NCBI GenBank assembly: GCA_947625025.1
Contig: CANQMQ010000003.1
Coordinates: 1 to 64,000 of the forward strand
Direction of reading: 5' to 3'
From: an uncultured Clostridia bacterium
GTDB lineage: Bacteria; Bacillota; Clostridia; Christensenellales; Borkfalkiaceae
Length of the DNA: 64,000 bases
Shown here: positions 1 to 64,000 of the stretch, one piece after another
Numbering within the stretch: position 1 is the first letter of the stretch
How the letters are laid out: every line of letters begins with the position of its first letter
Position numbers and translations under genes: made by a program
The notes under the pieces: generated by a model
Told to the model about the DNA's origin: nothing
Database searches by the model: none
Seen by the model: the letters and a program-made list of their open reading frames with translations, nothing else

Positions 1-86
1 CTTGTGCTCTTTCTCTCGCAAAAATCCTCAAAAAATCTTCCCGCTTTTTACTTGACTTTTATTTGCAGGTCTTTATTCTTCATTCT

Positions 87-638
87 TTATCGTTCATTAA
101 ACACAAATACTAAGAACGGAGGGCCGGAATTTGGAAGAATCCAAGAAATTCCTGCCACAGAGACCATCGTAAATACCGTCAAGAGTCCTACTCCAAAGGT
201 CACTACATACTTTCCATCGAAGTTGCCGTAATAGTGCATCGTCAAATCCGCAATCGCCGCATCCTCCTCTTCATCGGGATCGAAGTAGCCAAGGTCGTCC
301 CTGTAATTCCTGAAAAACGCCCTCTTGATGTTGAGCTCCGTCTCTTTATCGAGCGGAACAAGGGATTCAAGGGGCCCCGGTTGGAAGTCGATCCTCACCC
401 ATGAATCCCTATGGCATTCCCCGCCCATACCATCCTCCTCGGGAGTCAAATACACGGCGCCGCAGTAACGATAGGAAACGAGCATGATATCTCTTCGGGT
501 GAGGAGCTGCATGCGATACGCCTCATCGATTTCATAGAAAGTGCCGATTTTATCCTCTTCCTCCTCGCTGCACCCGCCGAAAGATATGAGGCTTAGCGAC
601 ACTATTGCCGCAAGCAAAATTGTTACGATTTTTTTCAT
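87..638 (-). CDS. Small lipoprotein of unknown function
   Basis: A 183-residue protein begins with a Lys-Lys start, a hydrophobic stretch (about residues 4-20) and a Gly-Gly-Cys at residues 21-23, which fits a lipoprotein signal peptide cleaved before Cys23. An acidic run (SEEEED) follows. The mature part has no motif I recognise; it is rich in Asp/Glu and Tyr and ends in a moderately hydrophobic tail that could be a second membrane contact. An excellent Shine-Dalgarno (AAGGAGGTGA) sits 5 nt before the ATG, and a consensus-like promoter lies just upstream, so it is probably its own transcription unit. Function is unknown; export and lipidation are inferred from the signal sequence. Confidence 0.75.
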   Translation of the reverse strand: MKKIVTILLAAIVSLSLISFGGCSEEEEDKIGTFYEIDEAYRMQLLTRRDIMLVSYRYCGAVYLTPEEDGMGGECHRDSWVRIDFQPGPLESLVPLDKETELNIKRAFFRNYRDDLGYFDPDEEEDAAIADLTMHYYGNFDGKYVVTFGVGLLTVFTMVSVAGISWILPNSGPPFLVFVFNER

Positions 639-658
639 GATTTCACCTCCTTATTTAT

Positions 659-687
659 ATTATAGCACGCTAAAAAACGAATTGCAA
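659..687 (-). promoter_or_regulatory. SigmaA-type promoter for the lipoprotein gene
   Basis: Minus-strand -35 TTGCAA (682-687) and -10 TATAAT (659-664) are separated by 17 nt, with an extended TG before the -10. The start site should fall near 652, giving a leader of about 14 nt that carries the Shine-Dalgarno. Confidence 0.7.
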
Positions 688-818
688 GTGTTTGAACAAG
701 AAAGATTGTAAAAAGAGGTATAAGAATTTTTAATATAGTGTATAAGCAATGCTTATAATATATGGTTTTATATTGCATAATTACAGAATTCGTGCATAAA
801 AAGCGCGAATAAAATATT

Positions 819-852
819 AAAGCGTGGCGCTCAAATCTGAGCGCCATGCTTT
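819..852 (-). terminator. Intrinsic terminator downstream of recG
   Basis: A 15-bp stem with one G:U pair (819-833 with 838-852) and a 4-nt loop. On the minus strand it ends in GCTTT followed by an AT-rich tract, so it can terminate the recG transcript; it may act in both directions. Confidence 0.65.
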
Positions 853-937
853 ATTTATATCAAACGCGCATTGGGCTGTGCATATGAAGCTACTCCACGG
901 GGTGGTTCATGGCGAAAATTCTATGGTTTTCTAAGTT

Positions 938-970
938 ACGCCCCCCGAGCGGGAAGCGCTCGGGGGGCGT
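938..970 (-). terminator. GC-rich hairpin directly after recG
   Basis: A perfect 14-bp stem (938-951 with 957-970, loop 5 nt) begins 5 bp after the recG stop. No T-tract follows on either strand, so alone it is a pause or 3'-end stabilising hairpin; the second hairpin at 819-852 is the better terminator. Confidence 0.5.
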
Positions 971-975
971 AAAAA

Positions 976-2979
976 TCAATTCAAAACCACATCTTTGAGG
1001 CTCTCGTACTTTTGGAGAGCGGCCGTGCGCACCGCTTCATAGTTTAACCGTCGCTCGAAGGTTTCATCCACGAGCCTCTTTGCGGTGAAAATGACTTCGG
1101 AGCCGTACTTCAAATTCTTGATTTCGGAGAGCAGGCGGCCGCTCTGGCGGGTGCCCAAGAAGTCGCCGCCGCCCCGCAGTTGCAGATCCTTCTCTGCAAG
1201 GGCGAAGCCATCCGTGGTATTCTTTAAGATGTTGAGCCGCTCGAGCGCCGTTTCGCTCTCATTGCCGATGAGCAGGAAGCAGTAGCTCTTTTCGCTCCCC
1301 CGCCCCACTCTTCCGCGGAGCTGATGGAGCTGGGAGAGCCCGAACCGCTCTGCGTTGTAAATTACCATTACGGTGGCATCGGGCACATCTACGCCCACCT
1401 CAATGACCGTGGTGCTGACGAGGGCATCGTATTCCTTCCGCTTGAAGGCCGCCATCACTTCCGCCTTCTCCTTCTCCTTGAGTCTGCCGTGGAGCAGGCC
1501 GAAGCGCACGGTGGGCAGGCTCTTTCTGAGGCGGTCGTAGAGCTCGGTCACGCTCGTGACTTCCCCCTCATCGTCCTCGATCTTGGGGCAGACGAAGTAC
1601 GCCTGCCTCCCCTTGGCAACCTCCCCGCGGATCCAGCCGAGCATATCCTCATACTTCCTATCCGGAATGACGGCGGTGGAGACCTCCTGCCGCTCCTTGG
1701 GCTTATCGGGGATGGTGGTGACGTCTAAATCCCCATAGAATACGAGGGAGAGGGTGCGGGGGATGGGGGTTGCGGACATGACGAGCACATCCACCGCCTC
1801 CCCCTTTTCGGAGAGGGTGTTTCGCTGTGCGACGCCGAAGCGGTGCTGCTCATCGCAGACACAGAAGGCGAGGTCGGAAAAGTACACATCCCCCTGAAGC
1901 ACGGCGTGGGTGCCGCACAGGATATCCACTTCCCCCCGCGCGAGGGCGAGTTTTACCGCCTTCTTCTCGGCTGCGGAGGACGCCCCTGCGAGGTAGGCGA
2001 CGCGGTAATCGGGGAAGAGCTTTTGGAGGAGGGCGAAGTTTTGGGCGGCAAGCACTTCGGTGGGAGAGAGGTACGCCGCCTGAAAGCCGCTCTTCACCGC
2101 CATGAAGATGCCCGTGAGGGCTACGGCCGTCTTTCCGCTCCCCACGTCGCCCTGAAGGAGACGGTTCATGCGGAAGGGACCCGTGAGGTCGTCGTAGATG
2201 GCGCGCACCGCCCCCTGTTGGCCCTTCGTAAACGTGAAGGGAAACCGCTTTTCGAAGTTGGCGACTTCGCGCTCGGTCACCGTGTACCGCTTCGTTCTCG
2301 CCTCCCCCTTATCCCCCTTGATGAGGCGGAAGGCGGCGATGAGGGTGAAGTACTCCTCGAGGGCGATCCGCGCGGCCGCTTCCTGCATTTCTGAGGCCGT
2401 GTTCGGGACATGGATGCCACGGAATGCGTCTTTGAGCGAAATGAGGTTATACTTTTTCCGAAGCTCTTCGGGAATGACGGAGGGAAATTCTTCCACCGCA
2501 AGGGCGGATCTTACGGCGCTCCGCACCTCCCACTGCGCAATGCCGCTCTTTAAGGGGTAGACGGGCACGAGGCCCTTGAGCCGCGCATTCGCATCGAGCC
2601 TTTCAAATGTGGGGTTGATGAGGGAGATGCGGTCGTAATAATTCTGCACCCTGCCGTAGAAGAGGTACTCTCCGGGCTTCAACGTCTTGGCGAGGTAGGG
2701 CATGTTGAACCACACTGCCGTAAAACAATCGTTGCCCTGCGTCAAGAGGGCGCGAAGGATCTTGAGCTTGCCCTTGCTCTTTACGGGCTCCACCGATTCA
2801 AGAGTGCAGGCGACGAGCGCCATATCGTTATGGTAGACCTCGCGCACGGAGACGCGGCTCGTCATATCGAGATAGGAGCGCGGGAAGTACCGCACGAGCT
2901 CGGAAGTCGTGGTAATATTGAGTTTTGCAAATGCGGCGGCGCGCTTTTCGCCGAGGCCGCGTAGCTCTGTGAGTTTCAT
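976..2979 (-). CDS. recG: ATP-dependent DNA helicase RecG
   Basis: RecG remodels stalled replication forks and branch-migrates Holliday junctions. The 667-residue protein has the N-terminal wedge/OB region, then the helicase core: Walker A GDVGSGKT, the DEQHRFG Walker B box, SATPIPRTL, and the C-terminal QLRGRVGRG motif VI. The ATG at 2979 gives the usual N terminus (MKLTELRGLGEKRAAAF, a helix-hairpin-helix-like start); longer in-frame versions run into fakA sequence. It follows fakA by 38 bp, but that gap contains an intrinsic terminator, and there is no clear Shine-Dalgarno before the ATG, so expression may rely on readthrough or on an unseen promoter inside fakA. Confidence 0.95.
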   Translation of the reverse strand: MKLTELRGLGEKRAAAFAKLNITTTSELVRYFPRSYLDMTSRVSVREVYHNDMALVACTLESVEPVKSKGKLKILRALLTQGNDCFTAVWFNMPYLAKTLKPGEYLFYGRVQNYYDRISLINPTFERLDANARLKGLVPVYPLKSGIAQWEVRSAVRSALAVEEFPSVIPEELRKKYNLISLKDAFRGIHVPNTASEMQEAAARIALEEYFTLIAAFRLIKGDKGEARTKRYTVTEREVANFEKRFPFTFTKGQQGAVRAIYDDLTGPFRMNRLLQGDVGSGKTAVALTGIFMAVKSGFQAAYLSPTEVLAAQNFALLQKLFPDYRVAYLAGASSAAEKKAVKLALARGEVDILCGTHAVLQGDVYFSDLAFCVCDEQHRFGVAQRNTLSEKGEAVDVLVMSATPIPRTLSLVFYGDLDVTTIPDKPKERQEVSTAVIPDRKYEDMLGWIRGEVAKGRQAYFVCPKIEDDEGEVTSVTELYDRLRKSLPTVRFGLLHGRLKEKEKAEVMAAFKRKEYDALVSTTVIEVGVDVPDATVMVIYNAERFGLSQLHQLRGRVGRGSEKSYCFLLIGNESETALERLNILKNTTDGFALAEKDLQLRGGGDFLGTRQSGRLLSEIKNLKYGSEVIFTAKRLVDETFERRLNYEAVRTAALQKYESLKDVVLN

Positions 2980-2984
2980 TTTTC

Positions 2985-3013
2985 TTATAAAAAAAGAGCG
3001 GCGCACCGCTCTT
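2985..3013 (-). terminator. Intrinsic terminator between fakA and recG
   Basis: Minus-strand stem AAGAGCGG/CCGCTCTT (2994-3013) with loop TGCG is followed at once by a run of T residues. It starts 4 nt past the fakA stop and its T-tract is about 10 nt upstream of the recG start. Confidence 0.8.
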
Positions 3014-3017
3014 ATGC

Positions 3018-4667
3018 TTATTCGAGGGAGACGAGGTAGTAATACACGGGTTGGCCGCCGTTGTGATAATCGACGTCGCAATCGGGGAAGGCCTCGCGCA
3101 CCTTCTCCGCAAGGGCGGCGGCATCCTCTTCGGTGACGCCCGCGCCGTAGTACAGCGTAATTACCTCGTGGTAGTCCTCCTTGAGCTTATCGAGGAGGGT
3201 GAGAACGGCCGTATCGATGTTGTCACTCTTGGAGAGAATTTTCTTATCGTCGAGCCCGATGATGTCCCCTTCCTTGATGCTGAATCCGTTTACCTTGGTG
3301 GTGCGGACGGCGTGGGTGACTTGCCCTGCCTTCACGTTATCGAGGGCGTGGATCATGTTCGTCTTGTTCTCTTCGGCGCTCGCATCGGGTTCGAAGGCGA
3401 GGGCGGCGGCAAAGCCCTGCGGAATGTTCTTGGTGGGAATGACGTGAATGGTCCTGTTCTCCACGAGCGCCCTTGCCTGTTCCGCCGCAAGGATGATATT
3501 CTTATTGTTGGGGAATACGAACACGTTGTCCGCATTGATCTTCTGGACGGCGGTCGCGATATCGGATGCGGAGGGATTCATCGTCTGCCCGCCCTCAATG
3601 ACGCGGTCTACGAAGAGGTCCTTGAAGATATCCGAAATGCCTTCCCCCGCACAGATGGCGAGCATGCCCTGATCCTTCTTCTCTGCCGCGATCTTGGCCT
3701 TCAACGCCCTGTTCTGCTCCAACATGTTTTCGATTTTGGGGCGGTCGAGCTCGCCGAGCTCGAGGGCGTAGGTGAGCGCAACGCCCGGGCTGTTGGTGTG
3801 GACGTGCACCTTGATCATCTCCAAATCGCCGATGCAAATGACGGAATCGCCGATGTTCATCAGGTTTTCCCTGAGCTTATCGATATCGGCGAGCGTCGTA
3901 CTCTTCTTGAGGTTAATGACGAAGAACTCCGTGCAGTAGGCGAATTGGATATCGCCGAGGTCCATGTTGATGATATCCGAATTGTCTCCGAAGATATCAT
4001 CCACGCTCTTTTCGGAAGCGGCATCGGTGGGCACTTCGGATACGACTTCCTCCCCCATAATGACGGAGAGGAACCCGCGCATGATGGTCATGAGGCCTAC
4101 GCCGCCCGAATCGACGACGCCCGCTTTCTTGAGGACGGGGAGGAGTTCGGGCGTCTTGGCAAGCGCCCTATCCCCCTCTTCAATGACGGCGGGAAGGAAC
4201 TTCTCGTACTCCTTGAGCTTGCCCGCATTCTTGACGGCAAACTCGCTCATCATGCGCACGACCGTGAGAATGGTGCCCTCTTTGGGAATGGCGACGGCGT
4301 TGTAGGCGATCTTGGTACCCGCCTCCATGGCCTTTGCAAACGTCTTGGTATCGACTTCGGGCTTAGCCGTGCGGAGCACCGAGCATATCCCGCGGAAAAT
4401 TTGGGATAGAATGACGCCCGAATTGCCCCGTGCGCCCTTTAAGGCGCCCTTCGAGACGAGGTCGCACACTTCGGCGAAGTTGACGGAAGCGGAGGAGGAG
4501 AGCTCCTTCACCGCCGACTGCATGGTGAGCGACATGTTAGTACCCGTATCACCATCCGGGACGGGGAACACGTTGAGCGCATCTACTTTTGCCCGATTGT
4601 TTTCGAGCATCTTGGCGCCCGCGAGTACCATCTTACGGAAGGTGGCGCAGTTGATTGTTTTTTGCAT
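3018..4667 (-). CDS. fakA: DAK2-fusion protein YloV / fatty acid kinase subunit FakA
   Basis: A 549-residue protein of the YloV family: an N-terminal DhaL-type ATP-binding domain (about 1-200, with the Asp-rich segment NVFPVPDGDTGTNM and GARGNSGVILSQIF) and a C-terminal DegV-like half. In the characterised family FakA phosphorylates fatty acids presented by a FakB/DegV protein, feeding exogenous fatty acids into phospholipids; no fakB is in the window. The order asp23-fakA-recG is the standard Bacillota arrangement. Start at 4667 with AGAGGT upstream. Cytoplasmic. Identity of the family is clear; the kinase role is taken from homologues. Confidence 0.9.
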   Translation of the reverse strand: MQKTINCATFRKMVLAGAKMLENNRAKVDALNVFPVPDGDTGTNMSLTMQSAVKELSSSASVNFAEVCDLVSKGALKGARGNSGVILSQIFRGICSVLRTAKPEVDTKTFAKAMEAGTKIAYNAVAIPKEGTILTVVRMMSEFAVKNAGKLKEYEKFLPAVIEEGDRALAKTPELLPVLKKAGVVDSGGVGLMTIMRGFLSVIMGEEVVSEVPTDAASEKSVDDIFGDNSDIINMDLGDIQFAYCTEFFVINLKKSTTLADIDKLRENLMNIGDSVICIGDLEMIKVHVHTNSPGVALTYALELGELDRPKIENMLEQNRALKAKIAAEKKDQGMLAICAGEGISDIFKDLFVDRVIEGGQTMNPSASDIATAVQKINADNVFVFPNNKNIILAAEQARALVENRTIHVIPTKNIPQGFAAALAFEPDASAEENKTNMIHALDNVKAGQVTHAVRTTKVNGFSIKEGDIIGLDDKKILSKSDNIDTAVLTLLDKLKEDYHEVITLYYGAGVTEEDAAALAEKVREAFPDCDVDYHNGGQPVYYYLVSLE

Positions 4668-4695
4668 GAATTAACCTCTGAATGAAAAGGACCGC

Positions 4696-5046
4696 TTACA
4701 GTTCGAGGCCGACGACGTTCACGTTGACCGTATCCACGATCATGCCCGTGAAGCGCTCTACCTTGTACTTTACGGCCTCTTTGAGCGACTCGGCCACTGC
4801 TTCGATGGAGACCCCGTACTTGATGACGACCGAGACGTCGATGAAGATACGGTTGCCCGACGTCGTAACCTTCACGCCCTTGCCGCCCGCATCCTTTTTG
4901 AGCAGTTCCGCAAGCGTATCCGTAAAACGGCGCGCGACGGTATCCACGATGCCATAACTTTCCACCGCGGCCTGAGACGCGACTTTGGCGATCGCCAAAT
5001 CGGAGATTGAAATTTTACCGTATGCGTTACTCGTGCTTACCGACAT
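4696..5046 (-). CDS. Asp23/Gls24 family envelope stress protein (YloU-type)
   Basis: A 116-residue Asp23-family protein with the typical SISDLAIAKVASQAAVESYGI opening split around residue 13-35 and the alternating beta/alpha pattern ending in VNVNVVGLEL. Family members form membrane-associated assemblies and have been linked to envelope homeostasis. It lies 28 bp upstream of fakA on the same strand and is divergent from rpmB, the conserved Bacillota order. Ribosome site CAGGAG precedes the ATG. Confidence 0.88.
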   Translation of the reverse strand: MSVSTSNAYGKISISDLAIAKVASQAAVESYGIVDTVARRFTDTLAELLKKDAGGKGVKVTTSGNRIFIDVSVVIKYGVSIEAVAESLKEAVKYKVERFTGMIVDTVNVNVVGLEL

Positions 5047-5070
5047 ATCTGCTCCTGAGCCTTTGACTTT

Positions 5071-5099
5071 ATTCTACCCCATCCTCCGTAATTTTGCAA
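5071..5099 (-). promoter_or_regulatory. Promoter for asp23-fakA(-recG)
   Basis: Minus-strand -35 TTGCAA (5094-5099), 17-nt spacer, -10 TAGAAT (5071-5076); the start site should be near 5064, about 18 nt before the asp23 ATG. Confidence 0.65.
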
Positions 5100-5159
5100 G
5101 CGATATTGGAAAAAAATTCTACGTTTCGGAAAATTTTTAAGAATGTATCCCTTTTTTGA

Positions 5160-5188
5160 TTGATTTTTTCGCCGCGAAATGGTAAGAT
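5160..5188 (+). promoter_or_regulatory. Promoter for rpmB
   Basis: -35 TTGATT (5160-5165), 17-nt spacer, -10 TAAGAT (5183-5188), leaving a leader of about 60 nt before rpmB. Weaker than the other promoters in the window. Confidence 0.5.
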
Positions 5189-5256
5189 AGTTGCGTTACC
5201 CCGAGGCGGAGCGTCTTGGGCGTACCAAAACGGAAATTGCCTTTGGAGGTTTGGAT

Positions 5257-5445
5257 ATGTCGAGAGTATGCAGTATTTGCGGGAAAGGCCAAATCGCGGG
5301 AAACAATGTGAGCCACTCCCACCGCAAGACGAAGAGGACGTTCTCTGCCAACGTGCAGAAGGTCTCCTTCATCAGAAACGGAAAGGTGGAGACGGGTTAC
5401 GTCTGCGCGCGCTGCCTGAAGGGCGACAAGGTTCAGCGTGTCTAA
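5257..5445 (+). CDS. rpmB: 50S ribosomal protein L28
   Basis: 62-residue bL28 (MSRVCSICGKG...). It keeps two Cys pairs (Cys5/Cys8 and a C-terminal CARC), so it is the zinc-binding C+ form. The ATG at 5257 is chosen over an upstream in-frame ATG because GGAGG lies about 8 nt before it and it gives the family length. Monocistronic, with its own promoter and a strong terminator, and divergent from asp23. Confidence 0.95.
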   Translation: MSRVCSICGKGQIAGNNVSHSHRKTKRTFSANVQKVSFIRNGKVETGYVCARCLKGDKVQRV

Positions 5446-5470
5446 ACGTGTCTGACTGAAAAAAACGTGT

Positions 5471-5510
5471 AGGGAGCCGCAACATCTATGTTGCGGCCCC
5501 CTGTTTTTTT
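5471..5510 (+). terminator. Intrinsic terminator of rpmB
   Basis: 14-bp stem with one mismatch (5471-5484 with 5489-5502), loop TCTA, then seven T residues. Confidence 0.9.
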
Positions 5511-5525
5511 GTCAAATTGCTTCCC

Positions 5526-6971
5526 TCATTCCTTATGGAAGGTCTGGCCGCCGTCGTCGGTCACCCACACATCCCCCACGTTGTCCCGATAGCGGTTGCC
5601 ATCCAACCGAGAGAGATGGCGGGTGTAGCCGTCCACCGTAATTTCATACTCGCTCGGCGTGCTCTCCCCCGACCAACCCTGCTTCCACCCCCGCTCGAGG
5701 CCGCTTCCGCCGAGCATGATGCCGAAGGCGGAGATGATCCAGCGGATGAACATGATGAGGAAAAGGAGGATGATGGCGGCGAGGATGAGCGCCGTCGCCA
5801 CGGGGAAGAGGACGGTTACGATGTAGGCCGTGCCGATCTGCCAACCGTCGGGCAGCCCCTCGCACCAGAAGAGGTAGGCGAAGATATACGCCACCGTAGA
5901 GACGACGAGAGCGGCGGGAAGGAACCATGTAATTACCATCCCGATGATGTGGTCTTGCGGCTCGGGCATGTTCATGAAGAGCACGAGGCCCAATACGTCT
6001 GCGCCGATCATGAGGATGATGCCGAGGATGTTCAGCGCCCTCTTTGCCCCATAGGGCATGCCGAACGGGTCGAATACGCTGAGGAAGAGGAGGACGGAGG
6101 GCGTGATGAGAAGATACGCAAGCGCAATGCCCTGCACGAGCTCGGCCGTATCCCCGCTTCCCATCGGCCTGAAATAGCAGAATAGACCCATGGACAAAAG
6201 GACGATATACAGGGCGGCAACGCTCGCGAATGCCCAGAGCCGCTTGCCCTTTTCGGCCTTGGGCCTTTGCGGAATGTTGGATTTAATGCGTTCGAGAATG
6301 CCCACCTTCTTGGGAGCCTCTTCGGGAGGAGGAAGGGTGACGCCCGCCGCCTGCAATGCGGCCGTGCAATCGGCAATGACCTGCTCCCGCATCTCCCCTT
6401 CCTCCACGTACTGCGCCGTATCGGGGGCGCTATTGTCGATATGGAGGATGTACATTTGGAAGGCGGCGCCGCGGCCCAAGCTCACCACATAGTAATATTC
6501 GCCCCCGTACACATTCCCCCACAGGAAATCGAAGGAAGCTACGTGCGTTCCATCCTGCAATTCGATGGTGCTGACGTCTGCGGCATGGGAGAGGATGGTG
6601 CGCATGTCGAGGCCGTGCGTCTCGCGCACGGTGCCATCGGGGAGCTCTGCAAGGGGCACCGCTTCGGGCGCTTCCTGCACTGCGGGGGTTTCCTGCACTT
6701 CGGGCACAGCCTGCGCTTCCTCAGCCTTCTTTTTCTTCTTACGGCCGCGGTCGAGGACGGCGGCGCCGATGATGATCATCACGATCCCGATCCCATACCC
6801 GATCTCCGTTCCGCGCACGACGCCGCCTTCCCCGAATATGTTCTCAAAGGCAGGCAGAGAGCCCATAATGCCGAGCACAAGCCACACGGCGCCGATGAGA
6901 AAGCAAACGACGGAAATGGCGATGTATTTGCCTATGCCCGTTTTCTGCTTCTTAGGCTTTTTTTGTTTCAT
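5526..6971 (-). CDS. Multi-pass membrane protein of unknown function
   Basis: 481 residues with a Lys-rich cytoplasmic start (KQKKPKKQK), two N-terminal membrane segments (about 14-36 and 48-68), an acidic/Ala-Pro linker, a soluble domain (about 100-225), and a C-terminal block of about five membrane segments (about 240-440), ending in a short polar beta-rich tail (GYTRHLSRLDGNRYRDN). I do not recognise the family. The ATG at 6971 has GGAGG 7 nt upstream; longer frames would read through a terminator hairpin. The leader is unusual: a promoter, a long structured RNA and an intrinsic terminator precede the gene, so its expression looks conditionally attenuated. The C terminus lies 80 bp from rpmB in convergent orientation and may share its terminator. 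Confidence 0.75.
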   Translation of the reverse strand: MKQKKPKKQKTGIGKYIAISVVCFLIGAVWLVLGIMGSLPAFENIFGEGGVVRGTEIGYGIGIVMIIIGAAVLDRGRKKKKKAEEAQAVPEVQETPAVQEAPEAVPLAELPDGTVRETHGLDMRTILSHAADVSTIELQDGTHVASFDFLWGNVYGGEYYYVVSLGRGAAFQMYILHIDNSAPDTAQYVEEGEMREQVIADCTAALQAAGVTLPPPEEAPKKVGILERIKSNIPQRPKAEKGKRLWAFASVAALYIVLLSMGLFCYFRPMGSGDTAELVQGIALAYLLITPSVLLFLSVFDPFGMPYGAKRALNILGIILMIGADVLGLVLFMNMPEPQDHIIGMVITWFLPAALVVSTVAYIFAYLFWCEGLPDGWQIGTAYIVTVLFPVATALILAAIILLFLIMFIRWIISAFGIMLGGSGLERGWKQGWSGESTPSEYEITVDGYTRHLSRLDGNRYRDNVGDVWVTDDGGQTFHKE

Positions 6972-7021
6972 AGAATACCTCCGTAAATTTTGGGCGATGC
7001 CCGATTTGTCCCAAAGGGCAC

Positions 7022-7052
7022 AAAAAAAGTGTGCCTTCAACCGAAGACACAC
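7022..7052 (-). terminator. Leader terminator upstream of the membrane protein gene
   Basis: Minus-strand stem of 10 bp including one G:U pair (7043-7052 with 7029-7038), loop GGTT, then seven T residues (7022-7028). It is 51 bp upstream of the ATG at 6971, so it would end transcripts before the coding region. It could also serve as the dipeptidase 3' terminator. Confidence 0.8.
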
Positions 7053-7073
7053 CGCGTCGGTATCCCCGGTTGT

Positions 7074-7172
7074 TGTCACACAAGTTTTCCGAAATAAAGG
7101 TTGAAAGGAAAACGGGAGATACGCAATGCCCATTATGCGCTCCCTTTCAACACTCTATTCGCTTGTGTGACA
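7074..7172 (-). ncRNA. Candidate structured 5' leader RNA (attenuator or riboswitch-like)
   Basis: An 11-bp perfect inverted repeat (7074-7084 with 7162-7172) encloses a 9-bp one (7100-7108 with 7143-7151) and a smaller apical stem (CGCA/TGCG, 7122-7125 with 7136-7139). The transcript predicted from the promoter at 7178-7206 would begin almost exactly at the 5' arm. A terminator hairpin follows 20 nt after the closing helix. I matched it to no riboswitch class I can recall (TPP, SAM-I, lysine, glycine, guanidine-I, c-di-GMP, T-box were considered). The regulatory role is inference. Confidence 0.5.
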
Positions 7173-7177
7173 GCATC

Positions 7178-7206
7178 AGTATACCACAACCGTGCCGAAT
7201 TGACAA
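7178..7206 (-). promoter_or_regulatory. Promoter of the structured leader and membrane protein gene
   Basis: Minus-strand -35 TTGTCA (7201-7206), 17-nt spacer, -10 TATACT (7178-7183); start site near 7171. It lies between the dipeptidase stop and the leader RNA. Confidence 0.6.
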
Positions 7207-7220
7207 GTGTTTTTTGAAAA

Positions 7221-8132
7221 TTACCCTCTAAGTACGTCCCGAAATACGCGAAGCGCATTCCGATAGGCAATTTTTTGGGTGATACGGCTTCCGAAGGCAT
7301 GCTCGAACTCCATGAGAAGTTTGGGCATCTCCGCCGCAGTGGGGAGGTAGGGATTGGGCGGGATGCCGTCGAAATCGCTCCCGATGCTGAGAACTTCCTC
7401 CCCGCCCACCTTCAAAATGTGCTCCGCATGGGCAAGGAGCGCCGCCCTCTGCCCCGCGGGGCTTCTATCCCCTCCGAGAAAGGCGGTGTAGAAGTTGAGC
7501 CCCATCACCCCGCCGCAATCGGCGAGGGCTCTGATTTGCCCGTCGGTGAGGTTACGGGAGACGGGGTGCACGGCGCAGGCATCCGAATGGCTGGCAACGA
7601 AGGGGATGCCGCTTCTCTTACTCCCCTCTGCGACGTCGTAAAACAGCTTATCGCTGCCGTGGGAGACGTCAATTATCATCCCGAGCGCCCGCATTTTTTG
7701 CACCACTTCCCTGCCGAAGGGCTTGAGGCCGCGCTCTTCTTCACGGAAGTTCGGCTCCCCCGCCCGCACATTGGAAAAGCCGAGCGCGTTTTCATCGTTC
7801 CACGTGAGCGTCATGAGGCGCACGCCGCGCCCGTACAGCGCCTCCAAATTTTGAAGGCTCCCCTCGATCGCCCCACCCCCTTCTATCGTGAGCATGGCGC
7901 AATTGGAGGGTACCATGTCTGAAACCTGCCGCACGGAATGAAGCCCCCATTCTGCAATGAGGGCGTCGTAAGCATCGCAAAGTTCCATCGCACGGGAAAA
8001 CCCCTTCGCGGGGGAGGGGAGGAAGGCGGCGAAGCATTGCAGGCAGCACCCGCCCGCCTCGAGAGAATGTTTAGAAACTTGACGGACGCCCTCTGTTGTG
8101 AGGGCGTCCGTGTGCAAATCAATGTATTTCAT
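7221..8132 (-). CDS. Membrane dipeptidase family protein (peptidase M19)
   Basis: 303-residue zinc-dependent dipeptidase of the M19 (renal dipeptidase) family. Metal ligands are visible in order: HTD near the N terminus (DLHTDALT), the bridging Glu in TIEGGG, His in IIDVSHGSD, His in VASHSDA, and the Asp of SIGSDFDG. No signal peptide, so it is probably cytoplasmic and hydrolyses dipeptides, possibly including D-residue substrates as in homologues. It follows thiN by 58 bp on the same strand. The CAGGGG ribosome site lies unusually close to the ATG. Confidence 0.9.
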   Translation of the reverse strand: MKYIDLHTDALTTEGVRQVSKHSLEAGGCCLQCFAAFLPSPAKGFSRAMELCDAYDALIAEWGLHSVRQVSDMVPSNCAMLTIEGGGAIEGSLQNLEALYGRGVRLMTLTWNDENALGFSNVRAGEPNFREEERGLKPFGREVVQKMRALGMIIDVSHGSDKLFYDVAEGSKRSGIPFVASHSDACAVHPVSRNLTDGQIRALADCGGVMGLNFYTAFLGGDRSPAGQRAALLAHAEHILKVGGEEVLSIGSDFDGIPPNPYLPTAAEMPKLLMEFEHAFGSRITQKIAYRNALRVFRDVLRG

Positions 8133-8190
8133 CCCCTGTAAAACAGCCTGACGACCCGCCCCAAAAGCCGCGGGAGGCGAAAACAGACAA

Positions 8191-8802
8191 TCATGCTTCC
8201 TCCATATTTCCGATCACGAGCACATATCCCGAACCCACGTTGAAGGCAACGTTTTCCTCCACCGCGACGTTGGAAATGCCCCGCGTGGCGCCGTACTTCA
8301 GCGTAAGGTCATCGAGGGGGTACTTGAGCCCGCTACTACTTATGATATGCGCGTCCCCCCCAAAAGGGATAAAGGAGAGGGTAATTCCCAAGTCGCAATC
8401 GAAGGTGTGCTCCCCCTTCCCAAAGAAGAAAATGCGGGAGCGATTGGTTACCATAGCCACCGCGGCGCCGCCCTCGTATGCCTTGTAGAGCAGGTGGAGG
8501 TTGCCGAGGAAGTGATCTTCCCTCCCGCCGCCGCCCCCGTAAAAGGTGATGGTAGAGGCGTGCATTTCGAGGAGCCGATCTACGGCGAGCTCCCCATCCG
8601 TTTCATTCTTTTCGGAGGGATAAATTTTTGTGGGCGGGGGCACGACTTCGCCCTCGTAGGAATCGAAGTCCCCCAAATTCTCATCGATATGCACCCTGCC
8701 CTTTGCCCAGGCGTAGGCGCCGTCACAGCAAATGACGTAGCTCCCCTTATCGTAGATCTCGCCCCTGTAGGGCTCCCCGTTCAACAGGACGATCGCTTGC
8801 AT
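8191..8802 (-). CDS. thiN: Thiamine pyrophosphokinase
   Basis: 203-residue ThiN, which converts thiamine to thiamine diphosphate. Visible features are the N-terminal LNGEPY segment, CCDGAYAWA, the diagnostic GDFDS box, the EKNETDGELAVD segment, and the C-terminal beta domain with ATRGISN. The ATG at 8802 lies inside the rpe 3' end (22-nt overlap) with AGGAGG 8 nt upstream; longer frames are antisense or rpe-frame noise. Last gene of the yicC-to-thiN operon, as in Bacillus. Confidence 0.9.
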   Translation of the reverse strand: MQAIVLLNGEPYRGEIYDKGSYVICCDGAYAWAKGRVHIDENLGDFDSYEGEVVPPPTKIYPSEKNETDGELAVDRLLEMHASTITFYGGGGGREDHFLGNLHLLYKAYEGGAAVAMVTNRSRIFFFGKGEHTFDCDLGITLSFIPFGGDAHIISSSGLKYPLDDLTLKYGATRGISNVAVEENVAFNVGSGYVLVIGNMEEA

Positions 8803-9446
8803 CCGCGCAGCCTCCTGATGGTTTGCTCCATATCGGGGGAACGAAATACCGTGCTCCCCGCAACGATGACGTTTGCCCCTGCCGAGAGCACGTCGCCCAC
8901 GTTCTCCTCCGTAATTCCCCCGTCCACTTCGATATCGAGCTCGGGCCTCCCGTGGGTCACGCAGAAGTTTCTGAGCGTTTCGATCTTTTTGAGGGTTTCG
9001 GGGATGAACTTCTGCCCGCCCCACCCCGGCACCACGCTCATGAGAAGGAGCATATCTGCCTCCTCGACGGCGGGGAAGATCTGCTCTACGGGCGTTGCGG
9101 GGTTAATGACGGCGGATTTCTTTACGCCAAAGGAGGCGATTCTACGGAAGAGCTTGGGAATATCGCAGGCCTCCACATGGACGGTGATGAGATCCGCCCC
9201 CGCCCTCGCAAAGTCCTCGATGTGCGTTTCGGGGTGCAGGACCATGAGGTGACAATCGAGGGGGAGCTTGGTATGCGGGCGGAGCGCCTTCACGAACTGC
9301 GCCCCGAAGGTGATGGGCGGCACGAAGTTTCCGTCCATGACGTCGCAGTGCACATAATCTGCGCCGTTTTGTTCGAGCAGGGAGACGGTCTCCCCCGCCT
9401 TCGAAAAATCGCTTGCCAAAATACTCGGCGCTATCTTTACCTTCAT
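8781..9446 (-). CDS. rpe: Ribulose-phosphate 3-epimerase
   Basis: 221 residues, TIM barrel. It interconverts ribulose-5-phosphate and xylulose-5-phosphate. Motifs: KIAPSILASDF, the His-Asp of VHCDVMDG, CHLMV, VVPGWGGQKF, and EVDGGI followed by the phosphate-binding GANVIVAGS. Unlike the Bacillus order, no prpC, prkC or rsgA lies between rlmN and rpe; a 109-bp gap with a dispersed repeat occupies that place. Confidence 0.95.
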   Translation of the reverse strand: MKVKIAPSILASDFSKAGETVSLLEQNGADYVHCDVMDGNFVPPITFGAQFVKALRPHTKLPLDCHLMVLHPETHIEDFARAGADLITVHVEACDIPKLFRRIASFGVKKSAVINPATPVEQIFPAVEEADMLLLMSVVPGWGGQKFIPETLKKIETLRNFCVTHGRPELDIEVDGGITEENVGDVLSAGANVIVAGSTVFRSPDMEQTIRRLRGCKRSSC

Positions 9447-9468
9447 CTTCTCCTCCTTGTTATAATGC

Positions 9469-9508
9469 GGTGATACTTCAACTCCGCTTCGCTCCGTTCA
9501 GTATGACG
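9469..9508. repeat. Dispersed intergenic repeat, copy 1
   Basis: A 40-nt segment between rlmN and rpe matches the reverse complement of 49624-49663 at 39 of 40 positions. Both copies are followed by a GAGATTTCTCGGC module. Short frames translated across it are artefacts of the repeat. Confidence 0.75.
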
Positions 9509-9555
9509 GGTTAGAATTGAGATTTCTCGGCTCCGCCTGAGGGATGGGCAAGGCC

Positions 9556-10593
9556 CTACTCCTTCTTCAAGTAGCTTGCGCGGAGCTGGCCGCAGGCGCC
9601 GCCGATGTCGCTTCCCATGCTGCGGCGGAGCGTCGCCGAAATGCCGCACTCCGTTAAAATTTCCAAAAACCGCTGTGCCTCTTCTTCCCGCGTCCCCTTC
9701 AGGGTACGCTCCTTCACCTCGTTGAGGCGGATGAGGTTGACGTGGCACGGCCTTCCCTTCAGGAGCTCCGCAAGCGCATACGCATGCGCTTCATCGGCAT
9801 TCTCCCCCGCGATCAGGCTGTATTCGAAGATGTACCGCCGCCCCGTCCTTTCAAAATAATAGGAACAGGCCTCCAAAATCTCGGAAATTGTATACTTATT
9901 GGCAACGGGCATGGTGCGCGCCCGCTCCGTATCGGTAGAGGCATGCAGGGAGACGGTGAGGTTGAGGGGAATGCCCTCCTCCGCAAACTCCCTCATCTTG
10001 GGCACCAACCCGCAGGTGGAGAGGCTTACATTCCGCGCACTCACATGGATGCCGCCCTCCGCGGTGAGCAGCCGTAAAAATTTGACGACTTCCCCATAGT
10101 TATCGAAGGGCTCCCCGCTCCCCATGAGGACGACGTTGGTCACCTTTCTCTCCTTTAAGGTGCCCCCTTCCGTGCGGTTGACAATGAGAATTTGGGAGAG
10201 GATCTCGCCCGCGGTGAGGTTCCTCACGAGCCCGCCGAGGGTGGAGGCGCAGAACTTGCACCCCATGCGGCACCCCACCTGCGTGGAGACGCACTGCGTG
10301 TTGCCGTAGTGATAGTGCATGAGGACGCCCTCGATGAGGTTGCCGTCCGCAAGTTCGAAGAGGAACTTCTTGGTGCCGTCCTGAGAGACAAAGGTCTCCC
10401 TGATTGTTACGGGCTCATCCTCGTAATCCTTCAGAAGCGCTTCCCGCATGGGGGCGGGAATGGGCAGGGCGGAGATGCGCTTGCCCTGCATGAGCCCCTC
10501 GAAGAGTTGCCGTGCGCGGAATTTCTTCTCCCCCATCCCCTCTACGAGGGCGAGGAGCTCCTCTTCATTCAAATCCTGCAATACCTTCTTCAT
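9556..10593 (-). CDS. rlmN: 23S rRNA (A2503-C2)/tRNA (A37-C2) methyltransferase RlmN
   Basis: 345-residue radical SAM enzyme with the CRMGCKFC cluster motif (CxxxCxxC), the GSGEPF motif, and the two catalytic Cys of the family (in SLSTCG-type position and near the end in GGACGQLR). It methylates C2 of A2503 in 23S rRNA and A37 of some tRNAs. Start overlaps the rsmB stop (ATGA), suggesting translational coupling. Confidence 0.95.
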   Translation of the reverse strand: MKKVLQDLNEEELLALVEGMGEKKFRARQLFEGLMQGKRISALPIPAPMREALLKDYEDEPVTIRETFVSQDGTKKFLFELADGNLIEGVLMHYHYGNTQCVSTQVGCRMGCKFCASTLGGLVRNLTAGEILSQILIVNRTEGGTLKERKVTNVVLMGSGEPFDNYGEVVKFLRLLTAEGGIHVSARNVSLSTCGLVPKMREFAEEGIPLNLTVSLHASTDTERARTMPVANKYTISEILEACSYYFERTGRRYIFEYSLIAGENADEAHAYALAELLKGRPCHVNLIRLNEVKERTLKGTREEEAQRFLEILTECGISATLRRSMGSDIGGACGQLRASYLKKE

Positions 10594-11801
10594 AACCGTT
10601 GAAGTTTACTGATGTAGAAGCCCGCACCGAAGGCGGTATCGGGCAGAAATTGGAGCCCGCACTCCGTCTTGTCGTGGGCAAGGGGAGAGGTGATGGGTAC
10701 GGTTTTCCACCCGCCGCCCCCTAAAAAACTCTTCACGACGCCGTCATTTTCACGGGGCAGAATGGAGCAGGTGGCGTAGTACAGCGCCCCGCCCTCCCGC
10801 ACATAGCGGGAACAGTTCTTCAGAATTGCCCCCTGCAGGCGGTTGAGTTCGGGAAGGTTTTCCTCCCTGCACCGAAGGGGCAGATCGGGGTTTTCGCTCA
10901 CCGTACCCAAGCCCGAGCAGGGCACATCGCAGAGCACCCCGTCGAATTTTTTCTCCCATGCGGGGTTGAAAACGCTTGCGTCTCCCTGAACGGGGGTCAC
11001 GTTTTGCCGCTTCATACGGGCGCAGTACGCCTCGATGAGCTTCACGCGGTGGGGGTGCAGCTCACATGCCGTCACCTGCCCGCAGCGCTCGGAGAGGAGC
11101 ACGCTCTTGCCCCCGGGGGCGGCACAGGCATCGAGGAGGCTTTTGCACGGCTCCACGGCGGCGCATACCGCCACACTGCCCACCGATTGGAAGGTGTAGT
11201 TCCCCGAAAAGAACCCCTCCTCCCGCGTAAAGTTCTTGAAAATTTTTACGTTCTCGAAGGGCGTATCCTCATGCGGGAGCGCATTCATGGCACCCATGTC
11301 CGAAGTGAACCGTACGGAAACGCCGTGCGACTTCGCAAGCAGAATTTGCTCCGCCCGCCCTTTATAGGCCTCTTTCACTTCCTCGATGGCAAAGCGGGGG
11401 AAGTTGCTCCTTATCGCAAGGCCCTCTATCCCTTCGGGGATGCGGACCTTTGTTTCATCGAAACGGCGCAGGAAGGCGTTGACAAACCCCGCCGCGCCCC
11501 CCTTGCCGAGCGATTTCACGAGCGCAACGGCGTCGTCCACTGCGGCATAGCGGGGGATATTGAGGAAGAGCATGGCGTAGAGCGCCATCTTCAGCACGAT
11601 CCTTACGGGGAGCTTGGGCTGTTTCTCGGCAAACGTCCTGATGCACAGGCCAAGGTAGCCATCGTTTTCGAGGACGCCGTAAGAGATGCGCACGGTGCGG
11701 CCGTGCTCCCCCGAAGGGAGATCCCCGAGGGCAATTTTGAGGTGCGCGCCCTCCGAATATACCTTGAACAGCACCTCGTAGGGCTCAACAAACAGGTTCA
11801 A
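10590..11801 (-). CDS. rsmB: 16S rRNA (cytosine-967-C5)-methyltransferase RsmB
   Basis: 403 residues: an N-terminal NusB-like helical RNA-binding domain (about 1-140) and a C-terminal Rossmann methyltransferase with DACAAPGGKS, the catalytic Cys pair in CDVPCSGLG and YATCSI. No ATG fits the family N terminus; I place the start at a TTG (11801), which overlaps the fmt 3' end by 17 nt, has AAAGGGG upstream and gives the expected NLFVEPYEVLFKVY opening. Longer frames are fmt out-of-frame sequence. Confidence 0.88.
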   Translation of the reverse strand: MNLFVEPYEVLFKVYSEGAHLKIALGDLPSGEHGRTVRISYGVLENDGYLGLCIRTFAEKQPKLPVRIVLKMALYAMLFLNIPRYAAVDDAVALVKSLGKGGAAGFVNAFLRRFDETKVRIPEGIEGLAIRSNFPRFAIEEVKEAYKGRAEQILLAKSHGVSVRFTSDMGAMNALPHEDTPFENVKIFKNFTREEGFFSGNYTFQSVGSVAVCAAVEPCKSLLDACAAPGGKSVLLSERCGQVTACELHPHRVKLIEAYCARMKRQNVTPVQGDASVFNPAWEKKFDGVLCDVPCSGLGTVSENPDLPLRCREENLPELNRLQGAILKNCSRYVREGGALYYATCSILPRENDGVVKSFLGGGGWKTVPITSPLAHDKTECGLQFLPDTAFGAGFYISKLQRL

Positions 11802-12705
11802 ACCGTTCCCCTTTGAGATGTCGCCCGTTGGCAAAGGCGGTATCTCGCATGCGTTTTCCGCCCGCAGGTTGGAGCTCGGTGAGGCGTACCGCCCCCTCCC
11901 CGCAGGCAACGATGAGCCCCTTCTTTGCATCGCAGGTGACGACCGTACCCCACGGCACCGCCTCCGTAAGCCCAACTTCCTCTGCGAGGAAGAAGTTGAC
12001 TTCGAGCCCCTCGATGCGGGCGAAGCTCCCGGGGTTGGGGGAGAGCCCGCGGATGAGGCAGGCGACCTCCCTCGAGGGCTTTGAAAAGTCGATTTCCGTC
12101 CTCTGCACCTTCTTGCAGACAAACCCTTCCCCCTGCTTTTTGAGGGTGATCGTGCCCTCCTCGATTCCCTTGAGTTCGCGGACGATGAGCTCCGCCCCCA
12201 CGAGGGAGAGCTTTTCGGAGAGGGTCTCCGCCGTATCCGAATCGGAGATCTCCACGGGCGCACTGCACAAAATGTCCCCCGTATCGATGCCGAGCTCGGT
12301 CTTCATGATGGTTACCCCCGTCTTGCGGCAGCCGTCCATGATGGCGCGGGCGATGGGCGCCGCACCGCGGTAGGCGGGAAGCAGGGACGCGTGGATGTTC
12401 CACACTCCCTTGGGGAAGAGGTTCAAGATTTCCTCGGTGAGAATTTGCCCGTAGGCACAGGTCACCATGAGGTCTGCCCCGAGCTCTCTTAGAAGTTCGG
12501 GCTCGTTCTTGAGTTTTACGGGTTGGAGCACGGGGAGCCCGAGCTCTTCCGCAAGCACTTTCACGGGCGGGGGGGTAATTACCCCCCTTCTGCCCTGCGG
12601 CTTATCGGGCATGGTCAAGACTGCCGCAATTTCGTAGCCCGCTCCCTTAATCGCCGCAAGGGGGGCAAGCGCAAACTTGGGTGTTCCCGCAAAGATGAGT
12701 TTCAT
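11785..12705 (-). CDS. fmt: Methionyl-tRNA formyltransferase
   Basis: 306 residues. It formylates initiator Met-tRNA with 10-formyl-THF. The N-terminal domain shows KLIFAGTPKFA, the active-site segment NIHASLLPAYRGAAPI and the IMDGCRKTGVTIMKTELGIDTGDIL stretch (residue runs split by the usual loop); the C-terminal OB domain follows. ATG overlaps the def stop by 4 nt (ATGA) with GGAGGG upstream. Confidence 0.95.
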   Translation of the reverse strand: MKLIFAGTPKFALAPLAAIKGAGYEIAAVLTMPDKPQGRRGVITPPPVKVLAEELGLPVLQPVKLKNEPELLRELGADLMVTCAYGQILTEEILNLFPKGVWNIHASLLPAYRGAAPIARAIMDGCRKTGVTIMKTELGIDTGDILCSAPVEISDSDTAETLSEKLSLVGAELIVRELKGIEEGTITLKKQGEGFVCKKVQRTEIDFSKPSREVACLIRGLSPNPGSFARIEGLEVNFFLAEEVGLTEAVPWGTVVTCDAKKGLIVACGEGAVRLTELQPAGGKRMRDTAFANGRHLKGERFEPVC

Positions 12706-13160
12706 TCTCCCTCCACACTGTGCACGTTCACGGCCTTATCGGTATAGAGAATGCCGTCGAGGTGGTCAAGTTCATGGCAGATGGCGCGGGCGAAGAAGTC
12801 TCGGGCGACGAGGGAATACTTATCCCCCCGCCGATCCTGAAAGAGAATTTTCACCTTGGAGGGGCGGGTCACCGTGCCCGCCTTCCCGACGACGGAGAGG
12901 CACCCCTCTGCCCCCGTCTGCTCCCCCTTCTGCCATACGAATTTGGGGTTGATAAATTCAAAGAAGCCCTCTTCGACGTCTACGACGACGGCGCGGATGG
13001 GTACTCCCACCTGCGGGGCGGCGAGGCCCGCCCCCTCATGGGCGCGCACGGTCTCCTTCATGTCGTCGAGGAGCGCACACAGCTTTGCATCGAACCTTGT
13101 GACGGGTTCACACGCCTTGCGCAGGACGGGGTCTCCCACCTGCACGACTTCACGTATCAT
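12702..13160 (-). CDS. def: Peptide deformylase
   Basis: 152 residues, metal-dependent. All three motifs are intact: GAGLAAPQVG (43-52), EGCLS with ligand Cys87, and HELDHLDG with His129, Glu130 and His133. It removes the formyl group added through Fmt; the two genes overlap. AGGAGG ribosome site; 9 bp downstream of priA. Confidence 0.95.
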   Translation of the reverse strand: MIREVVQVGDPVLRKACEPVTRFDAKLCALLDDMKETVRAHEGAGLAAPQVGVPIRAVVVDVEEGFFEFINPKFVWQKGEQTGAEGCLSVVGKAGTVTRPSKVKILFQDRRGDKYSLVARDFFARAICHELDHLDGILYTDKAVNVHSVEGE

Positions 13161-13169
13161 ACCTTCCTC

Positions 13170-15341
13170 CTAAGAGAGATTGCTTGGATTTTCTTCGACG
13201 TAGACGAGCACGCCCTTCGTATGCAACTCAGCACGCTCGTATACCTCTTTGAGCACGGAGCTATCCGCAAGGCGCATGAGCACCTGATAGCGGAATTTAT
13301 TCTGGATGCGCTTGACGGGCGAATGCATGCGGTTGAAGAAGAGGAACTTCTCGCGGTTTTGGGCGTAGAGCTCCTGAAGGCGCCCGTACACCTCCCTGAG
13401 CGCTTCGAGGGTCTCCTTTTCATCCTCCCCCGTCACCATTACCCGCACGATCTTTGCAAAGGGCGGGAAGAGGGTGGCGGCGCGCATGCCGATCTCGTGG
13501 GCGTAGAAGCCCTCGTAATCGTACTTCGCCGCAAAGCGCAAAATGTAATTTTCGGGGTCGTATGTCTGCAACACGACTTCGCCCGGCATCTCCGCCCTGC
13601 CGCTCCTGCCCGCGACCTGCGTCACGAGCTGGAAGGTGCGCTCCCCGCTCCTGTAATCGGGGAAGTGCAGGCTCATATCCGCATCGAGGATGCCCACGAG
13701 GGTGACGGAGGGGAAATCGTGGCCCTTGGCCACCATTTGGGTGCCGACGAGGAGGTCCGCCCGATGCTCCGAGAATTGCTTCAAGATTTTATAGTGCCCC
13801 TCTTTGCCGCTCGTGGTATCCTGGTCCATGCGGAGGATGCGGGCCTTCGGGTATAGCTTTCTGAGGCCGTCCACCACCCGTTGGGTGCCCGTACCCGCAT
13901 AGATGAGGTGGGTCCCCCCGCAATCGGGGCAGGCGGGCGGCATCCTGTAACCCGCACCGCAGTAGTGGCACTTCAGGAGGTTTTCATCCTTATGGTAGGT
14001 GAGGGAGACATCGCAGTTTTCGCACTTGGCAACGTAGCCGCAATCGCGGCAGACGACCGTCTGCGAATACCCCCTGCGGTTGAGAAAGAGGATGGCCTGG
14101 TTGCCCTCCGCAAGGCAGGAGGAGAGCTTTTCCTGAAGGAGTGCGGAAAAACAGGAGGCGTTGCCCCGCTTGAGTTCGCGGCGCATATCTACGATGCTGA
14201 CCGCGGGCATGGGGCGGGCGTTTATCCTATCGGGCAGGGTGATGAGCTCGAATTCCCCCTCCTTGGCACGGCGGTAGGTCTCGACGGAGGGCGTCGCGCT
14301 GCCGAGCACCAACTTGCATCCGTTGTGACGGGCACGGAAGTAGGCGATATCGAACGTCGTATACCGCGGAGAACTCTCCGAAGTGTAGCTCCCGTCATGT
14401 TCCTCGTCAATGACGATGATGCCCACGTTTTCGAGGGGGGCGAAGATGGCGGAGCGGGCGCCGATGGCGATGCGCGCCGTCCCCTCCCGCAGCCGCATCC
14501 ATTCATCGAAGCGCTCCCCCGCCGAGAGGCCGCTGTGCAGAATGGCGGCCGAGCTTCCGAAGCGGGCACGGAGCTGCCTCAGCATTTGGGGGGTGAGGGA
14601 GATCTCGGGCACAAGGAAGATGGCAGTCTTGTGGAGGGCGAGCTGACGGGCAATTAAATTGAGGTAAATTTCCGTCTTTCCGCTTCCCGTCACCCCGTGG
14701 AGGAGGGAAACGGTTTTCTCTGTGTTTACGATGGTCTCCACCGCATGCGCTTGGGCCACGGTGAGCTCCCGCTCGGGTTCGTGCTCCTCGATATCCCGAT
14801 AGGGGGCGCGGAACGCCCTCCGCTTTTCAATATTGAGGGCCCCCTTCTCTTCGAGCGCCTTCACCGCTCCCCCGAACTTTTGATGGAGGACCGCGCTCTC
14901 CTCCTCTCCCCTCTCTTCGAGGTAGGCGATGAGGGCAAGTTGGGCCCTCGCTCGGGGAGAAATTTCGGGCAGGGGCTCCCGTAAACTATAATACGTCTTA
15001 TACAGTTCCCCCACCTTTCCGCTCCGCATTTCGGCGGGAAGGAAGAGGCGCAAACAGAGTGCGAGGGGGACGCGGTACCGTGCCGCTATCTTTTGGGCGA
15101 GGGAGAGGGCCTCCTCGGTGAGGGCGGGAAACTCCTCCTCCGCACGGAGCACCGCCTTGAGCTTTTCGGGCGGGACATCGGAATGCTCCTTCACCCGCAT
15201 GACAAAGCCCGTCGTCACCGTCCTTGCAAAGGGTACGGCGACGCGCATCCCCGCCCGCACGGTATCGGCGGCGATGTAATCAAAAATTTTATCGACATCG
15301 CTGTGCGCGATGTCCACGATGACCTCTGCAATTTGCGCCAT
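13170..15341 (-). CDS. priA: Primosomal protein N' (replication restart helicase PriA)
   Basis: 723 residues. N-terminal DNA-binding domain (about 1-200), helicase lobes with Walker A GVTGSGKTEIY and DEEHD, a paired zinc-binding insertion (CRDCGYVAKCENC, CHYCG, CPDCGG), and the C-terminal VAGRSGRAE motif. It reloads the replisome at stalled forks. The ATG at 15341 gives the family N terminus; the Shine-Dalgarno is poor. An intrinsic terminator lies between rpoZ and this gene, so the downstream half of the operon may be attenuated. Confidence 0.93.
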   Translation of the reverse strand: MAQIAEVIVDIAHSDVDKIFDYIAADTVRAGMRVAVPFARTVTTGFVMRVKEHSDVPPEKLKAVLRAEEEFPALTEEALSLAQKIAARYRVPLALCLRLFLPAEMRSGKVGELYKTYYSLREPLPEISPRARAQLALIAYLEERGEEESAVLHQKFGGAVKALEEKGALNIEKRRAFRAPYRDIEEHEPERELTVAQAHAVETIVNTEKTVSLLHGVTGSGKTEIYLNLIARQLALHKTAIFLVPEISLTPQMLRQLRARFGSSAAILHSGLSAGERFDEWMRLREGTARIAIGARSAIFAPLENVGIIVIDEEHDGSYTSESSPRYTTFDIAYFRARHNGCKLVLGSATPSVETYRRAKEGEFELITLPDRINARPMPAVSIVDMRRELKRGNASCFSALLQEKLSSCLAEGNQAILFLNRRGYSQTVVCRDCGYVAKCENCDVSLTYHKDENLLKCHYCGAGYRMPPACPDCGGTHLIYAGTGTQRVVDGLRKLYPKARILRMDQDTTSGKEGHYKILKQFSEHRADLLVGTQMVAKGHDFPSVTLVGILDADMSLHFPDYRSGERTFQLVTQVAGRSGRAEMPGEVVLQTYDPENYILRFAAKYDYEGFYAHEIGMRAATLFPPFAKIVRVMVTGEDEKETLEALREVYGRLQELYAQNREKFLFFNRMHSPVKRIQNKFRYQVLMRLADSSVLKEVYERAELHTKGVLVYVEENPSNLS

Positions 15342-15391
15342 GCCGACTTGCGGGAACCCCCCGCCCCCTTTCTCAAAGTTTGCTTTTGCGC

Positions 15392-15416
15392 AAAAGACGC
15401 CCCGAAAAGCGGGGCG
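15392..15416 (-). terminator. Terminator-like hairpin between rpoZ and priA
   Basis: Minus-strand stem CGCCCCG/CGGGGCG (15398-15416), loop of 5 nt, followed by TCTTTTGC. It starts a few bases past the rpoZ stop. Confidence 0.65.
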
Positions 15417-15421
15417 CCCTT

Positions 15422-15643
15422 TCAATCCTTTACGCTCTTGACTTTGCCGTTCATCACTTCCTGGCAGGCGACGACGATTTCCTTCTGCTTGCCGGGGAGC
15501 TCGGTTGCGCCCGTTGACTGCATCTGTTCGATAATTTGGCGGGTACGCTTGGCGACGACCACGCACAGTTCGTAACCCGAAACGGGATTTTCTTCCGTGC
15601 CGAGCTTGCGAATGAGGGAATCTACCGAGGGTTCGTTTATCAT
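15422..15643 (-). CDS. rpoZ: DNA-directed RNA polymerase omega subunit
   Basis: 73 residues; omega family signature (MINEPSVDSLIRKLG, SGYELCVVVAKRTRQI). It assists assembly of the beta' subunit. Located directly after gmk as in most Bacillota (4-bp gap). Start at 15643 has AAGGAG 7 nt upstream; the longer frame is gmk sequence out of frame. Confidence 0.92.
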   Translation of the reverse strand: MINEPSVDSLIRKLGTEENPVSGYELCVVVAKRTRQIIEQMQSTGATELPGKQKEIVVACQEVMNGKVKSVKD

Positions 15644-15647
15644 ATCT

Positions 15648-16226
15648 TTACTCCTTGTTTTGTTCGGTTTCGATGATGGATTTAAGTTGGGAGAGGGCGG
15701 TATCGAAGTCGTCATTGACGATGACGTAGTCATAGACGTCCGATTTTTCGAGTTCGAAATTCACCCGTTCCCTGCGGGATCTCAGCTGTTCGGGCGTCTC
15801 CGCACCGCGGTGGAGGATGCGCTCTTCCAAGGAATCGAGGGTGGGGGGGACGATCATGATGAGAATGACGGGTACGCCCGCCTTCCGCACCTCCTCCTTC
15901 ACCTTGAGGCCGCCCACGACGTCAATTTCGAGGATGACGCTGCTCCGCTTCATGTGATCGAATACGTACTTCCTCGGCGTTCCGTAGAGGTTGCCGAAGT
16001 GTTCATCGTATTCGAGGAAGCCGTTCTCCTCTTCGAGTTGCACAAATTCCTCACGGGAGACGAAGAAGTACTCCACGCCGTGCCGCTCCCCCTTGCGGGG
16101 CGGGCGGGTGGTGTAGGAGACGGAGAGCGCGATGGTGGGATCCGAATCGACGATTCCCTTGACGAGTGTCCCCTTCCCAACCCCCGAAGGGCCCGAAACA
16201 ACAAATAAAATCTTTCGCATACTCAT
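15648..16226 (-). CDS. gmk: Guanylate kinase
   Basis: 192 residues. It phosphorylates GMP to GDP. P-loop SGPSGVGKGTL near the N terminus, GMP-binding SYTTRPPRKGERHGVEY and the FLEYDEHFGNLYGTP segment are intact. Start overlaps the yicC stop (ATGA); a second ATG two codons on is also possible. Confidence 0.95.
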   Translation of the reverse strand: MSMRKILFVVSGPSGVGKGTLVKGIVDSDPTIALSVSYTTRPPRKGERHGVEYFFVSREEFVQLEEENGFLEYDEHFGNLYGTPRKYVFDHMKRSSVILEIDVVGGLKVKEEVRKAGVPVILIMIVPPTLDSLEERILHRGAETPEQLRSRRERVNFELEKSDVYDYVIVNDDFDTALSQLKSIIETEQNKE

Positions 16227-17098
16227 TCCAAATTCTGTATCTGCTCGCGTACCTTCTCGATCTCGTTCTTCATCTCGAGGGCGTACGCCGTTACTTCACG
16301 GTCGTTGGATTTACTGCATACGGTGTTGCATTCGCGGTTGAATTCCTGCACGAGGAAATCAAGTTTTCTTCCCACCGCTTCCTCGCGGCATATATTTTTG
16401 AATTCTAAGATGTGGGAGGCGAGGCGGGTGAGCTCTTCATCGATGTTGCACTTATCCGAGTAGACGGCGGCCTCGGTGAGGATACGCGTCTCATCCACCT
16501 TCCCCGAGAGGAACTCCCCTACCCGCTCCGTGAGCCTCTTTCTGTATTCTTCGGCAACCGAAGGGGCACGGACTGCGATCTTCTCCCGAAGCTCTGCGAT
16601 GCGCTCCATCCTCGAAAGGAGATCGGCTTTGAGGCGTTCCCCCTCCTTCTTCCGCATTCCCCTATGGGCTTCCATGGCCTCGCGGAGAGCAGAGTAGAGG
16701 GCTTCCTTCAAATCTTCATCTTCCCCCGTCTCTTCGGGTTTTACGACGTCGGGAAGCCTTAGGAGGCGGGAGACCGTCATATCGTCCCGCTCACAGAGTT
16801 CGGGGAAGGCCTCGGTGAGGGACTTCGCCGCCTCCATGTAGGCACGGGCGGCGTTGAAGTCTACCGCAACGAGCTTGGTGCGCACCCGCTTATCCGTATA
16901 GGAGACAAAGAGATCGAGGTGCCCGCGAGACATATACTCCCGCACGACGGCGCGGATGCCGTCCTCCTCGCCCAAAAAGATGCGGGGCGCCTTCACGGAG
17001 AGATCGAGATAGCGGTTGTTGACGGACTTGACTTCCACCGTGAGCTCCAAGCCCTCCCTTCGGCAGACGCCCTTGCCGTAACCCGTCATGCTATACAT
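16223..17098 (-). CDS. yicC: YicC/YloC family endoribonuclease
   Basis: 291 residues starting with the diagnostic SMTGYGKG and ending in the conserved DUF1732 segment (FLVQEFNRECNTVCSKS). Characterised homologues are hexameric endoribonucleases acting on small RNAs and mRNAs. First gene of the operon through thiN, with its own promoter and GGAGG ribosome site. Confidence 0.92.
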   Translation of the reverse strand: MYSMTGYGKGVCRREGLELTVEVKSVNNRYLDLSVKAPRIFLGEEDGIRAVVREYMSRGHLDLFVSYTDKRVRTKLVAVDFNAARAYMEAAKSLTEAFPELCERDDMTVSRLLRLPDVVKPEETGEDEDLKEALYSALREAMEAHRGMRKKEGERLKADLLSRMERIAELREKIAVRAPSVAEEYRKRLTERVGEFLSGKVDETRILTEAAVYSDKCNIDEELTRLASHILEFKNICREEAVGRKLDFLVQEFNRECNTVCSKSNDREVTAYALEMKNEIEKVREQIQNLE

Positions 17099-17133
17099 GC
17101 AAGCCTCCTTGGCATTCTGAGATATTATTCTCT

Positions 17134-17163
17134 ATTATAGCACATGTGCGCGGGCGCGGTCAA
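17134..17163 (-). promoter_or_regulatory. Promoter of the yicC-gmk-rpoZ operon
   Basis: Minus-strand -35 TTGACC (17158-17163), 18-nt spacer with extended TG, -10 TATAAT (17134-17139). Start site near 17127, 28 nt before the yicC ATG. Confidence 0.75.
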
Positions 17164-17179
17164 CTTATTTCGAGATATT

Positions 17180-21422
<4,243 letters not shown>

Positions 21423-21430
21423 ACCCTTCT

Positions 21431-21459
21431 ATTATAGCACAAACCTCTCTTCTTTGCAA
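21431..21459 (-). promoter_or_regulatory. Promoter of pcrA-ligA
   Basis: Minus-strand -35 TTGCAA (21454-21459), 17-nt spacer with extended TG, -10 TATAAT (21431-21436). The pcrA ATG is at 21422, so the predicted start site (about 21424) leaves a 2-nt leader. Confidence 0.75.
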
Positions 21460-21470
21460 GGGGACGAGGG

Positions 21471-21863
21471 CTACCTTCTGCCCTTGATTTCAAATTCGTA
21501 TTCGCGCTTGAAGCGTTCGAGGGCACGAAGATACTTTTCTGAGAGTTCGAGGGTATACCTCTGCCGCTCGGCATAGGAGAGCGTCTCGTAATACGCCTTA
21601 TCCGTAAGCCTTCCGATGGCATCCGAGACCTCCCCCTCCTCCAAGAGGAGCCGCTTTACCTTGAGGTAGAATTCATCGGGCGTCTCCCCCTTGATCTCAG
21701 CCCCCACTTTTTCCATGAAATAGAGCTCGAGCTTGCTCTCGTTGATGCCCTGCTCCTTGGCATTCTCGCGCTCTTTTGTGAGCTTTTTCTCGCACTCCTC
21801 CCAAAATCCCCGCTTCATGCGGAGCTTGGCTTCCTTGGCAAGCGCTTTGAGTGATCGTTCCAT
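21471..21863 (-). CDS. Small charged helical protein, unknown
   Basis: 130 residues, rich in Lys, Glu, Arg and Leu, predicted almost wholly helical (KALAKEAKLRMKRGFWEECEKKL..., ending KREYEFEIKGRR). No motif I recognise; no membrane segment or Cys. Start at 21863 has GAGGGG upstream. It follows rpsU by 70 bp, which include a terminator, so it may be expressed by readthrough. Conservation next to rpsU would be the best clue; function unknown. Confidence 0.65.
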   Translation of the reverse strand: MERSLKALAKEAKLRMKRGFWEECEKKLTKERENAKEQGINESKLELYFMEKVGAEIKGETPDEFYLKVKRLLLEEGEVSDAIGRLTDKAYYETLSYAERQRYTLELSEKYLRALERFKREYEFEIKGRR

Positions 21864-21896
21864 CGCGTTCCCCTCTCTTGATTCGACAAATTTTGC

Positions 21897-21925
21897 AAAA
21901 AAAATCCGTAACACAAGTTACGGAT
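21897..21925 (-). terminator. Intrinsic terminator after rpsU
   Basis: Minus-strand 9-bp perfect stem ATCCGTAAC/GTTACGGAT (21904-21925), loop TTGT, followed by eight T residues. It lies 9 bp past the rpsU stop. Confidence 0.88.
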
Positions 21926-21933
21926 CTCTCTTT

Positions 21934-22110
21934 TTACGTTCTGTTTCTCTTTCTCGCCGCTTCCGACTTCTTTCTCTTTTTGACGGAGGGCTTCTCGTAG
22001 AACTCCTTCTTGCGGAGGTCTCCGATTATCCCATCGCGTGAGCACTTTCTCTTAAACCTGCGCAGAGCAGATTCCAAGCTCTCGTTTTCACCGACCCGAA
22101 TCGTGGACAT
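21934..22110 (-). CDS. rpsU: 30S ribosomal protein S21
   Basis: 58-residue bS21 ([20 protein letters not shown]..., basic C terminus [15 protein letters not shown]). It acts in translation initiation. Start at 22110 with GGAGGG 5 nt upstream; strong consensus promoter upstream and terminator downstream. Confidence 0.94.
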
Positions 22111-22147
22111 AACAACCCTCCTTCGCCGAAGCACTTATTTCCTGCCC

Positions 22148-22176
22148 ATTATAGCAGAGCGCCGCACATTTGTCAA
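22148..22176 (-). promoter_or_regulatory. Consensus promoter of rpsU
   Basis: Minus-strand TTGACA (22171-22176), 17-nt spacer with extended TG, TATAAT (22148-22153): a full consensus match, as expected for a ribosomal protein gene. Confidence 0.85.
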
Positions 22177-22230
22177 ACGCTTTTTAGGGGTAACAAAAAT
22201 TTTTTACAGGGAGCTATCCCGCGTAACTGT

Positions 22231-22258
22231 TTGCAAAGACGGAGAATTGTGCTATAAT
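22231..22258 (+). promoter_or_regulatory. Promoter of the SGNH lipoprotein gene
   Basis: -35 TTGCAA (22231-22236), 16-nt spacer with extended TG, -10 TATAAT (22253-22258). It overlaps an upstream in-frame ATG (22257), which rules that ATG out as the start. Confidence 0.65.
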
Positions 22259-22274
22259 GTGGCATGAGGTGAAC

Positions 22275-23069
22275 ATGACAAAACAGGCACAACACAATTT
22301 CACCCGCGGGGTATTCATCGGCGTTCTCGTCATTCTCTTGCTTGGATTGGCCATGGGGGTTGGCATGGGGCTCGCCGCGTGCCGTAAAGATACGGCAGAA
22401 CAGGGCGGGAAAACAAACGCCGGTTTTTCGGATTTGAGCTATGCGGCTCTCGGAGACAGTATTACATACGGTGCGGACTATGAGCGCGGCTATGCGGCAA
22501 TGGACGTTCCCTACTGCATGGAAGTGAAATCGTTGCTCGGCTTATCCCGCGTTCGGAATTACGGTATCAGCGGTACCTGCCTTTCCGATATTCGCGGCGA
22601 GGACGGGACGATGTCGCGGCGATATGTGAATATGGCTGACGACTTCGACATCGTTTCCGTCATGGGCGGCGTGAATGATTTCAATTCGAGTGCGCCCTTG
22701 GGCAATATCAATTCGAATGGGCATGATACGATATATGGGTCTCTCCATATCCTTGCGAAGGGGTTGAAAGAGAAGTATCCGAATGCGTTCATCTTCTTCA
22801 TGACCCCGCTCTCCGAAAGCTCGAAATGGTATGCCGAAAATCATGCTTATTCCCTGCTTGACGTTGGAAGTGCCGTAAAAGAAGTGTGTGCGAAGTATGA
22901 CATTGCGGTGCTTGATACCGCTGTGCTCGCAGACTATGCGAGAGAGTATAACGCCCCCGGTTACACGGGAGACGGACTTCACCCGTCGCAGGAGTTTCAC
23001 AAAACTGTCCTTGCACCCGTCATTGCTGACTTCATACGAAAAAATTACAAGCCGGCGGAAGCCATTTGA
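22275..23069 (+). CDS. SGNH/GDSL-family lipoprotein hydrolase
   Basis: 264 residues. A hydrophobic signal (about 12-34) ends in a perfect lipobox LAAC with Cys36, so the enzyme should be lipid-anchored outside the membrane. Catalytic blocks: GDSIT with Ser62, the Gly block YGISGT, the Asn block GGVND, and DGLHPS with Asp233/His236. Likely an esterase, deacetylase or lysophospholipase; substrate unknown. The ATG at 22275 has GAGGTG upstream and is preferred to the ATG inside the promoter. Confidence 0.85.
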   Translation: MTKQAQHNFTRGVFIGVLVILLLGLAMGVGMGLAACRKDTAEQGGKTNAGFSDLSYAALGDSITYGADYERGYAAMDVPYCMEVKSLLGLSRVRNYGISGTCLSDIRGEDGTMSRRYVNMADDFDIVSVMGGVNDFNSSAPLGNINSNGHDTIYGSLHILAKGLKEKYPNAFIFFMTPLSESSKWYAENHAYSLLDVGSAVKEVCAKYDIAVLDTAVLADYAREYNAPGYTGDGLHPSQEFHKTVLAPVIADFIRKNYKPAEAI

Positions 23070-23070
23070 A

Positions 23071-23132
23071 GAAAATAAAAAAGACAAAAATGGGGGCGCG
23101 GCAACCGAAGTGTTGGCCGCGATCCCCCATTT
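23071..23132 (-). terminator. Terminator of the ABC transporter gene
   Basis: Minus-strand two-part stem: AAATGGGGG/CCCCCATTT (23088-23096 with 23124-23132) continued inward by GCGGC/GCCGC, followed by T-rich sequence (23071-23090). It also lies just past the convergent SGNH gene. Confidence 0.8.
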
Positions 23133-23139
23133 GCTATTT

Positions 23140-25617
23140 TTACAGGGAGCGGATGGCCTCGACGGGCTTCTTCTTCGCGGTGAGCGAGACGGGCACCACC
23201 GTAGACACGATAGCAGTCACGAGGGAGATGGCGAGCACAAAGAGCACGTTGAGGATGCCGAAGGAGAACAGCCCCACGATGCCGAACATGGGCTCAATGA
23301 CGGCGTTCACGATGAGGCATACGGCGAGCGCCCCGAGGCATCCGAGCACGAAGCAGGCGAGCGTCACCACTCCGCCTTCCACGATGAAGATCTTGAATAC
23401 GTCGATCCCCCGTGCCCCGACTGCCCGTAAAATTCCTATCTCCTTCTTCTTTGCGTTGATGCTTGCAGAGATGAAGTTAAAGAGGAGGAGGGCGGCGAAT
23501 ACGGCGAGCACGGCCGCGGCGGGACCCAAAATTACCATGATCTCATTGAGGAGTTCGGTGGCCTCTCGGATATCCGCCATGAAGGAATAGGGGGCGGCGT
23601 AATTGATATCGAGCTCACCCTCGGGGCGGGCATCGAGTTCCATGAGCGCCGCACACTTCGCGCTTCTATCCGATTTCAGCGAGGTGAAGAGGTAATCCAC
23701 ATAACTGCCCTCCGGCTCCGCTTCGGGGTTGATGGTGAAGAGGATATCTCCGCGGAAGTTGAATTGCTCGATGAGGTAGCCGCTCGAGACGAAGTCGCTT
23801 TCCGAATAGACGATGCGCTCATTCGAATCGCCGTACTTGTAGGCCGAGAAGGTATCATAGAACCCGTCCCCGACAAAGCAAATGGAGGACATGGAGTATT
23901 CAAAGGTCTCTTCGAGTTCATTCTGAAGGGCATTCCAATCCTCGGGCGGCATAGAAGTATTGGGCTTTTGGAGCACTTCATAGGCGGAGAAATCCTCCCC
24001 CGCATCGAAGATGCCGACGACGGTCAAGAGGAGACTTCCGCCGTTCCCGACGATGGTTACCGTCTTGCCGATCAGATCATCGTAAGAGGCAACGGCCTGT
24101 GAATCGCCGCTCCCCGACCAACCGTAGTGCTCAAAGGAATCGTAGACGGGCACGGAGACGACGATCTCATGGGCGGCCTTGGGCCATTCCCCCTTCACGA
24201 GCTGTACGCTACCGTCGTCCGGGATTTCGGAGGCATACGAGAAGGCGGTGAAATTTTCAAAGTTATCGTAATAATCGCTTGCGCTATCCGAGAGGCCGCG
24301 CGGCTGGGAGCTCGCAAAGGAGAGCCCTGCGATGCCGAGCGTGAAGCCCTCCATGAAATTCATTTGCGGGTACTCCGCTTTGAGCGACGCGATTTCCCCC
24401 TCCGAGAAGTGGAAATCCCAATCGCGCGTGATGCGCCTTAAGTACGGTTCATCCGAATCGGCGGGCTTTAGGTGGACCATGCCGTACTTCTGAATGATCG
24501 CGGTGCCGTAGGAGGAGCGCTCGAGGGTGTGGGCCGCGGCATCCGTCGCACTGTAGGTGAGGAGCGTTGAAAAGACGCCGAATACGATGAAGGCGACCGT
24601 CGCGAGAAGGGAGGTAAATACCAACCGGAGCGGCTTGATCCGAAGGCTCGCAAGCCCCATCTTGACGGCGTAGCGCATCGGGAATTTGGATTTGATGAAG
24701 TCCGCGCTGTCCTCTTCGGTGGGCTTGGGCGTCGTATCGGTGGGCGTGAAATTGGCGACCACCTTCTCTTCGGGCGGGAGGGTGGCAAGGTCGCTCTCCT
24801 CCGAGGAAATGACGACGCCGCCCTTGTGCCTCTTTAGGAAGGAGAGCACTTTTTGGGCCTCTTCTTCGGACATGGCTGCCCCGCTTGCGATGGCGAGCTT
24901 GTGTTCGCCTACCTCGCTGACGTTGTGCCATTCGCGCTTCGTGCCCTCTCCGCGCGTCACATCCGAGATGATATTGCCATCCTTGAGCTCGATGATGCGG
25001 TCTGCGTACACCTCCGCAAATTCCCTGTCGTGGGAGACAACGACGACGAGCTTCTCTTCGGAGAGCTTCTTCAAGGTATCGAAAACCTGCTTGCCCGTGT
25101 TGGAATCGAGGGCGCCCGTCGGCTCATCCGCCATGATGATCTCGGGGTTCTTGACGAGGGCACGGGCGATGGCGACGCGCTGTTTCTGGCCCCCCGAGAG
25201 GGTGTTGGGGCGGCGGTCTCCGTAGCCGCCGAGGTCCACTTTCGTGAGAAGATCCTGCACTTTATCGGGGTCTGCGGGCTGCCCCTGCAGTTCCACCGCG
25301 AGGGCGACGTTCTCCCGCACCGTAAGTTCATTCAAGATGTTGTATTCCTGAAAGATGAAGCCCACATAGGTATTGCGGTAACTATCGAAATCGCTCTTGG
25401 AGAACTCCTTGGAGGAGCGCCCCTTTACAATGACCTCCCCTTCATCGGGGGAATCCAACCCGCCCGAGATATTGAGAAGGGTGCTCTTGCCGCTCCCCGA
25501 TTTGCCGAGAAGGAACACCATGCCCTTTTCGGGGAAATCCACCGAGACGTCGTTTAAGGCAGTGACCGTCTCCCCCTTGGAAATATACCGCTTGACTAAA
25601 TGCTTGACCTGTAACAT
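23140..25617 (-). CDS. ABC transporter, ATPase fused to FtsX-type permease
   Basis: 825 residues. N-terminal MacB/LolD-type ATPase (1-225): Walker A GKSGSGKST, Q-loop FIFQEYNIL, signature LSGGQKQR, Walker B IIMADEPTGALD, H-loop VVSHD. A linker follows, then a permease with one membrane segment (about 340-362), a large extracytoplasmic domain, and three C-terminal segments with the FtsX-like LFNFISASINAKKKEIGILRAVGA region (split here: LFNFISASIN, KKKEIGILRAVG). Such exporters handle peptides, lipoproteins or antimicrobial stress; the substrate is unknown. GGGGGGAG lies very close to the ATG. Monocistronic with its own promoter. Confidence 0.9.
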   Translation of the reverse strand: MLQVKHLVKRYISKGETVTALNDVSVDFPEKGMVFLLGKSGSGKSTLLNISGGLDSPDEGEVIVKGRSSKEFSKSDFDSYRNTYVGFIFQEYNILNELTVRENVALAVELQGQPADPDKVQDLLTKVDLGGYGDRRPNTLSGGQKQRVAIARALVKNPEIIMADEPTGALDSNTGKQVFDTLKKLSEEKLVVVVSHDREFAEVYADRIIELKDGNIISDVTRGEGTKREWHNVSEVGEHKLAIASGAAMSEEEAQKVLSFLKRHKGGVVISSEESDLATLPPEEKVVANFTPTDTTPKPTEEDSADFIKSKFPMRYAVKMGLASLRIKPLRLVFTSLLATVAFIVFGVFSTLLTYSATDAAAHTLERSSYGTAIIQKYGMVHLKPADSDEPYLRRITRDWDFHFSEGEIASLKAEYPQMNFMEGFTLGIAGLSFASSQPRGLSDSASDYYDNFENFTAFSYASEIPDDGSVQLVKGEWPKAAHEIVVSVPVYDSFEHYGWSGSGDSQAVASYDDLIGKTVTIVGNGGSLLLTVVGIFDAGEDFSAYEVLQKPNTSMPPEDWNALQNELEETFEYSMSSICFVGDGFYDTFSAYKYGDSNERIVYSESDFVSSGYLIEQFNFRGDILFTINPEAEPEGSYVDYLFTSLKSDRSAKCAALMELDARPEGELDINYAAPYSFMADIREATELLNEIMVILGPAAAVLAVFAALLLFNFISASINAKKKEIGILRAVGARGIDVFKIFIVEGGVVTLACFVLGCLGALAVCLIVNAVIEPMFGIVGLFSFGILNVLFVLAISLVTAIVSTVVPVSLTAKKKPVEAIRSL

Positions 25618-25650
25618 ACTCCCCCCTGAGTCGTACAAAAAATTAACTTT

Positions 25651-25679
25651 ATTATACTACAAAGCCGCACCCCCGTCAA
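25651..25679 (-). promoter_or_regulatory. Promoter of the ABC transporter gene
   Basis: Minus-strand -35 TTGACG (25674-25679), 17-nt spacer, -10 TATAAT (25651-25656). The spacer forms the 3' arm of a GC-rich hairpin (about 25661-25695) that could also be the terminator of the upstream gene. Confidence 0.75.
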
Positions 25680-25718
25680 ACAAATGAGGGGCGCGGCCGT
25701 AAATTTTACACAATTTTC

Positions 25719-26843
25719 TCAGTAGAAGAGGTCCATGAGCTCATCCACCGTATCCTCCATGAAGCCGTAAGTGCAGTAGAGGGTGAGGATGGTGAAGCGA
25801 TCGCGGATCTTGTATGCCGAGCGGAACATCTCGGCCACCGTATCCTTGGGGATATCGAGCTCCGAAAAGCGGGTAGGGCAACCGAGGGCATGCAGGGTAT
25901 TTTTTACGGAATCCACCGTAGGCAGGGCCTTTATGAGGGGATACACCTTCTCGCAGCCCGAAAAGGCGGGGCGGGAAGGCAGGGTGTGGTAGAGATGGAG
26001 GGAGACCTCCGTCCCGAGCCCCACCTTCACCCCGTGCAGGGGGATGCGCTTGCCGCGGCGCAGAAAGTCCATTTCGAGGAAGTGGCTCATGTGGTGCTCG
26101 GCGCCCGAAGCGGGGCGGGAGTTGCCCGCGATCACCATGGCATACCCCGAGACGAGCAGGGCATTCATGAGTTTCTCCACCCCCGATTTGCTCCCTCGGA
26201 TGAGTTCGGGTACGCTCTCATCGCAGGCATGCAGGGCCTCATACATGAGGGCGGCCGCCTCTTCCCCGTACGCCTCCCCCGTAAGCAGGGAAGCCATCTT
26301 CCAATCGGTGAGGCAACAGTGCTTGGCGAGCACGTCCCCCACCCCCGCGCCGATCATCACGCGGGGCGCCGCAGAGAGCACCGAGAAGTCCATGAGGACG
26401 TCGCTTGCGACCTGTGCGGGGCGGGTAATTTTGAACCCGTTCTCAATGAGCGGGGTGACCCCCGAAGTGAATCCGTCCATCGAGGGGGCGGTGGCATAGA
26501 TGCCGCTCGGCTTTTTGAGCAGGAAGCCCGCATACTTGGCGACGTCGTTGAGCGTCCCCGCACCCACGGCGAGGAGGTAATCGGCCTCTTCCCCCGTACG
26601 GCGCGCCCGCTCCACCGTTTTCTCATCCGCAACGGGTTCCTCTTCCTCAAAATGGCAATGGGTTACGGGGTTACCGTTTCCCACGAGAGCGCATTTTATG
26701 GGCTCACTTATGGGCATGGTATGGGCGTCGGTGATGAGAAGCACCTTTTTACCGCGTACGCGGCGTAAAAATTCGGGGAAGTTTCCCCCCTCTCCGCGCT
26801 CGGCGTTGACGCCAAACTTTTTGGAAAGCCCTTCGATCTCCAT
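25719..26843 (-). CDS. sn-Glycerol-1-phosphate dehydrogenase (EgsA/AraM family)
   Basis: 374 residues of the iron-containing alcohol dehydrogenase superfamily. The NAD(P)-binding segment AVGAGTLNDVAKYAG and the diagnostic TAPSMDGFTSG are intact; metal ligands are expected in the GAEHHMSH and PLHGVKVGLGT segments. Homologues reduce dihydroxyacetone phosphate to sn-glycerol-1-phosphate (archaeal stereochemistry); in Bacillus AraM feeds heptaprenylglyceryl phosphate. It follows the ArsR-type regulator by 8 bp with AGGAGG, so the two form an operon. Confidence 0.85.
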   Translation of the reverse strand: MEIEGLSKKFGVNAERGEGGNFPEFLRRVRGKKVLLITDAHTMPISEPIKCALVGNGNPVTHCHFEEEEPVADEKTVERARRTGEEADYLLAVGAGTLNDVAKYAGFLLKKPSGIYATAPSMDGFTSGVTPLIENGFKITRPAQVASDVLMDFSVLSAAPRVMIGAGVGDVLAKHCCLTDWKMASLLTGEAYGEEAAALMYEALHACDESVPELIRGSKSGVEKLMNALLVSGYAMVIAGNSRPASGAEHHMSHFLEMDFLRRGKRIPLHGVKVGLGTEVSLHLYHTLPSRPAFSGCEKVYPLIKALPTVDSVKNTLHALGCPTRFSELDIPKDTVAEMFRSAYKIRDRFTILTLYCTYGFMEDTVDELMDLFY

Positions 26844-26851
26844 ATTCCCTC

Positions 26852-27763
26852 CTATTTACAGACAAATTTGCAGACGATGCCCTGTTCGTAATCTCCGAAG
26901 CCCTTTCCGAAGAGGGTGAAGCCCCCCTTGTGCTCCGCGGTTTCGGGCACCGCAATGCGGAAGCGCACCTGCTCCCCCGCACGGATGCCGAGGTCTGAAA
27001 TCCCCACATCCGAAGTTTTCATGCCGAGGACGTAGGAGCCGTCCTCCCGCACCGTCACCGTTACCTTCTTTCCGTACTGCCCCAAGTTGCCGTACCACCA
27101 CGAGGGGTTACAACTGCCCGGGCGGTCGTTGTATTCCCCCTTGCTCGTGTAGAATCCCAACAGCTTGCCGTTGAGATAGAAGTGGATGTCGCTCGGGAAG
27201 TACGCCGCATAGCCGGGGGCCTCGGAGGCAAGCTCCATGGTGAAGTGGAGCTCCTTGAGGGCCGCATTCGGAGAGAGATAGTTGGGGACGAGGTACTCCA
27301 CATAGCCGCCCGCAAGCCATAGAATGCCCGCCCTGCCCCGCTCGGGATAGGAGAACGCGGCAGGATTATCGAGGCCGCCCACCACGTTTTCGCGGGTCGC
27401 AAGCCCGCAAGTGGGGTGAATTTCGTAATCCACATACTGCCCGACGTCGATATCAACCGATTCCACCCTTCCCTCCGCCTGCGGAAGGGCGGCGAAGTCC
27501 ACCACGAGCTTATCCGCGGCGATCGAGCAAATTTTCTGGGTGCCGCGGATACCCGAAGAGGTGGTGATCTCGATGAGCCCTGCCGCGTGGAGCTTCTTGA
27601 CATGGGCGGTGATGGCGCCGTTGGAAACGCCGAACTGCTTTGCGAAGTGGGCGAGATTGACCTCCCCGCGCTTTAGAAGTTCCTCCAAGATGCCGAGGCG
27701 GATATCCGAATCGAGCGCTTCATAGATAAGTTTGCCTTTCTTGAAATCTTTCAAATATATCAT
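26852..27763 (-). CDS. ArsR-type winged-helix regulator with C-terminal ligand-like domain
   Basis: 303 residues. N-terminal winged helix (about 1-85: RLGILEELLKRGEVNLAHFA, VSNGAITAHVKKLHAAGLIEI) and a beta-rich C-terminal domain of about 200 residues with Trp/Tyr/Gly-rich strands (NPSWWYGNLGQYG), which may bind a ligand. It is the first gene of the operon with the G1P dehydrogenase, so it probably controls it. The promoter -10 box ends 6 nt before the ATG: the mRNA should be leaderless, and there is no Shine-Dalgarno. A 21-nt palindrome upstream (27808-27828) is a candidate operator. Confidence 0.85.
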   Translation of the reverse strand: MIYLKDFKKGKLIYEALDSDIRLGILEELLKRGEVNLAHFAKQFGVSNGAITAHVKKLHAAGLIEITTSSGIRGTQKICSIAADKLVVDFAALPQAEGRVESVDIDVGQYVDYEIHPTCGLATRENVVGGLDNPAAFSYPERGRAGILWLAGGYVEYLVPNYLSPNAALKELHFTMELASEAPGYAAYFPSDIHFYLNGKLLGFYTSKGEYNDRPGSCNPSWWYGNLGQYGKKVTVTVREDGSYVLGMKTSDVGISDLGIRAGEQVRFRIAVPETAEHKGGFTLFGKGFGDYEQGIVCKFVCK

Positions 27764-27769
27764 GGGCGA

Positions 27770-27798
27770 ATTATACCAAATATGTCCCGTTTTGTCAA
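27770..27798 (-). promoter_or_regulatory. Consensus promoter giving a leaderless mRNA
   Basis: Minus-strand TTGACA (27793-27798), 17-nt spacer, TATAAT (27770-27775). The predicted start site is 27763, the A of the regulator ATG. Confidence 0.8.
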
Positions 27799-27807
27799 CA
27801 AAATGCG

Positions 27808-27828
27808 CAAGTATTTTGTAAATATTTG
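27808..27828. promoter_or_regulatory. Candidate operator palindrome
   Basis: CAAGTATTT-TGT-AAATATTTG, an inverted repeat matching at 8 of 9 positions per arm, 10 bp upstream of the regulator promoter. Size and AT-richness fit an ArsR-family site; inferred. Confidence 0.45.
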
Positions 27829-27914
27829 AGGAAAAAGTAAAATATTCCCCCACCCTTCCGTATCCAAAAATTCAATCTTTTTTCAAAGGATGAAAGAATT
27901 TTGCTTCCAATGTG

Positions 27915-27943
27915 TTGACAAATTCGCTAAAATCGTATATACT
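27915..27943 (+). promoter_or_regulatory. Promoter of the toxin-antitoxin operon
   Basis: TTGACA (27915-27920), 17-nt spacer, TATACT (27938-27943); about 24 nt of leader with GGGAGG before the antitoxin ATG. Confidence 0.75.
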
Positions 27944-27973
27944 GATATTAGAAAATTTCAGGGAGGACCGATA

Positions 27974-28204
27974 ATGACGATCGTAACCGCAACCGAAATG
28001 CAGAACAACTTCGGAAAGTATCTTCAAACCGTGCAGGCGGGGGGCGAAGTCGTGATCCTGCGCAACGGCAAGGAAGTTGCGCGGCTCGTCTCGCGCGACG
28101 CCGCCGTTTCCTTCCTCACGGACGAGCTCGTGGGCGTTTTGAAGGGGAACTACGACGACAAGGCCGTACGGGCTGAGAGGCTGCACCATGAAGATCTTGA
28201 TTGA
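27974..28204 (+). CDS. Phd/YefM-type antitoxin
   Basis: 76 residues. N-terminal fold typical of Phd/YefM (TATEMQNNFGKYLQTVQAGGEVVILRNGKEVARLV, strands and helices split by QAGG), with a C-terminal helix that would wrap the toxin. It should neutralise the PIN toxin and repress the operon. Start at 27974 with AGGGAGG upstream; 17-nt overlap with the toxin gene. Confidence 0.85.
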   Translation: MTIVTATEMQNNFGKYLQTVQAGGEVVILRNGKEVARLVSRDAAVSFLTDELVGVLKGNYDDKAVRAERLHHEDLD

Positions 28205-28595
28205 TACCAACGTCATTCTTGACGTCCTTTCAGACCGCAAACCCTTCTCGGATGCCGCAAAACAGCTCTTCCGTCTCTCGGAGACCAACAGGGTTACGGG
28301 CGTCGTCAGCGCCTTCTCCTTCCCCAATCTCGTCTACATCCTCCGAAAAGAACTCGACGCCGAAAAGATACAGCAAATTCTCAACAAGCTCATGCTCATC
28401 TTCGACATCGCGGATCTGAAGGCAATCGATTTGCAGCGGGTGGCTTCGCTCGGGTTTTCAGACTTCGAGGATGCCCTTCAGAGCGCATGCGCCTCCCGTA
28501 TCCGCGCCGATTACATCGTAACCCGCAACCTGAAGGATTTTGCAAAGAGCAAGGTCCCCGCGATCTCCCCTTCCGACCTTCTCCGCATGCTTTGA
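28188..28595 (+). CDS. PIN-domain toxin (VapC-like ribonuclease)
   Basis: 135 residues of the PIN fold. Acidic metal-binding residues appear at the N terminus (LIDTNVILD), in the middle (SDFEDALQSA) and near the end (ADYIVTRNLKDF). Such toxins cut tRNA or rRNA when freed from the antitoxin. It overlaps the Phd-type antitoxin gene by 17 nt; Phd with PIN is a known combination. Cellular target unknown. Confidence 0.85.
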   Translation: MKILIDTNVILDVLSDRKPFSDAAKQLFRLSETNRVTGVVSAFSFPNLVYILRKELDAEKIQQILNKLMLIFDIADLKAIDLQRVASLGFSDFEDALQSACASRIRADYIVTRNLKDFAKSKVPAISPSDLLRML

Positions 28596-28668
28596 GAAGG
28601 TTTCCATCCGATTCCCCCATGCCATGTCTGAGGTGTCGCCCAAAAAATAAAACTTTTTGGAAAAGGGC

Positions 28669-28697
28669 TTGACATCAGGGCAGGGGGCGCATATAAT
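28669..28697 (+). promoter_or_regulatory. Consensus promoter of the zinc-ribbon pair
   Basis: TTGACA (28669-28674), 17-nt spacer, TATAAT (28692-28697); leader of about 20 nt with GGAGG. Confidence 0.85.
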
Positions 28698-28723
28698 AGA
28701 ATTACGTTCGGAGGTATTCAGCA

Positions 28724-29038
28724 ATGTATTGTAGAAATTGCGGGCAGGAAATCAACGACAACGCGGTGATTTGCCCTCACTGCGGCGTCCTCGTAAACGA
28801 TACCGCCCTTCAAACCAAACAGGAGACCAACTCGCTTGCGCTTGTCGGGTTCATCCTCTCCTTCTTTACGGGGCTCGTCGGGCTCATTCTCTCCTGCATC
28901 GGGCTCTCCCGCTCCAAGCGCATGAACGGAGACGGCAGAGGCTTTGCGATCGCGGGCATCATCATCAGCGCTCTTGAAATGGTCGTATGGCTCTTTGTCG
29001 CTATCTTCATCTTTATCGCCTTCGGCTTGGGGGTATAG
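28724..29038 (+). CDS. Zinc-ribbon, two-TM membrane protein (copy 1)
   Basis: 104 residues: a zinc ribbon at the N terminus (CRNCGQEI ... CPHCG), a short linker, and two membrane segments (about 38-60 and 76-100) with a basic loop (SRSKRMNGDGRG). DUF4190-like architecture. The ribbon should face the cytoplasm. Function unknown. It and the next gene are tandem duplicates. Confidence 0.8.
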   Translation: MYCRNCGQEINDNAVICPHCGVLVNDTALQTKQETNSLALVGFILSFFTGLVGLILSCIGLSRSKRMNGDGRGFAIAGIIISALEMVVWLFVAIFIFIAFGLGV

Positions 29039-29386
<348 letters not shown>

Positions 29387-29395
29387 AAGAAGCTT

Positions 29396-29424
29396 GCCCG
29401 TCCCTTACGGACGGGCATTTTTTT
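29396..29424 (+). terminator. Intrinsic terminator of the zinc-ribbon pair
   Basis: 8-bp stem GCCCGTCC/GGACGGGC (29396-29416), 5-nt loop, then seven T residues. Confidence 0.9.
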
Positions 29425-29577
29425 GTTTACGGGATACGGGGCGCCATCATCCGAAAGGAATTCTGAACTCGAATCGGTACCCCCCATTCCGTACGATTCC
29501 GCGCCTCAAAATCCGTAACCATCTCCCCGAAATCGGGCATGACATAAAAAATGATGTCACGAAAAGCCATTACTTAG

Positions 29578-29606
29578 TTGACAAATCCCCCCGATAGAAT
29601 TATAAT
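29578..29606 (+). promoter_or_regulatory. Consensus promoter giving a leaderless mRNA
   Basis: TTGACA (29578-29583), 17-nt spacer, TATAAT (29601-29606). The ATG of the next gene is at 29613, exactly the predicted start site. Confidence 0.82.
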
Positions 29607-29612
29607 TGAATC

Positions 29613-30731
29613 ATGATTACTGTCAGAGAAGTGAAAACAAAGAGACAGCAGAAGGAATTCGTGGAGTTCCCCTTGAAGCTCTACAAGGATTGCCCTCAGT
29701 TTGTCCCCCCGCTCTACGGGGATGAGATGCGGCTGTTCCGCCCCGATTGCCATTACAACGAGATTTCGGAATCCCTCTTCCTCCTTGCCTATGATGGGGA
29801 GAAGGTCGTGGGGCGCATTCAGGGAATTTTGCACCGTACCAGCAACCAAAAGTGGGGCCAAAGGCGGGTGCGCTTCACCCGTTTCGATGCGATAGACAGC
29901 CAGGAAGTCGCCGATGCCCTCTTCGGGGCCCTCGAGAAATGGGCAAAAGAGAAGGGCATGGAAGAAGTCGTGGGGCCGCTCGGGTACTCCGATTTGGAGC
30001 GCGAAGGCCTCCTTATTGAGGGCTTCGATGAACTCTCCACCTTCGAAGAGCAGTATAATTACAGTTACTATCAGAAGCTCATAGAAAACAACGGCTATGC
30101 GAAGGAAGTGGATTGGGTCGAGCATCAGCTCCGTCTCCCCAAGGAGGAGGACCCGAAGATCCCCCGCGTCGCCAAGAAAATTATGGAGCGGTACAACCTC
30201 CATGTCAGCAAGGCAAGGAACATCAGGGAATTCGTGAAGCTGTACGCCGATAAGTTCTTCGATATCTTGGATGAGACGTACACCGAGATCTACGGCACCG
30301 TCCCCTTTACGGAGAGCATGAAGAAGGAGCTCATCAAGAGCTTCAAGCAGATCTTGGACCTCCGCTTCGTATTCCTTATTTTGGATGAAAACGAGCGGCC
30401 CGTGTGCTTCGGGCTCGCCTTCCCCTCCATCGGAAAGGCATTGCAGAAATCGGGCGGGCGGCTCACCCTCCCCACCCTTCTGAAGATCCTCCGCTCCGTC
30501 AAGAACCCCGAAGTCATAGATTTGGGGCTCATCGGCGTGGTACCCGAATACAGAAACAGGGGGCTCACCGCCGTACTCATGCAGAGCATGATGGAAATGC
30601 TCAAGACGAGCAAGGCCCAATATTACGAGACCAACTTAAACTTAGAGGACAATCAGGCCATCATCAGCCATTGGAAGATCTTCGACTGCCGTTGCCACAA
30701 GCGCCGCCGCAGTTTCGTGAAGCAAATTTGA
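29613..30731 (+). CDS. GNAT-like acyltransferase family protein
   Basis: 372 residues. The C-terminal third carries a GNAT acetyl-CoA motif A (LIGVVPEYRNRGLTAVLM) and the preceding beta strands; the N-terminal half resembles a second, degenerate GNAT fold (YDGEKVVGRIQGIL). Substrate unknown. No Shine-Dalgarno is present and the -10 box ends 6 nt before the ATG, so translation should start on a leaderless mRNA. Monocistronic, convergent with the NUDIX gene. Confidence 0.75.
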   Translation: MITVREVKTKRQQKEFVEFPLKLYKDCPQFVPPLYGDEMRLFRPDCHYNEISESLFLLAYDGEKVVGRIQGILHRTSNQKWGQRRVRFTRFDAIDSQEVADALFGALEKWAKEKGMEEVVGPLGYSDLEREGLLIEGFDELSTFEEQYNYSYYQKLIENNGYAKEVDWVEHQLRLPKEEDPKIPRVAKKIMERYNLHVSKARNIREFVKLYADKFFDILDETYTEIYGTVPFTESMKKELIKSFKQILDLRFVFLILDENERPVCFGLAFPSIGKALQKSGGRLTLPTLLKILRSVKNPEVIDLGLIGVVPEYRNRGLTAVLMQSMMEMLKTSKAQYYETNLNLEDNQAIISHWKIFDCRCHKRRRSFVKQI

Positions 30732-30751
30732 GGATAAAATAATGATAGTGT

Positions 30752-30778
30752 GGGCGCCGCGGCTTTGCCGCGGCGCCC
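30752..30778. terminator. Bidirectional terminator-like hairpin
   Basis: 12-bp perfect GC-rich stem (30752-30763 with 30767-30778) with a 3-nt loop between convergent genes. AT-rich but not pure T follows on either strand. Confidence 0.65.
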
Positions 30779-30784
30779 ATCAAT

Positions 30785-31171
30785 TTATAATCCCTTGGAA
30801 AGTTTTTGGAGGATGGGGGTATCGGCGGGGCAGAAGGAGTAATCCTGAGCCTCGGAGGGGGTCAGCCACCTGATCTCCTCGTGTTCGAGAAGGGTCAGCG
30901 TTCCCCCCACGATCTCACAGCGGTAGAGGCTGAGGTGCACGGTGAGGTCCGGGTAGGCATGGGTGACTTCGAAGAACTTCTCCCCCACCTTCACCTCGAT
31001 CGCGAGCTCCTCCCTGCATTCCCTTGCAAGGGCTTCTTCATGGGTCTCCCCCGCTTCCACCTTTCCGCCCACGAACTCCCACAGGCCGCCCCGCGCCTTC
31101 TCCTTGGGACGCTTACAGGCAAGAAATTTTCCATTTTGCACGATGAGGGCGGCAACGACTTCCTTTTTCAT
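30785..31171 (-). CDS. NUDIX hydrolase, MutT-like
   Basis: 128 residues with a complete NUDIX box (GGKVEAGETHEEALARECREEL, metal-binding REEL at its end). Closest in style to MutT/8-oxo-dGTP diphosphatase and NTP pyrophosphohydrolases, so a nucleotide-pool cleaning role is likely. Start at 31171 overlaps the lipid kinase stop by 4 nt (ATGA). Confidence 0.88.
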   Translation of the reverse strand: MKKEVVAALIVQNGKFLACKRPKEKARGGLWEFVGGKVEAGETHEEALARECREELAIEVKVGEKFFEVTHAYPDLTVHLSLYRCEIVGGTLTLLEHEEIRWLTPSEAQDYSFCPADTPILQKLSKGL

Positions 31172-32061
31172 ACTTTTTTCCTCTTCGGTACGCATACGTT
31201 GACATGTGCGGGGAGCACTTCGATTTCCACATCCCCCTTGATGCCTTCCTCGCCATCGAAGTCCCAAGTAAGCATTTCTGAGGTGTGGATGCGGACATGG
31301 TCCCCCCGAAATATCTCAATGTCCCTTTTTTTGATTTTGATCCCGAATACCATGAGGGCGGCCACGGAGAAGAATGCCCCGATTTTTTGGAAGAAGTTGG
31401 GGCGCTTCGCCTGCTTCACGAGGGCCACCTCGAGCTTGCCATCCGCCATGCTCGCACTGCGGTTTACGGGGAACCGCGCAACCGATCTCCCATTCATCAC
31501 GAGGATGAGCACGCAGTCCGTAGAGAATTCCTCTCCGCATTCCCCTTCTACGGGGAACACCTCGAACTTTAGGTTATTTTTGAGGCCGTGAAAGACGTAA
31601 GCAAACCACCCGAGCGCCCGCTTCTGGCGTTGGGACGTCATGTAGGTGAGGGAAGTGAGCGTTCCCGCGGCCACGATATACATGGCATAATACTGCCCGT
31701 TGACGAGGAGGCAATCGAGGGCGGCGCGCCTGCCCTTCAGAATGACGCCGAGCGCCCCGCGCACACTGCGGGGAATGCCGAGGGAGACCGCGATATCGTT
31801 GGTCGTGCCGGAAGGGAGGTAGCCGAGCGGCACCTTGCCCGCCGCCTGCACCACCTTGTTGAACGTCCCGTCCCCACCCGAAAAGACGATGAGGTCATAC
31901 TGCCCCTCTGCTTTTTTTACCTTCTCCGTGAGGTCCTCGGGGCTCTTCGTCTCGTAGATCTCCACCTCGTATTGCGATTCGAGGCGGCGGCGGATGTAGG
32001 GAAGTTTACGGGCGATCTTGCCCTTTCCCGATTGCGGGTTGTAGAGGAACAGACACTTCAC
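31168..32061 (-). CDS. Diacylglycerol/lipid kinase family protein
   Basis: 297 residues, DagK/YegS fold: KCLFLYNPQSGKGK start, nucleotide-binding SGGDGTFN, and PSGTTNDIA. It should phosphorylate diacylglycerol or a related lipid at the membrane. I choose a GTG start (32061), which gives the family N terminus; an upstream ATG lies inside the promoter region. The -10 box ends 7 nt before the GTG, so the mRNA has a leader of about 1 nt. Confidence 0.88.
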   Translation of the reverse strand: MKCLFLYNPQSGKGKIARKLPYIRRRLESQYEVEIYETKSPEDLTEKVKKAEGQYDLIVFSGGDGTFNKVVQAAGKVPLGYLPSGTTNDIAVSLGIPRSVRGALGVILKGRRAALDCLLVNGQYYAMYIVAAGTLTSLTYMTSQRQKRALGWFAYVFHGLKNNLKFEVFPVEGECGEEFSTDCVLILVMNGRSVARFPVNRSASMADGKLEVALVKQAKRPNFFQKIGAFFSVAALMVFGIKIKKRDIEIFRGDHVRIHTSEMLTWDFDGEEGIKGDVEIEVLPAHVNVCVPKRKKV

Positions 32062-32068
32062 GGTAATT

Positions 32069-32097
32069 ATTATAGCGGAAAATCCCGCCGCTTGCAA
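32069..32097 (-). promoter_or_regulatory. Promoter of the lipid kinase-NUDIX operon
   Basis: Minus-strand TTGCAA (32092-32097), 17-nt spacer, TATAAT (32069-32074); start site near 32062, next to the GTG at 32061. Confidence 0.78.
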
Positions 32098-32103
32098 TCA
32101 TTT

Positions 32104-32793
32104 TCAGGCGAAATATTTGTGAGCGCTTACGATTGCCATGAGGAGGGTGACTTGCAAGTACCTGAGGTCCTTTGCAAACAGGATGCCCGTGGCGAGCTCC
32201 CGCGCCCGACGCGCGGTGCGCCTGAGCAGGACGTTCCACAGCCCGAAGCCCTCCGCCGCATTGCCCTCCGCAAGCCCCGAGAGCGATGCCGCGATGCCGT
32301 TTGTTGCCGCCCGTGCCTCCTCCTGCGTGAGGCTGTTCTGCTCCAATCCGTTGGCGGCATCGAAGCACATGCGGGCACAGCTCTCCGCCGTGCTCAAATT
32401 CGAGACCACATGATTTTTCCCCATACCATGCCCGAGACTCAGCTCAAATTCTTTGCAGGAAAGGGTCAGAATGGTCACGTCTACGCCCCGCCCTTTCAAG
32501 AGGCTCCCCACGAATTCGGCATCGGAGGCGGAGTAGTACCCCGCAAGCACGGCGTAGCTCTCTCCCCCCTCCTCATAGAGGTACCCCGCCCCGCCCGCAA
32601 GGTAGCTATCCCCCGCAACGGCGGCCGAGGTCTCCCGCGCACACCTCCGTGCGAGGAAGTAGTATTCCTTCCCATAGGAAATGACGGCGACCGCCTGCGC
32701 ATGGCATGAGAACACGGCGAGGAGCACGAGTAAGAGGGCGATGAACAGGGCGAGCGCGCAGAAAAAAATCCCGCCCTTACCAAACGTTCGCAT
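32104..32793 (-). CDS. Membrane-anchored protein, possibly SPOR-like
   Basis: 229 residues with one N-terminal membrane anchor (about 8-30) and an extracytoplasmic remainder. The stretch YAVLAGYYSASDAEFVGSLL resembles the second half of a SPOR peptidoglycan-binding domain; the C-terminal half is helical and Ala-rich. The match is weak and made by eye. It follows trhP by 34 bp on the same strand with AGGA before the ATG. Confidence 0.55.
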   Translation of the reverse strand: MRTFGKGGIFFCALALFIALLLVLLAVFSCHAQAVAVISYGKEYYFLARRCARETSAAVAGDSYLAGGAGYLYEEGGESYAVLAGYYSASDAEFVGSLLKGRGVDVTILTLSCKEFELSLGHGMGKNHVVSNLSTAESCARMCFDAANGLEQNSLTQEEARAATNGIAASLSGLAEGNAAEGFGLWNVLLRRTARRARELATGILFAKDLRYLQVTLLMAIVSAHKYFA

Positions 32794-32827
32794 AGTCTAT
32801 CCTATGCGCGGGCGGGCGGGAATACGA

Positions 32828-34006
32828 TTATTTTCTTCTGCGGAGGATGTCTCCCGCATGGAGGGGGTAGGGGCAATCCAATTTGTAGACGGCCTGCACG
32901 AGTTTGGCGTCCGTGCACGAGAGGCCGTCGGGGCCCTCCATGTGTGCTACTTGAAACGCCTTGCCGAAGTACGCATGCGGGGAGAGAACTTCAAGCGTAT
33001 CCCCCTCGAAGAAGCGGCTCCGCATCTCCACCGAGGCCCTTCCGTTCTCGTAATCCTGCACGATGGCGATAAATTCACAGCTCCCGTCCCTCTGGGAATT
33101 CTCGAATGACTGCATGCCGCGGGGCGAGAAGCCATCCGCGTATTCGCGGTGCGTGAGGGTGTTGAGCTCCTCCCCGAGCGCATCCGAGTACCCCATGTCC
33201 ATGATATGCCTGTACGCATTGACGACGGTGGCGAGGTAATACTCGCTCTTCATGCGCCCCTCGATCTTGAAGGAGCACACCCCAGCCGCCGCAAGGGCGG
33301 GAAGGCGGGCGCTGAGGTTGAGGTCCTTGCTGTTGAGAAGGTAGGTCCCCTTATCGTCCTCTTCGAGGGGGAGCCAGCCGCTCTTTTGGTCCTTGGCACG
33401 GATCTCAAAGGCGTAGCGGCAGGCCTGTACGCATGCCCCGCGATTGGAAGAGCGGCCGTCGAGGTAATCCGAGAGGTAGCACCGCCCGCTGTAGGAGACG
33501 CAGGCGGCGCCGTGCACAAAGGCCTCGAGCTCCAATGCGGGGACGGCCGCGTGGATCTCGGCGATCTCTTCCACCGTCACCTCGCGGGCGAGCACCACCC
33601 GCCTTGCTCCGAGGTCGTAATACGCCTGAGCCGCCGCCACATTCATCACATTCGCCTGTGTGGAGATGTGTACGGGAAGGCGCGGCGCATGGCGACGCGC
33701 GAGAGAGAGGGCACCCATGTCCGAAACGAGCACGCCGTCCGCACCCATTTCCTGCAACCGCTCGAAGTAGCTTCCGAGAAGGGCAAGGTCGCTGTTGCGG
33801 GCGAAGATGTTGGCGGCAACGTACACCTTCTTGCCGCGGGCGTGGGCGTAATCCAACCCCTCCTTGAGCTCTTCATCCGTAAAATTATCGGCAAAGGTGC
33901 GTAAAGAAAAGGATTTGCCGCCGAGGTACACGGCATCGGCGCCGAAATAGAGGGCGAGTTTGAGTTTTTTGAGGTTGCCCGCGGGGGCAAGCAGTTCGGC
34001 TTTCAT
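32828..34006 (-). CDS. trhP: U32 family protein, tRNA U34 hydroxylase (TrhP-type)
   Basis: 392 residues, peptidase U32 family (ELLAPAGNLKKLKLAL, GADAVYLGG). Four Cys expected to hold an iron-sulfur cluster are at 169, 176, 192 and 196. Characterised members hydroxylate uridine-34 of tRNA using prephenate. The adjacent upstream gene is trmR, which methylates that hydroxyl, supporting TrhP over protease or RlhA function. Only one U32 gene is here, whereas Bacillus has two (yrrN, yrrO). Confidence 0.85.
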   Translation of the reverse strand: MKAELLAPAGNLKKLKLALYFGADAVYLGGKSFSLRTFADNFTDEELKEGLDYAHARGKKVYVAANIFARNSDLALLGSYFERLQEMGADGVLVSDMGALSLARRHAPRLPVHISTQANVMNVAAAQAYYDLGARRVVLAREVTVEEIAEIHAAVPALELEAFVHGAACVSYSGRCYLSDYLDGRSSNRGACVQACRYAFEIRAKDQKSGWLPLEEDDKGTYLLNSKDLNLSARLPALAAAGVCSFKIEGRMKSEYYLATVVNAYRHIMDMGYSDALGEELNTLTHREYADGFSPRGMQSFENSQRDGSCEFIAIVQDYENGRASVEMRSRFFEGDTLEVLSPHAYFGKAFQVAHMEGPDGLSCTDAKLVQAVYKLDCPYPLHAGDILRRRK

Positions 34007-34009
34007 CGG

Positions 34010-34582
34010 CTATCTCTTCACGGAGACGGCGAGCCCCTCTCCGTATTTGTAAATTTTGGTGTCGTAATCGGGGTCGGAACACAGCCAATCGCAGTATTCC
34101 CTCAAATGTTCCGCAAGCATGCGGCGCTTGGCGGGCACGTTGCCGCTCAGAAACAGTACGTCGTCCGAAAAGAGGGTGCCGCCCCTTACGAGGAGCCGCT
34201 TGCAATCCTCATAGTAACGGCGATACTGCACCTTGGGCCCATCGAGAAAGATGAAATCGAAGGGCCCCATGAGGTAGGGAAGCACCTCGGCCGCGTCCCC
34301 TTCGATGAGCTCCGCCCTCCCGTCGACGCCGAATTCACGGTAGATGTTACGGGCGCGTGCCGCGCGGGCGGGGTCCTTTTCGATCATGAAGCCGCGGCAA
34401 TCCGAACAAAGAAGGAGCGCGGTTGAGGTAAGCCCCTCCCCCGCGCCGATCTCCAAAAACGACTTAGCCCCCCTTGCGCACTGCATGAGGAGGGCAAGCG
34501 TCTCATCCGCACAAGTCGGGTCCCTTCCCGCCTTCGCCGCTTCCCTGAGGGCGAGAAGGCGGGGCGGAAGGTTCAATTCCAT
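34010..34582 (-). CDS. trmR: tRNA 5-hydroxyuridine methyltransferase
   Basis: 190 residues, SAM-dependent O-methyltransferase of the YrrM type: FLEIGAGEGLTST motif I, MIEKDP, IEGDAAEVL, DFIFLDGPK with the metal-binding Asp. It would convert ho5U34 to mo5U34 in tRNA. Neighbouring trhP makes the substrate; the pair mirrors the yrrM-yrrN-yrrO cluster of Bacillus. 3-bp gap to trhP. Confidence 0.83.
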   Translation of the reverse strand: MELNLPPRLLALREAAKAGRDPTCADETLALLMQCARGAKSFLEIGAGEGLTSTALLLCSDCRGFMIEKDPARAARARNIYREFGVDGRAELIEGDAAEVLPYLMGPFDFIFLDGPKVQYRRYYEDCKRLLVRGGTLFSDDVLFLSGNVPAKRRMLAEHLREYCDWLCSDPDYDTKIYKYGEGLAVSVKR

Positions 34583-35229
34583 TCTTCCCCCCTTGCGGCG
34601 ACTTCGGCCTCGTAATGCCGCCCCAAGATACGGCTCACCACGGGGAAGGAAGAATCCACCGCAGAGGCGGGCAGGGGCGAAGTATCCCGCGCCGTAAAGA
34701 GGCGGGAGAAGATGGCGGTGAGGATCTCGAGCTGCGTCTTGTAGATCTCGGCATGCGCGCAGTCCCTTCTGAACTCCTCGAATTCGCTCCGCGCCGTCTC
34801 GAATTCTCCTTCATCGAGCTTGATGAGGATGTAGCAGTAGGCCGTCTTATACTTCCAGCCCATGCCGCCCCCGTTGCGTAAGATCTCGATGTACTTCTTC
34901 GCCGTGGGGAGGTCGTCGAGCGCCATCGAGGCACGGACGTACCGCTGAAGCGCCACCATGCGTACGAGGAAGAAGAGGGGGCTCTTCATGTGCTTCTCAA
35001 TGACGGCCCGCTCCTCCGCGTACTTCTTCTCCTCACAGAGCTTGATACATTTGAGGTTGAGGTTGTCCTGCGCAATCACGGTGGAGACGCCAAACAGCGA
35101 AATGACTGCCAAAATGGGCCCCAAGACGCTTGCGGTGAGGACGTCGAGCACGAACCCGACGATGGAAACTGCAACAAAGACTGCCACCGAAGATATTCCG
35201 AGGACGTAGAGTACAGTGCGGCGTTTCAT
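34573..35229 (-). CDS. Membrane-anchored helical-repeat protein, unknown
   Basis: 218 residues: two membrane segments near the N terminus (about 6-26 and 32-52) followed by a cytoplasmic helical region resembling TPR-like repeats (KCIKLCEEKKYAEERAV, ARSEFEEFRRDC). No catalytic motif. Start at 35229 with AGGGGGAAG upstream; overlaps trmR by 10 nt. Probably a scaffold; function unknown. Confidence 0.65.
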   Translation of the reverse strand: MKRRTVLYVLGISSVAVFVAVSIVGFVLDVLTASVLGPILAVISLFGVSTVIAQDNLNLKCIKLCEEKKYAEERAVIEKHMKSPLFFLVRMVALQRYVRASMALDDLPTAKKYIEILRNGGGMGWKYKTAYCYILIKLDEGEFETARSEFEEFRRDCAHAEIYKTQLEILTAIFSRLFTARDTSPLPASAVDSSFPVVSRILGRHYEAEVAARGEEWN

Positions 35230-35248
35230 CCTTCTTCCCCCTATTTCG

Positions 35249-37144
35249 TTAAATATCCTGCACAATCGCGACGATCATGGGCGACTGTTTGGTACGCCTG
35301 AACAAGTAATTCTTTACGGCCCGCCTGAGCGCTTCGGAGGCCTCTTCGGAGGAACAGCGCACGGGAAGCCCATCCACTGCCCTTCTTACGATGTCCTTGA
35401 GTTCCCGCTCGAAGCCCTTCTCCACCGAGGAGACAAAGCCGCGCGAGACGACGGCGGGGTCCCCCACGAGGATGCCGTCCGAGCGGGTGACGCTCACGAT
35501 GAACAGCCCCTCTCCGGACATGCGGATGCGATCCTGCAAAACTTCTGCGGTGGCGTAGTCCTCAAACCCATCCCCGTCGATGAGCCGTGCCCCCGCGGGG
35601 AAACTTGCCCCCTGCTTTAAGGTGGTATCGGTGACTTCAACGGTATTGCCGATGGCGGGAATGAAGATGTGGGAGGCGGGCATGCCGAGCTCCTGCGCAA
35701 GCAGGGCGTGGCGCTTCAAGTGCCTGTATTCCCCGTGTACGGGAATGAAGAACTTGGGCTTTAGGAGGGAGTGCATAATTTTATGCTCTTCCTGGCAGGC
35801 ATGGCCCGAGACGTGGATCTTTTCGAGGCTCTCATACACCACTTCCGCGCCCCGCTTCATGAGGTTGTTGATGACGCGGTAGATCATGCGCTCGTTGCCC
35901 GGGATGGGGCTTGCCGAGATGATGATGGTATCGTTGGAGCCGATGGTCACCTTGTTGAATTCGCCCTCCGCCATGCGGGTGAGCGCGGACATGGGTTCCC
36001 CCTGTGAGCCCGTGGAGACAATGACGATCTCGCGGTCGAAGTAGTTCTTCGTCTTTTCGACGTCTACGAGAACACCCTCGGGAATGGTGATTTCCCCGAT
36101 TTTGGAGGCCGCCTCGACGACGCTCAGCATGCTCCTGCCCGAGAGGGCCACCTTCCTTCTGAATTTCACCGCGATGTCGATGATCTGTTGCAGGCGGTGT
36201 ACGTTGGAGGCGAAGGTCGCAATGATGATGCGCCTGTTGGCATGCTCGGAGAAGAGGTGCTCGAGGGTGGTACCCACCACCTTCTCGCTCATCGTGAACC
36301 CGCTCCGCTCGATGTTGGTGGATTCCCCGAGGTATAAAAGCACCCCCTTCCTGCCATATTCGGCGAGTTCGGCAAGGTCTACGGGCTTGCCCGCAACGGG
36401 CGTTAAATCTATCTTAAAGTCTCCGCTGTGGAAAATGACGCCGTACGGGGTCTCAACGGCAAGGGCGGTCGCTCCCGCGATCGAGTGGTTGACGTTTACG
36501 ATGTTCACCGTAAACACCCCCGCCCTTATCTTATCCTTGGGGGAGACGGTCTGCAGGAGCACGTCGTTCATGCGGTGCTCCCGCAGCTTGTTCTCCACGA
36601 GGGCAAGGGTGAGCTTGGTGCCGTATACGGGCACCTTGGGGAGCTCTGCCATGAGGTAGGGTACCCCGCCGATGTGGTCCTCGTGGCCATGCGTCAGAAA
36701 GACGCCCCGCACCTTGCGCTTGTTGGCGGAAAGGTAGGAGATATCGGGGAATACGAGGTCGATGCCCGGCATCTCCTCTGTGGGGAAAATGACGCCTGCA
36801 TCGATGACGATGATGTCATTCCCGTATTCGATGGCCGTCATATTCTTGCCGATCTCGCCCACGCCGCCGAAGAAGAGGATCTTGACGGGCTTCTTTTGGG
36901 GCTGTTTTACGGCAGGCCGCGTTTTGGGCGCTGCGGGCGCTTGCTTTCTCTCCTGCTGTTTTACGGGGGCAGGTTTCCCCTTGACGCGGGGCAGGCGCTT
37001 CTTCTCCTCCTCCCGCTTGCCCGCCTTGGGCGCGGCCTTCCTGTTCTGTTCACGGCGGTACGCCTCAATGCCGTTCAATATGGCAAGTTCTACGGCGTCC
37101 GCGTTTTTCCGGTCTCTTATTTTATTGCTGTCTTTTTGGTTCAA
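35249..37144 (-). CDS. rnj: Ribonuclease J
   Basis: 631 residues, metallo-beta-lactamase/beta-CASP RNase (endonuclease and 5'-3' exonuclease in mRNA decay). Metal-binding HGHEDH at 152-157, HSGDFK and IPVHGEYRH are present. Oddities: an 85-residue Lys/Arg/Pro-rich N-terminal extension, and changes in normally conserved segments (LGESTN for SDSTN, NHSIAG for NHSIPD). First gene of a run with the helical membrane protein, trmR, trhP and the SPOR-like gene. Confidence 0.93.
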   Translation of the reverse strand: MNQKDSNKIRDRKNADAVELAILNGIEAYRREQNRKAAPKAGKREEEKKRLPRVKGKPAPVKQQERKQAPAAPKTRPAVKQPQKKPVKILFFGGVGEIGKNMTAIEYGNDIIVIDAGVIFPTEEMPGIDLVFPDISYLSANKRKVRGVFLTHGHEDHIGGVPYLMAELPKVPVYGTKLTLALVENKLREHRMNDVLLQTVSPKDKIRAGVFTVNIVNVNHSIAGATALAVETPYGVIFHSGDFKIDLTPVAGKPVDLAELAEYGRKGVLLYLGESTNIERSGFTMSEKVVGTTLEHLFSEHANRRIIIATFASNVHRLQQIIDIAVKFRRKVALSGRSMLSVVEAASKIGEITIPEGVLVDVEKTKNYFDREIVIVSTGSQGEPMSALTRMAEGEFNKVTIGSNDTIIISASPIPGNERMIYRVINNLMKRGAEVVYESLEKIHVSGHACQEEHKIMHSLLKPKFFIPVHGEYRHLKRHALLAQELGMPASHIFIPAIGNTVEVTDTTLKQGASFPAGARLIDGDGFEDYATAEVLQDRIRMSGEGLFIVSVTRSDGILVGDPAVVSRGFVSSVEKGFERELKDIVRRAVDGLPVRCSSEEASEALRRAVKNYLFRRTKQSPMIVAIVQDI

Positions 37145-37183
37145 TGGTTACTCCTGACTTTGATATCGCTTTGCAACAAAACG

Positions 37184-37204
37184 GGAGAGCCGTAATGACT
37201 CTCC
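37184..37204 (-). terminator. Weak terminator after the acidic repeat protein gene
   Basis: Minus-strand stem GGAGAG/CTCTCC with a 9-nt loop, followed by CGTTTTGTT. It lies in the rnj leader, so it may also affect rnj. Confidence 0.45.
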
Positions 37205-37209
37205 TCGTC

Positions 37210-37239
37210 TGTATACTTCGGATTATGATAGTTTCTCAA
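37210..37239 (-). promoter_or_regulatory. Possible promoter of rnj
   Basis: Minus-strand TTGAGA (37234-37239), 18-nt spacer, TATACA (37210-37215), overlapping the end of the upstream gene. Weak match. Confidence 0.35.
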
Positions 37240-40130
37240 AAATCCAAATTGGACTTCTCGACGAGCGCCGTCTTGATGAGCCCTTCGGCAAGAAGCTGTT
37301 CCTCGCTGCGGTAAGCGTATTCCGCAACGTAGTCAACGGGTTCTGCCCCCGATTTCACGGTGCCGAGGCGCTCTGCAAGCAGCTCGATGAGGCGGAGGGA
37401 CCGCTTGAGGGCGGCATGGCTCTTCACCTTCATCATGAGCGGGGTGCGCTCATACATCTTGGTATCGCCCGCGAACTTCTGGTGGTAGACCGATTCGGGG
37501 AACTCATTCGGGTCGAGTGCGAGGTAGAGGCACAACGTCTTTCCGCGGATGGAGATCTTCGCAACCGTATCGTTGTTGTATGCGAAGCGGTCATTCGACC
37601 AATTCACCTGCGACGCCATCTTCGAATAGGAGAGCAGTTCATTCTTGAGGGCGCTGTAGTATTCCTTCACCTCTTCTTCGCTTTCGATGATCTTGGCGAT
37701 GAAGCTGCGCTTGTAGCGGGTGAACATTTCGGGTTCGGCTACGGGCTCGGCGACGGGCTCGGCGGCGGCTACCGCAAGCTCTTCCACGACTTCGGCGGGA
37801 GCTTCCTCAACGGGAGCCTCTACGGGTGCTTCTTCGACGGGTTCCTCAACGGGTTCCTCAACGGGTTCTTCGACGACCTCTTCAACAGGCTCCTCGACGG
37901 GCTCTTCGACGACCTCTTCAACAGGCTCCTCGACGGGTTCTTCGACGGGTTCCTCTACGGGAGCGGGTTCTTCGGGCTCTTCCTCGAGGGGAGCAGGCTC
38001 TTCGGCGGGCTCCTCTACGGGCTCTTCGGCGGGAACTTCCTCCTCCTCTTCGAGGCGGGCAATGATGAGCCCTTTCTCTTCAAGGAGTTCTACGACGCGG
38101 CGGGCGATCTCTTCATAGTCGATGGGCGTCTCGCGGTCGCCAAGCGTATCGGCAACGCGGAGGGCAATCGCATCGTAATCGAGGACGGGCTGATCGGCGG
38201 AGAGATAATCGGCAACGCGACGGGCGATCACTTCATAATCGACCTCGGCTGCGGGCGCCTCCTCTTCGACGGGCTCCTGTGCCTTCAAATAGTCGGCAAC
38301 GCGGCGGGCGATCTCATCATAGACCTCATCGGGGTTACCCAAATCTTCGGGCTCCTCTTCCTCGTATCCTTCGTCCTCTGCCGCCCACTTCTCATCGAGG
38401 ATCTCCGCGATGCGGGCTGCGATCTTCTCGCAATCCAATTCGGGTGCGGGCTCTTCGGCCACTTCGGCGACCTCTTCAACCTCTTCGGCCTCTTCGGGCT
38501 CTTCCTTCCTCTGAAGGAGATCGGCTACGCGGAGCGCGATCTGTTCACCCTCATCGGTGAGGCTGGTACGCACGGCCGTCGAGACATTCTCGCTGTAACG
38601 GGTGAAGGAATCCTCCAAGATCTCGGAGACGCGGAGCGCAACCTTCTCGTAGTCGATCTCGAGCTCAATCGGGGAATCGTCCTCGTCCTCCACATAGGCT
38701 TCGTCCTCTTCCGCCCACTTGGCTTCGAGGAGCTCCACAACGCGGCTTGCAACTTTCTCGTAATCGAATTCGGGAGCGGGCTCTTCGGCAGCCGTCTCGA
38801 CGGTCTCCTCCACGACTTCGGCGGGCTCTTCGGCCTCTGCGGGTTCCTCTTCGGCCTCTGCGGGTTCCTCTTCGGGAACTTCCATCGCCTCGATCTCCGC
38901 ATCCCACTTCGCATCGAGGTAATCCCCGATCTTTTGGGCAAGCAGCTCGTAATCGACGGCGGGCACCGCCTCTTCCTCCGCCACTTCTTCGGCAACCTCT
39001 TCGGAAGCTTCTTCGGGTACTTCTTCTGTAACTTCCTCGGCGGGCTCCTCCGCTGCCTGTGCCTCTGCAAGGGCCGCGGCTTCGGCATTGGCCTCCGCAA
39101 GGCGGGCGGCTTCGAGCTCCTCCTGGATATCGCGGACGCGGAAGGCGATGCGCTCTGCGCTCTCGTCGTCTACGGCGACTTGTCCGAGTGCGCTTACGAC
39201 GCGTTCTGCGGCGAGGTCGTAATCGACGGGCGGAACGGCTTCCGCTACCTTGTCTGCAATCAAATTCTCGTCCACGAGGGGAACGAGCGCCGCGCAACGC
39301 TCGGCAATCGCATCGACGTCCGTCTGCGGCATTGCGGCGACAACTTTATCGGCAATGAGGTCATAGTCCGTCTCGGGAAGGAGTGCGGCGATCTTCTCTG
39401 CAAGCACGTCGTAATCGAATACGGGAGCGGCCTCTTCGGCAGCCGTTTCGACGGGCTCTTCGACAACTTCTTCGACGGGCTCCTCGGCGGGCTCTTCGGC
39501 GGGAACTTCCTCTTCGACGACCTCTTCCTCGGGCTCCTGCGCCTTGATGTATTCCGCAACGCGGCGGGCAAGTTCATCGTAATCGATGACGAACTCGGGC
39601 ACGGGCGCCTCTTCGGGCTCTTCCGCAGGTTGGGCGGTGAGCTTCTCCTCGAGGGTGAGCACGCTATCGTTGAGGCACTCGAGCAGTTCTTCACGGAGGG
39701 AAGAAATTTGCTCATCGAGCACTTGCTGGCGCTCCTGCTCCCTCTTATCGAGTTCGGCGAGCAGGTTCTCGAAACGGGTCTCCGTCTCGTTCGAACGCCG
39801 TTCAAGCTCGGAAAGGACGTTCTGGAAACGGGCCTCCGTCTCCCCTGCACGCTTATCGAGCTCTGCGAGCACAGCGGCCTTCAAGTCGCCTGCGGCCGCA
39901 TCGTCCGCATCGTGAATGGCACTGTTCTGCTGCGAGAGGAAGCGAACCTCCTGAAGCAACTCTGCGATGCTCTCGGTAAGTGCACGGAACTGCGACGTCT
40001 GATGCGTCTCACTGATCCGAAGTTCCTGGCCTACCGCCGTACGCAAGCCGTCTATTTCTTTCGAGAGGCCCTTGTACATGCCCTCGAGCAAGACTGCGTT
40101 GCGTTCTCCATAGTTATTGAATCCAGACAT
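37236..40130 (-). CDS. Large acidic repeat protein with coiled coil and C-terminal domain
   Basis: 964 residues, no signal peptide or membrane segment. Layout: short N-terminal segment and heptad-like coiled coil (about 20-165, LAELDKRAGETEARFQNVL style); a repeat region (about 180-690) with about 16 copies of a helical motif hDYDxIAxRVAxhLxxx; a nearly pure Glu/Pro/Val tract (about 693-800); and a compact basic-aromatic C-terminal domain (about 803-925: RYKRSFIAKIIE, YYSALKNELLSY, IRGKTLCLYLALDP). I recall C-terminal domains of this look in uncharacterised Clostridia proteins. It could be a cytoplasmic scaffold; no function is known. ATG at 40130 with GAGGTG; own promoter. Confidence 0.85.
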   Translation of the reverse strand: MSGFNNYGERNAVLLEGMYKGLSKEIDGLRTAVGQELRISETHQTSQFRALTESIAELLQEVRFLSQQNSAIHDADDAAAGDLKAAVLAELDKRAGETEARFQNVLSELERRSNETETRFENLLAELDKREQERQQVLDEQISSLREELLECLNDSVLTLEEKLTAQPAEEPEEAPVPEFVIDYDELARRVAEYIKAQEPEEEVVEEEVPAEEPAEEPVEEVVEEPVETAAEEAAPVFDYDVLAEKIAALLPETDYDLIADKVVAAMPQTDVDAIAERCAALVPLVDENLIADKVAEAVPPVDYDLAAERVVSALGQVAVDDESAERIAFRVRDIQEELEAARLAEANAEAAALAEAQAAEEPAEEVTEEVPEEASEEVAEEVAEEEAVPAVDYELLAQKIGDYLDAKWDAEIEAMEVPEEEPAEAEEEPAEAEEPAEVVEETVETAAEEPAPEFDYEKVASRVVELLEAKWAEEDEAYVEDEDDSPIELEIDYEKVALRVSEILEDSFTRYSENVSTAVRTSLTDEGEQIALRVADLLQRKEEPEEAEEVEEVAEVAEEPAPELDCEKIAARIAEILDEKWAAEDEGYEEEEPEDLGNPDEVYDEIARRVADYLKAQEPVEEEAPAAEVDYEVIARRVADYLSADQPVLDYDAIALRVADTLGDRETPIDYEEIARRVVELLEEKGLIIARLEEEEEVPAEEPVEEPAEEPAPLEEEPEEPAPVEEPVEEPVEEPVEEVVEEPVEEPVEEVVEEPVEEPVEEPVEEAPVEAPVEEAPAEVVEELAVAAAEPVAEPVAEPEMFTRYKRSFIAKIIESEEEVKEYYSALKNELLSYSKMASQVNWSNDRFAYNNDTVAKISIRGKTLCLYLALDPNEFPESVYHQKFAGDTKMYERTPLMMKVKSHAALKRSLRLIELLAERLGTVKSGAEPVDYVAEYAYRSEEQLLAEGLIKTALVEKSNLDF

Positions 40131-40171
40131 TTTCCACCTCACAGCATAAATGCTATTTTTACCTATATCCT

Positions 40172-40200
40172 ATTCTACACCAAATGCTTCCAAATGTAAA
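40172..40200 (-). promoter_or_regulatory. Promoter of the acidic repeat protein gene
   Basis: Minus-strand TTTACA (40195-40200), 17-nt spacer, TAGAAT (40172-40177); leader of about 35 nt. Confidence 0.55.
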
Positions 40201-40310
40201 TACTTTTGATGAAAAAAATTACCCCATGTATTAAAATTTTTCGTCCGCCCCGCCGCCGTACCCCAAAAAATGCCGAATTCGGGCAGGATACAACCATGTC
40301 CGCGCCCCTT

Positions 40311-41135
40311 TCAGGAGAGGGCTGGGGTATGTCTGCGCCGCACATCCTCTTGAAGAGCGCCCGCTCTCTGCATGCAGCGCCTCGTATACACCATGCCCGT
40401 CACATAGCATATGCTCATCCAATACAGGAATAAATTGAATACGACCACCAAGGAGAGGGCGCCGTACAGCCGTTCACGGTCTGAAAATCTCAAATACACC
40501 GAAAACGCAGCCGCGGCGAACAGCCAAAGGAGGGCGGTGAGGAGGCTCCCCCCCGCCATGCGGGAAGCGCGGGCACGGTATGGGCAGACGTAGATGTTGA
40601 GCAACCATGCCGCGAAGAACCCGAGGAGAAAGAGGGCGCTATATATAATTGGAAAGCGCAAAAGCGGGGTGAGATTTCGGACGACGACGGCTACGGTGAC
40701 GAGGGCGGCGCCCGCCCCCGCAAGATAGAGGAGGACGGCGAACGTCATGATGAGGGCGCCGAGGCGTACCTTCCATCCATGTCTGTGGGGGGCATCGTAA
40801 ACGAGCTCCCCGCTTCGGCGCAGGTGGTAGAAGAAGGCGGAGCTCGACCAGAGCGTCGTAACGAGGAACAGGATGCCCGCGCCCTCCCCCGCGCCCTCGG
40901 CATTGCTCTGCATGGAGAGCAGAAACTCCTTCGCCCAGCCGAAGATGGAGAGGCGGGCGATCTCCTCCGCCGCCGTAATTCTGCCGAAGAGCAGGGTGAG
41001 CCAAAAGAGGAAGGGCATCACGGAGCCGAAGAGGAAGAAGGCAAGGGCGCCCGCAACCGTCGTATATTTGTGGGCGGCGAGGTCTGCATACACCCTGCGC
41101 ACCCGCCCGTACGCCGATTTGAGTTTTTCCCGCAT
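40311..41135 (-). CDS. YihY/BrkB family inner membrane protein
   Basis: 274 residues with about six membrane segments and the family signatures (YTTVAGALAFFLFGSVMPFLF opening helix split at Gly, TTLWSSSAFFYHLRRS, and the late LSLVVVFNLFLYWMSICYVTG helix). Once annotated as RNase BN, which is now considered wrong; probable transporter or envelope protein of unknown substrate. The leader is about 100 nt and includes a terminator-like hairpin. Confidence 0.85.
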   Translation of the reverse strand: MREKLKSAYGRVRRVYADLAAHKYTTVAGALAFFLFGSVMPFLFWLTLLFGRITAAEEIARLSIFGWAKEFLLSMQSNAEGAGEGAGILFLVTTLWSSSAFFYHLRRSGELVYDAPHRHGWKVRLGALIMTFAVLLYLAGAGAALVTVAVVVRNLTPLLRFPIIYSALFLLGFFAAWLLNIYVCPYRARASRMAGGSLLTALLWLFAAAAFSVYLRFSDRERLYGALSLVVVFNLFLYWMSICYVTGMVYTRRCMQRAGALQEDVRRRHTPALS

Positions 41136-41170
41136 GCAGGCAGTATGCCACGCTTCCGAAAAAACATGAA

Positions 41171-41200
41171 AGCCCGCCGCACGTCACCGCACGGCGGGCT
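41171..41200 (-). terminator. Attenuator-like hairpin in the yihY leader
   Basis: Minus-strand 9-bp perfect stem AGCCCGCCG/CGGCGGGCT with 12-nt loop, followed by TTCATGTTTTTT. It lies between the yihY promoter and ATG, so transcripts ending here would be RNAs of about 75 nt. Confidence 0.55.
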
Positions 41201-41241
41201 CCTCCCCCCAAATTCGGAAATCCCGTCCCTTTTGTGCCGTC

Positions 41242-41270
41242 ATTATAACACACTCTTTTGCCTTTTGCAA
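41242..41270 (-). promoter_or_regulatory. Promoter upstream of yihY
   Basis: Minus-strand TTGCAA (41265-41270), 17-nt spacer with extended TG, TATAAT (41242-41247). Confidence 0.75.
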
Positions 41271-41290
41271 GGGGTTTGCGAAAAAATCCT

Positions 41291-41389
41291 TCAAAAATTT
41301 TTTACAATGTAATTTTCCCCTCTCCCACGGGCATGGGGGCCATTTGAATTACGGCCCATAACCATGCCACGCTTTTCAAATGCAGACAT
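41291..41389 (-). CDS. Possible 32-residue basic small protein
   Basis: An ATG (41389) to TGA frame encodes MSAFEKRGMVMGRNSNGPHA then a basic tail RGRGENYIVKNF. AGGAA lies about 9 nt upstream and a TATAAT-like box further up, without a clear -35. The same DNA has several overlapping inverted repeats (GAATTACG/CGTAATTC, CATTTGAA/TTCAAATG, GGCATGG/CCATGCC), so it may instead be a structured RNA. Unrecognised; low confidence. Confidence 0.3.
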   Translation of the reverse strand: MSAFEKRGMVMGRNSNGPHARGRGENYIVKNF

Positions 41390-41417
41390 GGTCGTAATTC
41401 CTATAAATTATAATAGT

Positions 41418-41456
41418 AACACAAAAGAGGCGCGGCGGTTGCCGTGCCCCTTTTTT
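41418..41456 (-). terminator. Terminator of tuf
   Basis: Minus-strand stem GGGGCACGGC/GCCGCGCCTC with flanking A/T pairs and loop AACC (41423-41454), followed by TTTTGTGTT. Begins just past the tuf stop. Confidence 0.75.
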
Positions 41457-41463
41457 GAAGATG

Positions 41464-42684
41464 TTACTTGAGGATCTTGGAAACGGCGCCGGAGCCGACC
41501 GTTCTGCCGCCCTCGCGGATAGCGAAGCGGAGACCTTCCTCGATGGCGACGGGCTTGATGAGCTCGACCTTCAAGGTGACGTGGTCGCCGGGCATAACCA
41601 TTTCAACGCCTTCGGGAAGCTCGATGGAACCCGTAACGTCCGTCGTTCTGATGAAGAACTGGGGGCGATAGTGGTTGAAGAATGCGGTGTGGCGGCCGCC
41701 CTCTTCCTTGGTGAGAACGTAGACCTGCGCCTCGAATCTCATCGCGGTGGGAACGGTGCCGGGCTTTGCAATGACCTGGCCCTTCTCGATATCCGTCCTG
41801 TTGATGCCGCGGAGGAGCGCACCTACGTTGTCGCCCGCCATCGCTTCATCGAGGGACTTGTGGAACATTTCGAGACCGGTAATGACGGTCGTGCGGGGCT
41901 TATCGATGAGGCCGACAATTTCCGCAGGGTCGCCGACATGGGCAACGCCTCTCTCAACTCTACCCGTAGCAACGGTGCCGCGGCCGGAGATGGTGAATAC
42001 GTCCTCGACGGGAAGCAGGAAGGGCTTCTGGTCGTCACGTGCGGGCGTAGGGATGTAGTTGTCAACGGCATCCATGAGCTCGAGAATGCACTTGCACTCG
42101 GGAGCGTTGAGGATCTCTTCGTTGGAAGCGCCGCTCGTCGCCTTCTCGAGGGCCTTCAAAGCGGAACCCTTGATGATCGGGATGTCGTCGCCGGGGAAAT
42201 CGTAGCTCGAAAGGAGCTCTCTGACTTCCATTTCAACGAGCTCGAGAAGTTCGGGATCGTCGAGCTGATCGGTCTTGTTCAGGAATACGATGATATAGGG
42301 AACGCCGACCTGACGGGCGAGCAGGATGTGCTCACGGGTCTGAGGCATGGGGCCGTCCGTCGCCGCAACGACGAGGATGGCGCCGTCCATCTGCGCGGCA
42401 CCCGTGATCATGTTCTTGACGTAGTCGGCATGTCCCGGGCAGTCAACGTGCGCATAGTGACGCTTGTCCGTCTCATATTCGACGTGTGCGGTGTTGATCG
42501 TGATACCGCGAGCCTTCTCTTCGGGCGCCTTATCGATTTCATCGTAGCGCATCTTCTTCGCCTGACCCTTGCAAGCCATAACCATGGTGATAGCTGCAGT
42601 CAAAGTGGTCTTGCCGTGATCAACGTGGCCAATGGTGCCTATGTTGACGTGGGGCTTGCTTCTGTCAAATTTTGCCTTTGCCAT
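41464..42684 (-). CDS. tuf: Elongation factor Tu
   Basis: 406 residues; delivers aminoacyl-tRNA to the ribosome. G1 [17 protein letters not shown] effector region, DCPGHADYV, and NKTDQLDD (NKxD) are intact; domains 2 and 3 follow. Start at 42684 gives [26 protein letters not shown] upstream. Separate promoter from fusA, in a 206-bp gap. Confidence 0.97.
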
Positions 42685-42794
42685 TTGAGTTCCTCCAAAT
42701 TTTTTATTGTTTGATAACTTTTTCCGCCCGAACGGGGCGGAAGCGCAGCTATCTATCAATCGCTGATATCAAGCTTACACGCTTGTCGCCTATT

Positions 42795-42823
42795 ATTATA
42801 AACCATGCGCAAAATTTTTGCAA
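42795..42823 (-). promoter_or_regulatory. Promoter of tuf
   Basis: Minus-strand TTGCAA (42818-42823), 17-nt spacer, TATAAT (42795-42800). The leader of about 105 nt contains an 8-bp hairpin (42722-42742) that is not followed by T residues. Confidence 0.78.
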
Positions 42824-42890
42824 TTACTTTACCGAAAATTTTTGCAAAATTTTCCGCTTTTCCCTCTGAATTGGGAAAATATTTTGAAAA

Positions 42891-44975
42891 TCAGTTGTTC
42901 GACGTCTTTCTCGAGGTGATAATTTTCTCGGAAATGGAGCGGGGCACTTCGGAATAGTGGTCGAACTGCATGGTGAACTGCCCTCTGCCCTGCGTCCTCG
43001 AACGGAGTTCGGTCGCGTAACCGAACATCTCGGAGAGCGGGATCTCGGCATCGATCACCTTTGCGCCGTTGCGGTCGTCCGTATTCGTGATGCTGCCGCG
43101 GCGGGAGGAGACGTTGCCCATGAGGTCGCCGAAGTAATCCTCGGGGGTGATGATCTGCACCTTCATGATGGGCTCGAGGAGGACGGGCTTGGCTTTCTCC
43201 ATGCCGTTCTTGAATGCCATGGAACCGGCGATCTTGAACGCCATTTCGGAGGAGTCAACCTCGTGATAGCTTCCGTCGTAGACCTGCGCCTTGAAATCCA
43301 CCATCTCATAGCCTGCGAGGAACCCGTTCTTGGCGGCCTCCTGGATGCCCTTATCGATGGCGGGAATGAATTCCTTGGGAATGGAACCGCCCACGGTGAG
43401 GTCCTCAAAGGCATACCCTGCGCCCGGGTCCTGCGGGATAAGGTGCAGCTTGCAGTGGCCGTATTGGCCCTTACCGCCCGACTGCCTCTTATACATCCCC
43501 TCTGCATCCACTGCCATACGGAAGGTCTCGCGGTAGGCGACCTGCGGTGCACCGACGTTGGCTTCCACATGGAACTCGCGGAGAAGCCTGTCCACAATGA
43601 TGTCGAGGTGCAATTCGCCCATGCCGGCGATGATGGTCTGCCCCGTCTCCTTATCGGTATACGTCTTGAAGGTGGGGTCCTCCTCGGCGAGCTTGATGAG
43701 GGCGAGCGTCATTTTTTCCTGGCCTGCCTTCGTCTTGGGCTCGAGGGAGAGCTGAATGACGGGATCGGGGAATTCCATCTTCTCGAGGATGATGGGATGC
43801 TTCTCATCGCAGAGGGTATCCCCCGTCGTCGTATTGCGGAGGCCTACGATGGCACAAATATCGCCCGAATAAATGACGTCGATATCCTTCCTCTCGTTGG
43901 CATGCATCTGGACGAGCCGCCCTACGCGCTCCTTCTTATCCTTGGTGGAGTTGTAGACATACGAACCCGCTTCGAGCACACCCGAGTAGCAACGGAAGTA
44001 GGCAAGCGAACCCACGTAGGGGTCGGTCGCGATCTTGAAGGCAAGCCCTGCGAAGGGCTCATCATCCGAAGTCTTTCTCACTTCCTCTTCGCCCGTATCG
44101 GGGTTGGTGCCTCTGACGTGGTCTACGTCTACGGGGCTGGGCAGGAAGTGAATGACGGCGTCGAGCAAAAACTGCACGCCCTTATTCTTATAGGAAGAGC
44201 CGCAGAGCATGGGAACTGCCTCCATTTTGAGGCAACGCTGGCGCATGCCTGCGATGATGTCCTCTTCGGAGAGTTCTCCCGTGTCGAAGTACTTCTCCAT
44301 GAGTTCATCGGAAGCGGATGCCGCCTCCTCCACGAGCTTGTTGCGGTACTCCTTCGCAAGGTCCATCATGTCTGCGGGAATGGGCTCCTTGCGGAAATCC
44401 TTGCCGAGGTCGTCATAGTAAACTTCGGCTTCCATGCGGATGAGGTCGATGATGCCGCGGAATCCCCCCTCCTTGCCGATGGGGAGCTCTACGGGTACGG
44501 GATTGGCGCCGAGGCGCTGCCGTATCATCTTTTCCACACGGTAGAAGTCTGCGCCGTTGATGTCCATCTTGTTGACATACGCGATACGGGGCACGCGGTA
44601 GGTATCCGCCTGGCGCCACACCGTTTCGGATTGCGGCTCGACGCCGCCCTTCGCACAGAAGGTCGCCACGGCGCCATCCAATACGCGCAGGGACCGCTCG
44701 ACTTCAACGGTGAAGTCTACGTGGCCCGGGGTATCGATGATGTTGAAGCGGTGGCCCTTCCAGAAACATGTGGTGGCGGCGGACGTAATTGTGATGCCGC
44801 GCTCCTGCTCCTGCACCATCCAGTCCATCGTAGCCGCGCCCTCGTGCACTTCGCCGAGCTTGTGCGTCTTGCCCGTGTAGAACAGGATGCGCTCGGTCGT
44901 CGTCGTCTTGCCGGCGTCGATGTGCGCCATGATGCCGAAGTTTCTCGTATGATTTAAGTCGTATTCTCTTGCCAT
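42891..44975 (-). CDS. fusA: Elongation factor G
   Basis: 694 residues; GTPase driving translocation. [38 protein letters not shown] and NKMDINGA motifs are intact, and domains II-V follow at normal length. 18 bp after rpsG in the str operon. Confidence 0.97.
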
Positions 44976-44993
44976 GTCTTATTTGCCTCTGAC

Positions 44994-45464
44994 TCAGAAG
45001 CGGAAATGCGCAAACGCCTTGTTCGCTTCCGCCATTCTATGCGTATCGTCCTTTTTCTTTACGGAAGCGCCCGTGTTGTTGTAGGCGTCCATGAGTTCAC
45101 CCGCGAGCTTCTTATACGTCTCGCGCTCGCTCCGCTTTCTCGTGTTCTGCACGAGCCAACGGATGGCAAGCGTCTGGCGGCGCTCGGGACGGATCTCGAT
45201 CGGCACCTGATAGTTGGCACCGCCGACTCTCCTTGCTTTGACTTCGACCACGGGGGTGATATTCGCAAGCGCTTGCTTGAAAATTTCCATCGGGTCCATA
45301 TTCATCTTTTCGCCCATCAGCTTGAATGCGTCGTACACGATGCCTTGCGCTACGCTCTTTTCGCCGTCAAGCATGATTTGGTTGATGAGCTTGGTTACGA
45401 CCTTGCTGCCATACAGCGGGTCGGGAAGTACGTCTCTTTTGGGGACTCTTCCTCTTCTGGGCAT
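44994..45464 (-). CDS. rpsG: 30S ribosomal protein S7
   Basis: 156 residues, uS7 ([20 protein letters not shown]...). Primary 16S rRNA-binding protein. GGAGGATATCAGT ribosome site. A 189-nt structured gap separates it from rpsL. Confidence 0.97.
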
Positions 45465-45653
45465 ACTGATATCCTCCTTTCGATCATCGTTTACGGGGCT
45501 CTCACCCGCGGGCTTTTGCCCTTCTTTTAAGCTATCGCTTGCCGCAGTGCGGTAGCGAATCTTCTCCCCCTCTCCGGGGAATACTGCCTACCTTCATCGG
45601 GCTCTTTGAATGTTCCGAAAATAAGTAGGGATGGTGGGTTGTTCCGCGTCCGG
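45465..45653 (-). other. Structured rpsL-rpsG intercistronic region
   Basis: 189 nt without a gene. On the mRNA strand it can form a bulged hairpin around TCGCT...AGCGA (45535-45558) and stems GGGC-AAAA-GCCC and CGGG...CCCG (45494-45521) just before the S7 ribosome site. In E. coli this interval binds S7 for autogenous control; here that role is an inference. Confidence 0.4.
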
Positions 45654-46025
45654 TTACTTAGGGCGCTTTGCGCCGTACTTGCTGCGGCTCTGCTTGCGCT
45701 TCGCTACGCCTGCCGTATCGAGTGCGCCGCGGATGATGTGATAGCGGACGCCGGGCAGGTCCTTGACTCTGCCGCCGCGGATGAGCACGGAGCTGTGCTC
45801 TTGCAGGTTGTGGCCTTCGCCGGGAATGTACACGGTACCTTCCTGCTTGTTCGTCAGCCGGACTCTTGCGATCTTGCGGAGCGCGGAGTTGGGCTTCTTG
45901 GGCGAAGTCGTCGTCACCGAAAGGCATACGCCGCGCTTTTGCGGGCATCTATCGAGAATGGGGCTCTTGGATTTGAAAGCTTCCCGCTCTCTGCCTTTCT
46001 TGATCAGCTGGTTGATTGTAGGCAT
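45654..46025 (-). CDS. rpsL: 30S ribosomal protein S12
   Basis: 123 residues, uS12, decoding-centre protein. Contains the conserved streptomycin-region segments [13 protein letters not shown] and the later [21 protein letters not shown] ribosome site. First gene of rpsL-rpsG-fusA; rpoC is not upstream as it is in many Bacillota. Confidence 0.97.
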
Positions 46026-46138
46026 CTTTTCCTCCTTTTCTTATTTTCGGAATATTCTCGGAATCTCACGATTCGAAGAAGCAATGCTATTTGCCCTTGG
46101 CGGCAAGAAAAAGCCGCCTCTTACAAGGCAACGATAGA

Positions 46139-46167
46139 ATTTTACCAAACGCAACCGAGTTTGTCAA
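46139..46167 (-). promoter_or_regulatory. Promoter of rpsL-rpsG-fusA
   Basis: Minus-strand TTGACA (46162-46167), 17-nt spacer, TAAAAT (46139-46144); leader of about 107 nt. Confidence 0.75.
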
Positions 46168-46234
46168 ACGTTTGAGGCGCATTTTTCCATTTTTTTTCGG
46201 GGAAACGCCCTTGTTTTGCCCGTTTTCGGCTTCC

Positions 46235-46278
46235 CGCCCGCGCGCCCCGCCGCACGGGATGGGCGGGGCGCGCGGGCG
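46235..46278. repeat. 17-bp perfect all-GC inverted repeat
   Basis: Arms 46235-46251 and 46262-46278 pair perfectly with a 10-nt loop. No T-tract follows on either side, so it is not a standard terminator. It sits between two divergent strong promoters. Confidence 0.85.
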
Positions 46279-46317
46279 TTCATCGTGCACTTTCTGAAAA
46301 GAATTTCACGGAAAGTA

Positions 46318-46346
46318 TTGACAAATTCTCCAAAAAGCGATATCAT
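46318..46346 (+). promoter_or_regulatory. Promoter of pgk-tpiA
   Basis: TTGACA (46318-46323), 17-nt spacer, TATCAT (46341-46346); leader of about 30 nt with AAGGAG. Confidence 0.78.
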
Positions 46347-46382
46347 AATTCCGAAAAAAATAAAAAGACAAGGAGTTTTTTT

Positions 46383-47690
46383 ATGAACAAGATGACCGTC
46401 AAGGATATCCGCGATTGGAAAGGCAAGCGCGTACTCGTGCGTTGCGATTTCAACGTCCCCATGAAGGACGGCAAAATTACGGATATGAACAGAATTTACG
46501 GCGCCCTCCCCACCATCAAATACCTGATGGAGCACGGCGCGAAGATCGTGCTCTGCTCCCACATGGGCAAGCCGCACTCCATCTTCTCCGAGGAAGTCAA
46601 GCTCAACAAGAAGGATAAGGCCAAGGTGGAAAAGGGTGAAACGACGGCGGAAGCCATCATCGAAAAGGCCAAAAAGGATGAGCCCAAGAAGCTCACGCTC
46701 GCTCCCGTAGCCGATGCCCTCAATGAACTGCTCGGCGGCAAAGTGACGTTTGCGCACGATGTGGTGGGGCCCGACGCTTGTGCCAAGGTCGCCGCTCTCA
46801 AAGAGGGGGAATGCGTTCTCCTCGAGAACCTCCGCTTCCACTGGGAGGAGGAGAAGAAGGACCTCGAATTCTGCAAGAAACTTGCGGCCTTCTGCGATAT
46901 CTACGTCAACGACGCCTTTGGTACCGCACACCGCTCCCACGCCTCCACCGCGGCGATCGTGGAATACGGCCTCGTCAAGGTAGCCGTATGCGGCTTCCTC
47001 ATCGAGAAGGAGCTCTCCGTGATGGCGGATTCCCTCGAGCATCCCGTGCGCCCCTTCGTCGCCATCCTCGGCGGCGCCAAGGTCGCGGATAAGCTCGGCG
47101 TCATTTCCAACCTGCTCGAGAAGTGCGATACCCTCGTCATTGGCGGCGGCATGGCGTATACCTTCCTCAAGGCACAGGGCGGCTCCGTGGGCACCTCCCT
47201 CGTAGACGATGAGAAACTCGCTTACTGCAAGGAGATGATGGAGAAGGCCAGGGCGCTCGGCAAAGAACTGCTCCTTCCCGTGGATACCGTCATTGCAAAG
47301 GCCTTCCCGGATCCCATCGATGCTCCCATCGAGATCCGCACCGTTCCCTCCATGGAGATCCCCGCAGACTGCATGGGGCTCGATATCGGGGAACAGACGA
47401 GGGCGCTCTTTGCCGAGAAGGTGAAGCAGGCCAAGACGGTCATTTGGAATGGCCCGATGGGCGTATTCGAGAACCCCACCCTCGCGGCGGGCACCATCGC
47501 CGTTGCGCAGGCCCTTGCGGATGCAGAGGGCGCTACCACCATCGTGGGCGGCGGGGATTCTGCTGCCGCCTGTGCCCAGCTCGGCTTCGCGGATAAGATC
47601 ACCCACATCTCGACGGGCGGCGGGGCTTCCCTTGAACTCTTCGAAGGCAAGACGCTTCCCGGCATCGCCTGCCTCAACGAAAAGGAATAA
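46383..47690 (+). CDS. pgk: Phosphoglycerate kinase
   Basis: 435 residues, longer than the usual 390-400. It makes ATP and 3-phosphoglycerate from 1,3-bisphosphoglycerate. [36 protein letters not shown], and GGGDSAAA are intact. A Lys/Glu-rich insertion (about residues 64-101) follows the SHMGKP motif. Forms an operon with tpiA. Confidence 0.96.
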
Positions 47691-47714
47691 TACGAGACAT
47701 CGGGAGGAAACATT

Positions 47715-48464
47715 ATGGCAAGAAGACCCATCATCGCAGGAAATTGGAAGATGAACAACACCGCAAGTGAAGCGGTGGAACTCATAAAGGCATTGAAGCC
47801 CCTCGTGCGGGATGCCAAGTGCGACGTCGTGGTATGCGTCCCCGCAATCGACATCCCCGCCGTAAAGAAGGCCATCCACGGCTCCAAGATCCGCCTCGGG
47901 GCACAGAACGTGCACTTCGCGGAAAAGGGCGCCTACACGGGTGAAATTTCCGCCGCCATGCTCAAGGAGTACGGGGTGAAGTACGTCATTATCGGGCACA
48001 GCGAACGGAGGCAGTACTTCGGCGAGACCGATGAAACGGTCAATAAGCGCACCCTCGCCGCCCTCGAAGCGGGGCTCACCCCCATCGTGTGCATCGGGGA
48101 AAGCCTCGAAGAGCGGGAAGCGGGCCTCACCAAGCAGGTGCTCGACCGTCAGATCCAACTCGACTTCCAAGGCATCGAAGATTTCTCCCGCATCGTCATT
48201 GCCTATGAACCCATTTGGGCGATCGGCACGGGCAAGACCGCGACCGATGAACAGGCAAACGAGGCCATTGGGTACATCAGAAAGCGCATGAAGCGGGTGT
48301 ACGCGGGTAAGAAAGTCGGCAGGATGCGTATCCAATACGGCGGCTCCATGAATGCCAAGAACTGCAAGGGCCTGATGGCCATGCCCGAGATCGACGGCGG
48401 CCTCATCGGCGGCGCTTCCCTGAAGCCCAACGACTTCGCCACGATCGTCAACTTCGATAAGTAA
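47715..48464 (+). CDS. tpiA: Triosephosphate isomerase
   Basis: 249 residues, TIM barrel. Catalytic Asn/Lys in AGNWKMN, His in IIGHSERR, Glu in AYEPIWAIGTG, and phosphate loop YGGSM are intact. GGGAGG ribosome site, 24 bp after pgk; glycolysis. gapA and gpmI are not in the window. Confidence 0.97.
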   Translation: MARRPIIAGNWKMNNTASEAVELIKALKPLVRDAKCDVVVCVPAIDIPAVKKAIHGSKIRLGAQNVHFAEKGAYTGEISAAMLKEYGVKYVIIGHSERRQYFGETDETVNKRTLAALEAGLTPIVCIGESLEEREAGLTKQVLDRQIQLDFQGIEDFSRIVIAYEPIWAIGTGKTATDEQANEAIGYIRKRMKRVYAGKKVGRMRIQYGGSMNAKNCKGLMAMPEIDGGLIGGASLKPNDFATIVNFDK

Positions 48465-48474
48465 TTACGGTAAT

Positions 48475-48513
48475 AAAACTCACCCCTTCCCACCTCGGGA
48501 AGGGGTGAGTTTT
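48475..48513. terminator. Strong bidirectional terminator
   Basis: 17-bp perfect stem (48475-48491 with 48497-48513), 5-nt loop, A-run on one side and T-run on the other, between tpiA and a convergent gene. Confidence 0.92.
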
Positions 48514-48535
48514 ATTATAGAGAATGAAGGGTTGG

Positions 48536-49321
48536 TTATGTACCCTGTTGTACTTCCCCCTCTTCCGCCTTCTGTGCCTCTACCTTTCCGCGGCGGGTGA
48601 GATCCTCGGAGAAATGCTTATTCCAGAAGTACCAAATGGCGTAGATGAGCGGCATGCCGAGGTTGGTTTCGAGGCAGGAATTCACGATGAGGGTACGGAT
48701 ACTCGCTCCGTTCATGGGGCGGATGCCGTTTACGAGAAGGGAGAACTCCCACCCGAACTGCACCGCAATGCCGATGGCGCACAGCCTGAATACGCTCACG
48801 AATGCCGCCTTCGGGTCCTTCCGAAGGAGCAGAACGACGAGGACGAGGTAGCTTATAACGAGCGCCACCCCCATCCAGCCATGGTATGCGCCCGTGGTGC
48901 GGGAAGTCGTGATGGTGGCCTCTCCCCCGAGTTCGCTGATGGAGGGGCATATCATCCACCACATCACGATGAGAAAGACCCAATACTTGGCGTATGTATC
49001 ACGGGCAACGAGCGTCCAGATGAAGGCAAAGTTGGTGAAGCCGTAACTCATGGACATCCAAAGGAGTACGAGGAAGGTCCCGCCCGCCCCCTGCAGTTCT
49101 CCATTGATATATACGGTACGCGTATGGCTTAAAAGATAGAAGCCTCCGAAATCCACGATCGTATACAGGATGCCCCCGAAGAGGGCGAACAGCACGGTGG
49201 AGTAACGCTTCTTCCAGAGGAGCAGTCCGCAAAAGACTGCAAGAAAGACACAGTCGAGAATGATATAGAGCAGGTTGAGATGGCGCGTGGGGACAATGGC
49301 CTCCGCAACGGTAATTTCCAT
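48536..49321 (-). CDS. Multi-pass membrane protein, unknown
   Basis: 261 residues with about seven membrane segments spread over the length, a short hydrophilic loop (SHTRTVYINGELQGAGG), an aromatic-rich WWMICPS segment, and a charged C-terminal tail (EAQKAEEGEVQQ). No family recognised. GGAGG 7 nt before the ATG at 49321. No close neighbour on the same strand. Confidence 0.7.
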   Translation of the reverse strand: MEITVAEAIVPTRHLNLLYIILDCVFLAVFCGLLLWKKRYSTVLFALFGGILYTIVDFGGFYLLSHTRTVYINGELQGAGGTFLVLLWMSMSYGFTNFAFIWTLVARDTYAKYWVFLIVMWWMICPSISELGGEATITTSRTTGAYHGWMGVALVISYLVLVVLLLRKDPKAAFVSVFRLCAIGIAVQFGWEFSLLVNGIRPMNGASIRTLIVNSCLETNLGMPLIYAIWYFWNKHFSEDLTRRGKVEAQKAEEGEVQQGT

Positions 49322-49734
49322 ACGAGTTCCTCCAACGGAAATTCTACCGCACCTTCCCCCAAAAGTCAAGTGGAAATAACAATATTATATATATGGAAAG
49401 GCTTGAAGGGGATGAGACTCGGCTCCCCCTTGGGCCCCTTTCCTCATCTCGAAGCTCCGAAGGAGCTGAGGAGACAAAAGCCGCGGAGAAACCGAACTTT
49501 CCTCTCTCTCCTCATCCCGAACCCCCGAAGGGGGTGAGCGGATTCTCCCGGCCCCTTCGGGGCCTCGGAATGAGGGTGGGGGCATGTCATTTCGAGCTTG
49601 CCGAGAAATCTCGGGCTTCTAATCGTCATACTGAATGGAGCGAAGCGGAGTTGAAGTATCACCATATATATAATAATGTAATGCGTTCACCTTCGGCACC
49701 ACGCGCCTCCGCTTCGTATAACAGAATTCAGTAC
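49322..49734. repeat. Gene-free region built of dispersed repeat modules
   Basis: 413 bp without a supported gene. It contains self-complementary GC-rich modules (CCCCCGAAGGGGG at about 49524, GGCCCCTTCGGGGCC at about 49550), a TGTCATTTCGAGCTTGCCGA module (49585-49612) shared with 51730-51757, and a 40-nt module (49624-49663) shared with 9469-9508. Frames across it encode repeat artefacts. Confidence 0.7.
49624..49663. repeat. Dispersed intergenic repeat, copy 2
   Basis: Inverted relative to 9469-9508, one mismatch in 40 nt. Confidence 0.75.
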
Positions 49735-49956
49735 CTAATATTCCCGAAGGCCTAAAAGGTAATCCGCGGAGAGATCGAAGAGGCGGCATAGGGCCGCGAT
49801 TTGCGTATAGGTGCACTCGTAGATGCCCTTCTCAAACCGCTGATAGACGGGCTGTGCCACGCCCAAGGCCTCTGCCACCTGCCGCTGAGTGAGTTTCAGC
49901 TGTTCCCGCCGCTCCTTCAGCCGTTTCCCGAATTCGGATTTCAAATTTTCTTCCAT
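49735..49956 (-). CDS. XRE-family repressor
   Basis: 73 residues, essentially only a Cro/CI-type helix-turn-helix (FGKRLKERREQLKLTQRQVAEALGVAQPVYQRFEKG, helices 2-3 at about 24-45) and LSADYLLGL end. AAAGGGGG before the ATG. It is divergent from the zinc-ribbon membrane protein gene, and two matching palindromes lie in the shared 91-bp gap, so it probably represses that gene and itself. Confidence 0.9.
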   Translation of the reverse strand: MEENLKSEFGKRLKERREQLKLTQRQVAEALGVAQPVYQRFEKGIYECTYTQIAALCRLFDLSADYLLGLREY

Positions 49957-49974
49957 AATTTTTCCCCCTTTCCC

Positions 49975-50003
49975 TTGACTTCATTATACAGTTTGTGTAT
50001 AAT
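49975..50003 (+). promoter_or_regulatory. Promoter of the zinc-ribbon membrane protein gene
   Basis: TTGACT (49975-49980), 17-nt spacer, TATAAT (49998-50003). Operator 1 covers the spacer and half of the -10. Confidence 0.8.
49986..50000. promoter_or_regulatory. XRE operator 1
   Basis: ATACAGTTTGTGTAT, matching operator 2 at 13 of 15 positions; it lies between the -35 and -10 and would block RNA polymerase. Confidence 0.7.
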
Positions 50004-50016
50004 TCAAAGGGAATAG

Positions 50017-50031
50017 ATACAGTTACTGTAT
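50017..50031. promoter_or_regulatory. XRE operator 2
   Basis: ATACAGTTACTGTAT, part of a perfect 7-3-7 palindrome (50016-50032). Centre is 31 bp (about three helical turns) from operator 1 and just downstream of the start site. Confidence 0.7.
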
Positions 50032-50047
50032 CAAAAGGAGAAACAAA

Positions 50048-51604
50048 ATGAAGCACTGTTTGAACTGCGGAGCGGAGTTTGAAGGCAAATTCTGCCCCAA
50101 CTGCGGAGCGGCATGGCAGGAAGAAAAGACGTGCCCGCAATGCGGCGCTACCCTTGCGGGCGGCGTAAAATTCTGCAACGAATGCGGGTATTCCTTTATA
50201 CCCAATACGCGGCCTCCGCAAAATGTAGAACCCCAAAGATCCGTACAACAACCAACCCTCGAAAATCGACCCAAGAGCGCAAACGGCAAGGGCATGTCCG
50301 CGATCTACGCTCTCTCCCGCTATCTGCCCGCCGCCCTTCTCGGGCTCTTTGCGGTCCTCTTCTTCCTCTTCTATTTGGCGCCCGCCGCGGTCATGCCCGG
50401 GGGGAATTTCATGGGAGAGAGCATTCCAGGCACGAGCTACGGCAGTCTCTATGAAATTCTCTCGGTGGAAGAACTCGCTTCCCTTTCGGGTTGTGCAGGC
50501 GCCCTCATCGCCTTCGCCGTCATTTTGGCGGTCTACGCCGTTGCCGCCCTATACGGATTATGGCGCACCAATTTCAAATGGAAGCCCTACGTCCTTCTCT
50601 CTATCGGCGCATGCGTTCTGTACTTCGCCCTCCTGCTTTGCGGAAGCATTCTGATTAGCAAAATCGGAGAATTTGACGGCGGTCTCGGCCTCATGAAAGC
50701 GGGCGCCGCGCCCATTCTCACCGTCGTATTCTCCTGCATTCTGCTCGTCTTTACCATCGCCGCAGTCGGTACGAGGGCATATTTTGAGACGAAATGCCCC
50801 GAATTTATGGAAGCATACAACGCGGCACAAGAGGCCCGCATGGAAACCTATCGGGCGACGCATGCAAAGCCCGTACCGCCCAAAAAGCTCGAAGCGCCCA
50901 AACGCCCGAAAAAGTCTGAAATGCGCGCTATGATGGATGCGATTACCCCCGAACGGAAGGAGGAATTGCGCGGCGATTATGAAGCATTTATCCGCAAGAA
51001 ATCGGCATATGCAACCATCTACCCGCTCGCCATCAGCGTGTTAGGTTTTGTAGCTTTCTTAATTATGTTAATAATATTCGCGCTATTAGAAGATGGCCGT
51101 AGCAATCCTTCTGAAAGCCATATTATAGAGTTATTTATCATTCCGTGCTTTATCCTGTTCGGTATCGGTACCATTTTATTTAGCATTCTCCATGTTAAGG
51201 CCAAGAAGCGCCGTGTCAAGGGTTGGGATCCGAAAAAGGTGTATCGAAGCGGTTGTGTCACTGCATCGACGGTACTCACTACTTTGTTTTTGTTTATATT
51301 CGTTTTATGTGCGGTAATGATAGGCAACCCGGAGAGTATAGCGAACGGTAGCTTCTGGGAGGATTACTTTATCACTACACCCATATTATCTATTGTTTTG
51401 CCCGGGATTGCCTTTATCGCCTTCATAATTGTACTGCCCGTTTTCTGCAAACTCAACCGCAAAAGAAAGCCGCTTGTAAACAAAATGTGCGATACGCTCA
51501 TGACAAAATACGAGCAGGAGTGCGTCCATTATAAAAATAACCGCCGCGCGTGGAAGGTGTACCGCTATCAATTAAGAAGGTACGAGCGCGGTAAGGACTT
51601 TTAA
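50048..51604 (+). CDS. Membrane protein with two N-terminal zinc ribbons
   Basis: 518 residues. Two zinc ribbons (CLNCGAEF ... CPNCG and CPQCGATL ... CNECG, about 4-50), a Pro-rich linker, then about seven membrane segments in two groups (about 95-240 and 320-480), separated by a charged cytoplasmic region, and a basic C terminus. Family unknown. It is under the XRE repressor. The second half (from about 51030) uses AT-rich codons such as TTA and ATA that are rare elsewhere in the window, hinting at a mosaic origin. Confidence 0.8.
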   Translation: MKHCLNCGAEFEGKFCPNCGAAWQEEKTCPQCGATLAGGVKFCNECGYSFIPNTRPPQNVEPQRSVQQPTLENRPKSANGKGMSAIYALSRYLPAALLGLFAVLFFLFYLAPAAVMPGGNFMGESIPGTSYGSLYEILSVEELASLSGCAGALIAFAVILAVYAVAALYGLWRTNFKWKPYVLLSIGACVLYFALLLCGSILISKIGEFDGGLGLMKAGAAPILTVVFSCILLVFTIAAVGTRAYFETKCPEFMEAYNAAQEARMETYRATHAKPVPPKKLEAPKRPKKSEMRAMMDAITPERKEELRGDYEAFIRKKSAYATIYPLAISVLGFVAFLIMLIIFALLEDGRSNPSESHIIELFIIPCFILFGIGTILFSILHVKAKKRRVKGWDPKKVYRSGCVTASTVLTTLFLFIFVLCAVMIGNPESIANGSFWEDYFITTPILSIVLPGIAFIAFIIVLPVFCKLNRKRKPLVNKMCDTLMTKYEQECVHYKNNRRAWKVYRYQLRRYERGKDF

Positions 51605-51818
51605 GGCATAGAATAGGGGGCTAATTACACCCTCTCCTCTTCCCGTTCTCTCGCCCTCGCTTCGCTCGGGCTCGGAATGAGGGGTGGGGGGTGTCACCCC
51701 GAGCGCAGTCGAGGGGTCTCGGGTTTCTTGAGATTTCTCGGCAAGTTCGGAATGACAGGACCATTCAATAAGCGCTCGGCGGTAGTTCGCAGAGCGCTTC
51801 TCTTTCTTCACAATATAA
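51605..51818. repeat. Intergenic repeat modules
   Basis: Contains CTCGGAATGAGGGGTGGGG-type and GAGATTTCTCGGCAAGTTCG-type modules (51730-51757) that match 49585-49612 (inverted) at 26 of 28 positions. No gene seen. Confidence 0.65.
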
Positions 51819-53066
51819 TTACTTGCCTTTGACGCGGGCGATATCGATGTTATCCTGCTTGCGGCTCCGAAGTTCCTTTACGGGGTGATCGGCATTCTGG
51901 ACGCGGTAGTCCTGCCCGAGGTTTACGATGGCCTTCTCAATGACGGTATGCGTCCCCACCGATTGCGGCCTTCCGTTGATCTTGGCGTTGTAGCCGAAAT
52001 AGCGGAAGCTATCGGGCACCTTATCGAGTTCTTCCCAACCCTCTTCCACGCCCGTAAGCCGTACGCTCTTCAAGATTTCCCTGATATACTCCTTCTGCGG
52101 GCGGAGCTTCAAAAGTTCGGGGAACTCCCCGCCCTCGGGCATCACCTGTTGCCACACCTTGCCCTCATACGTCTTGAGGAGCTCTGCGGCCTCGTGCAGG
52201 TGGGTGACTTCCTCCTCGAAGTGCTGTTCCCAAATGGCCTTCACCCGCTCATCCTTCTCATCCTCATAGCACGAATAGTAGAGGTAGCACTCGGTGTACT
52301 CATTCATGAGCAGGCACTCCCAATAGGTTGCCGAGGGATCTTTGAGGCACCCGTACCCCGTGACATGCTGTTCCTCCACCATGGCAATTTCGTTATACAG
52401 CTTTCTGCCCAAGGGGCTCGCATAGAGGTTGGCGACGTTCATATAGAAGTTCATCGTCTGCTGTTCGGCGCCCGTGATGATGTTGATATTGAGCTTGGTC
52501 TTGAGGTCGTTGAGGTAGTTGTTGACGTAGAAATTCACGTCGTCGTCGGGGTGACGGTATTCGGCTACGGTGGGCCGCCCGGGCATGATCTCCGTGTAGC
52601 TCCCCACGAGCCGCTTGGGGTCTCCCCCCTTCTCGAGCTCCATGAGGTCGGAATAGCGGTATAAGTGGTCGAAATCCTCCAAGAGGGCGAAATCGAGCTG
52701 CTTCTTCACATAGGAATTCTTCTCCGAGATGGCGAGGTTGGCGGTGAGGTCTACGGCAAGCTGTTCGTAGCCGATGGTGTGCTCCAAGATGCTCTCGTTG
52801 GCGGGCTTTAAGGAAGCGATGCGCTTTTGCTGAATTTGCTCCCCCCTCCGCATGCGGGCAAGGCGGCGGCGTACGTCGTTGTTCGGGCACATTCTCGTAA
52901 AGGAATTGGAGAGGCGCACACTCTCAAACTCCGTGCCGTTCATCAGGATGATGCGGGTGCGGGTGTAGGGGTCTACGGCATTCTTATCGTAGGGCTTCAC
53001 GAGAACCTTATTCCAATTCGTAAAAACTTTTTCTGCCTTCTGCGGCTTACATTCAAACGGATTCAT
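51819..53066 (-). CDS. Ferritin-like helical protein, unknown role
   Basis: 415 residues. The middle holds helices with spaced Glu and His consistent with a ferritin-like diiron site (EHTIGYEQLAVDL, EEQHVTGYG, EYTECYLYYSCY, FEEEVTHLHEAAELL). The N- and C-terminal parts are polar. By eye only; metal binding is inferred. Start at 53066 is chosen because AAAGGAGG sits 5 nt upstream, rather than the ATG 18 nt earlier. Cytoplasmic; no operon partner; divergent from mtnN. Confidence 0.65.
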   Translation of the reverse strand: MNPFECKPQKAEKVFTNWNKVLVKPYDKNAVDPYTRTRIILMNGTEFESVRLSNSFTRMCPNNDVRRRLARMRRGEQIQQKRIASLKPANESILEHTIGYEQLAVDLTANLAISEKNSYVKKQLDFALLEDFDHLYRYSDLMELEKGGDPKRLVGSYTEIMPGRPTVAEYRHPDDDVNFYVNNYLNDLKTKLNINIITGAEQQTMNFYMNVANLYASPLGRKLYNEIAMVEEQHVTGYGCLKDPSATYWECLLMNEYTECYLYYSCYEDEKDERVKAIWEQHFEEEVTHLHEAAELLKTYEGKVWQQVMPEGGEFPELLKLRPQKEYIREILKSVRLTGVEEGWEELDKVPDSFRYFGYNAKINGRPQSVGTHTVIEKAIVNLGQDYRVQNADHPVKELRSRKQDNIDIARVKGK

Positions 53067-53121
53067 TTGAACCTCCTTTTGCATATGTTTTAGCCCTTCT
53101 CAAAAAGAAGTATACAATCCC

Positions 53122-53150
53122 TTGCAATTTCGTGCCGATTTTGTTATACT
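53122..53150 (+). promoter_or_regulatory. Promoter of mtnN-ung
   Basis: TTGCAA (53122-53127), 17-nt spacer with extended TG, TATACT (53145-53150). Confidence 0.75.
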
Positions 53151-53178
53151 TTTGATGATACCAACTTGGGAGAACGAT

Positions 53179-53847
53179 ATGATCGGTTGTGTGATTGCAA
53201 TGGACCGCGAAGCAGAGCTCCTGCTCGAGAGCATGGAAGTAGAAAATATCCGCACCCTCTTCGGAAAGACGGTGCACATCGGGAAGGCCTTCGGGCAAGA
53301 GGTGGCGCTCGCCGTAAGCGGAGTGGGCAAGGTGAATGCCGCGGCGGGCACCTGTGCCGCACTCGCACAGGGCGTAGACCTCGTCCTCAATTTCGGCGTG
53401 GCGGGCGGCCTCACCTCCGAGCAGTGCGAGGTGGGCGAAGTATACCTCATCGAGAAGGCCGTGCAGTACGATTTCGACTGCACTCAGCTCAACGGCCTGC
53501 CCATCGGCACCCTCGACGGGGAGACCGAGAACTTTTTGCCCCTCCTCTGCCCCAAAGGGGTAAGCCTTCCCCGCCGCGTCCTCGGCACGGGGGATCGCTT
53601 CAACGATTCCCCCATCGACCATGCCCTGCTCCTCAGCCTCGGCTGTGACATCCGTGAAATGGAGGGCGGTGCGATGGCGGAAGTCTGCAAGTATGCGGGA
53701 GTGCCCTTTGTCTCCGTGAAGGCGATTTCGGATGTTTACGGTTTGGGTTCCACCACCGAGCAATTCCGCAAAAATTGCAAGCGGGCTCTGCTCGAACTCA
53801 AGACCTGTCTCCCCGAACTCTTTGCGGCGATTGGGAGGAAATTATGA
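53179..53847 (+). CDS. mtnN: 5'-Methylthioadenosine/S-adenosylhomocysteine nucleosidase
   Basis: 222 residues: MIGCVIAMDREAELL start, GVGKVNAAAGT, LNFGVAGGL, EMEGGAMAEVC with the ribose-binding Met-Glu, and SVKAISDVYG with the catalytic Asp. It splits MTA and SAH to adenine plus the thio-sugar in the activated methyl cycle. ATG at 53179 has GGGAGA upstream. Confidence 0.92.
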   Translation: MIGCVIAMDREAELLLESMEVENIRTLFGKTVHIGKAFGQEVALAVSGVGKVNAAAGTCAALAQGVDLVLNFGVAGGLTSEQCEVGEVYLIEKAVQYDFDCTQLNGLPIGTLDGETENFLPLLCPKGVSLPRRVLGTGDRFNDSPIDHALLLSLGCDIREMEGGAMAEVCKYAGVPFVSVKAISDVYGLGSTTEQFRKNCKRALLELKTCLPELFAAIGRKL

Positions 53848-54512
53848 TAGACCTCGGCGATTGGAAGGAGCCGCTCGCCCCCCTCTTTGCGGATGCGCGG
53901 TATCTCAAAATCAGGGAATTTCTCAAGTATGAGTATTCCCACTTCACCGTCTACCCCGATATGTATGACCTCTACAACTGCTTCCGCTATACGCCGTATG
54001 CCAAGGTGAAGGCAGTTCTTTTGGGGCAGGACCCGTATCACGAACCAAACCAGGCGCACGGGCTGTGCTTTTCGGTGAAGGAGGGCGTACCCAAGCCCCC
54101 GTCCCTCGAAAATATGCTGAAGGAACTCAAGTCGGATTTGGGCTACGAGCCTCCGCGCTCGGGGGACCTGACCAAGTGGGCGAGGGAGGGGGTGCTCCTC
54201 ATGAATACCGCCCTCACGGTGCGGGCGCATCAGGCCAATTCCCACGCAAATTGCGGGTGGAGTTGGTTTACCGATTCGGTAATCGAGCTCCTTTCAAGGG
54301 AGAAGGAGCACCTCGTATTCCTCCTCTGGGGCGGAAACGCAAGGAGAAAGAAACCGCTCATCGATACAAATAGGCACCTCGTGCTCGAATGCGCCCACCC
54401 CTCCCCCCTCTCTGCCTACAACGGCTTCTTCGGTTGCCGCCACTTCTCCAAGACGAATGCCTATCTTGAGAGCCACGGGATCCCTCCGATTGATTGGAAT
54501 TTGAACGGCTGA
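53844..54512 (+). CDS. ung: Uracil-DNA glycosylase
   Basis: 222 residues, family 1 UDG. Catalytic GQDPYH, uracil-binding LLMNTALTV and HPSPLSA loop are present. It removes uracil from DNA. The ATG overlaps the mtnN stop (ATGA), with GGGAGG upstream. Confidence 0.95.
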   Translation: MIDLGDWKEPLAPLFADARYLKIREFLKYEYSHFTVYPDMYDLYNCFRYTPYAKVKAVLLGQDPYHEPNQAHGLCFSVKEGVPKPPSLENMLKELKSDLGYEPPRSGDLTKWAREGVLLMNTALTVRAHQANSHANCGWSWFTDSVIELLSREKEHLVFLLWGGNARRKKPLIDTNRHLVLECAHPSPLSAYNGFFGCRHFSKTNAYLESHGIPPIDWNLNG

Positions 54513-54538
54513 CTTCAGACATGGTACCGTCGTTTTAC

Positions 54539-54579
54539 GTGAGGCGCCCCACCGTGCAGTGCACGGCGGGGCGCCTCAC
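54539..54579. terminator. Long terminator hairpin between ung and the galactosidase gene
   Basis: 12-bp GC-rich stem (54539-54550 with 54568-54579) extended by CCGTGC/GCACGG across one mismatch; AATTTTATTT follows on the plus strand. Convergent genes. Confidence 0.8.
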
Positions 54580-54593
54580 AATTTTATTTCCGC

Positions 54594-56744
54594 TTATTTT
54601 CCATGAATTCGCCAAGCGAATGTACCGAAATCGGGGAGCCGCGGCAGGAGTACCCCCGCATGGAGGAGGGTATCGCCTCGGGCTACGATGCCGAGCGCGG
54701 GGATCTCGTAAACAAAATCCTCCCGAAGGCCTGCAAGGCGGAGCCGCCTATCGTACGCGCCCGCCTCAACGAGCCCGCACATGCCCACCAAATACCCCTC
54801 TCTTTTATCTTTGGAGAGGAGAAGTACGGCAAAATCGCCCTCGAAGGGGCTTGCAAGGCGGTAGAGGTCGCCTTGGAGCACGAGGGGCTGCATCTCACGG
54901 TAGGTGCGCACGTGCTCCCGCGCCATCTCAAGCTCCTCTTCCGAGAGGGCGGCGGGGTTGAGTTCAAAGCCCGTTGCCCCCAAGGAGGCGATGTGTGCCC
55001 GTGAGGAAAAGGGTGTACTTCTTCCCGTCTGATGGTTGGGCGACGCCGAAATATGGCAGCTCATCGCGGACATGGGGTAGGCAAACGACGTCCCATACTG
55101 AATTTTTGCACGGGCGTAGGCATCGGTGTTGTCACTCGTCCAAATCTGCGGGAAGTAATAGAGCATGCCCGCATCGAACCTGCCTCCCCCGCCCGAACAG
55201 CCCTCGAAGAGCACTTCGGGGAAGTCCTCCGTAAGCCGCCTTGCGAGGGTGTAGACGCCTAAGATGTGCCTGTGCGCAAGCTCCCCCTGCCGCCCTGCGG
55301 GAAGCCCTTTAGACCAAAATTCGGTAAGGTGCCGATTCATATCCCACTTGACGTAGGCAACATCCCCCGTCTTGAGAATTTCGGCGAGCTGTCCGTAGAC
55401 ATATTCCACCACCTCGGGGCGGGAGAAATCGAGCACATACTGGTTGCGGCAGGCGCACCGCGGCGGGGCCCCGATCGCCCAATCGGGATGGGCGCGGTAG
55501 AGCTCACTCTTTTCGGAGACCATCTCGGGCTCAAACCAAAGCCCGAACTTCATGTTATGTTTACGGCAACGGGCGGCGAGCGGGGCGATGCCGCCCTTGA
55601 GTTTGGAAAGGTTTACCCTCCAATCGCCGAGGCTCGTCGTATCGTCGCCCCTGCACCCGAACCAACCGTCGTCGAGCACGAAGGTATCCGCCCCCGTCCT
55701 TGCTGCGCCGTCGATGAGGGAGAGGAGCTTTGCTTCATCGAAATCGAAGTACACCGCCTCCCAACTGTTGAGGACGACGGGGCGGGGCGCAAACGCCCAC
55801 TTCGGGGAAATGACGTGCAACCGTAAGAAATCCGCAAGGCTTCGGGAGAGCCCGCCGAGGCCCTCCTTCGAATAGCAGAGCGCGGCTTCGGGGGTGACGA
55901 AGTCCTCCCCCGCCGCAAGGCTCCAACAGAAGTTCAAAGCGTTGATGCCGCCCTGCACACGTACGCCCTCCGTTTGGGAGCGCTCGGCCGAGAGAACGAA
56001 GCTGCCACTGTACACAAGCTCGACGCCGTAGCACTCCCCCGTCTCCTCCCCGCAACCCGCGCGAAGGAGGGCGAGGAAGGGATTCATCTGATGGGAAGAG
56101 GCGCCCCGCGCCGATTCAATGCGGAAGGTCCCGTGGGAGAGGGGCGTGCGCTCGGGGCTCCGCTCCCCGCAGTGGTGCCCGTGGAGGCAGAGCGTCTCGT
56201 AACGGTCAGCGGGCAAATCGAGGCAGAAGGAATAGGCGCGGCAAATGGTTACGGGTTCGCTTCCCGTATTGCGAATGACGGCGTGGCGGGTGAGCACATC
56301 GCAGTCCTCCCACACCGTATAGAAGAGGTCGAGCTCCACGTCGGAGAGGACGTCCTTTAAGGTTACCTTTAAGGTCTGCCCGCCCCGTGCATGCGGGAGC
56401 GCCCCGAAGTCAGAAGTACAGCCGACTTCATGGGAGAGGTAGAAAAACCTGCTCGCCGTCTGCCCATCCTCCCGCTCCAACAGAACGGAAGGGGTACGGT
56501 AATCGCCCTGCCCGAAGGAGGCATACTCCTGCGGCATCACATCGAGCGACGTGCTCCCCTCCCCTGCGGGCGGCATCGCGGAGAACGCCATCGCGGGTGC
56601 GCCATTGAGCCATGTGAGCCCGTCGCGGCCCACCCTTCCTCCGAAATGCCGCGCATGAAGATAGCCCTCCTCGACGGAAAAGACGTACGAGAAGGACTTC
56701 CCCTCCAAATAAAACGTATTTCGATTTTTATCAAAATAAATCAT
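54594..56744 (-). CDS. Alpha-galactosidase, GH36
   Basis: 716 residues, full GH36 layout: N-terminal beta-supersandwich (about 1-310), TIM barrel, C-terminal beta domain. Nucleophile Asp468 in KWDMNR and acid/base Asp524 in SGGGGRFD are present, with FVLDDGWFG and WFEPEMVS. No signal peptide, so it should cleave raffinose-type sugars or melibiose in the cytoplasm. ATG at 56744; GGAG lies rather far upstream. It trails clpC by 43 bp, but no transport gene is nearby. Confidence 0.92.
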   Translation of the reverse strand: MIYFDKNRNTFYLEGKSFSYVFSVEEGYLHARHFGGRVGRDGLTWLNGAPAMAFSAMPPAGEGSTSLDVMPQEYASFGQGDYRTPSVLLEREDGQTASRFFYLSHEVGCTSDFGALPHARGGQTLKVTLKDVLSDVELDLFYTVWEDCDVLTRHAVIRNTGSEPVTICRAYSFCLDLPADRYETLCLHGHHCGERSPERTPLSHGTFRIESARGASSHQMNPFLALLRAGCGEETGECYGVELVYSGSFVLSAERSQTEGVRVQGGINALNFCWSLAAGEDFVTPEAALCYSKEGLGGLSRSLADFLRLHVISPKWAFAPRPVVLNSWEAVYFDFDEAKLLSLIDGAARTGADTFVLDDGWFGCRGDDTTSLGDWRVNLSKLKGGIAPLAARCRKHNMKFGLWFEPEMVSEKSELYRAHPDWAIGAPPRCACRNQYVLDFSRPEVVEYVYGQLAEILKTGDVAYVKWDMNRHLTEFWSKGLPAGRQGELAHRHILGVYTLARRLTEDFPEVLFEGCSGGGGRFDAGMLYYFPQIWTSDNTDAYARAKIQYGTSFAYPMSAMSCHISASPNHQTGRSTPFSSRAHIASLGATGFELNPAALSEEELEMAREHVRTYREMQPLVLQGDLYRLASPFEGDFAVLLLSKDKREGYLVGMCGLVEAGAYDRRLRLAGLREDFVYEIPALGIVARGDTLLHAGVLLPRLPDFGTFAWRIHGK

Positions 56745-56787
56745 TTTTACGGTTTTTTCTCCAAAATTCTGCAAAAATCGCCCCATG

Positions 56788-59265
56788 TCACGCATCGCGT
56801 CGGAAGATGAAGGCCCCCTCTCTTTGGTCGAGAACAATCTTGCTCCCCGCGGGAACGTTGCCCCGCAGGATCTCTTCGGAGAGCATATCTTCCACATACC
56901 GCTGGACGGTGCGGTTTAGAGGGCGGGCGCCGAACTCCTCACTATACCCCTCCTCCACGAGCCCCGCAAGCGCCTGCGGCGTAACGCGGAGCGCAATTTG
57001 CTGCTCTTTGAGCCGATCGCAGAGCTTTGCAAGGATCTTCTCGCAGATCTTGGAGGCATCCTCCTTGGAGAGCTTGTGGAAAATGACAATTTCATCGATG
57101 CGGTTCAAGAATTCGGGCTTGAACTGCTTCTTCAAGGCATCCTCGATGCGGCCCTTCATGTCTGCATACTCCGAGGTCTCCCCGCCGCCGAAGCCGAGTG
57201 CGCTCACTTCCTTCACCTCATGCGCCCCCACGTTGGAGGTGAGAATGACGACGGTGTTCTTGAAGGATACCACCTTGCCTCTGCTATCGGTGAGCCGCCC
57301 GTCGTCGAGGATCTGGAGGAGCACGTTGAATACATCGGGGTGCGCCTTCTCAATTTCATCGAAGAGGACGACGGAATACGGCTTATGGCGGACCCGCTCG
57401 GTGAGGGCGCCCTGCGTATCGTCGAAGCCGACATAGCCGGGAGGGGCCCCGATGAGCTTGGTTACAGACCCCTTCTCCATGAATTCAGACATATCGAGGC
57501 GGATCATCATCCGTTCATCGCCGAACATGCTCTCCGCAAGGGCCTTGGAAAGGTCTGTCTTGCCCACTCCCGTAGGCCCCACGAAGATGAAGGAGCCGAT
57601 GGGGCGGTTGGGGTCGTTGAGCCCCGCCCGTGCCCTGCGGATGGCTTGGGCTACGGCGTGCACCGCCTCCTCCTGCCCCACGATGCGGCGGTGCAGTTCC
57701 TCTTCGAGCCCGATGAGCCGCGCACTCTCCTCCTCGGTGAGCCTTGCGACGGGTACACCCGTCCAATCGCTTACGATCTCCGCAATGCTCTCCGCCCCGA
57801 TGGAGAGGTGGGCGGTATTCCGCTTACTGTTCCACTCGATGCGCAGTTCATCCACCCGCTGTTGGATGGAAGTAATTTTGGAAGTGAGTTCGGAGGCCCT
57901 GCGGTAATCCTGCCACTTTATCGCCTTTTCGCGGTCGGCAACGAGGCGGGCGAGCTTTTCTTCGAGCTCCCGTATCTCGGCGGGCCCCACGTAGGAATTC
58001 AGCCTTGCGCGGGAGGCCGCCTCATCGATGAGGTCGATGGCCTTATCGGGCAGGAAGCGGTCGGTGACGTAGCGGTCCGAAAGTTTCACCGCCGCCTCAA
58101 TGGCCGCATCCGTGATCATCACGTTGTGATGGGCCTCGTATTTATCCTTGAGCCCCTGCAGAATGACGATGGCATCTTCGATGTTGGGCTGTTCTACGGT
58201 GACGGGCGTAAACCTCCGCTCCAAGGCGGGGTCCTTCTCGATGAATTTTCTGTACTCTTCCGAAGTGGTTGCCCCGACCGTTTGAAGTTCCCCGCGGGCA
58301 AGCATGGGCTTTAAGATGTTGGAGGCATCCATCGTGTTGTCTGCAGACGCCCCCGCCCCCACGATCATATGAATTTCATCGATGAAGAGAATGACGTTCT
58401 TATCCTTGCTGACGGCATCGGTCACCGATTTCAAGCGTTCCTCGAAGTCCCCGCGGTAGCGGGTACCCGCGAGCAGCCCTGTGAGGTTGAGGGAGAACAC
58501 CTTCTTATCGCGGAGGAGTTCGGGCACCTCCCCGGAGACGATTGCCTGCGCCAATCCTTCAATGACGGCGCTCTTGCCTACCCCCGGCTCCCCGATGAGG
58601 ACGGGGTTGTTCTTCGTCCTGCGGGAGAGAATTTGAATGACTTTCTCGATCTCCTTTCTGCGGCCGATCACGGGGTCGAGCTTGCCTTCCCGCGCCCTCT
58701 TGGTGAGGTCTACGCCATACTGCATGTAGGCGGGCTCCTCCTCCGCATCCTCAACAAAGCGGGAATATTGCAGCGCCTGCCGCTGTTGGATATACGGATT
58801 GCGGGGCGCGGGGCGGGGCGGTTCGGGCTCCTCATCCGCATCCACGAATTCCCCGAGCCGCTTTTCAAGCCCCGAAAGGTTGGTACCGATGCCCTGCAGG
58901 AGCTGAACTGCGAGGCAGTCCTCCTCCATCAGGATGGCGAGGAGAACGTGCTCCGTCCCGATGAGTTGGGAGGCGAGCCCGCTGCTCATCGCGAGCTCTA
59001 AAGCACGGCCGAAGAGGCGCTTCGTTCTGGGCGTGAGCCCGCGGATGGGAGAATTGTGCTGTACCGTCCGCTTGAAGGCATCCGTAAAGCGCTCCAAGGT
59101 GACGCCCGCCTCCATGAGGAGGCGGCATGCCGTGCTATCGTTGACGCAGAGCATGCCGAGGATGATGTGCTCTGAGCCGATGTATGTCGTCTGATACCGC
59201 TTTGCGGCCTCTTCGGCAACGAGCATTGCCTGCTCGAGGTGCTCTGTAAATCTCGAAGTATCCAA
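56788..59265 (-). CDS. clpC: AAA+ chaperone-protease subunit ClpC
   Basis: 825 residues. N-terminal Clp repeat domain (1-145), first AAA+ module (GEPGVGKSAV, FIDEIHMIVG), middle domain with a UVR-like segment (EKAIKWQDYRRASEL), second AAA+ module (GPTGVGKTDL, LFDEIEKAHPDV) and a C-terminal domain. With ClpP it degrades arginine-phosphorylated proteins marked by McsB, encoded directly upstream. Confidence 0.96.
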   Translation of the reverse strand: MDTSRFTEHLEQAMLVAEEAAKRYQTTYIGSEHIILGMLCVNDSTACRLLMEAGVTLERFTDAFKRTVQHNSPIRGLTPRTKRLFGRALELAMSSGLASQLIGTEHVLLAILMEEDCLAVQLLQGIGTNLSGLEKRLGEFVDADEEPEPPRPAPRNPYIQQRQALQYSRFVEDAEEEPAYMQYGVDLTKRAREGKLDPVIGRRKEIEKVIQILSRRTKNNPVLIGEPGVGKSAVIEGLAQAIVSGEVPELLRDKKVFSLNLTGLLAGTRYRGDFEERLKSVTDAVSKDKNVILFIDEIHMIVGAGASADNTMDASNILKPMLARGELQTVGATTSEEYRKFIEKDPALERRFTPVTVEQPNIEDAIVILQGLKDKYEAHHNVMITDAAIEAAVKLSDRYVTDRFLPDKAIDLIDEAASRARLNSYVGPAEIRELEEKLARLVADREKAIKWQDYRRASELTSKITSIQQRVDELRIEWNSKRNTAHLSIGAESIAEIVSDWTGVPVARLTEEESARLIGLEEELHRRIVGQEEAVHAVAQAIRRARAGLNDPNRPIGSFIFVGPTGVGKTDLSKALAESMFGDERMMIRLDMSEFMEKGSVTKLIGAPPGYVGFDDTQGALTERVRHKPYSVVLFDEIEKAHPDVFNVLLQILDDGRLTDSRGKVVSFKNTVVILTSNVGAHEVKEVSALGFGGGETSEYADMKGRIEDALKKQFKPEFLNRIDEIVIFHKLSKEDASKICEKILAKLCDRLKEQQIALRVTPQALAGLVEEGYSEEFGARPLNRTVQRYVEDMLSEEILRGNVPAGSKIVLDQREGAFIFRRDA

Positions 59266-59281
59266 AAAAGCCTCCTTTCCC

Positions 59282-60340
59282 TCAATAGAAGAGGTCTATG
59301 CTCTTGATGGTTTTGGAAACGTACTCCGCGCGGTAGGCGCTCTCCTCATCGGCGGTGAGCTTTTCCCCGAGAATGCGGGAAATACCCGCGGGGCGCACGG
59401 CGATCGCGAGGTCGTTGAGCTCCCGCATGCGGTCGTCCCTGCCGTTCTCCGCCATGCCGAAGTAGCCGAGTGCGATACCGAGCTTGAGATCGGAGAGTCT
59501 GCGCGTAAATTCTTTTTCGTCCAAGAGGCAGCAGTTGGTGAGCACGCCATACGCCCGCATCACCGTATCCTTGAGCGTAAGCCCCTCCTCCGCCTTCATG
59601 CGGCCGCGTTCGCGGAGCTCTGTCTCCACGAGGAGCCCGACCGCCTGCTCGACGACGAGCAGGATATCCTCTTCGGATTTGCCGAGCGTCACCTCGTTGC
59701 TCACCTGAAACATGTCCCCCTCGTTGAGGCTTCCCTCCCCGAAAGTCCCCCTCACCGTAAGCCCCAAGCGGTTGAGGGTGGGGATGATGTGGCGCATGTG
59801 CTTTCTGCGGGAGATGGCGGGCAGAAAGAGCATCACGGAGGCGCGGAGCCCCGTTCCCAAATTGGTGGGGCATGCCGTGAGATACCCGAGCTCCGCATCG
59901 TATGCAAAGGGAATGGAATCAGAAATGACGTCGTCGATCCCCGAGATGCGCTCATACGCCCGCTTCAGATCGAGGCCCTGCATGAAGTACTGTTCGCGGA
60001 CATGGTCCTCCTCGTTGATCATCACGGAGATGCTTTCATCCTTGGAGACGAGCGCCGCGGCGATGGGGCGATGCTTGATGAGATCGCGGGAGATCAGATA
60101 CTTTTCGGTGAGTACGGCCGCCCGTTCATCGGAGACGCAATCCATCTCATAGAGGGTGAAATCCTCCAAACTTTCAAGCTCGGCGGAGAGCAGCCGTATC
60201 ATTTCGCTCGCCTGCTCGGCGGCGTGCGGGTCCTTCATGAGGCGGGCGGGGAAGGGGTAATCCCTGAAATTACGGGCGAGGCGGATGCGGGAGGATACGG
60301 CGACCCATTCGAATTCAACGGGATAATTCGATCTCTTCAT
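59282..60340 (-). CDS. mcsB: Protein arginine kinase McsB
   Basis: 352 residues with a phosphagen-kinase fold: SSRIRLARNF, the CPTNLGTGLRASVML nucleotide-binding segment, and FGEGS loop. It phosphorylates arginines to mark proteins for ClpCP. The ATG at 60340 overlaps the mcsA stop by one base (TGATG); a GTG one codon earlier is also possible. Confidence 0.93.
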   Translation of the reverse strand: MKRSNYPVEFEWVAVSSRIRLARNFRDYPFPARLMKDPHAAEQASEMIRLLSAELESLEDFTLYEMDCVSDERAAVLTEKYLISRDLIKHRPIAAALVSKDESISVMINEEDHVREQYFMQGLDLKRAYERISGIDDVISDSIPFAYDAELGYLTACPTNLGTGLRASVMLFLPAISRRKHMRHIIPTLNRLGLTVRGTFGEGSLNEGDMFQVSNEVTLGKSEEDILLVVEQAVGLLVETELRERGRMKAEEGLTLKDTVMRAYGVLTNCCLLDEKEFTRRLSDLKLGIALGYFGMAENGRDDRMRELNDLAIAVRPAGISRILGEKLTADEESAYRAEYVSKTIKSIDLFY

Positions 60341-60822
60341 CACTCCACCCCGCTCAGACGTTTGGAAACTTCTTTCAGCCGCACTTTAAGGCGCTCTACG
60401 GCCTCGGTATCGTGTTCTTCCTGTGCTTTTGCAAGCTCTGCTTTGAGGGTGCCCTGTTCGCGGACGAGGTCGCGCACGACGTCGTAATTGGCTTCGGCGG
60501 CGCCGCTCGGCGCCTTTCCCTCATGGCGGGTAGTGCCCTGGATATAGCGGATGGTGGGCAGAATTTCTTCACGGAAGGCGGTGTAACAATCGGCACAGCC
60601 CAAAAGGCCCGTCATGCGGAATTCCTCTACGGTCGTCCCGCAACTCGGGCAGCGCTTGCGGCTCCCCCCCGTCCTTCCCACGAATGCCGAGAAGAAATCG
60701 GTATCCTGTGCGGGGTAGAGCTTCTCAAAGCAGGCGGGGCAGAGGACGACTTTCACTTCCTTGCCGTCCGCGTTTACGGTGTGCTCTTCCCCCGTATTCT
60801 TCAAACAATTCGTACAAATCAT
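60340..60822 (-). CDS. mcsA: McsB activator McsA
   Basis: 160 residues with two four-Cys zinc modules (Cys3/6/28/31 and Cys58/61/76/79) and a C-terminal helix (UVR-like, EEHDTEAVERLKVRLKEV). It activates McsB. The ATG at 60822 has GGAGG 7 nt upstream; an ATG two codons earlier sits too close to it. The ctsR gene that usually heads this operon is absent. Confidence 0.9.
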   Translation of the reverse strand: MICTNCLKNTGEEHTVNADGKEVKVVLCPACFEKLYPAQDTDFFSAFVGRTGGSRKRCPSCGTTVEEFRMTGLLGCADCYTAFREEILPTIRYIQGTTRHEGKAPSGAAEANYDVVRDLVREQGTLKAELAKAQEEHDTEAVERLKVRLKEVSKRLSGVE

Positions 60823-60849
60823 AGGCATTCCTCCGTATGCGTACGATGG

Positions 60850-61947
60850 TTACGCGCACTTCTCTCCATAGTGTTCGGTGAGGTACTCCCACGCACCCTC
60901 GGCCCTGGGGAAGTTGTAACCGCCGTAGGCGCACTCCACCCGAAGGAACATGCGGCCATCCCGCTCCAAGGGGGCGATGCGCACGATCTCCTCCCATTTC
61001 AGAAAGGCGCTCTCCCCGCGCTCTGCGGATTTGAAGAACACCCCCTCTTCGTACACCGAAAACACCTCCTGTGCACGGACGAAGGTCGTCGTGCCGCGGA
61101 CGAACAGGAAGAGGCCGACGACGGCGAGCACGGCGCCCACGCTGATCGCGGTGCCCGAGGGATCTTTCACGAGGAACGCAAAGGGAATGGAGGCCGCCGC
61201 GGCCAAAATGCCCACCGCCATCACGATGAGGGCGCGCACCCGCCGCTTTCGATCGGGCATACGGAATGCGGCTTTCCTTGTATATTTCTTCTTTGCGGAC
61301 GATGCGGGAGGCTGTTCGCCCAACAGTTCGAGGTTGCGCTTTTTGATAGCCTCATAGAGGCGGGGCTTGCTATCCGTCTGCACGAGAACGGGCGGTTCGT
61401 CCTTGTATTTTTCCTCTTTTAGGACGTAGCGGGCGGGGATCTCTATGACGACTGACCACGCCCCATCCTCCTTCGGGGCCTTTCGCGTACACACCGAAAA
61501 GAGCCGAAGCTCCGGATAGGGCACGGGGATCTCCCGCTTTTTGCCATCCGTATCGTGGAGGCGGAGGGCGCCCTCTTCGAAGGTCGCAAGCGTCCCCTCG
61601 CCCACGAAGAAGCTATCCTCGCCGTCGCACCGTTCCAAGAAATCGAGCTCCCGCTTTTCGGCGATATCGGTGAGTTTTACGAATAAAAACCCGAGGGCGG
61701 CGAAGAGGACCGTGCCCCCGACGAACCCGCCGACGAGCCAATAGAGAAGGGGCTCCTTCCCCGTGTGGGCGAATTCCGCGAGGAACAGGCAGACGACCCA
61801 AGCGAGGAGGGATGCGAGCGCCAAGATGGCGAAGGCGAAGGCGAGCGCCCCGCAGGCGGAATGCTTCTTATGGAGCGCCCTTGCGAGTTTTTGTTGTTGC
61901 TCTTTTGTATCAGGGATGTCGTTCATATATACCATGTCCGTAACCAT
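60850..61947 (-). CDS. Membrane protein with PH-like soluble parts, unknown
   Basis: 365 residues, two pairs of membrane segments (about 32-58 with 68-90, and 245-262 with 270-288), each pair followed by a soluble beta-rich domain; the last (FSVYEEGVFFKSAERGESAFLKWEEIVRI) looks like a bacterial PH/YcxB-type domain. Function unknown. Start uncertain: ATGs at 61947, 61935 and 61926 all lack a good ribosome site. Ends 28 bp before mcsA, so it may be co-transcribed with the mcsA-mcsB-clpC operon. Confidence 0.65.
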   Translation of the reverse strand: MVTDMVYMNDIPDTKEQQQKLARALHKKHSACGALAFAFAILALASLLAWVVCLFLAEFAHTGKEPLLYWLVGGFVGGTVLFAALGFLFVKLTDIAEKRELDFLERCDGEDSFFVGEGTLATFEEGALRLHDTDGKKREIPVPYPELRLFSVCTRKAPKEDGAWSVVIEIPARYVLKEEKYKDEPPVLVQTDSKPRLYEAIKKRNLELLGEQPPASSAKKKYTRKAAFRMPDRKRRVRALIVMAVGILAAAASIPFAFLVKDPSGTAISVGAVLAVVGLFLFVRGTTTFVRAQEVFSVYEEGVFFKSAERGESAFLKWEEIVRIAPLERDGRMFLRVECAYGGYNFPRAEGAWEYLTEHYGEKCA

Positions 61948-61954
61948 AGGGAAA

Positions 61955-61979
61955 TTTCCGCGCCACAGGGGCGCGGAAA
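61955..61979 (-). terminator. Hairpin after the membrane-bound XRE regulator gene
   Basis: Minus-strand 10-bp perfect stem TTTCCGCGCC/GGCGCGGAAA, 5-nt loop, followed by only TTTCC. Begins 1 bp past the stop. Confidence 0.5.
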
Positions 61980-61980
61980 C

Positions 61981-62604
61981 TCATTTGATCTTGAAGAAGG
62001 AAGTGCGCTTCCACCACACAAAGAAGAAGAGGGCGAGCACCTGCAGGGGCACCCCGATGAGGAAGATGAGCCACATCGTGGGATGGGGTTCGGAGACGCT
62101 GACGAAAACCGTAAGATAGATGCACGTGAGCGTCGTCCAGATGAGGACGGAGACAGAGATGATCCGCACCCATTTGTACCCCCAAATACAGCTGAATACG
62201 AGCACCACCACGGCGGAGGCGGGCACGGCATACAGAAATGCCAGCCACAAGCCGTTCAGGTTGGGGACGATGATGCCGCCGAGCACGAAGCAGACCACGG
62301 CGACGAGCCAACACAGCCCCACCGAGAGGGCGATGATGAGAAAGCGCCGAAGGTTCCTCGTCCGCATGGGCAGAAGGGGCTTCTCCTTGTATTCATGGAG
62401 CAAGTCGTCCACCGAGACGTTGAAGTACTCGGAGAGCTGCACGAGGACGCAGACATCCGGAATGCCGTTCCCCTGTTCCCATTTGGAGACCGATTTATCC
62501 GAATAATTGAGCTTCTCCGCGAGTTCGAGCTGCGTCAGGTTGGCGGCCTTGCGGAGACGCATGATGTTTTTTCCGATGATCTGTGCGAGAAGTTGCTCTT
62601 CCAT
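61981..62604 (-). CDS. XRE regulator with C-terminal membrane domain
   Basis: 207 residues: helix-turn-helix (about 10-65: IMRLRKAANLTQLELAEKL, SDKSVSKWEQG) joined to four membrane segments (about 87-108, 115-138, 143-163, 173-195). Such one-component regulators may sense envelope state. Start at 62604 is required because the upstream in-frame ATG lies inside the promoter; the -10 box ends 6 nt before this ATG and there is no Shine-Dalgarno, so the mRNA should be leaderless. Confidence 0.85.
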   Translation of the reverse strand: MEEQLLAQIIGKNIMRLRKAANLTQLELAEKLNYSDKSVSKWEQGNGIPDVCVLVQLSEYFNVSVDDLLHEYKEKPLLPMRTRNLRRFLIIALSVGLCWLVAVVCFVLGGIIVPNLNGLWLAFLYAVPASAVVVLVFSCIWGYKWVRIISVSVLIWTTLTCIYLTVFVSVSEPHPTMWLIFLIGVPLQVLALFFFVWWKRTSFFKIK

Positions 62605-62610
62605 AGTTCT

Positions 62611-62639
62611 ATTATAGCGCACGGAAACGGGTTTGTCAA
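62611..62639 (-). promoter_or_regulatory. Consensus promoter giving a leaderless mRNA
   Basis: Minus-strand TTGACA (62634-62639), 17-nt spacer, TATAAT (62611-62616). The predicted start site is 62604, the A of the ATG. Confidence 0.85.
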
Positions 62640-62643
62640 CAAT

Positions 62644-62720
62644 TCTACTGAGAGTAGAGTGGGTTTTCCGAACTCTACCGCGCCCAATTTCGCGAGTAGA
62701 GCGAATTTTCGGGAGAGTAG
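62644..62720. promoter_or_regulatory. 21-bp-phased repeat array, candidate operator cluster
   Basis: GAGTAG at 62652, 62694 and 62715 and its inverted relative CTCTAC at 62673 are spaced exactly 21 bp. The first overlaps a palindrome TCTACT-GAG-AGTAGA (62644-62658). The array fills the space between two divergent promoters. Confidence 0.6.
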
Positions 62721-62721
62721 G

Positions 62722-62750
62722 TTGAAAATTTTCGGGTCATGCACTATACT
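62722..62750 (+). promoter_or_regulatory. Promoter of a candidate small RNA
   Basis: TTGAAA (62722-62727), 17-nt spacer, TATACT (62745-62750). No coding gene follows on this strand. Confidence 0.6.
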
Positions 62751-62756
62751 GAAATG

Positions 62757-62832
62757 CGAAGGGGCGAGGTCCCAGCCTTCCCTTTCACTCTCCGCAAAAA
62801 GAGGCCGATGCTTTGTTCGGCCTCTTTTTTTT
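62757..62832 (+). ncRNA. Candidate small RNA of about 75 nt
   Basis: A promoter and an intrinsic terminator frame this gene-free stretch. The RNA would have a 5' stem (GAAGG/CCTTC), an unpaired CU-rich middle (TTTCACTCTCCGC) that could pair with Shine-Dalgarno sequences, and the terminator hairpin. The terminator alone could belong to the convergent rubrerythrin gene, so transcription is an inference. Confidence 0.45.
62796..62832. terminator. Bidirectional terminator (rubrerythrin / small RNA)
   Basis: Stem AAAAAGAGGCCG/CGGCCTCTTTTT (62796-62829), 10-nt loop, with eight T residues on the plus strand and five on the minus. Confidence 0.88.
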
Positions 62833-62874
62833 GGTAACAATGGAAGGGAGGGGCCGCGAGCCCCTCCCCGAATC

Positions 62875-63393
62875 TTAAAAGTATCTCTTGAGAAGGCCCT
62901 TGAAGCCCGCACCGTGGCGCGCCTCATCCTTCGCCATCTCATGGACGGTATCGTGAATGGCGTCGTAGCCGAGTTCCTTCGCCCGCTTTGCGAGCATGAG
63001 CTTGCCTTCGCAGGCACCAGCTTCGGCGGCCGCGCGGAGCTCGAGGTTCTTCTTGGTGGAAGGGGTCACGACTTCGCCCAAGAGCTCTGCGAACTTGGAG
63101 GCGTGGTCTGCTTCCTCATACGCATACCGCTTGTAGGCCTCGGCGATCTCGGGATAGCCCTCCCGCTCGGCAACGCGCGCCATCGCGAGGTACATGCCTA
63201 CCTCACAGCACTCGCCGTTGAAGTTGGCACGGAGGCCATCCATCACTTCCTTGTCCTCCACGACGCCGTCACCGACGTGGTGCTCACAAGCAAACGCCTT
63301 TTCCTCAATGGGCTCGAACTTCCTCGCCTTGCAGACGGGGCATACTTCGACGTCGTCTTCTACGATTTCGCCGCAGACAGCACATCTTTTCAT
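62875..63393 (-). CDS. Reverse rubrerythrin
   Basis: 172 residues. A rubredoxin-like domain at the N terminus (CAVCGEI ... CPVCKAR) precedes the ferritin-like diiron domain ([58 protein letters not shown]), the reverse of classical rubrerythrin. Homologues reduce hydrogen peroxide and oxygen in anaerobes using NADH-linked partners. GGAG lies upstream of the ATG. Confidence 0.92.
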
Positions 63394-63503
63394 ATTACAA
63401 ATCTCCTTTCTTGAAATTTCTGATTCATTATATCACATGCGGGCGGGGTTTTCAACGGTTTTTCAAAAATTTTTCGGCTTTTTTCACGCCCGCATCCGCA
63501 CCC

Positions 63504-64000
63504 CTACTTCTTCAGAAGAAGAGCGGCAAGCGCGGGCACATCCTCCGCAAACACCTTCGCCCCCGCGGCCTCGAGTTCGGCACGGGTACGGTAGCCCCAG
63601 AGGGTGGAGACCCCACCCATGCCCGCAGCTCGGGCCGTAAAAACGTCCGTCTCCCCGTCTCCTACAAGTACGCAATCGCGGGGCGCCACCCGCAGAGAGA
63701 GCGCCACAAAGCGGGCGGAAGTCGGGTCCGGCTTGCAGGGAAACATGCCGCTATCCCCCATCACTTTATTGAAGAGGTTCGGGTAAAACTTTTCAATCAC
63801 CTTCTCGGCAGAAGTCTGCAGTTTGTTGGTGACAACGGCAAGGCCGTATCCCCTTCTTTTGAGCTCCTTCAGAAGCTCCTCCATGCCCGCATACGGGCGG
63901 GTGAGGTCGTTCTCCGAATGGGTATACCGCTCCGAAAAGCCCGCAAGCACCCCATCCACATCCCCGCCTTGGGGCACGGCACGCTCAATAAGCCTCCGCG
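63504..64000 (-). CDS. HAD-family phosphatase, phosphoglycolate phosphatase-like (partial)
   Basis: The last 165 residues or so of a HAD hydrolase; the 5' part lies beyond the window. Visible: cap-domain end (VDGVLAGFSERYTH), RPYAGMEELLKELKRRGY, motif II VVTNK, motif III Lys in CKPDPTSA, and motif IV VGDGETDVFTA. Motif I is off the end. Best match is Gph/PGPase-type; substrate uncertain. A GTG start at 63977 is not credible because the reading frame continues to the window edge. Confidence 0.85.
   Translation of the reverse strand, partial: RRLIERAVPQGGDVDGVLAGFSERYTHSENDLTRPYAGMEELLKELKRRGYGLAVVTNKLQTSAEKVIEKFYPNLFNKVMGDSGMFPCKPDPTSARFVALSLRVAPRDCVLVGDGETDVFTARAAGMGGVSTLWGYRTRAELEAAGAKVFAEDVPALAALLLKK

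Follow-up and report, generated by a model that had tools for sequence, protein, structure and literature searches.

A candidate pseudoknot-controlled transcription attenuator outside Rfam 15, located before surface-protein genes of uncultured Clostridia

Organization of the locus

The window analysed here is a stretch of 64,000 nucleotides (contig CANQMQ010000003.1 of assembly GCA_947625025.1, positions 1 to 64,000 of the forward strand) from an uncultured Clostridia bacterium of the family Borkfalkiaceae, order Christensenellales. Its minus strand carries a gene for a 481-aa protein, for which a Pfam search gave no match, behind a structured leader; the gene upstream encodes a membrane dipeptidase-like M19 protein. 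The leader and the gene comprise the following features.

7178–7206, minus strand: promoter, with −35 box TTGTCA (7206–7201), 17-nt spacer and extended −10 box TATACT (7183–7178)
7162–7171, minus strand: 5′ strand of helix P1, GTCACACAAG, at or adjoining the predicted transcription start (comparison of relatives)
7156–7160, minus strand: conserved NATA bulge (GAATA in the window) at the P1/P2 junction (family conservation)
7143–7151, minus strand: 5′ strand of helix P2, GTTGAAAGG (computed fold)
7136–7140, minus strand: 5′ strand of helix P3, GCGCA (computed fold and relatives)
7126–7135, minus strand: P3 loop with conserved GGC (family conservation)
7121–7125, minus strand: 3′ strand of P3, TGCGT, two bases of which are common to the pseudoknot strand
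7115–7122, minus strand: predicted pseudoknot 5′ strand, GTATCTCC (partner permutation and pair counts)
7100–7108, minus strand: 3′ strand of P2, CCTTTCAAC (computed fold)
7075–7084, minus strand: 3′ strand of P1, CTTGTGTGAC (pair counts)
7053–7074, minus strand: J, the 22-nt strand between P1 and the terminator
7060–7072, minus strand: predicted antiterminator 5′ strand, CAACCGGGGATAC, in J (permutation, alignment and energy)
7060–7067, minus strand: predicted pseudoknot 3′ strand, GGGGATAC, within the antiterminator strand (strand-overlap count in members)
7038–7050, minus strand: predicted antiterminator 3′ strand, GTGTCTTCGGTTG, covering the loop and the greater part of the terminator 5′ arm
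7029–7052, minus strand: intrinsic terminator hairpin of 10 bp with loop GGTT (scan and alignment)
7022–7028, minus strand: terminator U tract, seven T in the DNA (sequence)
7017–7035, minus strand: hairpin GGCAC(AC)U7GUGCC, possible in read-through RNA (minimum-energy fold of the J region)
6978–6982, minus strand: Shine–Dalgarno sequence GGAGG (sequence)
5526–6971, minus strand: putatively regulated gene, encoding the 481-aa protein with hydrophobic stretches, ATG at 6971

The promoter agrees with the consensus at 10 of 12 positions and has TG ahead of the −10 box (TGnTATACT), and the region holds two promoter-like sites versus 0.4 expected. P1 encloses P2 and P3 and closes the first 99 nt of an RNA of about 150 nt; from the end of the U tract to the ATG there are 50 nt. 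A promoter, a helix closing the first 99 nt, a terminator and a gene, in this order, had been described in a previous sequence-only reading, and that description is accurate. The leader RNA folds at −83.9 kcal/mol, compared with −55.5 ± 4.7 for shuffled sequences (z = −6.0; 0 of 200 as stable). The terminator scan taken alone stays within chance (one found, 2.0 expected); the feature stands beyond chance because it is conserved.

Read upstream, the frame of the gene is uninterrupted as far as an AUG in the P3 loop, which would extend the open reading frame to 535 aa (7133–5526, minus strand). This AUG is probably fortuitous, as it lacks a Shine–Dalgarno sequence and none of 168 leaders combines such a sequence with an AUG ahead of the terminator.

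Distribution of related leaders

A DNA search with a 241-base query matched 36 of 201 related genomes, upstream of different genes. Two covariance models were built, R1 from 27 leaders and R2 from 80 matches. With R1 (cut-off 1e-3), 90 of 396 order-level genomes are positive, representing 37 of 142 genera; with R2 (1e-4), 89 of 391 class-level genomes are positive, representing 54 of 222 genera. When R2 was applied to a draw from the phylum (1e-5), only one of 398 genomes was positive, namely the source genome itself, so chance firing of the model is rare. These samples overlap. Copies per genome are lower bounds, no more than eight candidates per genome having been scored in searches over 40 genomes and no more than seven in the phylum search, and negatives may be false: genome G108 yielded none in the order search and one in the class search.

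Within the source genome R1 places the RNA at 11 sites, eight with E-values of 2e-11 or better and three weaker. Two of the weaker copies are degenerate: in C7 (L194) the 5′ half of P1 is missing, and in C34 (L195) the 3′ arm of the terminator; they may be what is left of elements being lost.

Searched for as an exact pattern, the conserved 3′ part occurs in 49 stretches of named genome contigs, whose carriers are metagenome-assembled or uncultured Clostridia, Firmicutes, Eubacteriales, Candidatus Coproplasma, Borkfalkia (a member of Christensenellales) and one Candidatus Scatousia. The last copy (L111, 992–1131) lies on a contig of what we take to be another phylum, through misbinning or transfer. 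The same exact pattern gave no match in viral contigs, nor did one class-level member used as a query against plasmid and phage records.

For comparisons among members, 167 order-level matches were taken from three lists (78 of 80, 56 of 57 and 33 of 69); the matches left out were opposite-strand echoes (two and two), one cut at a contig end and, in the third list, mostly duplicates. They represent 165 distinct RNAs, reduced to 118 after removal of those more than 85% alike and to 117 with a terminator (L194 dropped), hereafter the order set. The class set comprises 51 members derived from 59 of 60 matches (L203 left out, same genus).

Conserved helices and unpaired bases

Column counts were made on a MAFFT alignment of 27 sequences fitted to no structure. 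Across P1, the pseudoknot and the terminator, 98.4% of cells are paired, and 19 of the 28 pairs have changed on both sides, a number reached by none of 500 shuffles; these helices hold 79 double-change cells versus 17.7 in shuffled alignments, with a covariation of 0.372 versus 0.157. The antiterminator is paired in 95.4% of cells and holds 10 double-change cells versus 2.0 shuffled. Sliding the partner by one to three columns loses most of the pairing in both column counts. Three of the seven pseudoknot pairs are invariant in this alignment.

Several unpaired positions are also kept: the NATA bulge in 101 members of the order set (of 117) and 48 of the class set (of 51), GGYW in the P3 loop in 96 and 43, respectively, and CAA after P1 in 112 and 48. 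Such conserved unpaired bases argue for a putative binding site; their number suggests enough for one, but few for a typical aptamer. The sequence of P1 is conserved beyond the need of pairing as well (UGC-ACAYAA / UUGUGURGCARCAAU), and this stretch could be a protein site.

Two alternative pairings of J

When the oriented leaders are placed side by side, two predicted pairings of J emerge that are hidden in the minimum-energy fold and had been missed by the sequence-only reading; it is the comparison of relatives that reveals them. The first is the pseudoknot, in which GUAUCUCC (7122–7115, after P3) complements GGGGAUAC (7067–7060, in J). Its strands change together in relatives (GUAUCUC/GAGAUAC, ACCCC/GGGGU, GUAUCCU/GGGAUAC, CUUCUCU/GGAGAAG), with AAAAAUGCAU/AUGCAUUUUU as a class-wide example. 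The second is the antiterminator, a 13-bp helix between CAACCGGGGAUAC of J (7072–7060) and GUGUCUUCGGUUG of the terminator 5′ arm and loop (7050–7038), which co-changes likewise (CAAUAUGGGAU/GUUCCAUAUUG, CAAAUUCGGGAUAC/GUGUUCCGAAUUUG, CAUUGAGAGAUGCGUU/GGCGUGUUUCUCAAUG).

Both pairings were assessed by permutation, scoring the best contiguous helix of each strand with its own partner against partners permuted among members (2000 permutations in the order set). For the antiterminator, the 117 order-set members score 22.65 with their own partner versus 13.85 permuted (sd 0.38, maximum 15.15), and the 51 class-set members 19.32 versus 12.78 (sd 0.52). For the pseudoknot, the values are 16.90 versus 14.39 (sd 0.25, maximum 15.23) in the order set and 20.38 versus 15.63 (sd 0.54) in the class set; member by member the pseudoknot contrast is modest, the own partner beating 90% of swaps in 30 of the 117 order-set members. 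Permutation scores of P1 and the terminator are biased, because these helices were picked by their own pairing; the tests of the antiterminator and pseudoknot are free of that choice.

The strand of J is common to both pairings, so that they exclude each other and would compete wherever they overlap. Of 168 members, 128 have an overlap of at least 3 nt of J; by this measure no conflict is seen in the other 40. A different switch had been put forward before, with GUGUG of the P1 3′ arm pairing to CACAC of the terminator 3′ arm; it is barely borne out, as the excess over permuted partners is small (10.75 versus 9.45, sd 0.26, in the order set; 12.54 versus 11.83, sd 0.33, in the class set). By eye, the GGCAU of the P3 loop may also pair with AUGC after J in some members.

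The calculated energies in the window are −17.5 kcal/mol for the antiterminator, −14.9 for the terminator and −12.9 for the pseudoknot duplex, which makes the switch energetically possible, and J is able to pair with the terminator 5′ arm before the 3′ arm is made. The window is untypical in its order of stability, since in 132 of 168 members the terminator exceeds the antiterminator in stability and the reverse holds here. In read-through RNA, the freed GGCAC could pair with the GUGCC just past the U tract (region −27.9). A helix around the terminator is found in many members (own 13.87 versus permuted 11.66, sd 0.26). In relatives this outer helix appears as GCGGGC/GCCCGC or GCAGGGC/GCCCUGC; it covaries modestly and would exist only in read-through RNA.

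Promoter and gene position across the family

Of 116 members, 114 have a −10 box no more than 24 nt away from P1, and the box ends 4–6 nt ahead of the helix in 89 of these 114; the background at random upstream places is 32 of 111. With such spacing, the RNA should start within or right beside P1. We know of no other leader in which promoter and sensor are linked so tightly.

At the other end, 82 of 106 cases have, on the same strand and no more than 100 nt downstream, the ATG of an open reading frame of at least 60 codons with a Shine–Dalgarno sequence; the corresponding counts are 2 of 106 for the opposite strand upstream and 6 of 106 for random places. The conserved structured RNA thus lies in the 5′ leader and runs in the direction of the gene, as riboswitches do, while comparison and energies together point to the other hallmark of these elements, an expression platform in which one structure would exclude another. 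The order of promoter, leader, terminator and gene, previously taken as a mark of attenuation, recurs before unrelated genes, and the conserved antiterminator would exclude the terminator; that interpretation has gained accordingly from the relatives.

Whole elements also occur as tandem pairs, 36–150 nt apart, in 12 cases (L125, L084, L090, L103, L101, L109, L189, L182, L231, L236, L235 and L242), an arrangement known for riboswitches; the pair in the source genome has promoter-like sequence before each copy. In four class-level loci (L208, L209, L211 and L219) the terminator is directly followed, ahead of the gene, by another conserved inverted repeat (CTTTGTAAATTTCGCG...).

Genes behind the RNA

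An open reading frame preceded by a Shine–Dalgarno sequence was found within 500 nt of 156 of the 165 distinct leaders. By rough patterns of our own making, 81 of the 165 first genes are lipoprotein-like, 17 encode zinc-ribbon proteins, 21 have an N-terminal signal or membrane segment, 6 have an LYALRAGLS start and 31 are of other kinds, with none behind 9 leaders. A Pfam scan at the order level covered 104 proteins (the window protein and 103 of the 109 references listed) and returned LRR_5 (BspA-type) in 32, Zn_Ribbon_1 in 10 and Flg_new in 5. The class-level scan covered 39 of 43 proteins, with LRR_5 in 4 of 39, SLH in 2 of 39 and a wide remainder. The surface bias is weaker in the class set, since 22 of its 51 first genes are neither lipoprotein-like nor signal-bearing. 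As judged from these predictions, the RNA is located directly before unrelated genes, mostly those for lipoproteins and other surface proteins. One leader before many unrelated genes favours a common signal and argues against autogenous control by one protein.

In the source genome, a family of 88-aa proteins (MKYYKEQNGEETSI...DCVHCRKR) stands behind four copies of the RNA, including one tandem pair (L189, 2646–2909; L191, 3825–4088; L192, 3891–4154).

Candidate signals

Cyclic di-GMP was considered as the signal and is unlikely: the source genome, 99.59% complete and carrying 11 matches to the RNA, encodes no GGDEF protein, and neither the c-di-GMP-I nor the c-di-GMP-II model of Rfam matches. 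At the order level, GGDEF proteins occur in 12 of 40 RNA-positive genomes (28 of 40 being without) and in 5 of 18 RNA-negative ones; at the class level they occur in 12 of 20 RNA-positive genomes. Since there are genomes with the RNA and no GGDEF protein, cyclic di-GMP is not required.

Of 22 RNA-positive genomes, 21 encode a cyclic di-AMP synthase (DAC domain), an uninformative figure, as most Bacillota have DAC. The ydaO model of Rfam gave no match in the loci scanned. Gene neighbourhoods in the source genome offered no clue to the signal.

Proposed mechanism and alternatives

We consider it likely that this RNA is a cis-acting transcription attenuator controlled by a pseudoknot, and an orphan riboswitch candidate outside Rfam 15. 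The earlier proposal of an undescribed structured leader with a terminator, possibly a riboswitch or attenuator, is strengthened by its covarying helices and by the lack of an Rfam match. In our model, the RNA would start at about the first base of P1, making its 5′ end part of the sensor helix. While the pseudoknot is held, J would be occupied, the terminator would form and transcription would stop, leaving the gene off; once the pseudoknot is released, J would pair with the emerging arm of the terminator, and RNA polymerase would continue into the gene. This balance would be tipped by the binding of a signal, a small molecule being the likeliest candidate and a protein a less likely one; we infer ligand sensing. 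One signal would set the expression of many surface-protein genes per cell, and our guess is that it turns them off.

We further hypothesize, with belief and doubt about evenly balanced, that the RNA represents a new riboswitch class, present in roughly a quarter of sampled Clostridia (89/391) and often in many copies, which responds to a single diffusible signal distinct from cyclic di-GMP, determines which lipoproteins and further proteins gut bacteria display at their surface and has the RNA 5′ end within its sensor helix.

The same switch could instead answer to an RNA-binding protein able to keep the pseudoknot closed or to open it, in the manner of antitermination or attenuation proteins. 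The conservation of the P1 sequence beyond pairing and the small number of conserved unpaired bases would suit such a protein-responsive attenuator, but we recognize in the conserved part no site of a known antiterminator protein, and we regard this alternative as rather unlikely. Competing helices of similar strength would equally befit an RNA thermometer, or an ion or kinetic sensor that binds no organic ligand; melting, however, has no need of a conserved NATA bulge, GGYW loop and CAA after P1, and the explanation is improbable.

We give still less credence to a small regulatory RNA, in which the terminated product of about 150 nt would act in trans and read-through would be incidental. Its own promoter and terminator, a start at P1, a compact pseudoknotted fold and many copies per genome would all be expected of such an RNA; the co-directional gene with a Shine–Dalgarno sequence within 100 nt (82/106 versus 6/106 at random places) would not, nor would an antiterminator that co-varies although it is useless to a stand-alone RNA. 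Finally, a mobile inverted repeat or promoter cassette spread without regulatory role, which the sequence-only reading had itself raised as its undoing, would explain the unrelated sites, the many copies, the promoter carried along and the tandem pairs, but it is scarcely credible given the fixed promoter and orientation toward the gene, copies that by inspection differ widely within one genome, an antiterminator maintained by compensatory change and the lack of matches in the viral contigs (exact pattern) and the plasmid and phage records (one class-level query); the random orientation and near-identical copies typical of mobile elements or MITEs were not found.

If the attenuator model holds, surface genes of uncultured gut Clostridia, including those for BspA-type leucine-rich repeat lipoproteins, zinc-ribbon and S-layer-like proteins, would share one sensor and one signal, and identifying that signal would reveal what the bacteria sense as they remodel their surface. 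The covariance model allows the regulon to be listed genome by genome. A leader so widespread and yet missing from Rfam would indicate that much of the regulatory RNA of the gut is still unlisted.

Comparison with known systems

The sequence-only reading had found no resemblance to a known class, and a covariance search of the window against Rfam 15 agrees. At the gathering score, no Rfam 15 family matched the RNA in the window, in 19 order-level loci or in 17 class- and order-level loci, the only hits elsewhere in those loci being SRP RNA and tRNAs. Searches by E-value (401 bases; 7 loci) gave scattered and implausible hits below threshold. The best of the low hits, P31 sRNA on the plus strand, was rejected at 19.7 bits versus a cut-off of 40. 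A 2017 paper reportedly presents 224 candidate RNAs. The portions of the literature covered by our search contain no description of this RNA (PMC2864571, PMC8632094, PMC11477304, PMC11109978, PMC6429828).

An antiterminator/terminator switch is shared with T-box and leader-peptide attenuators, but the T-box model of Rfam has no match here; leader-peptide attenuation was discarded, since a Shine–Dalgarno sequence with AUG precedes the terminator in 0 of 168 leaders. The raiA motif, which is in Rfam, is likewise a widespread structured RNA of Bacillota, whereas the RNA described here is unmatched by Rfam, close to its gene and co-directional with it. For raiA, a large distance from the next gene or an orientation opposite to it is described as frequent (PMC11477304).

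Placement of many copies before surface genes recalls the cyclic di-GMP riboswitches I and II, from which the RNA differs in having no Rfam match; in C. difficile, several of them precede genes for surface or secreted proteins (PMC11477304). The nearest system by context is the SLH motif, a riboswitch candidate with 80 examples, first found in Thermovirga lienii and occurring in Clostridia among other groups; it is described as a candidate leader of genes for surface-layer and unknown proteins, with SLH proteins behind about 60% of examples (PMC6429828). Behind our RNA, by contrast, LRR_5 is the commonest domain (32/104) and SLH is found in 2 of 39 proteins. The comparison with that motif was by description only, and the two may be the same RNA.

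Transcription-terminating riboswitches with pseudoknotted aptamers, such as the preQ1, fluoride and SAM classes, are close in architecture: a pseudoknot, mutual exclusion of terminator and antiterminator, a position in the 5′ leader and tandem copies are also present here. Unlike in those classes, the RNA presented here would begin at P1 itself, and the genes behind it are tied to no single metabolite.

Follow-up and report, generated by a model that had tools for sequence, protein, structure and literature searches.

The window, the whole stretch of 64,000 nucleotides that we analyzed, comes from a gut-dwelling member of the class Clostridia and carries, on the minus strand, a gene for a 964-aa protein directly followed by rnj, the gene for RNase J (Table 1). 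The 964-aa protein is probably a flexible assembly scaffold, and its gene is called here the scaffold gene. The coordinates, length, and acidity given for it in the initial annotation were correct, with a net charge of -195 and a pI of 4.05 as computed from the sequence. Its parts are, in order, a coiled coil (residues ~1 to 166), an acidic motif-bearing region (171 to 690, net charge -133), a Glu/Pro/Val tract (691 to 805), and a C-terminal domain (CTD; 806 to 964) of neutral charge. Since the maximum 19-residue hydropathy was only 1.06, the protein has no signal or membrane segment, as had also been annotated. A plus-strand frame of 927 aa (37416-40199, +) was rejected as a gene, since it arises on the opposite strand as an artifact of the repeated Glu/Pro codons.

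Table 1. Features of the scaffold gene, rnj, and the region between them (positions in the window)
Feature	Position	Strand	Evidence or remark
Promoter-like TTTACA-17-TAGAAT just 5′ of the 964-aa ORF	40172..40200	-	consensus match only
ORF, 964 aa	37236..40130	-	ATG at 40130, AGGTGG Shine-Dalgarno just 5′
N-terminal coiled-coil region, residues 1-166, helices 4-74 and 78-166	39633..40130	-	AlphaFold2, relatives
Motif copy, residues 182-195, IDYDELARRVAEYI	39546..39587	-	pattern and PSSM; AlphaFold2 helix 184-197
Core array, five tandem 16-residue units, residues 238-317	39180..39419	-	unit-by-unit conservation in genus; five separate model helices
Degenerate copy, residues 321-335, DDESAERIAFRVRDI	39126..39170	-	helix half only
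Motif copy, residues 392-405	38916..38957	-	PSSM; weakest of 13
Motif copy, residues 455-468	38727..38768	-	PSSM
Motif copy, residues 492-505	38616..38657	-	PSSM
Degenerate copy, residues 525-539	38514..38558	-	helix half only
Motif copy, residues 565-578	38397..38438	-	PSSM
Degenerate copy, residues 601-615	38286..38330	-	helix half only
Motif copy, residues 630-643	38202..38243	-	PSSM
Motif copy, residues 650-663	38142..38183	-	PSSM
Motif copy, residues 670-683	38082..38123	-	PSSM
Glu/Pro/Val tract, residues 691-805, net charge -46	37716..38060	-	DNA-level tandem repeats, periods 12-36
CTD, residues 806-964, order-wide, DUF5655-like	37239..37715	-	profile searches, profile-profile comparison
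Hairpin with T-tract between scaffold ORF and rnj, GGAGAGTC..GGCTCTCC	37184..37204	-	conserved; terminator-, attenuator- or processing-like
rnj, RNase J, TTG start	35249..37144	-	adjoins scaffold gene in every tested locus having the gene
Basic low-complexity N-terminal extension of RNase J, 88 aa, net +17	36881..37144	-	conserved short helix DAVELAILNGIEAY

The motif of the acidic region has the consensus x-D-Y-D-x-[IL]-A-[ED]-[KR]-[VI]-A-x-x-[LI]. A strict regular expression found 10 copies in the 964-aa protein and a looser one found 13, compared with means of 0.00 and 0.01 and maxima of 0 and 1 in 2000 composition-preserving shuffles. A PSSM trained only on the repeats of relatives from other species, and then run on this protein, returned 13 copies (residues 182, 238, 254, 270, 286, 302, 392, 455, 492, 565, 630, 650, and 670), 12 of which scored above the 99th percentile of the shuffle maxima; the copy at 392 fell just under it. 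The initial annotation had counted about 16 copies of the same motif throughout. Its repeats are real and 13 of them are clear, but those near 319, 525, and 601 are degenerate, keeping the helix half (ERIAFRVRDI, EQIALRVADLL, and DEIARRVADYL) and having lost the D-Y-D cap. Nor are all copies equivalent, as a five-unit core with a 16-residue period is conserved and the others vary between species.

The core units 1 to 5 (238 to 317) are spaced by exactly 16 residues and could be aligned unit by unit across 19 species, the same unit being more alike between species (60%) than different units are within one protein (41%). This conservation pattern indicates an ancient, constrained core array, and we rejected mere low complexity as its explanation because each core unit remains recognizable as itself from species to species. 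Outside the core, both the number and the spacing of the copies differ between species, the repeat number being 16 in the own genus, 20 to 23 in genus g8, and 26 in one g3 relative. Among the relatives, L088 (276 aa, rnj-linked) has the CTD and no repeats, and L163 (G012) has repeats upstream of rnj and ends without the CTD, its start being cut by the contig end.

An AlphaFold2 model of the protein, built from a two-sequence input (pTM 0.26), has a pair of long helices at the N-terminus, and in it each motif forms a short helix apart from the others; the pLDDT values were ~50 to 89 per 10-residue block in the N-terminal region and 50 to 63 in the array. This low-confidence model agrees better with helices strung along a chain than with a solenoid; no packed solenoid was modeled, and the array had no accepted match in the PDB or to Pfam families of helical tandem repeats such as TPR and HEAT. 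The annotated N-terminal coiled coil and the series of short helices along an acidic chain are supported by the model at modest confidence. Relatives also share a conserved LSQQNSAIxD segment in the N-terminal region. Searches with the whole protein, the CTD, or the array gave no accepted match in Pfam, NCBIfam, or PDB sequences, and the search of genome contigs gave a single orthologue, L009. As far as these databases and the literature searched go, the protein appears to belong to an undescribed family, in line with its earlier description as a lineage-specific, scaffold-like protein.

The CTD had been annotated as a conserved domain, which it is, but other proteins carry it as well, as an order-wide, DUF5655-like domain found mostly on single-pass membrane proteins. 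It occurred in 82 of 200 genomes sampled from the order, with as many as 12 matches in a single genome, and was almost absent from the wider class and phylum samples. One profile match outside the order (E = 2.7e-5) was a DUF5655 protein by Pfam. An hhalign comparison of the CTD set with a close DUF5655 set gave 93% probability (P = 3.6e-7 over 111 columns) and, with a broader mixed DUF5655 set, only 4.6%. Common ancestry is supported by these profile comparisons, by which the CTD is a distant relative of DUF5655 (PF18899), restricted to the order and often multicopy. The two align over ~110 positions, the CTD having an additional C-terminal segment; its partners are a coiled coil, repeats, or transmembrane segments, whereas the partner of DUF5655 in L040 is a nuclease-like N-terminal part. 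Neither the 964-aa protein nor 21 CTDs matched above the curated cutoff of PF18899 in Pfam, and a PF18899 search of the own genome found nothing. An AlphaFold2 model of the CTD from two sequences (pLDDT 44) had the order helix, three strands, strand, helix, and a fold search with this weak model gave no significant match, the nominal ones being YjbR, YdhG/DUF1801, and frataxin. The CTD was not found on the viral contigs searched, nor the term DUF5655 in the literature search. Its matches amount to a sizeable unannotated family of gut bacteria, none of those tested being assigned by Pfam.

The conserved position immediately upstream of rnj, absent from the initial annotation, is the strongest context for the scaffold gene. 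It was found in 20/20 loci from four genera (g1, g3, g5, and g8; chosen among the best matches), and an O-methyltransferase and a U32 peptidase gene lay downstream of rnj in the examined loci; yihY and tuf were seen next to the scaffold gene in the own genus only. Five genomes of the own genus had no detectable CTD or repeat protein, and these kept both rnj and the basic tail of RNase J. Loss of the gene was seen in the same-genus genomes L162 (G280), L158, L160, and L161, with yihY and rnj being adjacent in L162. A universal linkage of the CTD to rnj was rejected, as, in the cases compared from the order's other families, the CTD paralogues were on contigs other than that of rnj.

The hairpin between the two genes follows the scaffold gene in the own-genus relatives (loci L009 to L038), with a T-tract in most. 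Its 8-pair stem was kept in 23/23 aligned sequences, with both-side changes at three pairs, and no entry for it was found in Rfam. In several of these relatives only some ten bases separate its end from the rnj ribosome-binding site, which leaves no room for a separate promoter, so transcription of rnj would be expected to rely, at least in part, on read-through from the scaffold gene. The hairpin may be an attenuator, or a processing or protection element, and could regulate rnj; since it looks terminator-like, the coupling between the expression of the two genes may be partial.

RNase J itself has a basic tail, which is long in all genera with the scaffold gene; most genera lacking the gene have only 6 to 12 residues. 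At the genus level within the family, this association was 5/5 versus 3/11 (Fisher p = 0.013, kinship ignored), with rnj start codons picked by a simple Shine-Dalgarno rule that was probably wrong for L079. Shared ancestry is a sufficient explanation for the association, as the genera with both may form one clade. The three genera having the tail without the gene were g6, g7, and g10; a weak array match in g10 (L192) was rejected as an orthologue, since the upstream protein proved different on inspection. The tail varies strongly between genera, and the rnj start is often TTG.

A scaffold architecture is well supported for the 964-aa protein, and from architecture alone it is reasonably likely to be a multivalent, oligomeric, and acidic protein of the scaffold type. 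The N-terminal coiled coil would form an oligomer, short amphipathic helices with Asp-Tyr-Asp caps, variable in number, would serve in the central region as putative docking sites along an acidic, disordered chain, and the DUF5655-like CTD would be an anchor or effector. The likeliest client would be RNase J, bound via its basic disordered tail by charge complementarity and/or via the helices to give a degradosome-like assembly, and the scaffold might show condensate-like behavior. That such a cytoplasmic scaffold is expressed and works with RNase J is the reading we favor, if tentatively. The motif copies far above chance, the conservation of the core units, the long coiled coil with isolated short helices in the model, and the strong net negative charge argue for it, as do the adjacency to rnj in all 20 loci examined, the association of the basic tail with the gene, and the read-through implied by the closeness of the hairpin to the rnj Shine-Dalgarno. 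A more elaborate arrangement, a two-protein degradosome analogue in gut Clostridia in which a separate acidic scaffold and a basic-tailed RNase J would be tethered via the DUF5655-like family to membrane or surface proteins, seems rather unlikely.

In the RNase E degradosome, the enzyme's C-terminal scaffold is long, acidic or disordered, bears short helical segments for docking, and is joined to the main ribonuclease. The 964-aa protein resembles it by architecture, with a long acidic region, short helices, and a gene linked to that of the main ribonuclease, but it is a separate protein without a catalytic domain that is encoded beside RNase J, and this genetic link, found in all 20 loci, coexists with the absence of the gene in some genomes. 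PopZ-type polar scaffolds have an acidic Pro/Glu-rich spacer, short helices, and an oligomerizing helical region, all of which have putative counterparts here by description; the order of the parts differs, and the 964-aa protein has 13 to 16 repeated helices and the CTD in addition. We know of no counterpart of the acidic scaffold in Helicobacter. The disordered N-terminal extension of Helicobacter pylori RNase J matters for activity, and a contribution to punctate bodies has been proposed for it (PMC10700544); by description it is a similar tail of roughly 100 residues, which offers a precedent for the RNase J reading. What is new is the combination of parts, not the principle. For the still open question of how bacteria without RNase E put together their RNA-decay enzymes, the scaffold and RNase J offer a specific, testable arrangement.

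The RNase J reading is weakened by the five own-genus genomes and the genera g6 and g7, which keep the tail without the scaffold gene, by the terminator-like look of the hairpin, by the CTD paralogues located on other contigs than rnj in the cases compared, by L088 and L163 lacking the repeats and the CTD, respectively, and by common descent, which could account for the correlation between tail and gene. Its main rival is envelope organization via the shared CTD: the protein would be a cell-envelope or polar organizer whose CTD is a putative homotypic or shared-ligand assembly domain joining the scaffold to CTD-tailed membrane and surface proteins, the adjacency to rnj being gene order only. 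We consider this possible but doubtful. Most CTD paralogues found have an N-terminal transmembrane segment, then an acidic linker, and then the CTD, an order by which the CTD should face the cytoplasm, and the own genome encodes two further CTD proteins, each with an N-terminal membrane segment. The CTD also stands at the tail of a giant surface protein (L063, 4144-aa frame) or beside one (on contig C11), it is present in up to a dozen matches per genome, and tandem CTDs occur (L052, L059, L062, L064, L065, and L069). However, wherever the soluble, repeat-bearing form occurs among the loci tested, it is linked to rnj.

Two further explanations are both improbable. The CTD could be the sole functional part, with the repeats and the acidic tract forming a neutral, expandable spacer; the variable number and spacing of the repeats, the DNA tandem repeats of the Glu/Pro/Val tract, and the repeat-free L088 would agree with this, but individual core units stay recognizable between species and L163 retains repeats without the CTD. 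Marginally less probable still is an acidic decoy or regulator, a polyanion that would compete with RNA for the basic tail and inhibit or time RNase J without scaffolding a complex. Its extreme acidity opposite the basic tail of the neighboring RNase J and the possibly expression-limiting hairpin between the two genes would suit such a role, for which position-specific conserved helices and a conserved CTD would be needless.

Several CTD proteins were distinguished by their neighbors or fusion partners. In the own genome (C11:33216-53099; L005, L006), a 6627-aa surface protein with many 'GGGI/GNTA' repeats is encoded directly upstream of, and on the same strand as, a CTD-bearing membrane protein of 638 aa. 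L053, L063, and L073 are membrane proteins in which a cytoplasmic DUF5655-like domain is fused to a ribosomal L15/L18e-like domain (PF00828, E = 2e-10; Pfam run on L073 only). In L056 and L066, the DUF5655-like domain is followed by DUF1508/YegP-like repeats, the DUF1508-like domain scoring just under the cutoff, and L056 also has a zinc-ribbon-like stretch.
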